Under the pieces are notes generated by a model. It was not told where the DNA came from. It saw nothing but the letters and a program-made list of their open reading frames with translations, and made no database searches. Positions 1 through 34,203 of a DNA stretch of 34,203 nt are shown piece after piece; within the stretch, counting starts at the first letter, position 1; every line of letters begins with the position of its first letter. Origin of the DNA: Pseudomonadota bacterium (GTDB taxonomy: Bacteria > Pseudomonadota > Gammaproteobacteria > Steroidobacterales > Steroidobacteraceae). Position numbers and translations under genes: made by a program. The stretch is from positions 1 through 34,203 of the forward strand of contig CAUJHX010000028.1 of assembly GCA_963204795.1 (NCBI GenBank), written 5' to 3'.

Positions 1-97
1 TGACCGGAGAAGGTCGAAAGTAGGCAGGTTGTAGCGGAGACGGGAGTAGTCTACGATCCGCTAAGTCTTTGAAAAACCAAGTCCGGCGTGTTTGGTA

Positions 98-119
98 GTA
101 CATGAGCGCAATCATGTAC
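98..119. repeat. 8-bp perfect inverted repeat beside the tRNA fragment
   Basis: Arms gtacatga (98-105) and tcatgtac (112-119) are exact reverse complements around a 6-nt loop. The repeat ends 5 nt before the tRNA-Arg fragment. Hairpins or paired binding sites next to a tRNA attachment site are common in integrative elements, so this may be an integrase or excisionase site at the element end. It has no T-tract and is unlikely to be a terminator. The function is inferred only from position. Confidence 0.45.
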
Positions 120-124
120 CGCTG

Positions 125-169
125 CTCCGAAGGCAGGGGTCACTGGTTCGAATCCAGTCGGGCGCGCCA
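125..169 (+). other. 3' fragment of tRNA-Arg(CCG), probable attR-type attachment site
   Basis: The 45 nt carry an anticodon loop CTCCGAA (125-131), the 3' anticodon strand GGCAG (132-136), a T-arm with stem ACTGG/CCAGT and loop TTCGAAT, the acceptor strand CGGGCGC, discriminator G and CCA (167-169). The acceptor end and CCG anticodon match bacterial tRNA-Arg(CCG), as in E. coli argX. The 5' part is missing: no D-arm or GCGCCCG 5' acceptor strand lies upstream, and the bases before the loop do not pair with GGCAG. A 3' tRNA half in this orientation is the classic scar of integration into a tRNA gene. The element would lie to the left and the intact tRNA at its far end, outside the window. Confidence 0.8.
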
Positions 170-276
170 ATTTCCCTTGCAGATGCGGGATTCGGAACAG
201 TGGCCATCGGTGATCGGGCCGGATGCGAAGCAGCCACCCTCCGATCCGCGCCCTCCGTCGAATCACCCCGCTTCCG

Positions 277-1038
277 CTATTTCTCGAATCGCGCCTCTCG
301 ATGCCACCGCAGGTAAGTCGGATGCGGCCGCAATTCCCGCCTCTCCGGAACACGGATCTTCCTGCCCTCCTGAACCAGGGGCACCAGCTCCGCAGAAACT
401 CCTTTCTTCGCGACCAGCAGCCGGAACGAATCGTCGACTGAAATCAGCCCACGGTCGAACATCCAGTGCACCGTCGCGGTCAGGGCGAGGCCGTTGCGCA
501 CCGTGTCTGGCCCGTGCGCCTCAACGGCCTGGATGTGGGCGGCCTGCACTTCCGGTCTTCCTCCACCATTGAGCAGACAAAGCCCGGTCACGGCGCAGGT
601 ATTCCCGTAGGCCTCGCGGACATGCCGCCGAAACGCTTCGTCGCGGAAGGGGCGGTTGACGACCTGCGCTATCAACGGTCTTTCCACGGACTCGGGCGCT
701 GGATCGCTGGCGCAGTCCGCGATTTCCCAAGGTTGCAGCTCCCGCTCGAAGCCCTGCGCCACGATGTAGTCGAACTCCAGGTAGTCGGACAGATAAGCGT
801 AATAGTGGTCGGGTTGCTGTTCGTCAGGTTCGATGCGTACTACCCGCGCCATCGCGAAATAGGACTGGCGACCTGTGCTGCTGGAAACACCTTCGGTCCG
901 TCGAGGCTCGTAATAGAGTACCCAGTCACCTACCGCCTGCTCGACGACCCGCAAATAGGTTTTCGGAAAGTGGTATCGGATTTCGGGCTGGTCGTCGTAC
1001 TCGGAACTGGCAGAGTAGGTGAAGACTGCGTTCGGCAT
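277..1038 (-). CDS. HNH endonuclease, putative restriction-type nuclease
   Basis: The 253-residue protein has a C-terminal HNH fold of the HNH_2 type: C148 in a CAVTG turn, the first His in AAHI (H168), then N182 in RNGLALTATVHWMFDRG with H191. This layout is found in many predicted restriction endonucleases. The N-terminal half (about 1-125) has aromatic-rich beta segments such as GDWVLYYEP and SYFAMARVVRI, resembling a target-recognition domain of the PUA/EVE kind; that part is less sure. It lies 9 nt downstream of a small acidic ORF and is probably co-transcribed with it. A role in defence against foreign DNA is inferred. No methyltransferase is in the window, so a modification-dependent or abortive nuclease is possible. 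Confidence 0.8.
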   Translation of the reverse strand: MPNAVFTYSASSEYDDQPEIRYHFPKTYLRVVEQAVGDWVLYYEPRRTEGVSSSTGRQSYFAMARVVRIEPDEQQPDHYYAYLSDYLEFDYIVAQGFERELQPWEIADCASDPAPESVERPLIAQVVNRPFRDEAFRRHVREAYGNTCAVTGLCLLNGGGRPEVQAAHIQAVEAHGPDTVRNGLALTATVHWMFDRGLISVDDSFRLLVAKKGVSAELVPLVQEGRKIRVPERRELRPHPTYLRWHREARFEK

Positions 1039-1047
1039 GTCGTGCGC

Positions 1048-1263
1048 TTACCTCAAGAGGGCAACTGGGCCTTTTGCCCCGACTTGTTCCATCAACGTCG
1101 CAAGTTTCCATCCGCACAGACACATGAACGCCTGGTCCAGCAATTCCTTGCCCGCTTCATCGGCCGAGAGGTAGACGTTCGCCAATCTCCCGGATTGATC
1201 GTAGTCGTCATTCGCTATCGCATCGAATATTTGGGAAACGAGCTGACTATATTGGTCGCTCAT
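1048..1263 (-). CDS. Small acidic hypothetical protein ahead of the HNH nuclease
   Basis: This is a 71-residue protein starting MSDQYSQLV. An upstream in-frame ATG at 1317 would add 18 residues of low-complexity look, so the start at 1263, preceded by GAGGG, is preferred. It is acidic in the first half (DAIANDDYD) and predicted helical, with no membrane segment or recognised motif. The stop is 9 nt before the HNH start, which suggests one transcript. Small acidic proteins next to nucleases are sometimes inhibitors or specificity partners, but nothing in the sequence proves this. I do not recognise the family. Confidence 0.55.
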   Translation of the reverse strand: MSDQYSQLVSQIFDAIANDDYDQSGRLANVYLSADEAGKELLDQAFMCLCGWKLATLMEQVGAKGPVALLR

Positions 1264-1383
1264 AGGCGCCACCCTCGCGCGAAGATCTCCAGAAACAGGA
1301 TTTGCCCCTGCCGGCAAATCGTACCCCGTGGTGGGTGCAATAATGGCTCCATTCTTGGAGCGCCTCCAGGTCGGAGTTTCCGG

Positions 1384-3231
1384 CTACCCGAAAGCTGCGA
1401 GGCACGCGCGACAGATCCCGACTGTCCGGTCGACCGTCGCACGCGCCTCGGCGCCCCATTGCAGGTCCTGCGGAACAACGAGTGCATCCAGCGCCCGCGG
1501 CATGCGTTCGAGTACATCATCGATGATGGCTTGGGCATCACCGGCACGCAGGCCGGAGAGCGTCGCCAGCCCCACGAAGTCAGAGCGGCGCAAGCGCTCG
1601 TCCTTGCCCCCCAGCTTCAACGCCATGCGGTCATGGAGCAGACCCGGGAATACGCGCGTGGTAAGTGTGTCGTAGACCGGCGCGAGGCCCACCGTCCGGA
1701 ACGCGCGGTCGCCGCTGTACCCGGTCTTCAGGAGCGCGATGTTCTTCAGGTGCATGTCGCCATCGGCTATCAGCCATGCAAACAAGACGCGGCGCAGCAG
1801 CGTGAGCAGATCCTCGTCGGGAGAAGTCGACAACGCGCGTACTGCCCTCGCCACGCGCTCGATGGTTCCCGTGTACTTCTCGTGAGGCTCGAGGTCCAGT
1901 ACCGAGCACATGTCCTCCATCGCCAGCCATCGGGGATCGCCGGCCCGTTCACGAATGTCGAAACGCTCCACGACCAATGCCGGCGACATGCCGTCCGGCA
2001 TGCGCAGGAGAACGGCATCCGGCACGGTGAGACCGACACCGCGAGCCAGTGTCAGCCCGATCCACTCGACCAGCGGCAGCGACTCGAATCCGCTTGTTCC
2101 GGCGGGCTTGAGGATGTGCGTGAATGGCAACTCGACGCTCGGAGAAAGCCTTCCCTCCGCATCAAGGTGCATGGGAGCCTTGATCTGCACGCCGGAGAGG
2201 CGGGGCGTCTCCGCACTTTCAAACAGCGCGGCGAGCCGGTGCTCGAAATCCCCCTCGATGGTGCTTCTTCCCGGGCCCGCGTAGGTTCCCGTGAAGAGGC
2301 CGTCCGCGCTGAATCGCGCCAGCCTGTTCACGAGAAGATCGGCGGGAAGCCGCGCCAGTTCCTCCGGCGTTGCCGCGACAGTAATGCTCGACATGTAGCG
2401 CCTGCCGGAACGCAGGAGCGCGCGCTCGTTGCTGCCGTCCTTCAGCACGGATTTCAGCCAGCCTTCCGGCAGCAACGACACGATGAAGGGCGGCAGCTTT
2501 CCGGGCACCGTCTGGCGCACGATCTGCGGCAGCGCCGGTTCCTCCTGCTTCGCCGACCAGCGCCACTCGAAACCGTCGTGCGCCAGCATGCCGATGGTGC
2601 GCCCATGCCACGCCACGTGGAGATCGAACGCCGCCTCGTTCCTTGCGGTATGCCCCGTAGGTCGATGCAACAGGAACTTCTCGGCCCCCTCGCCTTCCCG
2701 ATACCACCCGTTCTCGCGCGCGAGCGCCCACACGGCATCGCTGGCCGCCTTGGGATTGCCGTACTCCTCGACGAGACGTGCCGCTATCGCCTCGCGCATG
2801 TCCGTATCGATCGAGGCGGCGTGTTCACTGCGCAGGCGGAAGGCTTCGAGGAACCGCTGGCGAAGGGCCGAGACGGAAACACCAAATTCCCCCATGCTGT
2901 CCGCCACGATGGCATTGGCCACCGACGGGTGCGCTGGCGCCTTGTTCTGGACGATCTCCAGGGAGCGCATCCGCGTGCGCTGGACACGCCGCCCGGACAG
3001 GTACAGGCGGCCATCGCGGTTGGGCCCGAGCAGAACGGCGCTCGCGCCGGACAGGTATGCCCTGGGATACAGGTAGCGGGCAATCCGGACGGCGTGCATC
3101 AGGACCGTCCGGTCGATGTCGTCATCCGCATCTACATAGACGCCCCGCATGAGCTGGACGAGCTTCCCTGTCCCCGCCAGGTAGTGACTGCGGGTCTTGT
3201 CGATCGTCTCACCGACCAGCCGGAGGGGCAT
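1384..3231 (-). CDS. AbiEi-like antitoxin domain fused to HipA-like kinase
   Basis: The 615-residue protein has two parts. Residues about 1-95 resemble the AbiEi/type IV antitoxin winged-helix region, with LMRGVYVD followed by a helix and AYLSGASAVLLG. Residues about 198-590 resemble HipA: an N-terminal subdomain (198-285), a loop LSGVQIKAP (345-353) like the HipA phosphoserine loop, an ATP-site Lys in HILKPAG (K375), the catalytic loop D490-G-D-M-H-L-K-N497, and metal-binding D521 in APVYDTL. HipA kinases phosphorylate translation-related proteins such as GltX and cause growth arrest. No separate hipB-like gene is adjacent, so the fused N-terminal domain may be the built-in antitoxin and repressor. 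The start codon directly follows a 33-bp palindrome. The kinase motifs are clear; the N-terminal assignment is moderate. Confidence 0.82.
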   Translation of the reverse strand: MPLRLVGETIDKTRSHYLAGTGKLVQLMRGVYVDADDDIDRTVLMHAVRIARYLYPRAYLSGASAVLLGPNRDGRLYLSGRRVQRTRMRSLEIVQNKAPAHPSVANAIVADSMGEFGVSVSALRQRFLEAFRLRSEHAASIDTDMREAIAARLVEEYGNPKAASDAVWALARENGWYREGEGAEKFLLHRPTGHTARNEAAFDLHVAWHGRTIGMLAHDGFEWRWSAKQEEPALPQIVRQTVPGKLPPFIVSLLPEGWLKSVLKDGSNERALLRSGRRYMSSITVAATPEELARLPADLLVNRLARFSADGLFTGTYAGPGRSTIEGDFEHRLAALFESAETPRLSGVQIKAPMHLDAEGRLSPSVELPFTHILKPAGTSGFESLPLVEWIGLTLARGVGLTVPDAVLLRMPDGMSPALVVERFDIRERAGDPRWLAMEDMCSVLDLEPHEKYTGTIERVARAVRALSTSPDEDLLTLLRRVLFAWLIADGDMHLKNIALLKTGYSGDRAFRTVGLAPVYDTLTTRVFPGLLHDRMALKLGGKDERLRRSDFVGLATLSGLRAGDAQAIIDDVLERMPRALDALVVPQDLQWGAEARATVDRTVGICRACLAAFG

Positions 3232-3235
3232 TATC

Positions 3236-3268
3236 TAACTTTTACGTGTTTCAGATACGCGAAAGTTA
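3236..3268. promoter_or_regulatory. 33-bp imperfect palindrome, probable autoregulatory operator
   Basis: The outer arms TAACTTT and AAAGTTA are perfect, the inner CGT and ACG also pair, and 25 of 33 positions agree with the reverse complement (centre at 3252). It lies 4 nt upstream of the AbiEi-HipA start codon and is AT-rich against its surroundings. A DNA-binding antitoxin-like domain in that protein is the natural ligand. AbiEi antitoxins are known to repress their own operons through inverted repeats. Confidence 0.65.
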
Positions 3269-3322
3269 GTCTACAAGGCCCCGCAGCGCAACAGTTTTCC
3301 AACTTGCAGCCTTGGGCGCCGG

Positions 3323-3490
3323 TTACGGGCCAAGGTGACGAGCGACGTTGGGCACCCTGCCGGACGAGCGGATTTGCGGCACTTCGACCCACTGGCTCGA
3401 ACCCGGGTCGGGCGGCCGCTCGATGGCGCGAACCAATGCGTCGATCATCTGCGCGCGCGCCGCCAGCCCAAGACGCCTCGCGCCCGCGCG
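3323..3490 (-). pseudogene. C-terminal remnant of an NAD(P)-binding epimerase-like gene
   Basis: The minus-strand reading frame gives AQMIDALVRAIERPPDPG followed by WVEVPQIR near its end, which resembles the last helix and strand of NAD(P)-dependent epimerase/dehydratase family proteins. There is no upstream Rossmann domain: the frame runs straight into the antisense of the DUF4440-like remnant. I read this as a truncated 3' end left by a deletion. It could still be a chance frame, hence the low confidence. Confidence 0.35.
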
Positions 3491-3493
3491 CGG

Positions 3494-3832
3494 CTGCATG
3501 CGCCCTGGCAGGGCAAGGATCCCGCGGGCAATGACCTGGCGGTTCTGCGCCAGCTCAACGAGAGCTACGTACGAGCTTTTCGCGAAGCGGATGTCGCATG
3601 GTATGACGCCCATCTCGCGCCCGACTTCGTCGTCGTGAACAACGATGGCTCCTACCACGACCGGGCGCGGGCGCTCGCGGAGTTCGCCGAGCCTTACTTC
3701 GCCACCTATATGCGCTCGTTCCCTGTCGACAAGGTGCGCATCCGCCGCTTCGGTGACGTCTGGCGCAAGCAGGCGGACGGCCGCTGGCTGTGCATCGCCG
3801 CGCACATCACGACGCACAAGCCACCGGCCTGA
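3494..3832 (+). pseudogene. DUF4440/SnoaL-like gene, truncated and internally deleted
   Basis: The frame encodes LRQLNESYVRAFREADV, WYDAHLAPDFVVVNNDGSYHD, then RIRRFGDV directly joined to WRKQADGRWLCIAAH. In DUF4440 (NTF2-like) proteins some 25-30 residues, including the central strands, normally separate the GDV and TDVW segments, so this copy seems to have lost them in frame, perhaps by recombination between GACGT repeats near 3755-3760. No convincing start codon or ribosome site precedes it: the upstream in-frame sequence is Arg/Pro-rich and overlaps the minus-strand epimerase remnant. A decayed gene at the border between accessory and core DNA is the simplest reading. Confidence 0.55.
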
Positions 3833-3880
3833 GGCAGCGGCAGCGCGCTATCATGCGGCACCGGCTGGAGACACTCACTG

Positions 3881-4768
3881 ATGCTGCCGACCGAAGTGCG
3901 CTGGCGTTCGCGCGACGGCCTGACCCTTTTTGCGCGTGACCATTCGCCCGGCACGGTGCCCGGCCCCGCGGACGCCGCGTCGCGCCTGCCCGTCGTCTGC
4001 ATCCCCGGCCTCACGCGCAACTCGCTCGACTTCGATCAGGTCGCACCGTGGATCGCCAGCCTTGGCCGGCGCGTGCTCGCTGTCGATCTGCGCGGGCGCG
4101 GCGAGTCCGATCGCGATCCGAACCCGCGTCACTACAAGCCACCCACCTATGCGGACGATCTCGCCGGGCTGCTCGTGCATCTCGCGATCCCGCGTGCGAT
4201 CTTCGTCGGTACCTCGCTCGGCGGCCTCGTCTCGATGGCCTTCGCCGTGCGCCATCCACGCCTGCTTGCGGGCGCGGTGCTGAACGACGTCGGACCCGAG
4301 ATCGATCCGGCAGGGGCAGCGCGCATCCGGAGCTACGTCGGCAAAGCGCCGCCGATCGAAAGCTGGGAGGGCGCGGTCGCCTACGCGAAGCTGATCAACG
4401 GGGCGGCACTGCCGCACTATTCCGACGCCGACTGGGACACGATGGCGCGCCGCATGTTCCGGCGAAGCGCAGCGGGCCCGCCGCAGCTCAACTATGACCC
4501 GAGGATCCTGCAGCCCGTGGGCCCGATCGCGATGCGCATCGCGCAGTGGCTCGCCTGGGGCGCCTTCCGGAAATTGGCGTACAGGAGGCCGCTCCTCCTG
4601 CTGCGCGGCGCGCAGAGCGACATTCTCGCGCCCCGCACCGTCGCACGGATGCGCCGCGCCGCGCCCGCCATGCACTACAGCGAAATTCCGGGGGTCGGCC
4701 ATGCGCCGATGCTCTCGGAACCGGCAGCGCGGACAGCGCTGCAGGCGTTTCTGGCCGAGGCGCCATAG
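3881..4768 (+). CDS. Alpha/beta hydrolase
   Basis: The 295-residue cytoplasmic enzyme has the alpha/beta-hydrolase fold. The oxyanion strand VVCIPGLTRNS is followed by DLRGRGESD, the nucleophile elbow GTSLGG, a probable acid in RGAQSDIL and the catalytic His in GVGHAPML near the C-terminus. A cap region of about 80 residues follows the elbow. The substrate is unknown; the pattern fits esterases and other C-O or C-C hydrolases. An SD-like GGAGA lies about 12 nt before ATG, and a TATCAT hexamer at 3849-3854 may be its -10. It is upstream of the cytochrome c5 gene on the same strand, but that gene appears to have its own promoter. Confidence 0.85.
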   Translation: MLPTEVRWRSRDGLTLFARDHSPGTVPGPADAASRLPVVCIPGLTRNSLDFDQVAPWIASLGRRVLAVDLRGRGESDRDPNPRHYKPPTYADDLAGLLVHLAIPRAIFVGTSLGGLVSMAFAVRHPRLLAGAVLNDVGPEIDPAGAARIRSYVGKAPPIESWEGAVAYAKLINGAALPHYSDADWDTMARRMFRRSAAGPPQLNYDPRILQPVGPIAMRIAQWLAWGAFRKLAYRRPLLLLRGAQSDILAPRTVARMRRAAPAMHYSEIPGVGHAPMLSEPAARTALQAFLAEAP

Positions 4769-4800
4769 AGACGTGACGCCATCCTGGCCTGCCGCGTGTA

Positions 4801-4806
4801 TATAAT
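4801..4806 (+). promoter_or_regulatory. Perfect TATAAT -10 box very close to the cytochrome c5 start
   Basis: TATAAT ends 9 nt before the GTG start at 4816, so a transcript starting 7 nt after the hexamer would have a leader of only a few bases. The G-rich run between them is too close to the GTG to be a normal ribosome site. No good -35 is visible. Confidence 0.45.
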
Positions 4807-4815
4807 GGGGGGATC

Positions 4816-5327
4816 GTGAGCAAACAAGACTCGCACTTCATCAACGTGTTCGGCCTCGTCCTCGGCATCCTGATCGCCATCGGGATCGTGCTGTTCGGGG
4901 TCGCCCGCGCGGTCGGCAATTCGACCCAGCGCAAGGAAGTACAGCAGGAAGATCTCTACGTGAAGGCCGTCGAGGCACGCGTGGCGCCGCCTGTGCGCAT
5001 CGCCGTGGCCGGAGCTGACAATGCGGCGCTCGCAATCGAGGCGCCGACGACGAGCGCCGCCCCGACGATGTCAATCCCGGCGGACGGCGTCGCCCTGTAC
5101 GACGCCGCCTGTCACACCTGCCACGGCCCCGGAATCGCCGGCGCACCGAAGATCGGCGACAAGGCTGCCTGGGCGCCCCGCATCGCGCAGGGCACCGCGA
5201 CGCTCTACAAACATGCCATCGAAGGCTTCACCGGCCAGCACGGCGTGATGCCACCGAAGGGTGGCCGTACCGACCTGCCCGACGCCCTGATCGAGCAAGG
5301 CGTCGATTACATGGTCGGCCAGTCGCG

Positions 5328-5331
<4 letters not shown>
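4816..5331 (+). CDS. Membrane-anchored cytochrome c5 family protein
   Basis: The 171-residue protein has an N-terminal membrane anchor (about residues 8-31) and a linker rich in Ala, Thr and Pro. A class I cytochrome c domain follows, with heme motif C99-H-T-C102-H103 and axial Met145 in VMPPKGG. This places the heme in the periplasm, where it would carry electrons between the bc1 complex and terminal oxidases or reductases. The GTG start gives MSKQDSHFINVFGLVLG, the usual N-terminus of this family. Its TAG stop overlaps the comM stop on the other strand in the tetranucleotide TTAG (5328-5331). It could donate electrons to the nitric oxide reductase at 13-16 kb, but this is only a guess. Confidence 0.9.
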
Positions 5332-6912
<1,581 letters not shown>

Positions 6913-6926
<14 letters not shown>

Positions 6927-7167
6927 CGGTCGCACGGCCCTCGAGTGCCGCCACCTGCGCCTCCAGGGCTTCGAGTTTCGCGCGGGTGCGCTCGAGCACG
7001 CGGGTCTGCGCGTCGAATTCATCGCGCGTCACGAGGTCGAGACGCGCAAGGTTGGCACGCAGTACGGCGCGGAAATTCGTTTCGAGATCGCGCTGCAGGG
7101 TGCGAACCCCGGTGGGGAGCGACTCGAGCAGGCGCTTCGCGAGTTCATCGAGCTGAATGCGATCCAT
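6913..7167 (-). CDS. ubiK: Ubiquinone biosynthesis accessory factor UbiK (BMFP domain)
   Basis: This 84-residue protein starts MDRIQLDELAKRLLESLP, then has a short amphipathic stretch and a C-terminal coiled coil (about 48-77, FDAQTRVLERTRAKLEALEA). This is the size and layout of UbiK/YqiC, which assists the soluble Ubi complex with the lipid precursor of ubiquinone. GAGGG sits 5 nt upstream of the ATG. The longer open frame to 7521 would extend the protein antisense through amtB and is not real. The gene heads the ubiK-comM operon and is divergent from amtB. Confidence 0.9.
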
Positions 7168-7200
7168 GTTGCCCTCAATTGACGCACATCGTTGCCGCGC

Positions 7201-7217
7201 GGCCCCAGGACGGTGCA
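7201..7217. promoter_or_regulatory. NtrC-like binding site upstream of amtB
   Basis: The right half GGTGCA (7212-7217) matches the NtrC half-site perfectly, and the left half GGCCCC (7201-7206) matches 4 of 6, with the expected 5-nt spacer. It lies about 80 nt upstream of the predicted sigma-54 start, a normal enhancer distance. A second symmetrical element, GGGCACG/CGTGCCC at 7232-7260, lies between this site and the promoter. Confidence 0.45.
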
Positions 7218-7268
7218 GAAAAGGTGCCGCGGGGCACGCAGCCGTACATTTTTCGTGCCCTGCCGGGC

Positions 7269-7284
7269 TGGCATGAAAGCTGCA
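7269..7284 (+). promoter_or_regulatory. Sigma-54 promoter for amtB
   Basis: The sequence TGGCATGAAAGCTGCA matches the RpoN consensus TGGCACG-N4-TTGCW except at two positions. The invariant GG (7270-7271) and GC (7282-7283) are separated by the required 10 bp. Transcription would start near 7295, giving a leader of about 100 nt. Nitrogen-limited control through NtrC is the usual regulation of ammonium transporters. Confidence 0.65.
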
Positions 7285-7393
7285 CTTGCTCTGCGTGACC
7301 GGGCAAGGATACGCGCGAGGAGCTCGAGGGTCTTCACGCATTTCCCGCCGGGATCGCCGGAAACAGGAGGATGTCAAACGTGGGAGTCGTCGC

Positions 7394-8710
7394 ATGCGGG
7401 TAACCAGGGTCTTTTCAGCCATCATTGCCCCCCTCGCGGCGCTGCCGCTCGCCTCCTTCGCGCAGGATGCGCCGTTGCCCGTGCCCGACAAGGCCGACAC
7501 CGTCTGGATGATGGTCTCCACGCTGCTCGTGATCCTGATGGCGGCGCCGGGTCTCGCGCTCTTCTACGGCGGCATGGTGCGCGCGAAGAACATGCTGTCC
7601 GTGCTGATGCAGGTATTCGTCGTCTTCTCACTGATCGTCGTGCTCTGGACGGTCTATGGCTACAGCCTCGCGTTCACGGGTACCGGACAGTGGATCGGCG
7701 GCATCGAGCGCCTCTTCCTCGCGGGAATCACGCCGGCTTCCACGGCCGCAACCTTCACCGAGGGCGTGGTGATTCCCGAGTTCGTGTTCGTCGCCTTCCA
7801 GGCGACTTTCGCCGCGATCACGGCCTGCCTCATCGTCGGCTCGTTCGCCGAGCGCGTGAAATTCTCTGCCGTGCTGATCTTCATGGTGGTCTGGTTCACC
7901 TTCTGCTATCTGCCGATCGCGCGCATGGTCTGGTACGGCGAGGGCTTCATGTTCAAGCGGGGCGCACTCGATTTTGCGGGCGGCACCGTGGTGCATATCA
8001 ATGCAGGCGTCGCAGGTCTCGTCGGCGCGCTGGTCGTCGGCAAGCGCATCGGCTACGGCACCGTCGCAATGGCGCCGCACAACCTGCCGATGGTGATGAT
8101 CGGCGCTTCGCTCCTGTGGGTCGGCTGGTTCGGCTTCAATGTCGGCTCGAACCTCGAGTCGAGTCCACTCACGGGCCTCGTGTTCATCAACACGTTCGTG
8201 GCCACGGCCGCGGCGGTCATGGCGTGGACGATCGGCGAGTGGATCCATCGCGGCCAGCCCACCATGCTCGGCGCCGCGTCGGGCGCAGTCGCCGGACTCG
8301 TCGCCATCACACCTTCCTGCGGCTTCGTGGGCGTGGGCGGCGCGCTCGTTCTCGGTCTGCTCGCCGGTTTCGCGTGCCTCTGGGCTGTAGCCAGCTTCAA
8401 GGTGTGGGCGGGCTACGACGACTCGCTCGATGTGTTCGGCGTGCACGCGGTGGGCGGCATCGTCGGCGCGATCCTGACGGGTGTACTCGTATCACCCCGT
8501 CTCGGCGGCACGGGGCTCGCTGACTATCACATGGGCCTCCAGGTGTGGACGCAGACGATGGGTGTGCTGATCACGGTTGGCTGGAGCGCGCTCGTCGCGT
8601 TCATCGGCTACAAGATCGCCGACCTCACCGTGGGCCTGCGCGTCAGCGAAGAGCAGGAACGGGAAGGCCTCGACACGACTTACCACGGGGAGAGGGCGTA
8701 CCAGAACTAG
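7394..8710 (+). CDS. amtB: Ammonium transporter AmtB
   Basis: The 438-residue inner-membrane protein has a cleavable signal peptide ending near SFAQ (about 24) and eleven transmembrane helices. Family landmarks are present: GLALFYGGMVRAKN, D193 in DFAGGTVVHINAG, the twin pore histidines H201 and H351, and the hydrophobic pore segment WFGFNVGS. It forms trimers that conduct ammonium or ammonia. The ATG at 7394, preceded by GGGAG, gives the signal peptide; the open frame to 7286 is leader sequence. No glnK gene is adjacent, although glnK-amtB linkage is usual. A sigma-54 promoter with an NtrC-like site lies upstream. The stop interlocks with that of the convergent Crp/Fnr gene (CTAG, 8707-8710). 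Confidence 0.95.
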   Translation: MRVTRVFSAIIAPLAALPLASFAQDAPLPVPDKADTVWMMVSTLLVILMAAPGLALFYGGMVRAKNMLSVLMQVFVVFSLIVVLWTVYGYSLAFTGTGQWIGGIERLFLAGITPASTAATFTEGVVIPEFVFVAFQATFAAITACLIVGSFAERVKFSAVLIFMVVWFTFCYLPIARMVWYGEGFMFKRGALDFAGGTVVHINAGVAGLVGALVVGKRIGYGTVAMAPHNLPMVMIGASLLWVGWFGFNVGSNLESSPLTGLVFINTFVATAAAVMAWTIGEWIHRGQPTMLGAASGAVAGLVAITPSCGFVGVGGALVLGLLAGFACLWAVASFKVWAGYDDSLDVFGVHAVGGIVGAILTGVLVSPRLGGTGLADYHMGLQVWTQTMGVLITVGWSALVAFIGYKIADLTVGLRVSEEQEREGLDTTYHGERAYQN

Positions 8711-9420
8711 CCGTCGCCTGCGATGCGTCGCAGCCCGGACGCATCGCAGATCGTCAGCTGTCCCCGGCAGGTCGCGAGCAAGCCGGCCTTCTGCCATGCC
8801 GCCAGCGCGCGACTCGCCGTGTACAGGGTCGTTCCCGAGAATTCGGCGACGTCCCGGCGCCGCAGCGGCAAGCCGATCGTGTGGCCGCCCGCTGTTTCAC
8901 GGCCCGCCTGTGCAGCGAGCCTCAGCACGGCCAGTGCAAGACGCTGTTCGGCGCGCAGCGTCGTCAGTTCCCGCACGCGCTCCTGCAAGTGACCGAGCCT
9001 GGTGCCAAGCACGGCAATCAGATTGACCGCGATGCGCGGATGGCGATCGATGAGACGCAGCAGGTCCGCTTCGCTCCAGCTCAGCACGCTCGACGCTTGC
9101 GCTGCGATCGCATCGGCCGGCAAGCGATGATCGGTGAAGAGTGGCACGGTACCGAACATCTGGCCGGGGCCGATGAAGCGCAGGATGGCCTGGCGGCCGT
9201 TGCTGCCTGTCTGCACGATGCGAGCGCAGCCCGTGCTGATCGCCCAGGCGCGCGCCGCAGGGCCGCCCTGCGCGAAGATGACATCGCCCTTCGCGACACG
9301 CTGGACCCGCATCCTGCAGCACACCTCTTCCAGCGCATGGGCAGGTAGTGCCCGGAACAGGTCCAGCTGTCCGATGGATTCCATCGGTTGCCGTTTGTGC
9401 TGGAGCAAATCGAAGGGCAT
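8707..9420 (-). CDS. Crp/Fnr family transcriptional regulator
   Basis: The 237-residue protein has an N-terminal cyclic-nucleotide-binding-type beta barrel (about 15-125, including KGDVIFAQGGPAARAW), a long dimerisation helix (about 130-160) and a C-terminal winged helix with LRRRDVAEFSGTTLYTASRAL as helix-turn-helix. The N-terminal Cys cluster of Fnr is absent, so it is not an Fnr-type oxygen sensor. The layout resembles Dnr/NnrR-type regulators that respond to nitric oxide through heme, which would suit the nearby nor genes, but no residue proves it. The start at 9420 is preceded by ACGGAG; the frame is open to 9462. It is divergent from the TonB receptor, sharing a 53-bp region with a Fur-like box. 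Confidence 0.85.
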   Translation of the reverse strand: MPFDLLQHKRQPMESIGQLDLFRALPAHALEEVCCRMRVQRVAKGDVIFAQGGPAARAWAISTGCARIVQTGSNGRQAILRFIGPGQMFGTVPLFTDHRLPADAIAAQASSVLSWSEADLLRLIDRHPRIAVNLIAVLGTRLGHLQERVRELTTLRAEQRLALAVLRLAAQAGRETAGGHTIGLPLRRRDVAEFSGTTLYTASRALAAWQKAGLLATCRGQLTICDASGLRRIAGDG

Positions 9421-9434
9421 GGCTCCGTAGTATA

Positions 9435-9449
9435 TGAGAATGACTCTCA
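9435..9449. promoter_or_regulatory. Fur-like box between regulator and TonB receptor
   Basis: TGAGAATGACTCTCA has inverted TGAGA/TCTCA arms, and its core GAGAAT-G-ACTCTC matches 9 of 12 positions of the 6-1-6 Fur core. It is 24 nt upstream of the TonB receptor start and 14 nt from the divergent regulator start, so a bound repressor could shut both genes. Confidence 0.55.
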
Positions 9450-9473
9450 ATCGCAATTGCAACGAGCCCCACT

Positions 9474-11675
9474 ATGGTCTTTCCTCACGCAACCCGGCTG
9501 TTGATCCTGACCGTGACCCTGGCGCCCGCCGCCGTCCTCTCCCAGTCGGCAACGCCGGGTGCGGTCCTCGAAGAAGTCACCGTGACGGCATCACGCAGCC
9601 CAGCCATGCAGCGGCTCGATGCTGCAGCCGGCGGAACCGCAATCGTCGCCTCGCGAGACTTGCCGGCCACGACAAATCTCACTCTCTCGCGTGCGCTCGC
9701 GGGCGTGCCCGGTGTGGTTGTCCAGGATTTCTTTGGTGGCAACGACCAGCCGCGCGTCCAGATCCGTGGTTCGGGCCTGCAGCAGAACCCGGTCGAACGC
9801 GGCGTGCTGATGCTGCGCAACGGCCTGCCGATCAATCGCGCGGACGGCTCTTATGTCGTCGGCTTCGCCAATCCGGGTGCGGCGGGGGCGGTCGAAGTCT
9901 ACCGGGGTTACATGGCCAACCGGCTCGGCGCGACAGTGCTGGGCGGTGCACTCAACCTGATCTCGCCCACAGGACACGATGCGCCGGGCGTCGAGTTCGG
10001 AGCTGGCAGCGGGAGTTTCGGGCAGCGTGACCTGTCCGCGCGGTACGGCCATGAGCAGGCACGTTTCGACACGCTGCTGCACGGAAGTTTCAACGACCGG
10101 GAGGGCTATCGCGCCTACAACGCGTCGCGACACGCGAGCGTCGATGGCAATCTCGGCATGCGGGTCTCCGACACCTTGACGGTGCGCTTCTTCGCGAGCT
10201 TCGCGGATCTTGCCTTCGACGTCGCGGGGCCCCTGACCAGGGATGCGCTCGAGCGCAATCCGCGCAGGGTCTTTACCGGCCCGACCGTCACGCCGATGGG
10301 CGCGATCAATCCTGGCCCCAATGTCGTACGCGATCGCCCGTACCGGGAGGCCACGCAGTGGCAGGCGGGAGCACGCGCGACGCAGACCCTTGGCGCGCAC
10401 ATCGTCGACCTCGCGGTGGGCCACGCACTCACGGATGATCAATTCAATTTTCCGGTTTCCGCGGGCCTGCGCGTAACGGAAGGCGATGACACCACGGCGG
10501 TGGTGCGCTACGCGTTCAGACCGGACGTCGACCGTGCGCTGCCCTTCTTCGAGGCAACGGCGCAGTTTGTGACCGGCACCGCCGATCGGGAGTACTACCT
10601 GAACCTGGCGGGTCAGCGCGGGTCACCCTTTGGCCGCAATAGTCTCTCAGCAGAAACGATTACACTGCATGCCGGGTTCAATATCCCGATAGGAAGCCAG
10701 TTTACGCTCTCGCCCTCGGCATCCTGGGCGCGCGCCGTCCGCGACAATCACGATCGCTTTGGCCTGCCCATGCGACCGACAGCCGCATTCAGCCCGGTCA
10801 ATCCTGCCATTGCGCTGCCACCGGGCGCAGTGCCTGCGGTCGACAACAGTTATGCACGCAACTATGAAGCCCTGAGCCCCGCGGTCGGGCTCGCCTGGCA
10901 GCCGTTCGACGATCACACCCTGTTCGTCGCGTACAGCCGCAGCTTCGAACCACCGACCCATGACGATTTGCTGGCCACGGTCGGTGGCACGCCCAACAGC
11001 AGCGCCGGTCGCCCCAATCCCGCCGACCCCACTCGTCCGGCTGCTGCCTTCGTGGCACCCGCACTCAAGGCCCAGCGTGCCACGACGATCGAGGCGGGCT
11101 GGCGTGGCCGCATCGCGAGCCTTTCCTGGGACGCGGTCGTGTATCGTTCGTCGATCGACGACGAACTGCTCAGCCTGCGCGACGCCGCCGGCGTCCCGCT
11201 CGGTGCCGCCAACGCGCCTCACACGCGCCACCTCGGTGTCGAAGCCGGTGTCGGTGCGCAGCTCTCGCAGACCGTGAGCGGCCGGATCGTCTACAGCTAT
11301 CAGGATTTCCGGTTCCGGCGTGACCCGATGCGTGGCGACAATCATCTGGCCGGCGCCCCCCGTCACTGGGTGCACGGGACACTTGCCTGGCAGCCGACGA
11401 TGCGCTGGAACGGCGAGGCCGCGGTACGCTGGAGCCCGGCGAAGATACCGGTCGACAACCTGAACACGCTCTTCAACGACCCCTATGCAACGCTCGACTT
11501 GCGGGTCGAGCGCCGCTTCGGCGAGTCCCTGACCGTGTTCGCCGAAATGAGCAATGTGTTCGACGAAACCTGGGCATCCTCGACACTGATCGTCGATCAG
11601 GCACGTCCCGATCAGGCGGTATTCCTGCCCGGTGACGGCCGCGCGCTCGGTTTCGGCGTCCGCTTGCAACTCTAG
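9474..11675 (+). CDS. TonB-dependent outer-membrane receptor
   Basis: The 733-residue protein has a signal peptide (about 1-23), a TonB box EEVTVTAS just after it, a plug domain (about 45-170, with LSRALAGVPGVVVQDF, RVQIRGSGLQ and RLGATVLGGALNLISPTG) and a 22-strand barrel of alternating aromatic strands. Near the end is the family's TLDLRVERRFGESLTVFAEMSNVFDE segment. It would import a scarce nutrient using TonB energy. The Fur-like box argues for a ferric siderophore or another metal complex; copper, as with NosA/OprC in denitrifiers, is an alternative given the nor genes downstream. It is followed by a periplasmic cupin and a membrane protein on the same strand, probably one operon. Confidence 0.93.
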   Translation: MVFPHATRLLILTVTLAPAAVLSQSATPGAVLEEVTVTASRSPAMQRLDAAAGGTAIVASRDLPATTNLTLSRALAGVPGVVVQDFFGGNDQPRVQIRGSGLQQNPVERGVLMLRNGLPINRADGSYVVGFANPGAAGAVEVYRGYMANRLGATVLGGALNLISPTGHDAPGVEFGAGSGSFGQRDLSARYGHEQARFDTLLHGSFNDREGYRAYNASRHASVDGNLGMRVSDTLTVRFFASFADLAFDVAGPLTRDALERNPRRVFTGPTVTPMGAINPGPNVVRDRPYREATQWQAGARATQTLGAHIVDLAVGHALTDDQFNFPVSAGLRVTEGDDTTAVVRYAFRPDVDRALPFFEATAQFVTGTADREYYLNLAGQRGSPFGRNSLSAETITLHAGFNIPIGSQFTLSPSASWARAVRDNHDRFGLPMRPTAAFSPVNPAIALPPGAVPAVDNSYARNYEALSPAVGLAWQPFDDHTLFVAYSRSFEPPTHDDLLATVGGTPNSSAGRPNPADPTRPAAAFVAPALKAQRATTIEAGWRGRIASLSWDAVVYRSSIDDELLSLRDAAGVPLGAANAPHTRHLGVEAGVGAQLSQTVSGRIVYSYQDFRFRRDPMRGDNHLAGAPRHWVHGTLAWQPTMRWNGEAAVRWSPAKIPVDNLNTLFNDPYATLDLRVERRFGESLTVFAEMSNVFDETWASSTLIVDQARPDQAVFLPGDGRALGFGVRLQL

Positions 11676-11699
11676 CTTCCGCCAACGAAAGGAATCTGC

Positions 11700-12155
11700 A
11701 TGAAAAACCGTGCCGTGCGGCTCGCCGCTCTCGCCACTTTCGCCTCTCTGGCTTTGCCGGGACTTGCGACGGCCGACTCGACCCGGCTCGAACTCGACAA
11801 GCTGCGCTACGTGACCGTCTACGACGTAGCGCAGCAAGCGGTCCTCGCAGTCGACACGGCCGGGCGCCCACTCACCGCCCTCCTGCGTATCGCCAAGGGG
11901 CAGTTCGTGCCACCGCACGGCGCCGGGGGTCCGCTGCGCGTGCTGACGATCGTGTCGGGTACGTTGTCCTGGGGTGACGGTCACACCGTCGATGAAGCGG
12001 CGGAGCGCAGCTTCGGCCCCGGCAGCGTGATCGTCCTGCCCGCAGGCGGCGGTGAGCACTGGGCGGCGGCGCGCCACGACGATGTGCTGCTGCAGATTGT
12101 GGTCCTGCGCGAGGGCAAGCTGGCGCCGGAAGCGGCTGCGCAGCTCACACGCTGA
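11700..12155 (+). CDS. Periplasmic cupin-domain protein
   Basis: The 151-residue protein has a clear signal peptide (about 1-26, AxA-type end at LATADS). A single cupin barrel includes GQFVPPHGAGGPLRVLTIVSGTLSWGDG, FGPGSVIVLPAGGGEHWAA and a final strand DDVLLQIVVL. The histidines in PPHG and GGEHW could bind a metal, although the first motif is shorter than in the classic cupin. AAGGAA precedes the start. It lies 24 nt after the TonB receptor stop, and its TGA overlaps the next gene's ATG (TGATG), so it is coupled to both. Handling of the imported ligand in the periplasm is an inference from context. Confidence 0.8.
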   Translation: MKNRAVRLAALATFASLALPGLATADSTRLELDKLRYVTVYDVAQQAVLAVDTAGRPLTALLRIAKGQFVPPHGAGGPLRVLTIVSGTLSWGDGHTVDEAAERSFGPGSVIVLPAGGGEHWAAARHDDVLLQIVVLREGKLAPEAAAQLTR

Positions 12156-12625
12156 TGGATACCGCGCTCGCCCGCGCCCTGCACGTACTCGGGGTCGTCA
12201 TCTGGATCGGCGGCGTCTCCATGGCGACTACCGTGGCACTCCCCGCGATCCGGCGCGGCGCCCTGGGCGCGGATCGCCTGCAGGCCTTCCAGACGTTCGA
12301 GGGCCGTTTCGTCTGGCAGGCGCGTACTGCCGTCATCGTCGTCGGCCTCACCGGCTTCTACATGATCGAGCGCTTCGGCATCTGGTGGCGCTTCGGCGAC
12401 GGCCACTACTGGTGGATGCACGCGATGGTTGGCGTGTGGACATTGTTCATGCTGTTGCTCTTCGTGGGCGAGCCGTTCGTCCTGCACCGCTACTTCCCGC
12501 GCTGGGCGCAGCGATACCCCGAACGCGCTTTCGCCGTGCTCCATTACGTGCACGTGGTGCTGCTCGTGCTGAGCACGGTGACGGTACTGGGAGCCACGGC
12601 GGGCAGCCACGGCTGGCTGCCGTAA
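12155..12625 (+). CDS. Four-helix membrane protein, CopD/DUF2269-like
   Basis: The 156-residue protein has four transmembrane segments (about 7-30, 62-80, 86-110 and 125-150). The opening LARALHVLGVVIWIGGV is typical of CopD and DUF2269-like membrane proteins. Histidines lie within the helices (HVLG, WWMHAM, HYVHVV) and could ligate a b-type heme or copper; this is conjecture. The start codon overlaps the cupin stop. Together with the TonB receptor and cupin it forms a probable uptake cassette reaching from the outer to the inner membrane. It is convergent with nsrR, 2 nt away. Confidence 0.75.
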   Translation: MDTALARALHVLGVVIWIGGVSMATTVALPAIRRGALGADRLQAFQTFEGRFVWQARTAVIVVGLTGFYMIERFGIWWRFGDGHYWWMHAMVGVWTLFMLLLFVGEPFVLHRYFPRWAQRYPERAFAVLHYVHVVLLVLSTVTVLGATAGSHGWLP

Positions 12626-12627
12626 GC

Positions 12628-13068
12628 TCATCGCTTGCGGGCAGGGACCCTTGTTCCGGTCCCCGATCCTGGAAAGGCGCAGTCGGCGACGGAACTGCGG
12701 TCGAGGTCGGCAATGAACGCTTCGCTTGCCTGCGCAAGGCGTGACTTGAGCCGGCAACCAGGAGTCAGGAGGCAGTTTCCGCCATCGCTGCGGAAACATT
12801 CGACGAGCGCGTAGCGCTGCTCGAGGTAGCGCACCACTTCGCCGAGTCCGATCTTGTCCGGAGCGCGCGCGAGCCGCATGCCCCCGCCCGCCCCGCGTTG
12901 CGTCGTCACGAAGCCACCGCGCGCAAGATCCTGCACGACCTTCGCGAGATGATTGTAGGGAATGTGGAATTCCTCCGCGATGCGGAAAGTCGTCAAGGAC
13001 TCGTCGGGCGCGGCGGCAAGTCGCATCAGAACCCGTAATCCGTAGTCGGTGAAGGCGGCAAGTCGCAT
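12628..13068 (-). CDS. nsrR: NsrR-type nitric-oxide-sensing Rrf2 repressor
   Basis: The 146-residue Rrf2-family protein begins MRLAAFTDYGLRVLMRLA, the standard N-terminus, followed by a winged helix (FRIAEEFHIPYNHLAKVVQDL) and GGFVTTQRGAGGGMRLA. Three cysteines (C91, C99, C105) in an EC-x7-C-x5-C pattern match the Fe-S ligands of NsrR. NsrR binds DNA with its cluster and releases it when NO reacts. It is divergent from the nor operon, with a palindromic site in between, so it most likely represses norCB and itself. The C-terminal tail past residue 125 is Arg/Pro-rich and variable. IscR is unlikely given the Cys spacing and context. Confidence 0.88.
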   Translation of the reverse strand: MRLAAFTDYGLRVLMRLAAAPDESLTTFRIAEEFHIPYNHLAKVVQDLARGGFVTTQRGAGGGMRLARAPDKIGLGEVVRYLEQRYALVECFRSDGGNCLLTPGCRLKSRLAQASEAFIADLDRSSVADCAFPGSGTGTRVPARKR

Positions 13069-13080
13069 GGGGGACCTGAA

Positions 13081-13099
13081 TTGGTATTTACAATACTAA
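13081..13099. promoter_or_regulatory. NsrR-like operator
   Basis: TTGGTATTT-A-CAATACTAA is a 9-1-9 inverted repeat with 7 of 9 positions paired, close to the gammaproteobacterial NsrR pattern ATGYATTT-N-AAATRCAT. It lies 12 nt from the nsrR start and about 95 nt from the first nor gene, inside an AT-rich patch (13081-13119) that stands out from the GC-rich surroundings. Confidence 0.6.
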
Positions 13100-13101
13100 T
13101 T

Positions 13102-13117
13102 AATTGAGCTAACAATT
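13102..13117. repeat. Second palindrome in the nsrR-nor intergenic region
   Basis: AATTG-AGCTAA-CAATT has perfect 5-bp arms and lies 2 nt after the NsrR-like site. It may be a second regulator site or part of the nor promoter. It is a poor match to the Fnr/Dnr consensus TTGAT-N4-ATCAA, so I give no regulator. Confidence 0.35.
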
Positions 13118-13194
13118 GGCATCAGCAATACCTGTTTGGCGCGCGCCTGTCCATTCGGGCCGGCGCCGCCCATTCGAACGGTCGGGAGGGTGGC

Positions 13195-13470
13195 ATGTCT
13201 CGGGAACGCATCATCCGCATGGGAGTCGCGATCGTTGCGAGCGCGGTAAGCCTGGCGCTGTCCTGGCCCTACTGGCGGGACTTCGAGTACTGGCCGGAAT
13301 CGCGCGCCATGTGGCTCGCGTACTTCGCCCTGGGGTTTGTGCTCGCCGTCTATGTCTTCTACGCTTTTCTCGGCAGGCTCGGCACGCTGTTCCTGCATGA
13401 CGCGCTCGAGCGCGCGCAGCGGTTGCAGGGCGCGGCGACGGGCGATTCGGCTGAGGAGCACAAGCCATGA
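13195..13470 (+). CDS. Small two-helix membrane protein leading the nor operon
   Basis: The 91-residue protein has two transmembrane segments (about 9-26 and 40-60) joined by a short WRDFEYWPESRAMW loop, and a charged cytoplasmic tail. GGGAGGG precedes the ATG. Its stop overlaps the norC start (ATGA at 13467-13470), so it is translated together with NorC and NorB and probably belongs to the reductase, either as a small subunit or an assembly factor. I do not recognise a named family. The gene is too tightly coupled to be incidental. Confidence 0.75.
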   Translation: MSRERIIRMGVAIVASAVSLALSWPYWRDFEYWPESRAMWLAYFALGFVLAVYVFYAFLGRLGTLFLHDALERAQRLQGAATGDSAEEHKP

Positions 13471-14423
13471 GCTGCGCTCCGGGAGAACCCTGCGAGGAGG
13501 GCGTGAAGCGACGCCGCGCGCTGATCGTGCTCGGCATCATGGGCGCGCTCTTCATCGCGCTGTCGGCGGCTTCCTTCCTCGATTCACGCAACCAGGTGGT
13601 GCCCGCCACCGTCAGCTATGCCGGTTACGACGCCATTGAAGGCAAACGCGTCTTCCAGGCCTGGAACTGCATGGGCTGTCACACGATCGTCGGCAATGGC
13701 GCCTACTTCGGTCCCGACCTCACGAAACTCTACGGCAAGGTCGGACCCGCGTGGATGGAGGCATTCCTGCCCTCTGCCGGGGCCTGGCCAACGAGCGGCG
13801 CCGTGCAGCTGCAGCTGCAGAATGCCGCCGTCGCCGCCGAAGCCGGTGTCGATTCGATCGACGCCTATCTCGCGAAGTATCCGGCCGCAGCCGAGCGCAT
13901 CACACGCCGCGGCGCGCACGCGACCCTGATGCCGAACCTGCCGCTCTCCCGCGAGGAAATCGGACACCTGATCGCGTTCCTGAAATACACCTCGAGCATG
14001 AACACCGAGGGCTGGCCGCCGAAGCCGCGTGTCGATGGCCTCGCCTTCGCGCAGGCGGCGCCCACATCCGCATCACCGCAGCCGGCACCCATCGCGGCGC
14101 AGTCGGCCGAGCCCGCATCGGAGGCCGCGCGCGGTGCAGCAGTCGCCCGTGACACCGGCTGCACAGCGTGTCACGCGAGCAGTACGCAGCGACTCGTCGG
14201 CCCCGGCTGGGGTGGCCTGTATGGCACCGAGGTGGCATTGGCAGACGGCTCGAAAGCACCGGCAGACGACGCCTACCTGACCGAGTCGATCGTCGCACCC
14301 GACGCGAAGATCGTCGCAGGTTTCGCGCCGCACATGATGCCCGCGTACGGCACGATGCTCGACGAGGGCGAGATCGCAGCGATCGTCGCGTACATCCGCA
14401 GCCTCGGGGGAGAGCACCCATGA
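13467..14423 (+). CDS. norC: NorC-type cytochrome c subunit with a second fused c-heme domain
   Basis: The 318-residue protein is about twice the usual NorC length. A membrane anchor (about 17-37) is followed by the NorC-like domain: C68-M-G-C71-H72, then GAYFGPDL, Met155 in LMPNLPLS, and FLKYTSSMNTEGWPP. An insert of about 30 residues (about 110-150) separates heme motif and Met. An Ala/Pro linker (about 193-220) leads to a second cytochrome c domain with C232-T-A-C235-H236, VGPGWGGLYG and Met291 in MMPAYG, resembling the C-terminal cytochrome of caa3-oxidase subunit II. The extra heme could take electrons directly from bc1 or a soluble carrier. GAGGAG precedes the ATG. The start and stop each overlap a neighbour by ATGA, giving strict coupling. 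Confidence 0.88.
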   Translation: MSCAPGEPCEEGVKRRRALIVLGIMGALFIALSAASFLDSRNQVVPATVSYAGYDAIEGKRVFQAWNCMGCHTIVGNGAYFGPDLTKLYGKVGPAWMEAFLPSAGAWPTSGAVQLQLQNAAVAAEAGVDSIDAYLAKYPAAAERITRRGAHATLMPNLPLSREEIGHLIAFLKYTSSMNTEGWPPKPRVDGLAFAQAAPTSASPQPAPIAAQSAEPASEAARGAAVARDTGCTACHASSTQRLVGPGWGGLYGTEVALADGSKAPADDAYLTESIVAPDAKIVAGFAPHMMPAYGTMLDEGEIAAIVAYIRSLGGEHP

Positions 14424-16099
14424 TTCGCATCGAGTATCAGACCCAGCGCCTGAGCCTGCGCTTCTTCATGCTCATGCTCGTGCTGTTCTTCTTCCAGGCG
14501 GGATTCGGCCTGCTGCTGACCGCCCAGCACATCGACCCCTCGCTGCTCGCGGGCACGCTGAACTTCAACATCGTGCGCGCCGAGCACACCAATCTCGGCA
14601 TCCTGTGGGTACTCTGCGGCTTCATCGGCGCGATCCTCTACGTGGGGCCGCTGCTGTCGAAGCGCGAGCTCGCCGCCCCGGCGCTGATCAAGTTCCTCTT
14701 CTACGCCGTAATCGCGGTGGTTGTCTGGAACGTCGTGGCGCAACTCTATGCGCAGCAGGGTCTCGCCCTGTGGTACATGGGCCAGCCGCTGCTGCAGGAA
14801 GGCCTCGAGTACCTCGAGGGCGGGCGCATCGTGGACATCGTGATCCTGATCGGCTTTGCGATCCTGTGCTACGTCGTCCTGCGCACCTTCCCGAGGGTCA
14901 AGGACTGGAACGAGATCCACTGGGGTCTCGGCCTCGGGGTGATCGCGCTGACGTTTGTGTGGATCTTCGGCATGTTCTTCGTCGCGCGACTCGACCTGCA
15001 GGAATACTTCCGCTGGTACGTCGTCCATTACTGGGTCGAGGGCGTGTGGGAAGTGATCCACATCTCGCTCGTCGGCTTCTTTCTCGTGCTGATGTTCAAG
15101 GCCGACGTGAAGTCGGTCGGCTTCGCCGTGTTCTGGGGCATTGCACTCGTATGGCTCTCGGGGCTGCTCGGCAATGCGCACCACTACTTCTGGATCGGCA
15201 CACCCGAGTTCTGGCAGTTCTGGGGTTCGCTCTTCAGCGCACTCGAGCCGCTGCCGCTGATCTTCTGTTTCTGGCACATCTATCTCGACGCCCACCAGGA
15301 TGGCAAGCCGGTGGCGAACATGCCGGCCTTCTCGTTCCTGCTGGGTTCGGTGGTGCTCGAGCAGGTGGGCGCGGGCATTCTCGGCTTCACGATGACGTTT
15401 GCGCTTACCAACGTGTGGTCACACGGCACCTGGGTGACGCTGAGCCATGCCCACCTTGCGCTCTTCGGCACCTTCGGGATGCTCGGCCTCGCGGCCGCCT
15501 ATTACACCGTACCGCAGATGCGTGACCTTGCCGGATTCGATCAGCGCCCGGGCCGACTCGCATTCTGGCTCGTATTCACGGGCATGCTGGGGCTCGGTTT
15601 CGCCTTCGCAATCGGCGGCACCGTGCAGGTGTTCGTCTATCGCACGCTCGGCCTCGACTGGTTCGGCGGCGACGTGGCACCGGCCATGCAGGTCGCGAAA
15701 CTGCTGGTGCCGGTCTTCGGCCTCGTGTTCATGGTCGGTGTGTGCCTGCTGGTCTATGACCTGCTGACGCTCGGCATGCGTGCCCGCGCGTCCGACGAGA
15801 CTGCGCCTGCGGTGGCGCCTTCCGGGTGGCGCCGCCCGCTGAGTGGCTGGGAGACCGGGCTCTGGCTGCTCGCCATGTGGGTATTCGGCGCGATCATCAC
15901 GCTCGGTCTCCTGAGCTTCAATCTTCCCACCGTGCGGGAAGGCAGCAGGCTGTTCCCCTATCTGATGGCGGGGATCGGCTATCCGGGCCTGCTGCTGACG
16001 ACATTGCTCTTCGTCGCGCGCTTCCTGCGATCACTGGATGCGCGCGGGCAGGCTGCCACGGCGGCGCCCGGTGTCTTGCTCGGCCACGCCCTGCCGTGA
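14420..16099 (+). CDS. norB: Nitric oxide reductase catalytic subunit NorB, extended form
   Basis: The 559-residue inner-membrane enzyme reduces 2 NO to N2O. All cNOR landmarks are present at a constant offset of 4 from P. stutzeri numbering: low-spin heme ligands H56 and H345, heme b3 ligand H343, FeB ligands H203, H254 and H255, the FeB-site glutamate E207 in HYWVEGVWE, and E276. I count 14 hydrophobic helices. The last two (about 465-490 and 510-535) lie beyond the usual 12-helix NorB of about 470 residues. It starts with ATG overlapping the norC stop. The norQ, norD and norE maturation genes are not in this window. Confidence 0.93.
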   Translation: MIRIEYQTQRLSLRFFMLMLVLFFFQAGFGLLLTAQHIDPSLLAGTLNFNIVRAEHTNLGILWVLCGFIGAILYVGPLLSKRELAAPALIKFLFYAVIAVVVWNVVAQLYAQQGLALWYMGQPLLQEGLEYLEGGRIVDIVILIGFAILCYVVLRTFPRVKDWNEIHWGLGLGVIALTFVWIFGMFFVARLDLQEYFRWYVVHYWVEGVWEVIHISLVGFFLVLMFKADVKSVGFAVFWGIALVWLSGLLGNAHHYFWIGTPEFWQFWGSLFSALEPLPLIFCFWHIYLDAHQDGKPVANMPAFSFLLGSVVLEQVGAGILGFTMTFALTNVWSHGTWVTLSHAHLALFGTFGMLGLAAAYYTVPQMRDLAGFDQRPGRLAFWLVFTGMLGLGFAFAIGGTVQVFVYRTLGLDWFGGDVAPAMQVAKLLVPVFGLVFMVGVCLLVYDLLTLGMRARASDETAPAVAPSGWRRPLSGWETGLWLLAMWVFGAIITLGLLSFNLPTVREGSRLFPYLMAGIGYPGLLLTTLLFVARFLRSLDARGQAATAAPGVLLGHALP

Positions 16100-16166
16100 C
16101 AATGTGATGCAGTTCAAGCTCGGGCCCGGTCCGAGCGCCCATACTGCGCCCATTGGAGGCTTGCCC

Positions 16167-16631
16167 ATGCGCCTGCTCTTTGCCGTAGCCCTCGTTTTCG
16201 CCCTCGTGCCCCTCACCGCGCAGGCCGACGTATACCGGTGGGTCGATGCAACGGGGCAGGAGCATTACAGCGACTTGCCGGTCGAAGGCGCCGAACTGAT
16301 CCGCACGACGACTCCACGCCCGCCCTCCGCCGGCGGCACCCCGCCGCGTGCAGCTGCGACGCCTGGCCCCGCCATGATCAGCGCCGCAGGCGATGCGCAG
16401 GCAACGCGCGACGCCGAGCGTGCAGTTGCGAGGGACCTTGCAGCGCAGCGCGCCAAGGATTGCACCGAGGCCAAGGCCCGTTACGAGAAGTCCCTGCAGG
16501 CGCGGCGCATCTTCCGCACGCTCGAAAACGGCGAACGCGAATTTCTGTCCGACGCCGAAGCGGACAAGGTGCGAGTCGCCAATCGCGCCACCATGGAAAC
16601 AGCCTGCGGCCAGTCGACCGCCTCGCGCTGA
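16167..16631 (+). CDS. DUF4124 domain-containing secreted protein
   Basis: The 154-residue protein has a signal peptide (about 1-20, ending TAQA) directly followed by the DUF4124 motif DVYRWVDATGQEHYSDLP, typical of small periplasmic proteins of gammaproteobacteria. A Pro/Thr/Ala linker and a charged helical region with two cysteines (in AKDCTEAKARYE and METACGQS) follow; they could form a disulfide. GGAGG lies 7 nt before the ATG at 16167; the frame is open upstream but those residues are not signal-like. The function of the family is unknown. Confidence 0.82.
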   Translation: MRLLFAVALVFALVPLTAQADVYRWVDATGQEHYSDLPVEGAELIRTTTPRPPSAGGTPPRAAATPGPAMISAAGDAQATRDAERAVARDLAAQRAKDCTEAKARYEKSLQARRIFRTLENGEREFLSDAEADKVRVANRATMETACGQSTASR

Positions 16632-16688
16632 CTGCTAGAGTTACGGTCCCGCAGCCCCCGGCTGCAGTGACCTTCGGGCGGTGACAGC

Positions 16689-17561
16689 ATGCGAGCAGGA
16701 TTCATCGGGCTTGGAGCAATGGGTCGTCATATGGCCCGCAATCTCCACAAGGCTGGTTTTCTCACAGGCGTCTGGAACCGCACCAGTGCTGTCGCGCAGG
16801 AGTTTGCCCGCGCAACGGGCGTGACCACCGCCACCTCGCCCGCCAGTCTCGCTGCCGAAGTCGATGCGATTGTGATCTGCGTATCGGCCGACGCCGATGT
16901 GCTCGCAGTCGTCCGCGCTATTGCCCCCGCGGTGCGGGCGGGCGCACTGGTGATCGACTGCTCGACGGTGAGCGCCGCAGCTGCGCGTGAGGCCGCGGCC
17001 CTGCTCGCGGCGCGCGGTGCGGCTTTCCTCGATTGCCCCGTGAGCGGCGGCGTCGAAGGCGCACGCGACGCGACGCTCGCGGTCATGTGCGGCGGCGACG
17101 CTTCTGCATTCGAGCGAGCGCGGCCGCTGCTCGCCGCCATGGGGCGCACCATCACGCACTTCGGCGCGAGCGGCGCGGGACAGGCGGCGAAGGCCACGAA
17201 CCAGATCATGTGCGCCGGCATCATCCGTGCGGTCGCCGAGGCAATGGCCTTTGCGCGCGCGCAGCAACTGCCGCTCGACGCGCTCGTCGAGACACTCGGC
17301 AAGGGCGCCGGCTCGAGCTGGTACTTCGTCAATCGCGCGCCGAACATGATCCGGGGCAGCTTCCCCGCCGGCTTTCGCGTGCGTCTGCACGCCAAGGACC
17401 TCGGCATCTGCCGCGCGATGGCGGCCGAGCATGGCGTCGCGCTGCCCGTCGTCGAGAGCATGCTCGCCGAGTATGCCGAGCTCATTGCGCAGGGCTACGG
17501 CGATGAGGACATCTCTGCCGACTACCGTCTCAAGGCGGCGCTTTTCGATCAATCCGCATGA
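16689..17561 (+). CDS. NAD(P)-dependent beta-hydroxyacid dehydrogenase
   Basis: The 290-residue soluble enzyme belongs to the 3-hydroxyisobutyrate dehydrogenase/GarR/GLYR1 family. The N-terminal Rossmann motif is GFIGLGAMGRHMARNL (about 4-19). The substrate-binding motif DCPVSGGVEGA (115-125) and the catalytic Lys168 in GAGQAAKATNQIM follow, with an all-helical C-terminal domain. R31 after the second strand (NRT) suggests NADPH. The likely substrate is a short beta-hydroxyacid or a semialdehyde; sequence alone does not decide. Its stop overlaps the start of the histidine kinase gene (ATGA). Confidence 0.88.
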   Translation: MRAGFIGLGAMGRHMARNLHKAGFLTGVWNRTSAVAQEFARATGVTTATSPASLAAEVDAIVICVSADADVLAVVRAIAPAVRAGALVIDCSTVSAAAAREAAALLAARGAAFLDCPVSGGVEGARDATLAVMCGGDASAFERARPLLAAMGRTITHFGASGAGQAAKATNQIMCAGIIRAVAEAMAFARAQQLPLDALVETLGKGAGSSWYFVNRAPNMIRGSFPAGFRVRLHAKDLGICRAMAAEHGVALPVVESMLAEYAELIAQGYGDEDISADYRLKAALFDQSA

Positions 17562-18628
17562 CCGGGTCCGCCCCGCCGCAGCGCTCTCACTATCTGCCGG
17601 ACTTCTGCGCGGGGCACATGGTGCTCGCGATCGTACTCATCGTCGAACTGACGGCGCTCATCGTCACGCTCGCGCGCGACGCGTCATCGGTGGCGTTCTG
17701 GACCGATCTTGCGCGCACCTCGCTCTTTCTCATCTGGATCGGGCTTGCGGGCCAGGCGGCGCTGTGTCTCGCACGCCGCCGGCTCGAAACACTCCCGGTG
17801 GCGGCGGGTGCAGCTGCCGTGCTCGGCATCGTCTGCGGCATCGTCCTCATCGTGTCGGAAGTGGCCTACCGCATCGGCGCGAGTGCCCTGCTCAGCGGCG
17901 GCGAGATGCAGACCCTCTTCCCGCGCGAGCATTTCGCCTTCATCGGCCGCAATGTCGCGATCGCCTTCATCGTGACCGCGCTCGCGCTGCGCTATTTTTT
18001 CGTGACGCACGAGTGGCGTCGCAACATCGAGATGCAGTCGCGCGCACGCGTGCACGCGTTGCAGGCGCGCATCCGTCCGCACTTTCTCTTCAACAGCATG
18101 AACACCATCGCCGCGCTCACACGCACGAACCCGGTGCGTGCCGAGGAGGCCGTGCAGGATCTCGCGGACCTGTTCCGGGCGAGCCTCGCCGAGCAACGCA
18201 CCGAGATCACGCTCGCCGAGGAAATCGGGATCGCGAAGACTTACGAGCGCATCGAGCTGCTGCGTCTCGGCGAGCGCCTCAAGGTGGATTGGCAGGTCGC
18301 CGGCGTGCCGCAAGCCGCAATCGTCCCGAGTCTCATGCTCCAGCCGCTCCTCGAGAACGCGATCTACCACGGCATCGAGCCGCGCAGCAGCGGTGGCACG
18401 GTGACCGTCACCGGCGAGCATGCCAACGGCCTCGTGACGATCGTCGTGCGCAATCCGGTGCCTGAGCGCGCCGCACCACGGGACGGTAACCGTGTCGCGC
18501 TCGCGAACATCCGCGAGCGCCTCGCGCTCATGTATGGTACGCGCGCGGCTGTCAAGGCCGGCCGCTTCGACGACGAGTACATCGTGACGCTGAGATTTCC
18601 GCATGAAGCTGAAAACGCTCATCGTTGA
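17558..18628 (+). CDS. algZ: AlgZ/LytS-type sensor histidine kinase
   Basis: The 356-residue inner-membrane kinase has four transmembrane helices (about 20-42, 52-70, 80-102 and 130-150) with almost no periplasmic domain. Then comes the His_kinase domain with phospho-acceptor H175 in RIRPHFLFNSMNTI and an HATPase_c domain with MLQPLLENAIYHGIEP and a late G-box (RVALANIRERL). This is the unorthodox AlgZ/FimS pattern. The partner is the LytTR regulator whose gene overlaps its end by 26 nt. In Pseudomonas this pair controls alginate and type IV pili; here the targets are unknown. The gene symbol is by family resemblance. Confidence 0.87.
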   Translation: MTGSAPPQRSHYLPDFCAGHMVLAIVLIVELTALIVTLARDASSVAFWTDLARTSLFLIWIGLAGQAALCLARRRLETLPVAAGAAAVLGIVCGIVLIVSEVAYRIGASALLSGGEMQTLFPREHFAFIGRNVAIAFIVTALALRYFFVTHEWRRNIEMQSRARVHALQARIRPHFLFNSMNTIAALTRTNPVRAEEAVQDLADLFRASLAEQRTEITLAEEIGIAKTYERIELLRLGERLKVDWQVAGVPQAAIVPSLMLQPLLENAIYHGIEPRSSGGTVTVTGEHANGLVTIVVRNPVPERAAPRDGNRVALANIRERLALMYGTRAAVKAGRFDDEYIVTLRFPHEAENAHR

Positions 18629-19343
18629 CGACGAGCCGCCGGCGCGCGAGCGGCTCGCGAGCCTGCTCGCGGAGATCGGCGATGTGCTGCTCGTTGGCGA
18701 GGGTGGCAGCGGCCGCGAAGCGCTCGAACTCACCATGGACCTCTCGCCCGATGTCGTGCTGCTCGACGTGCGGATGCCCGACATGGATGGGCTCGAAGCC
18801 GCGCAGCGCATTGCGACGATGAGCGAGCCCCCCGCTGTCATATTCACGACAGCTTATGACGAATACGCGATCAACGCGTTCGAGGCGCAGGCGGCGGGCT
18901 ATCTCGTCAAGCCGATCCGCAAGGACAAGCTCGCAGCGGCGCTCGCCGCCTGCCGGCGCCTGACCCGGCCGCAACTTTCGAACGCGGAGTCGGCAAGTCC
19001 GGCCTCCGCGGCCGGCAGAAGCCACATCCCCGTCCGGCGACGCGACGGTATCAAGTTGATTCCATTGGCGGAAATCCGCTGCTTCCTCGCGGACCAGAAG
19101 TACACGACCGTGCGCCACGAGGGCGGCGACGACCTGATCGAGGCCTCGCTGCGCCTGCTCGAGGAGGAGTTCCCAGGCAGCTTCGTGCGTATCCACCGCA
19201 GCGCGCTCGTGAGCACGCGCCACCTCGAGCGTATCGAGCGTGACCCTGATGGCCAGTATTTTGTCCGCCTGAAAGGTCTGCCTGACCGTCTGACCGTCAG
19301 CCGCCGCATGGCGGGCGATCTGCGCGAACGCTTCCGCCTGTGA
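18603..19343 (+). CDS. algR: AlgR-type LytTR response regulator
   Basis: The 246-residue protein has a receiver domain with acidic pair D9-D10, phospho-acceptor D55 in VVLLDVRMPDMDG, the conserved Thr in FTTAYDEYA and K103 in GYLVKP. A linker rich in Ser and Ala follows, then a C-terminal LytTR DNA-binding domain (about 140-246: GIKLIPLAEIRCFLADQKYTTV, FVRIHRSALVSTRHLERI). It overlaps the kinase gene by 26 nt, which argues for co-translation and a cognate pair. Confidence 0.9.
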   Translation: MKLKTLIVDDEPPARERLASLLAEIGDVLLVGEGGSGREALELTMDLSPDVVLLDVRMPDMDGLEAAQRIATMSEPPAVIFTTAYDEYAINAFEAQAAGYLVKPIRKDKLAAALAACRRLTRPQLSNAESASPASAAGRSHIPVRRRDGIKLIPLAEIRCFLADQKYTTVRHEGGDDLIEASLRLLEEEFPGSFVRIHRSALVSTRHLERIERDPDGQYFVRLKGLPDRLTVSRRMAGDLRERFRL

Positions 19344-19406
19344 CGCGCATCAACGCGCCTGCGCCCGCTTCGGCGTGTGATGTCACGACAAACGGGAGGC
19401 GATCGG

Positions 19407-20051
19407 ATGGACTCGGGAGCTGCCAACGCATACGGACTTGCAGAGCAGGCGTTCGAGGACTGGCTGGCCGACCACGGCCGCTGCGGGTGGGCCCGCACCT
19501 TCGAGCCGGCAACCGTCAAGCTGCGCAACAGGGCGCTCGGCCGCGTCGCCGCGGTACTCGGCCACCCCTCGCCCTGCGCTGCCGCCCGGCGCTGGGTCTG
19601 CGACACCATCCAGGCCTGGGCACCGCTCGAAGTGTTGTTCCCGACGCGGGACTACGTGGAGGAGCCCGGCGTGAGCGGCGAACTCGGCTCGCACATGACC
19701 GACATCATGGAACACGAATACGCGTTCATGCTCGCCGCCGCCGCAAATCCGCAGCTCGCGGCCGAGTGGCTGCAGGCCGACGCCCAGCAGCTCGGCCTCG
19801 ATCTCGCACTCGCTGATTCCCTTCTCGTCTCGCTCCACGACGGCGCGGACGATGACTGGGTGCAGGGGCACACCTGCATGTCGCTGGCACTCGCAGAGTA
19901 CCTGCACCGCCAGGCACTCGGCCTGCACCAGCTGATCGGCGACGCGATCGCGATGTCGTACACGACGAGCGTCGCGCTGCGGCGCCGGCAGCTGCACGCG
20001 GCTTGTCGTTCGACACCCTGCCTGGTCGCTGCGACCCGTCGCTACGCCTGA
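19407..20051 (+). CDS. Hypothetical protein next to algZR
   Basis: The 214-residue soluble protein has no signal peptide or membrane helix. GGGAGG lies 7 nt before the ATG at 19407, which is preferred over the ATG pair at 19377-19380. The sequence is mostly helical, rich in Ala, Leu, His and Trp, with EQAFEDWLADHG, ICDTIQAW-like and EHEYAFMLAAAANP segments. Several His and acidic residues in the helices could bind a metal, but I see no known motif. It is 63 nt after algR and convergent with the flavoprotein gene, 2 nt away. I do not recognise the family. Confidence 0.7.
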   Translation: MDSGAANAYGLAEQAFEDWLADHGRCGWARTFEPATVKLRNRALGRVAAVLGHPSPCAAARRWVCDTIQAWAPLEVLFPTRDYVEEPGVSGELGSHMTDIMEHEYAFMLAAAANPQLAAEWLQADAQQLGLDLALADSLLVSLHDGADDDWVQGHTCMSLALAEYLHRQALGLHQLIGDAIAMSYTTSVALRRRQLHAACRSTPCLVAATRRYA

Positions 20052-20053
20052 AT

Positions 20054-21073
20054 TCACCTCGGCGCGTAATCGAACGAATCGAAGTGGAGCCGGTCTGCCG
20101 CGAGCCCGCGCGCGGGAAACTGCGCACGGATCGCCTCGATCATCGCAGGCGGCCCCGCCGCGTAGACCTCGTACCCCGACAGATCGGGATGACGCGCCAG
20201 CACGGTTTCGTGCACCCATCCGTGCGCGTACCGGTCCGCTTCCGGCGCCTGCGTCGGCGTCTCCGACAATACACCGGCGAAATGGAAGCGCGGATAGCGC
20301 GCCTCCCACCCGCGCACGAGTTGCTCCTCATACAGGTCGGTCGGGGTGCGCGCGCCCCAGTAGAACCGGATGTCGCGCGCTGTGCCCCGCTCGAGCGCCG
20401 CGCGCAGCATCGCCTTGACGGGCGCGAACCCGGTGCCGCCTGCGATGAAGATCACGGGCGTCTCCGCATCAGCATACACGAACTGGCCGATCGGCCCCTC
20501 GATGCGCAGCAGCGCACCAGCGCACTCCTGCGCAAAGAGGCCGCTCGTGAAGCCACCACCACGCGCATGCCGTATGTGCAGCTCGAGCCGCGCGGAATCG
20601 TGCGGCGGCGAGGCGATTGAAAAGCTGCGCCTGCCACCGCCCTCGAGCAGCACGTCGAGATACTGACCCGCCTGGAATTCGAAAGTCTCGACCAACGGCA
20701 GACGCAGGGTGAGGCGCAGGACATCCGGCGCAAGGAGCACGCGCGTCTCGATGCGGCACGGGAGGGTCTTCACTTCGACGTCGGTGACGTGCCGGATCAC
20801 GCGGGCCTCGACAACGAGGTCGCTCGTCGCCCGCGCCCGGCAGAGAAGCGCGAACCCCGCCGTCTCTTCCTCAGCCATCAGCCCCGGCGGACGACCCTCC
20901 GGATAGTGCACGGCCCCCGAAACGAGCCGAGCGCGACACGACGAGCAGTGACCGCTCTTGCAGCTGTGCGGCAGATTGAGGCCAGCGGCGAGCGCCGCAC
21001 CGAGAACCGCTTCCGCCGCGCTCACCTGCACGATGCGACCCTGCGGCTCGAAGCGAACGCGGTACGACGACAT
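20054..21073 (-). CDS. 2Fe-2S ferredoxin-NAD(P)H reductase fusion, CDP-glucoseen reductase-like
   Basis: The 339-residue soluble flavoprotein starts with a plant-type 2Fe-2S domain (C38-x4-C43-x2-C46-x31-C78), followed by an FAD domain with RSFSIASPP and an NAD(P) domain with IAGGTGFAPVKAM and YAAGPPAMIEAIR. It is the electron-transfer component layout of CDP-6-deoxy-delta-3,4-glucoseen reductase (AscD) and of monooxygenase reductases. In many gammaproteobacteria a lone copy sits near ubiquinone or DNA-metabolism genes with unknown partner. No oxygenase is adjacent here. The start at 21073 gives MSSYRVRFEP; the open frame to 21100 would overlap the divergent gene. Only 16 bp separate the two divergent start codons. 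Confidence 0.87.
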   Translation of the reverse strand: MSSYRVRFEPQGRIVQVSAAEAVLGAALAAGLNLPHSCKSGHCSSCRARLVSGAVHYPEGRPPGLMAEEETAGFALLCRARATSDLVVEARVIRHVTDVEVKTLPCRIETRVLLAPDVLRLTLRLPLVETFEFQAGQYLDVLLEGGGRRSFSIASPPHDSARLELHIRHARGGGFTSGLFAQECAGALLRIEGPIGQFVYADAETPVIFIAGGTGFAPVKAMLRAALERGTARDIRFYWGARTPTDLYEEQLVRGWEARYPRFHFAGVLSETPTQAPEADRYAHGWVHETVLARHPDLSGYEVYAAGPPAMIEAIRAQFPARGLAADRLHFDSFDYAPR

Positions 21074-21089
21074 GCCGTAGACTATACGG
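21074..21089. promoter_or_regulatory. 16-bp divergent start region with overlapping -10-like hexamers
   Basis: Between the two start codons lies CCGTA-GACTA-TACGG, a perfect 5-bp inverted repeat around a 5-nt spacer. On the plus strand TAGACT ends 6 nt before the ATG; on the minus strand TATAGT ends 7 nt before the ATG. Both would give leaderless transcripts, and neither gene has a Shine-Dalgarno sequence. The -35 regions would lie inside the opposite gene and look weak. Confidence 0.4.
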
Positions 21090-21521
21090 ATGTTCAGCAA
21101 CCCGGATCGCGCCGCGATCGAGCAGCTGCTGCGCGACGCGAAAACCGTCGCGATCGTGGGCCTCTCGGCGGACCCTGCACGCCCGAGCCATCGGGTCGCC
21201 AGGGCACTGCGGGAGTTTGGCTACCGGATCATCCCGGTCACTCCGGCCGAAACGCTCATTCTCGGTGAGCGTACCGTGCCCGATCTCGATCACCTCTCCG
21301 ATATGCCGGGTCCGGGCGTGAAACCCGACATCGTGGACGTATTCCGCCGCCCGGAGCATGTGGGTCCGATCGTCGATGCCTGCATCCGACTCGGCATGCC
21401 CGCGCTCTGGTTGCAGGACGGCGTCATCGATGAAGTCGCCGGGACGAAGGCCGTGGCGGCGGGGATCTTCACGGTGATGGACCGGTGCATATTCCGCGAC
21501 CGTGCCGCCATGGACCGATAG
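21090..21521 (+). CDS. CoA-binding protein, YccU family
   Basis: The 143-residue protein is a single CoA-binding Rossmann-type domain: KTVAIVGLSADPARPSHRVARAL near the N-terminus (about 18-40), GYRIIPVTP, PDIVDVFRRPEHVGPIVDACI, and ALWLQDGVIDE. This matches the YccU group, which binds CoA but has no assigned reaction. There is no ribosome site before the ATG, which may be used on a leaderless transcript. The gene heads the dapF-DUF484-xerC-hslVU row (9 nt to dapF). Confidence 0.88.
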   Translation: MFSNPDRAAIEQLLRDAKTVAIVGLSADPARPSHRVARALREFGYRIIPVTPAETLILGERTVPDLDHLSDMPGPGVKPDIVDVFRRPEHVGPIVDACIRLGMPALWLQDGVIDEVAGTKAVAAGIFTVMDRCIFRDRAAMDR

Positions 21522-21530
21522 GCGCCGCGC

Positions 21531-22367
21531 ATGCGTCTCGAGTTCACCAAGATGCACGGGCTCGGCAACGACTTCATCGTCTTCGACGCTCCTGCGGGCA
21601 GCGCGCCACCTGCCGCGGCAGCATTGCGCCGTCTGGCCGATCGCCACACCGGCATCGGCTTCGATCAGGCGCTGATGCTCGAGCCGCCGCGCCGCGCAGG
21701 GACCGCCGTCTATTACCGCATTTTCAATGCCGACGGCATCGAGGTCGAACAGTGCGGCAATGGTGCGCGCTGCATCGCGGCGTTGCTTGCGCGTCGCGGG
21801 CATGCACAGGGCGCCGACCTCACGATGGACAGCCCCGCAGGCGGGATTCGGGCACGCATCGGACCACACGGTCTCGTGTCGGTCGATATGGGCATCCCCG
21901 ACTTCAATCCCGCAGCCCTGCCTTTCGACGCCACGACCGAAGCGCATGTGTACCCGCTCGACGTCGCCGGCAACGAAATCGAGATCGGTGCGGTATCGAT
22001 GGGCAACCCGCACGCGGTGCTCACGGTTACCTCGGTCGCGGCGGCGCCGGTCGACAGGCTCGGTCCGGCCATCGAACGTCACCCGCGCTTTCCGAAGCGC
22101 GTGAACGTCGGCTTCATGGAGATCGTCGACCGCGGTCACATCCGCCTGCGCGTCTTCGAGCGCGGTACCGGCGAGACGCTCGCCTGTGGTACGGGCGCTT
22201 GTGCCGCCGTCGCCGTCGGGCGACGCCACGGGCGGCTCGATGAACGCGTTGCCGTGCACGTCGCGGGCGGTGAGCTGACGATCGAATGGCCCGGGCCCGG
22301 CAGGAATATTTGGCTCACGGGGCCGGCCGAAGTATCTTTCACGGGGAGCGTGGAGATCGATACATGA
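21531..22367 (+). CDS. dapF: Diaminopimelate epimerase DapF
   Basis: The 278-residue cytoplasmic enzyme interconverts LL- and meso-diaminopimelate for lysine and peptidoglycan. The opening MRLEFTKMHGLGNDFIVFDA is invariant in the family. The two catalytic cysteines are C75 in EQCGNGARC and C219 in ACGTGACAA, and the MGNPH motif is at about 157. The length is normal. The stop overlaps the DUF484 start (ATGA). Confidence 0.96.
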   Translation: MRLEFTKMHGLGNDFIVFDAPAGSAPPAAAALRRLADRHTGIGFDQALMLEPPRRAGTAVYYRIFNADGIEVEQCGNGARCIAALLARRGHAQGADLTMDSPAGGIRARIGPHGLVSVDMGIPDFNPAALPFDATTEAHVYPLDVAGNEIEIGAVSMGNPHAVLTVTSVAAAPVDRLGPAIERHPRFPKRVNVGFMEIVDRGHIRLRVFERGTGETLACGTGACAAVAVGRRHGRLDERVAVHVAGGELTIEWPGPGRNIWLTGPAEVSFTGSVEIDT

Positions 22368-23068
22368 CAACGAGAGAGGCCCGCGGACTACCCGCGGCAA
22401 CGATCGACGAAGAATCGATCGCGCACTATCTGCAACTGAACCCGGATTTCTTCGAGCGCCACCAGGCGATCCTCGGCCGCATGCGCCTGCCGCATGCGCG
22501 CTCGGCATCCACGATCTCGCTGGTCGAGCGCCAGGTGGAGGTGCTGCGCGAGCGCCAGGCCGAGCTCGAGGGCAAGCTGGCGGAGTTCGTCTCAGTCGCG
22601 CGCGCGAACGATGCACTCTCCGGCAAGATCCAGCGCTTCACGCGCCGCCTGCTCCGGGCCACCACCCGCCAGCAGATGGCGGAGGAAATCGAAGCGAGTC
22701 TGCGCGAAGACTTCGACGCATTCCACTCCACGCTGATCCTCACGAACGGCCACGCCCGCGGCTTCGAGATGCCCGAGCGCTTCCTGCGTGCCGCCGATCC
22801 GGACGATGCGAACCTGAAATCCTTCGATGGCCTCTTCGCGAGCGGCAAGCCACGCTGCGGTCAGGTGCGCGATACGCAGCGCCAGTTCCTCTTCGGCAGC
22901 GATGCCGGGGAGATCGGCTCGGTTGCCCTCGTGCCACTCGGCGAGCACGGCGCCATCGGGCTCCTCGCGCTCGGCAGCCACGAACGGGAGCGCTTCCATC
23001 CCGGCATGAGCACCGAGTTCCTCGCCCGCATGGGCGAGCTGATCGCGGATGCCGTCGTCCATCGCTGA
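22364..23068 (+). CDS. DUF484 family protein
   Basis: The 234-residue cytoplasmic protein has an N-terminal helical part (SIAHYLQLNPDFFERHQAIL), a coiled coil (about 50-75, ERQVEVLRERQAELEGKL) and a GAF-like C-terminal domain (about 90-230, IGSVALVPLGEHGAIGLLALGS). Genes of this family nearly always sit between dapF and xerC in gammaproteobacteria, as here. The function is unknown; a sensory or regulatory role is inferred from the GAF fold. It overlaps dapF by 4 nt and xerC by 20 nt. Confidence 0.9.
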   Translation: MTTREARGLPAATIDEESIAHYLQLNPDFFERHQAILGRMRLPHARSASTISLVERQVEVLRERQAELEGKLAEFVSVARANDALSGKIQRFTRRLLRATTRQQMAEEIEASLREDFDAFHSTLILTNGHARGFEMPERFLRAADPDDANLKSFDGLFASGKPRCGQVRDTQRQFLFGSDAGEIGSVALVPLGEHGAIGLLALGSHERERFHPGMSTEFLARMGELIADAVVHR

Positions 23069-23948
23069 CTGGCTCGCGCGCTTTCGGCGGCATCTCGCAA
23101 CCGAACGGCGCCTGTCCGCGCACACAGACTCGAACTACGCGCGCGATCTCGCTGCGCTCGCGCGCTACTGCGATACGGAGCGCATCGCCGACCTCGCGCA
23201 CCTTGACAGTCAGCACGTACGACTCTTCGCCGCCCGCTCGCATGCCGCGGGGCTCGCGCCGCGCAGCGTGCAACGGCGCCTGTCGGCCGTGCGCTCTTTC
23301 TGCAACTTCCTCGTGCGCGAAGGCGCGATCACCGCCAACCCTGCACTCGACATCAAGGCGCCCAGGGCCGGCAAGCGCCTGCCTGCTGCACTCGATCCCG
23401 ATCGGGTGAATCAGCTGCTGAACATCTCCGCCGCAGACCCTCTCGCGCTGCGCGATCGTGCGCTGATGGAGCTCGCCTATTCCTCGGGTCTGCGTCTCGC
23501 CGAAATCGTGGGTCTCGACACCGCCGACCTGCACCTCGCCGATCGCACCGTGCGAGTGCACGGCAAGGGCGGCAAGACGCGCATCCTGCCGGTGGGCCGG
23601 CCCGCACTCGCGGCGCTCACCGCCTGGCTTGCCGCGCGCAGCGGGTTTGCGAAAGGCGACACGCAAGCGGTGTTCATCGGCAGGAACGGCCGGCGGATGG
23701 GCGCGCGTGCCGTGCAGCTGCGGGTTGCGTACTGGGCACGCCGCCAGGGGCTCGGCGTACACGTGCACCCGCACCTCTTCCGGCATTCCTTCGCGACGCA
23801 TCTCCTTGAATCCAGTCGGGATCTTCGCGGCGTGCAGGAACTTCTCGGCCACGCCGACATCTCAACGACGCAGGTGTACACGCACCTTGATTTCCAGCAT
23901 CTCGCCCGCATTTATGACGCTGCACACCCGCGCGCGCGCAGGAAGTAG
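23049..23948 (+). CDS. xerC: Site-specific tyrosine recombinase XerC
   Basis: The 299-residue recombinase has a SAM-like DNA-binding domain (about 5-90) and a catalytic domain with all active-site residues: R149 in [10 protein letters not shown]173, H242 and R245 in [11 protein letters not shown]268 in [15 protein letters not shown] and nucleophile Y277. With XerD it resolves chromosome dimers at dif. The operon place (dapF-DUF484-xerC) confirms that it is the housekeeping XerC, not the integrase of the element implied at the left edge. It overlaps DUF484 by 20 nt. Confidence 0.95.
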
Positions 23949-23956
23949 GCCTTTCG

Positions 23957-24499
23957 ATGAATGAAGTCTGGAATCCCCATGGCACCACGATCCTCGGGGT
24001 GCGACGCAACGGCGCTGTGGCCGTCGGCGGCGACGGGCAGGTCACGCTCGGCAACACCGTGATGAAGGGCAACGCCCGCAAGGTGCGGCCGCTCGGCGGC
24101 GGCAAGGTGCTGGCCGGCTTCGCGGGCGGCACCGCCGACGCCTTCACGCTCTTCGAGCGATTCGAGGGCAAGCTCGAGAAACACGGCAACCTCACCCGCG
24201 CCGCGATCGAAATCGCCAAGGACTGGCGGTCCGACCGGTATCTGCGTCGCCTCGAAGCGCTGCTCCTCGTCGGTGATCGCGAGAAGCTCTTCGTGATCTC
24301 GGGCAATGGCGATGTGATCGAACCCGAGAACGACCTCGTCGCGATCGGCTCGGGCGGCGCTTTTGCGCAGGCCGCAGCGCGCGCGCTCGCCGAGAATACG
24401 ACACTCGATGCGCGCACGATCGTCGAGCGCTCGCTCACGATCGCCGCCGACATCTGCATTTACACGAACCGCAACCTCGTGATCGAGGAACTGACGTGA
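23957..24499 (+). CDS. hslV: HslV peptidase subunit of the HslUV protease
   Basis: The 180-residue protein is the proteasome-like Thr peptidase. The mature N-terminus would be T10 in [12 protein letters not shown]; the nine residues before it form a short propeptide, unlike E. coli where Thr follows the initiator Met directly. [38 protein letters not shown] and [14 protein letters not shown] are conserved. It forms a double hexameric ring activated by HslU. It follows xerC by 8 nt and overlaps hslU by 1 nt. Confidence 0.96.
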
Positions 24500-25869
24500 T
24501 GGACGCCGAAGTGATGACCCCGCCTGCGGGCGCCGCATCGCTCACGCCGCAACAGATCGTGCGCGAGCTCGACAAACACATCATTGGCCAGGGCGCGGCG
24601 AAACGCGCCGTGGCAATCGCGCTGCGCAATCGCTGGCGGCGCATGCAGATCGAGGAGCCGTTGCGCGCGGAGATCACGCCAAAGAACATCCTGATGATCG
24701 GGCCGACAGGTTGCGGCAAGACCGAGATCGCCCGCCGGCTGGCGAAGCTTGCCGGCGCACCGTTCGTCAAGGTCGAAGCCACCAAATTCACCGAGGTGGG
24801 TTATGTCGGCCGCGACGTCGACTCGATCGTCAAGGAACTCGTCGATGCGTCCGTGAAGATGGCCCGCGAACAGGAAGTCGAGAAAGTGCGCGAGCGGGCG
24901 CTCGATGCCGCCGAGGAGCGCGTGCTCGATGCGTTGCTGCCAAAGCCGCGCGTCATGGGTTTCTCGACTGACGAACCGGCGACGCCGCGCGATGCCGACA
25001 CGCGCCAGAAGTTCCGCAAGATGCTCCGCGAGGGCAAGCTCGACGAGCGCGAGATCGAGATCGAACTGCGGGCGATTCCCCTGGGCGTCGAGATCATGGC
25101 GCCACCGGGGATGGAAGAGATGCAGCAGCAGCTGTCGTCGATGTTCCAGAACCTCGGCGGCCAGCGCACGCATGCCCGCAAGGTCAGGGTGAAGGAAGCG
25201 CTGAAGCTCCTCACCGACGAGGAGGCCGCCAAGCTCGTCAACGAGGAGGAGCTGAAGGCACGCGCGGTCGCCAATGCCGAACAGAACGGCATCGTGTTCA
25301 TCGACGAGATCGACAAGGTCACGCGCCGCCAGGAGACGCTCGGCGCCGATGTATCACGCGAGGGTGTACAACGGGACCTCCTGCCGCTCGTCGAGGGCTC
25401 GACCGTGTCGACGAAATACGGACCCGTGAAGACGGACCACGTGCTGTTCATCGCCTCGGGGGCATTTCACCTCTCGAAGCCCTCGGACCTCATACCGGAG
25501 CTGCAGGGGCGCCTGCCGATCCGGGTCGAGCTCTCGTCCCTCGGCGTCGACGACTTCGTGCGCATCCTGACGGAGCCTGATGCCGCGCTCACCACGCAGT
25601 ACGCGGCGCTGATGGAGACCGAGGGCGTGCGGGTCGATTTCGCCGCGGGCGGCGTGCGGCGGATCGCGGAAATCGCCGCGCACGTCAACGAGCGCACCGA
25701 GAACATCGGTGCGCGGCGCCTGCATACGGTCATGGAGCGGCTGCTCGAGCGGGTGTCCTACGAGGCCTCCGATCAGCGCGGCAGCTCTGTCGTGATCGAT
25801 GCGGCCTACGTCGATGCGCAGCTCGGCGATCTCGCGAAGGATGAGGATCTGTCGCGCTACATCCTGTAG
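24499..25869 (+). CDS. hslU: HslU ATPase subunit of the HslUV protease
   Basis: The 456-residue AAA+ unfoldase has Walker [10 protein letters not shown] (68-76), the pore motif GYVGRDV, an I-domain (about 110-240), Walker [11 protein letters not shown], a sensor region and the C-terminal DLSRYIL tail that inserts into HslV. The ATG at 24499 overlaps the hslV stop (TGATG) with GAGGA upstream; a GTG one codon earlier is possible. It unfolds substrates for HslV, mostly in heat stress. Confidence 0.96.
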
Positions 25870-25890
25870 TGATGAGCCGCGCGCAGCCGT

Positions 25891-25903
25891 TATGATGCAT
25901 CAT
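25891..25903 (+). promoter_or_regulatory. TATGAT hexamer and 12-bp palindrome at the acetyltransferase start
   Basis: TATGAT (25891-25896) ends 5 nt before the ATG at 25902, which predicts a leaderless transcript. ATGATGCATCAT (25892-25903) is a perfect palindrome that includes the first two bases of the start codon. No Shine-Dalgarno sequence is present. The palindrome could be an operator or chance. Confidence 0.35.
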
Positions 25904-26438
25904 GGCATCCACGAACCTGCGGCTCGAGACGCCGCGCCTCATCCTGCGCCCGCTCGAAATGCGCGACTTCGACGCCTTCGCGGCGTTTCACGCCGACCCC
26001 GAGTCGATGCGCTTCATCGGCGGCGTGCAGCCCCGTGAAGTCGCGTGGCGCACACTCATGCTGATGGCGGGCGCATGGCATCTGCAGAACTGCTCGATGT
26101 TCTCCATGATCGAGAAATCGAGCGGCCGCTGGATCGGGCGCACCGGGCCATGGATGCCCGAGGGCTGGCCGGGCCCCGAGGTCGGCTGGGGCATCGTGCG
26201 CGACTGTGAGGGCAAGGGATACGCCACCGAAGCTGCTACCGCCGCAATCGACTGGGCGTTCGATGTGCTTGGCTGGACTCAAGTGATTCACTCGATTTCG
26301 CCGGGCAACGCCGCGTCGCAGGCCGTGGCCGCCCGGCTCGGCGCGCGCAACCGTGGTCCGGGCCGCCTGCCACCGCCGCTCGCCGATGTCCCTGTCGACA
26401 TCTGGGGCCAGACACGTGAAGAATGGCGGCGGCGATGA
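25902..26438 (+). CDS. GNAT family N-acetyltransferase, RimJ/RimL-like
   Basis: The 178-residue protein opens with RLETPRLILRPLEMRDFDAFAAFHADPESMRFIGG, the hallmark of RimJ/RimL-type N-acetyltransferases. The acetyl-CoA site follows as EVGWGIVRDCEGKGYATEAA, and the C-terminal strand HSISPGNAASQAVAARLGA completes the fold. It transfers acetyl from acetyl-CoA to an amine, either a protein N-terminus or a small molecule; the substrate is not predictable. The stop overlaps the start of the esterase gene. Confidence 0.88.
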   Translation: MASTNLRLETPRLILRPLEMRDFDAFAAFHADPESMRFIGGVQPREVAWRTLMLMAGAWHLQNCSMFSMIEKSSGRWIGRTGPWMPEGWPGPEVGWGIVRDCEGKGYATEAATAAIDWAFDVLGWTQVIHSISPGNAASQAVAARLGARNRGPGRLPPPLADVPVDIWGQTREEWRRR

Positions 26439-27160
26439 GCAGCACACCTGACATGAGGGTCGACGAAGCCCGCGACGAGGTCGTGGTCACCCTGACGCCC
26501 GCGGCAACGGCTTCGGACCGCGACGCTGCCAGCGTGATCTGGCTGCACGGTCTTGGCGCCGATGGCCACGATTTCGTGCCGATCATCCCGGAGTTGCGCC
26601 TCACGCCGCCGGGCGTGCTGCGCTTCGTCTTTCCGCACGCACCGGTGCGGCCCGTCACGCTGAACGGCGGCATGCCGATGCGTGCCTGGTATGACATCCT
26701 GGAATTGTCGGCGGAGGGCCGCAAGGACGAGGCCGGCACCCGTGCCTCGGCCGCGCGCATCGGCGCGCTGATCGAACGCGAGATCGGGCGCGGCGTCGCG
26801 ACGACCCGCATCATCCTCGCCGGCTTCTCGCAGGGCGGCGCCATCGCGCTGCACGCCGCGCTTCGTTATCCGCAGCGGCTCGGCGGAGTGATGGCGCTCT
26901 CGACCTACCTCCCCCTGCACGAGAGCGTCGCGAGCGAAGCGAGCGCGGCGAATCGCCATCTGCCGATCCTGATGTGCCACGGGCTGCACGACCCGATGCT
27001 GTCGCTCGCGCTCGGCGAGCAGTCGTGTGATTTCCTCGTGTCGCTTGGCTATGCGATCGAGTGGAAGCCCTACCCGATGCAGCACGAAGTCTGCCGGCGC
27101 GAGATCGACGACATTGCCGCCTGGCTCACGGCGCGTCTCGCGCCCGGCACGGCCGCGTAG
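26435..27160 (+). CDS. Carboxylesterase/phospholipase, EstB/Abhydrolase_2 family
   Basis: The 241-residue cytoplasmic hydrolase has the acyl-protein-thioesterase-like pattern: VIWLHGLGADGHDFVPIIPEL, FVFPHAPVRPVTLNGGMPMRAWYD, nucleophile S132 in LAGFSQGGAIAL, Asp in CHGLHDPML, and His in YPMQHEV. It cleaves short carboxylic esters in characterised relatives. ATG at 26435 overlaps the GNAT stop (ATGA); an ATG at 26423 is an alternative. Confidence 0.9.
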   Translation: MSSTPDMRVDEARDEVVVTLTPAATASDRDAASVIWLHGLGADGHDFVPIIPELRLTPPGVLRFVFPHAPVRPVTLNGGMPMRAWYDILELSAEGRKDEAGTRASAARIGALIEREIGRGVATTRIILAGFSQGGAIALHAALRYPQRLGGVMALSTYLPLHESVASEASAANRHLPILMCHGLHDPMLSLALGEQSCDFLVSLGYAIEWKPYPMQHEVCRREIDDIAAWLTARLAPGTAA

Positions 27161-27169
27161 CGGCAGCGG

Positions 27170-27832
27170 CTACTTGCGCGCCGGCGCAAGACCCGGCGCC
27201 GTGAAACCGGTCTTGCGATGCGAGCCGTCGCAGTAGGGCTTCTTGCCCGAATGCCCGCAGCGACAGAGCCAGCACTCGGTAACCCGCTTCAGCGTGCGCC
27301 CTGTGCCGGAGACGATCTCGAGACTTCCCTTCACGTGCAGCGGCCCGTTCTCGACCGGGATCACCTCGAGCGGGCCGTTGCGCACGGCGAGTGCCGGCGA
27401 CTCGTCTGTCGGCGGCTCGCCGGTTGCCGTGAAGCCGATGGCGACGTGGCTCGTGTCACAGAACGGCTTCGTCTTCGACGCCCCGCAGCGGCACAGCGTG
27501 GCGCGCAGCGCGCTGCCTCCCCCATGGAACCGCATCTGCGCGTGAAACGCCAACGGGCCGTTCTCGTGCACGCGTACCGTGTTCACCTTGGGCGCGACCT
27601 CCGCCTCCCCGCCGTCGTGCCTGTCACAGGAAATGGCGCCCGACGGGCAATTGCGTGCAATCGACATCAAGGTCTCGGGGGATGCCGCGTCCGGGTGGAT
27701 CCACTCGCCCGCCACGTTCGGCACGAACACATCCGGATGGTCGAGCACGCAGTGACGCGAATGAATGCACTTGGCAGACTCGAACCGCACCGTGACCTTC
27801 TCGCCCCGCACCACTTCGACCTTGCCGCTCAT
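27170..27832 (-). CDS. Iron-sulfur protein: ferredoxin-like plus two CDGSH domains
   Basis: The 220-residue cytoplasmic protein has three iron-sulfur regions. Residues about 1-70 resemble Fer4_19 (C22-x5-C28, then C62-P-S-G-A-I), a divergent mono-cluster ferredoxin. Two CDGSH-type zinc-finger-like 2Fe-2S sites follow: C114-R-C116 with PFC125DTSH129, where Gly is replaced by Thr, and C190-R-C192 with PYC201DGSH205. The 3Cys-1His ligand sets are complete in both. CDGSH clusters are redox- and pH-labile, so electron transfer or cluster transfer is likely. GGGAGG precedes the start at 27832. It is convergent with the esterase, 9 nt away. Confidence 0.87.
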   Translation of the reverse strand: MSGKVEVVRGEKVTVRFESAKCIHSRHCVLDHPDVFVPNVAGEWIHPDAASPETLMSIARNCPSGAISCDRHDGGEAEVAPKVNTVRVHENGPLAFHAQMRFHGGGSALRATLCRCGASKTKPFCDTSHVAIGFTATGEPPTDESPALAVRNGPLEVIPVENGPLHVKGSLEIVSGTGRTLKRVTECWLCRCGHSGKKPYCDGSHRKTGFTAPGLAPARK

Positions 27833-28184
27833 GACCCGGCCCTCCCGCGTGCCGCGCGGCCATTGTCGCACCTGTCGGCCATGTCCTACGAGCGGCGCTC
27901 ATGCGTGGCCCTGTGCCACCGGTTCCAGCAGGGGTAACTTTCCCTGCAGGATCTCGTCCGGGAGAACGGTCGTGGCAGCGTCGGAGCATTCCTACAACGG
28001 TATCGGACTCACGCCGGGGCGCCGCCGCGAGGACTCGCCCTATACACGCCTGTCGGCGGTCGCGCGCTGGCACCTCGCCGCCGCACGGGGCGAAATCCAG
28101 CGGGCCGCAGCCGTAACATCCGCCACATGGGTACGCGCACGCGCTACAGTCACCGGGCTGCTGTACGACAGGTAGGCGAAGGGT
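27833..28184. other. 352-bp intergenic region, divergent promoters presumed
   Basis: This region separates the minus-strand CDGSH gene from the plus-strand response regulator. I see no credible ORF: the frames here are Arg/Pro-rich shadows. A weak hairpin GCAGGG/CCCTGC (27928-27947) is present without a T-tract. Promoters for both neighbours probably lie here, but I cannot place them with confidence. Confidence 0.5.
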
Positions 28185-28823
28185 ATGCCGCAGATCAGCG
28201 TCATCATCGCAGATGATCATCAGGTCGTGCGCGCCGGCCTCAGGCAGATCATCGCCTCGCAGCCCGACCTGCGCGTCGTCGCCGATTGCCGCACCGGCAA
28301 GGAAGTGATCGCGGCACTCAAGGACGGGATCTGCAACGTGCTGCTGCTCGACCTGTCGCTGCCGGACATGTCGGGGCTCGACGTGCTGAAGCACGTGCGC
28401 ACGCATCACGATGGCGTTGCGGTCCTCGTGCTGAGCGGCTATCCGGAGAAGCAGTTCGGCATCAATGTGCTGCGTGGAGGCGCGCATGGCTTCCTCAGCA
28501 AGAGCGCCGACGAGAGCGAATTGCTGCGCGCATTGCGCATGGTGGCCCGCGGCAGCCGCTACGTGGGACCCGAGCTCGCCGATCTGCTGCTTGCGAGCAT
28601 GGACGGCACGGGCGAACAGCCGCGCCACGGCATCCTCTCGGAGCGTGAATTCCAGATTTTCGTGAAGCTCGCCGAAGGCAAGACCGTCACCGAGATCGCG
28701 GGCAAGCTCTTTCTCAGCGTGAAGACCGTCAGTACCTACCGGTCGCGCATCCTCGAGAAGATGGGGATGAAGACCAACGCCGACATCACTTATTACGCGA
28801 TCAAGAACAGCCTGTTGCAGTGA
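28185..28823 (+). CDS. NarL/FixJ family response regulator
   Basis: The 212-residue protein has a receiver domain with D10-D11, phospho-acceptor D56 in VLLLDLSLPDMSG, and K106 in GFLSKSA. The C-terminal LuxR-type helix-turn-helix (about 148-205) has LSEREFQIFVKLAEGKTVTEIAGKLFLSVKTVSTYRSRILEKMGM. It is a transcription factor switched by phosphorylation. The HisKA_3 kinase encoded convergently at 29.3-30.7 kb is of the class that partners NarL-type regulators, so it is the likely cognate. It is followed directly by a lone receiver gene. Confidence 0.92.
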   Translation: MPQISVIIADDHQVVRAGLRQIIASQPDLRVVADCRTGKEVIAALKDGICNVLLLDLSLPDMSGLDVLKHVRTHHDGVAVLVLSGYPEKQFGINVLRGGAHGFLSKSADESELLRALRMVARGSRYVGPELADLLLASMDGTGEQPRHGILSEREFQIFVKLAEGKTVTEIAGKLFLSVKTVSTYRSRILEKMGMKTNADITYYAIKNSLLQ

Positions 28824-28825
28824 TC

Positions 28826-29305
28826 ATGCCGACCGAGCAGCAAGCCGCCCAGCCGAACGAACGCCGCGCCGCTGCCCGTGGCGGCAAGGCGACGGGTGAC
28901 GCGCGCGTCGGTGCCGGCGGCGAGTTGCGGATCCTCCTGATCGAGGATTCGCGCCTGCTGCGCGATCGCATGATCGGCATGCTCACCGTGCCCGGCGTGC
29001 TCAGGGTCACGGGAACCGCCGAGACCGAGCAGGAGGCAATCGAGCAGATCGACGCGCACGACTTCGATGCGCTGGTCGTCGACGTCGAGCTGCGGCAGGG
29101 CAGCGGCATCGCGGCCATCCGCCATGCGCGCGGGGCTTTCGCCACACGCATCCAGCCGCTGATCATCGTGCTCACGAACTATTCGCTGCCGACGGTCGAG
29201 CAACGCTGCATGAGCGCAGGCGCCGATCATTTTCTCGACAAGATGCAGCAGTTCGCCGAGGTGCGGCCGCTGCTCGAGCGTCACCAGCGGGGCAGCGCCA
29301 GCTAG
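28826..29305 (+). CDS. Stand-alone receiver-domain protein
   Basis: The 159-residue protein has a polar, Ala/Gly/Arg-rich N-terminal extension (about 1-33) followed by a receiver domain with an acidic pair E40-D41, D86 in ALVVDVELRQGSG, T117 in IVLTNYS and K139 in FLDKM. No output domain follows. Such proteins act as phosphate sinks or relay carriers, or regulate a partner by binding. The ATG at 28826 is 2 nt after the upstream regulator stop; a GTG at 28820 is an alternative. Its stop interlocks with the kinase stop in CTAG (29302-29305). Confidence 0.85.
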   Translation: MPTEQQAAQPNERRAAARGGKATGDARVGAGGELRILLIEDSRLLRDRMIGMLTVPGVLRVTGTAETEQEAIEQIDAHDFDALVVDVELRQGSGIAAIRHARGAFATRIQPLIIVLTNYSLPTVEQRCMSAGADHFLDKMQQFAEVRPLLERHQRGSAS

Positions 29306-30723
29306 GCAAACGGCACGAGGATATCGATTCGCGTTCCCTGGCCCGGCGCGCTCTGGATCTCGAAGCTGCCGTTCAAGCTCACGACGCGGTGGCGCATTCC
29401 CGAGAGCCCATGGGAGCTGCGCGCCCGCTCCGGGTCCATGCCGATTCCATCGTCCCTGATGCAGAGGTGATAGCCCGCCGGACCCACTTCGAAGCTCATC
29501 TCGACCCGGCGCGCCTTCGCATGGCGGATGATGTTGGTGAGCGACTCCTGACCGACCCGGAAGAGCGCGATGGCGAGCGCCTGCGGGATCGGGTCGGTTT
29601 CATCCGGTATCGTGGTGTGGCATTCGAGACCTGCCCGCTTGCAGGTCTCGTCGAAATAGGCCTCGAGCGCGGTCGGCAGGCCAAAGTGGTCGAGCAACGC
29701 CGGCCGCAGGTTCTCGACGACGCGCCGCTTCAGATTCATCGCCTCCGTGACGGTACGCACGAGCTCGGACAGCTTGTCGCGCACTTCCTGCTCCATGGTC
29801 ACCGAGCGTCCCTGCAACCACGCGAGGTCCATGTTGGCGGCGGTCAGCAGCCCGCCGAGCTCATCGTGCAGATCCCGAGCGAGATCCGCCTTCTCCTGCT
29901 CGGAGGCGCTCTGCAGGTGCGTCGTGAGCTGCGACAGCTCCCGCGTGCGGTCCTCGATGATCACTTCGAGCCGTCGCCGCTCGTGTTCCTCCTCGTAACG
30001 CTGCTCTTCCCGTCGCAGGCTGTCCGCGACAAAGAGACGCACGACGAGCACGATCAGCGCGAGCGTGAGCAATGCGAGCGCCGCGAACGCGTACCGTGAC
30101 AGCACCAGGCTTTTCGTCTGCTCCTCGCGCAGCGAGGTGAGCCGCGAATCGAGCAGGCCGATCAGGGCCTGCGCCCCGGCGCGAAACTGATCCATCACCT
30201 TGCGGCCCTCGCCCGTGCGCAGGATCGCCATCGCGTTGTCGCGATCTCCCCGCTGTGTCAGCGAGATCGACGCGGTCACCTCCGCAATTTTCACGCCACG
30301 CAGCTCTTCGAGTCGCGTGACGCGCTCGAGCACCTCGGCGTCTCCTGCCGCGAGCGTGCGCAGCCTCGCGCTGATCACCTGCAGATCAGGCAGCGCGCTC
30401 TCGTAGGGCGCGAGATAGCGCCGGTTGGTGGTCAGGAGAAATCCGCGCTGCGCGCTCTCGAGATCGACGAGTTGCGAGCGCATCGCGATGACCTCGTTCT
30501 GCATGCCGAGCGTACGGTTGACGCTCTCCGCAGCGACACGAATGCGACTCACCGACCATTCGTTCACGACGTACACGCCAAGACCCAGCAGCGAGATCGC
30601 GACTATCGGCAACCAGATCGATCCTGGCAACAACCGCAAGCCGTCCCAGAAATCGAGGTGGATGCCGCGATACTGCCGCCACGGCAGTCCATGCCTCTCT
30701 GCCACCCTTTGCCTCCGCGCCAT
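29302..30723 (-). CDS. CHASE3-like, HisKA_3-type sensor histidine kinase
   Basis: The 473-residue inner-membrane kinase has two transmembrane helices (about 35-53 and 209-233) flanking a periplasmic helical bundle of the CHASE3 type (RSQLVDLESAQRGFLLTTNRRYLAPYE). A coiled coil (about 235-275) joins it to the HisKA_3 domain with H286 in DLARDLHDELGGLLTA, and an HATPase_c domain (FRVGQESLTNIIRHAKA, IRDDGIGMD, HGLSGMRHRV). This is the NarX/DegS-like class that pairs with NarL-type regulators, two of which are encoded convergently. The signal is unknown. The ribosome site is weak, and a terminator-like hairpin lies 25 nt upstream. Confidence 0.9.
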   Translation of the reverse strand: MARRQRVAERHGLPWRQYRGIHLDFWDGLRLLPGSIWLPIVAISLLGLGVYVVNEWSVSRIRVAAESVNRTLGMQNEVIAMRSQLVDLESAQRGFLLTTNRRYLAPYESALPDLQVISARLRTLAAGDAEVLERVTRLEELRGVKIAEVTASISLTQRGDRDNAMAILRTGEGRKVMDQFRAGAQALIGLLDSRLTSLREEQTKSLVLSRYAFAALALLTLALIVLVVRLFVADSLRREEQRYEEEHERRRLEVIIEDRTRELSQLTTHLQSASEQEKADLARDLHDELGGLLTAANMDLAWLQGRSVTMEQEVRDKLSELVRTVTEAMNLKRRVVENLRPALLDHFGLPTALEAYFDETCKRAGLECHTTIPDETDPIPQALAIALFRVGQESLTNIIRHAKARRVEMSFEVGPAGYHLCIRDDGIGMDPERARSSHGLSGMRHRVVSLNGSFEIQSAPGQGTRIDILVPFA

Positions 30724-30747
30724 TCTGCCCGGATCAATGCTAGCAGC

Positions 30748-30787
30748 GAAAAAGAAAGGACGCCTTCACTGCAAGCGGAGGCGTCCT
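30748..30787 (-). terminator. Intrinsic-terminator-like hairpin in the kinase leader
   Basis: Perfect 9-bp arms AGGACGCCT (30757-30765) and AGGCGTCCT (30779-30787) enclose a 13-nt loop. On the minus strand the stem is followed by a run TTCTTTTTC. It points toward the kinase gene, whose start is at 30723, and no minus-strand gene lies upstream within 1.2 kb. It may stop antisense transcription from fabH or act as an attenuator in the kinase leader. Confidence 0.6.
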
Positions 30788-30929
30788 CAGGTGGCCGGCT
30801 GCCTACGGGGGGGGGAAGGGGCCGGCGATGCAGCTGCGAGAATACGCGCCGCGGGGCACGGCAGCATTCGGGAAAGGATGGAACCCGCGTAGGAACCGGC
30901 CGACACGTGCGTGCCGGGCGGCGGCGTCG

Positions 30930-30935
30930 TATGCT
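30930..30935 (+). promoter_or_regulatory. TATGCT -10-like hexamer close to the fabH start
   Basis: TATGCT ends 8 nt before the ATG at 30944, leaving room for a leader of only one or two bases. No Shine-Dalgarno sequence is present. A run of nine G (30807-30815) lies about 115 bp further upstream. Confidence 0.3.
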
Positions 30936-30943
30936 GCCCCGAC

Positions 30944-32026
30944 ATGACCACCTACGCCGCCATCACCGGCTGGGGCAAGTGCCTGCCGCCCGCCGTGCTG
31001 TCCAATCAGGATCTTGCGGGCATGCTCGAAACGAGCGACGAGTGGATCACGAGTCGCACCGGCATCCGCGAGCGGCGCGTGTCGCACGTCTCCATGGCGG
31101 AAATGGCGCATGTCGCGGCCGAACGTGCGCTTGCCTGTGCCGACCTTGGCGGCCGCGAGATCGAACTCATTGTCTTTGGCACCTGCAGCTTTGAGGATCA
31201 GGTCCCGAACATGGCCTCCGGCCTGCAGCAGCGCATCGGCGCGAGCGGCTGCGCTGCAATGGACGTCAATACGGCCTGCACGAGCTTTCTCTACGGCCTT
31301 TCGACCGCAACCGCGATGATCCGGGGCGGCGTTGTGAAGAACGCGCTCGTGATCGGCGCGGAAATCATCTCGCCCTATATGGACTGGACCGACCGCAATG
31401 TCGCGGTCCTCTTTGGTGACGGCGCGGCGGCCGTGGTTCTGCAGGCCACGCAGAACGAGGAGGGTCTCCTCGCCGAGAAGCTCGGCTGCTTCGGCGATGC
31501 GCGCGAGATCCTGCGCATTCACGGCATGGGCGGCGCATACGCCAACCAGGGGCGGCTCTACGGCATCACTTCGTGGCAATTCGAGGGGCAGGAAATCTTC
31601 AGGCGTGCCGTGCATGGCATGAGCGAGGCGAGTGCGGCAGCGCTCGCGAAGTGTGCACTCACCGCCGACGATATCCAGCTCGTCGTCCCGCACCAGGCGA
31701 ACCTGCGGATCATCGAGGCCGTGGCCAAGCGTGCCGGTATCCCGATGGATCGCGTCTTTACGAATGTACAACGCTACGGGAACATGTCGTCAGCAACCGT
31801 GCCGGTCGGACTCTGCGAGGCGATCGAGGATGGCCGTGTTGCCAGGGGCAGTTGGCTCCTGTTGCCAGCGTTCGGGGGCGGACTCACCTTCTGCGCCCAT
31901 CTGATCCGCTGGGGCGATCGCGTAACGCCGCTCGGCACGTCCGACATCGAACTGCCACCCTGCGATCGCACGGCGGTGCAGCTGATCCACGAAGTCGCTG
32001 CGCGCAAGATCACGCGCGCGACGTAA
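30944..32026 (+). CDS. fabH: 3-oxoacyl-ACP synthase III (FabH-like)
   Basis: The 360-residue thiolase-fold condensing enzyme has the Cys-His-Asn triad: C112 in NTACTSFLYGL, H250 in VPHQANLRIIEA, and N280 in RYGNMSSATVPVGL. SDEWITSRTGIRERR and LFGDGAAAVVL are conserved in KASIII. It is longer than E. coli FabH (317 residues) because of a C-terminal extension (about 330-360) and insertions. It is alone, not in a fab cluster, so it may start a specialised fatty-acid or secondary pathway instead of bulk synthesis. The ATG at 30944 gives MTTYAAITGWG; the frame is open to 30911. Confidence 0.88.
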   Translation: MTTYAAITGWGKCLPPAVLSNQDLAGMLETSDEWITSRTGIRERRVSHVSMAEMAHVAAERALACADLGGREIELIVFGTCSFEDQVPNMASGLQQRIGASGCAAMDVNTACTSFLYGLSTATAMIRGGVVKNALVIGAEIISPYMDWTDRNVAVLFGDGAAAVVLQATQNEEGLLAEKLGCFGDAREILRIHGMGGAYANQGRLYGITSWQFEGQEIFRRAVHGMSEASAAALAKCALTADDIQLVVPHQANLRIIEAVAKRAGIPMDRVFTNVQRYGNMSSATVPVGLCEAIEDGRVARGSWLLLPAFGGGLTFCAHLIRWGDRVTPLGTSDIELPPCDRTAVQLIHEVAARKITRAT

Positions 32027-32031
32027 CCAGG

Positions 32032-32142
32032 CTACTTCCTGGCGGCCTTTTTCTTCGCGGCCGGCTTCTTCTTGGGGCGCGTCTTGCCGAACGAGCCCTT
32101 GTAGATCTTGCCGCGGCGGCTGCGGCCATCACCCTTGCCCAT
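32032..32142 (-). CDS. 30S ribosomal protein THX
   Basis: The 36-residue, very basic protein starts MGKGDGRSRRGKIYKGSFG and continues KTRPKKKPAAKKKAARK, the signature of the bTHX family, which sits in a cavity at the top of the 30S head. GGGAG lies 8 nt before the ATG. The Lys/Ala-rich tail is longer than the minimal Thermus protein, as is common in proteobacteria. The gene is convergent with fabH (5 nt apart) and 57 nt downstream of nothing on its strand except the following korB start region to its right. Confidence 0.88.
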   Translation of the reverse strand: MGKGDGRSRRGKIYKGSFGKTRPKKKPAAKKKAARK

Positions 32143-32199
32143 GAAAGCACTCCCGTTGTGTTGCAAGGGGCGCGAGTCTAGCAGGCGCGCGTGCGCCGA

Positions 32200-33255
32200 T
32201 CACCGGTACCGGGACAGGATCTTCTCGAGCCCCCTCGAGCCGGGCGACAAGGCTGGCAGCACGAGGCTGTTGAGCGGTGCCTCGGGCGTGGCGTTCAGTT
32301 CGTGGAATTCCTTCTGTGACTCGTCGATGTAGAGGAGCCCCGTCAGGAACTCGCCCTGCCGCAGGCGCTCCTGGACATAGCTGCTCGCGGCCACACGGTC
32401 AGTCGGGTCGTAGTCTTTCGCGAATTTGCGCAGGAGGATCCGGCTGCCGTCGTGCATCACCACCGGGTGCGTCTCGCCCTCGGCATAGTCGGCGACGATT
32501 TCGCGCTCGAACGGCACAAAGTCGGCATTCACCGCCGGCTCGTAGTGCTCGCGCGTGTAGGCATAGCTCTTCGTCGAACCCTCGTGGTCGTTGAATGTCA
32601 CGCAGGGCGAGAGCACATCGATCAGTGCGAAACCGCGGTGGCGCAAGCCCGCCTGGATGAGCGGCACGAGCTGGGCCTTGTCGCCCGAGAAACTGCGTGC
32701 AACGAAAGAGGCTCCGAGATTCATGGCGAGCAGCACGGGATCGATCGGTGGCTGCTGGTTCACATCACCTTTCTTCGCCTTCGTGCCGATGTCGGCCGAC
32801 GCGGAAAACTGTCCCTTGGTGAGGCCATAGACGCCGTTATTCTCGATCAGGTAGAGCATGTTCACGTTGCGGCGGATCGCATGGCAGAACTGCCCGAGCC
32901 CGATCGATAGCGTATCGCCGTCGCCCGACACGCCGATGTAATGGAGATTGCGGTTCGCGGCATTCGCGCCCATCGCGATCGACGGCATGCGTCCGTGCAC
33001 CGAATTGAAGCCATGCCCGCCACTTACGAAATAGGCGGTGGTCTTCGACGAGCAGCCGATGCCGGAGAGTTTGGCAACATTCTGCGGCTCGATCGACAGG
33101 CTCCAGATCGCTTCAGTCAGCGCCGCCGTGATCGAATCATGGCCGCAACCTGCGCAAAGAGTGGACAGCGCGCCTTCGTAATCGCGTCGCGTGAGGCCGA
33201 GCGCGTTACGCGGCAACGAGGGGTGGCGGACTTTCGGCTTCGGAAGGTAGGTCAT
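32200..33255 (-). CDS. korB: 2-oxoacid:ferredoxin oxidoreductase, beta subunit
   Basis: The 351-residue ThDP-binding subunit has the motif GVSGDGDTLSIGLGQFCHAIRRN followed by YLIENNGVYGLTKGQFSAS. Four cysteines (C34 and C37 in LCAGCGHD, C68 in GIGCSS, C218 in LSPCVTF) can hold a 4Fe-4S cluster. With the alpha subunit it converts 2-oxoglutarate or another 2-oxoacid to acyl-CoA, reducing ferredoxin. Its start overlaps the korA stop (ATGA). The substrate could also be pyruvate or branched 2-oxoacids; the two-subunit KorAB form is favoured by the layout. Confidence 0.92.
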   Translation of the reverse strand: MTYLPKPKVRHPSLPRNALGLTRRDYEGALSTLCAGCGHDSITAALTEAIWSLSIEPQNVAKLSGIGCSSKTTAYFVSGGHGFNSVHGRMPSIAMGANAANRNLHYIGVSGDGDTLSIGLGQFCHAIRRNVNMLYLIENNGVYGLTKGQFSASADIGTKAKKGDVNQQPPIDPVLLAMNLGASFVARSFSGDKAQLVPLIQAGLRHRGFALIDVLSPCVTFNDHEGSTKSYAYTREHYEPAVNADFVPFEREIVADYAEGETHPVVMHDGSRILLRKFAKDYDPTDRVAASSYVQERLRQGEFLTGLLYIDESQKEFHELNATPEAPLNSLVLPALSPGSRGLEKILSRYR

Positions 33256-34203
33256 GGTGTTCCTGCGTGTGCGGGGCCGACCGAGCGCAGCGGCTTCGGC
33301 GCAACCTCGGCCAGCACGCCCTCGATGATGAAGCTCGAGGAGATCGGCAGGCCGCTGTAATGCAACAGGGAGCGCAGCCGCGCTTTTTCGACCGGTGTCT
33401 CGAGCGTGAGCAGCGAGCGCAACTGGGCGTCGCGGTTCTGCTCGACCACGAAGATCAGCGTGTGACTGTCGAGGAAGCGGTCGACTTCATCGTTGAACGG
33501 GAAAGCACGCACGCGCATGTAATCCGCGCTGATTCCCATGCCGCGCAGCACCGCGAGCGCTTCGCGCACGGCGCCGTCACTGCTGCCCGCGGCGACGATG
33601 CCGACCTCGGTGCGTGCGCCCGCCAGCTCGAATACGGGCCGCGGCACGAGGCTGCGCGCCGTGTGGAATTTTCTCACCAGCCGATCGACGACTATCTGGT
33701 ACTCGGCGGAATCCTCGGTATACCCACCGTACTGGTTGTGACCGGAACCACGCGTGAAATAGGCCGCCTTCGGATGCACGCCCGGCAGGGTGCGATACGG
33801 GATGCCGTCGTCGTCCTTGTCGAGGAAGCGATGAAACTTCTCGAGTTTGACGATTTCCTCGAGCGGCAGCACCTTGCCGCGATCGGGCTGCCAGGCGTCA
33901 TCCCATTTGAGGTCGCGGCACATCCAGTCGTTCATGCCGATGTCGAGGTCCGAGAGCACCATCACGGGCGTCTGCAGGCGCTCGGCAAGATCGAACGCTG
34001 CCACCGCGAAATAGAAACATTCTTCAGAGTTCGCCGGATAGAAGCACACGTACTTCGTATCACCATGCGATGCGTACGCGCAGATCAGGATATCGCACTG
34101 CTGGGTACGGGTCGGCATGCCGGTCGAAGGGCCGACACGTTGCACGTCGAAGATCACTGCCGGTATCTCGGCGTAATACGCCAGCCCGAAGAACTCGCTC
34201 ATC
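33252..34203 (-). CDS. korA: 2-oxoacid:ferredoxin oxidoreductase, alpha subunit (5' end outside window)
   Basis: This is the C-terminal 316 or so residues of KorA; the gene runs off the right edge, and the first in-window Met is internal. The segment FDVQRVGPSTGMPTRTQQ is the ThDP-enzyme pyrimidine-binding region of the alpha subunit, followed by AFDLAERLQTPVMVLSDLDIGMN and a C-terminal domain with VGIVAAGSSDGAVREAL and LIFVVEQNRDAQLRSLL. The N-terminal gamma domain expected in fused KorA is not visible here. It is translationally coupled to korB. Confidence 0.92.
   Translation of the reverse strand, partial: MSEFFGLAYYAEIPAVIFDVQRVGPSTGMPTRTQQCDILICAYASHGDTKYVCFYPANSEECFYFAVAAFDLAERLQTPVMVLSDLDIGMNDWMCRDLKWDDAWQPDRGKVLPLEEIVKLEKFHRFLDKDDDGIPYRTLPGVHPKAAYFTRGSGHNQYGGYTEDSAEYQIVVDRLVRKFHTARSLVPRPVFELAGARTEVGIVAAGSSDGAVREALAVLRGMGISADYMRVRAFPFNDEVDRFLDSHTLIFVVEQNRDAQLRSLLTLETPVEKARLRSLLHYSGLPISSSFIIEGVLAEVAPKPLRSVGPAHAGTP

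Follow-up and report, generated by a model that had tools for sequence, protein, structure and literature searches.

The window, a stretch of 34,203 nucleotides from the genome of a member of the Steroidobacteraceae (contig CAUJHX010000028.1), contains the genes norC and norB of an NO reductase of the cNOR kind. They follow the gene of a small membrane protein and a divergently oriented regulator gene (Table 1). The end of norC overlaps the start of norB in the tetranucleotide ATGA. norC encodes two cytochrome c domains in one reading frame, whose position and frame had been read correctly from the sequence alone.

Table 1. Features of the nor locus in the window and of related features in other genomes (L, locus handles).
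Feature	Position	Strand	Basis
Divergent Rrf2/NsrR-like regulator, three Cys	12628..13068	-	Pfam Rrf2, E=6.7e-32
Candidate operator palindrome, TTGGTATTTACAATACTAA	13081..13099	.	Lies between regulator and nor unit
91-aa conserved 2-TM protein, overlaps norC start	13195..13470	+	Beside norC at all clade loci
norC, di-heme NorC subunit	13467..14423	+	318 aa, single intact ORF; 52 distinct loci
NorC N-terminal membrane helix, residues 11-38	13497..13580	+	Helix in AlphaFold2 model
NorC cytochrome domain 1, residues 46-186	13602..14024	+	3o0r_C and 4xyd_B matches
Heme c1 motif CMGCH, C68-H72	13668..13682	+	Invariant in 44 homologs
Domain 1 insert, ~residues 92-122, conserved FLPSAGxWPT	13740..13832	+	His-Met spacing, conservation
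Met155, presumed heme c1 axial ligand	13929..13931	+	44/44; aligns with MPQF of 3o0r_C
Ala/Pro-rich flexible linker	14025..14117	+	pLDDT <50 at residues 182-213; length varies among homologs
Cytochrome c domain 2, caa3 (CoxB C-terminal) type by comparison, residues 218-314	14118..14408	+	1w2l, CoxB matches, tree
Heme c2 motif CTACH, C232-H236	14160..14174	+	Invariant in 44 homologs
Met291, presumed heme c2 axial ligand	14337..14339	+	43/44 homologs
norB, catalytic subunit, 559 aa	14420..16099	+	4xyd_A E=1.2e-60, 3o0r_B E=1.1e-52; ligands; fold
NorB C-terminal extension, predicted helices 476-501 and 511-546	15782..16057	+	Length comparison, model
Second type of di-heme NorC, in norCBQD operons	L137 2866-3735; L142 3501-4373; L107 ~620-1486		
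Tethered NirK with C-terminal cytochrome c	L145, L147, L149-L161, L177-L179		

In the NorC protein, an N-terminal helix of 28 residues precedes the NorC domain, and a linker connects this domain to a second cytochrome c domain. Residues 29-186 match the NorC subunits of Pseudomonas aeruginosa (3o0r_C) and Roseobacter denitrificans (4xyd_B). The 44 aligned homologs share C68, C71, H72, M155, C232, C235 and H236 without exception. M291 is present in 43 of them, all but L054, which is out of frame near its end, past the second CXXCH. The complete second domain with CTACH and a Met ligand, as described in the sequence-only reading, is therefore confirmed. Domain 1 of the aligned homologs also keeps the stretch GNGAYFxPDL, with an invariant Tyr80; this is the part of NorC that docks on NorB in solved cNOR structures. 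The AlphaFold2 model of NorC (pLDDT 78) includes no heme and renders the domain 1 heme loop (68-83) poorly. At the very N-terminus, residues 1-9 (window 13467-13493) read MSCxxGxPC and precede the membrane helix; C3 is kept in 41 of the 44 homologs and C9 in 36.

The distance between the heme-binding His and the Met ligand of domain 1 is 83 in nearly every member of the clade to which this NorC belongs, whereas Thermus-type NorC has 51-52 and the classical proteins 37-50 (a few misread values set aside). Judged by this spacing, the insert of 31 residues, put at 30 residues in the sequence-only reading, is real. The linker measures 32-57 residues in the 44 homologs; its identity is 29%, against 57-69% for the two cytochrome domains, and 66% of its composition is Ala, Pro, Thr, Ser, Gly and Gln. 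The range of lengths, the low identity and the composition fit a flexible tether.

For domain 2 (220-311), the best PDB match by sequence is 1w2l (E=3.5e-19), the cytochrome domain of the Rhodothermus marinus caa3 oxidase. It is also the sole Foldseek match of the NorC model under E=0.001, with a TM score of 0.92 over the target, an rmsd of 1.3 Å and 43% identity. Among annotated plasmid proteins, the nearest matches come from CoxB of caa3-like oxidases, at 49-51% identity, and the two best other matches within the class are CoxB proteins with CuA domains (L098, L099). In the domain 2 tree, the domains of the clade group with the CoxB domains and apart from the single-heme NorC domains; the alignment is short (110 columns), and the caa3 lineage that acted as donor is beyond its resolution. 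By sequence and predicted fold, domain 2 is thus of the caa3 type, in agreement with the "caa3-like cytochrome" proposed earlier. Both CoxB and the di-heme NorC bear this 1w2l-type cytochrome at the C-terminus of the electron-entry subunit. CoxB of caa3 oxidases, on the contrary, has a CuA cupredoxin domain, while a Pfam search found no PF00116 in the di-heme NorC, whose partner is NorB. The CoxB of the aa3 oxidase encoded in the window's genome is without such a C-terminal cytochrome domain. The net charge of domain 2 is negative in most clade members.

NorB has the features of a cNOR catalytic subunit of the heme-copper superfamily, with three FeB histidines, the glutamate and the heme ligands, and it is adjoined by a separate membrane-anchored NorC carrying c-heme. 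The ligands H56, H203, E207, H254, H255, E276, H335 and H345 are invariant in 39 homologs. The best PDB matches are 4xyd and 3o0r, and cNOR structures are the top fold matches of the model. NorB is just 29-36% identical to other cNORs. Complete NorB proteins of the clade count 554-588 aa, compared with ~440-505 aa in the other matches; the extension forms two helices in the model and is absent from other cNORs.

The architecture is found well beyond the window. A scan of genome contigs gave 49 loci and related genomes yielded further ones, making 52 distinct loci together with the window. Both CXXCH motifs are present in 51 of them; in the exception (L053) the gene runs into the end of its contig. 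The order 91-aa protein, norC, norB holds at all clade loci as far as the contigs reach, and the NorC homologs share 50-75% identity over their whole length. A frameshift, a misassembly or a chimeric ORF joining norC to a neighbouring cytochrome gene, the first objection foreseen in the sequence-only reading, is practically excluded by these loci, which come from independent assemblies including isolates and one complete genome (L021). The hosts are Gamma-, Beta- and Alphaproteobacteria (Steroidobacteraceae, Lysobacteraceae, Rhodanobacteraceae, Alcaligenaceae, Comamonadaceae and Mesorhizobium among them). The architecture also appears in MAGs of five further phyla (by label, Kiritimatiellae, Verrucomicrobiota, Phycisphaerales, Gemmatimonadaceae and Bacteroidetes), some of which may be binning errors.

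Within a 113-sequence NorB tree, the 48 members fall into a single deep clade (SH-aLRT 100), distinct from the classical cNORs; the Thermus-type NorB proteins form a separate clade (SH-aLRT 99-100). On this phylogeny, the di-heme NorC marks a distinct cNOR clade that extends across several bacterial phyla. Hosts are mixed within the clade: for example, Rhodanobacter stands with a Burkholderiaceae MAG, and Mesorhizobium with a member of the Steroidobacteraceae, which suggests horizontal transfer. A NorB of the clade kind occurs in just two of 398 genomes of the phylum: that of the window and a second one, whose NorB is 73% identical. After these, the best match drops to 36%.

A cNOR is described as possessing one heme-containing electron shuttle subunit (PMC8756737). 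The classical NorCB of P. aeruginosa (3o0r) and R. denitrificans (4xyd) shares with the clade the NorB ligands, the order norC-norB, the membrane anchor and the heme c1 domain with GxGAYFxP. However, classical NorC has one heme and neither the insert nor domain 2, classical NorB lacks the C-terminal extension, and norQD is usually adjacent. At the clade loci, NorC has two CXXCH motifs and norQ and norD do not stand beside it; no NorQ match was found beside any clade locus, compared with about thirty classical loci that have one, and a query used without a positive control found no NorQ in the window's genome. Thermus NorCBH is a heterotrimer (PMC5748679). Like the clade, the Thermus type has no norQ nearby, an operon that includes a small membrane protein, and an Rrf2/NsrR regulator; its NorC is the nearest plasmid match to domain 1 (34%). 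It differs in its single heme, its shorter spacing and its separate NorB clade. The sNOR, gNOR and eNOR types are defined by a cupredoxin-type second subunit (PMC8756737); the second subunit of the clade carries c-hemes instead.

Outside the clade, 52 of the 55 NorC proteins read have one heme. The three others, from Aquabacterium olei, Eleftheria terrae (both on plasmids) and genome G395 (L107, chromosomal), also carry a second C-terminal cytochrome c domain. This domain is of another cytochrome subtype; the insert is missing (spacing 45), NorB is short and classical, norQD is present, and the NorB proteins are placed next to the classical cNORs in the tree. The two types of di-heme NorC are probably separate fusions, a view favoured by the differences in NorB tree position, domain 2 subtype, insert and norQ. 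Constraining both di-heme groups together by NorB was not rejected in the AU test (p 0.17).

The family of the 91-aa protein upstream of norC has the conserved core WPYWRDFxYWPES. No Pfam or NCBIfam family was found for it; a Pfam match to EI24 is below the cut-off. Kinship with NorH is not detectable (hhalign probability between the families, 1.2%), and NorH of Thermus is encoded after norB, unlike the 91-aa protein. The latter may be a third subunit or an assembly factor, perhaps replacing NorQD. The regulator has its best NCBIfam match with the NsrR model (108 bits, under the cut-off of 182). Sites resembling the candidate operator, slightly diverged, were recognized by visual comparison in L007, L014, L015, L018, L023 and L029, and the strict pattern has no occurrence in other loci. 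The nor genes are probably under NO-responsive control by this Rrf2/NsrR-like regulator. In the window, genes for a Crp/Fnr regulator, a TonB receptor, a cupin-like secreted protein and a 4-TM protein (8707-12625) precede the Rrf2 gene, in the same order as in L007, L014 and L015.

The natural reading of a caa3-type cytochrome fused to NorC, with a canonical cNOR-type NorB adjacent, is a built-in electron relay. We consider it likely that the enzyme is a cNOR whose NorC bears its own second cytochrome, relaying donor electrons to NorB. Electrons from a periplasmic donor (the bc1 complex, a mobile cytochrome or a cupredoxin) would enter at heme c2 in the tethered caa3-type domain and pass to heme c1 of domain 1, which sits docked on NorB, then over heme b to heme b3/FeB, where two NO would be converted to N2O. 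The flexible linker would let domain 2 shuttle between the donor and heme c1. The loading with heme and the direction and order of these transfers are inferred from the domain arrangement. A cytochrome c1 gene is present in the window's genome, together with aa3 and cbb3-type oxidases. Contig C227 of this genome (L090, L093, L096) has two heme-copper subunit I-like genes close together, along with genes for an SCO protein and a short CuA subunit (~187 aa); this unusual locus may encode an oxidase or a NOR.

The sequence-only reading had proposed a built-in electron entry, possibly bypassing soluble cytochromes. The entry is supported as likely by the fusion beside a canonical NorB; the bypass is conjectural. 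The small membrane protein upstream, the NorB extension, the missing norQD and the tethered-cytochrome NirK of relatives go beyond what that reading had noticed. There is about an even chance that domain 2 is a docking and storage relay for which a soluble cytochrome c or a cupredoxin is still needed, the tether raising the local concentration or widening the choice of donors. In caa3 oxidases, the same C-terminal domain can still be reduced by soluble cytochrome c, HiPIP or complex III, and the cytochrome c1 and the two oxidases of the window's genome make soluble cytochromes likely to be present. Nothing decisive speaks against this alternative, which departs from the built-in relay in the last step only. 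A much more distant alternative is another substrate or product on a NorB-like core, such as O2 reduction or NO dismutation. The low identity to other cNORs and the extra helices would fit it. Against it, every cNOR ligand is conserved without exception, the FeB glutamate E207 included; cNOR structures are best by both sequence and fold; and the regulator is of the NsrR kind. This alternative is thus very improbable.

A further alternative concerns the partner enzyme. NirK with a tethered cytochrome c has been noted as rare in Proteobacteria (PMC8756737). Here, NirK was called over the TIGR02376 cut-off, and the best NirK of each genome was read for CXXCH. NirK is present in 19 of 20 genomes with a NOR of the clade, and in 15 the best one ends in a cytochrome c domain with CXXCH; three genus relatives of the window add three tethered NirK, for a total of 18 out of 22. 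Of the genomes with other cNORs, 13 have NirK, none of them fused to a cytochrome (Fisher p 1.6e-6, uncorrected for shared ancestry). The tethered NirK likewise has an electron donor fused to a denitrification enzyme, although it is a different enzyme, found in the relatives' genomes. This association is what speaks for an integrated periplasmic pair, in which the clade NOR and the tethered NirK would use a shared membrane-near electron source or be in contact, keeping free NO low. Besides the missing correction for ancestry, the best NirK of two Mesorhizobium, of CGII-64 and of Luteimonas granuli is without CXXCH, and the window's own MAG (92% complete) has neither a NirK nor a NirS match. 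Such a pair is therefore possible but rather doubtful. Equally tentative is the wider view of a horizontally spread cNOR class, composed of the 91-aa membrane subunit, di-heme NorC and extended NorB and matured without NorQD, that would be evolutionarily coupled to tethered NirK, so that the enzymes producing and removing NO would both be connected directly to the respiratory chain.

In existing descriptions, cNORs depend on a separate electron carrier. The literature searched yielded no account of a di-heme NorC; its coverage of NOR diversity and NorH was incomplete, and a prior description is possible. The second objection foreseen in the sequence-only reading, that many such NorC proteins are already described, holds for the sequence databases, where they are numerous, but not for the literature found. 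No NCBIfam model naming the clade NorC above its cut-off was found, so annotation pipelines may miss the di-heme NorC. With norQD absent beside it, the clade would join Thermus as a second system for studying FeB insertion in the absence of this chaperone. As the clade occurs in cultivable bacteria (Rhodanobacter, Luteimonas, Lysobacter and Mesorhizobium denitrificans), it allows a direct test of whether tethered donors limit NO leakage or change N2O output.
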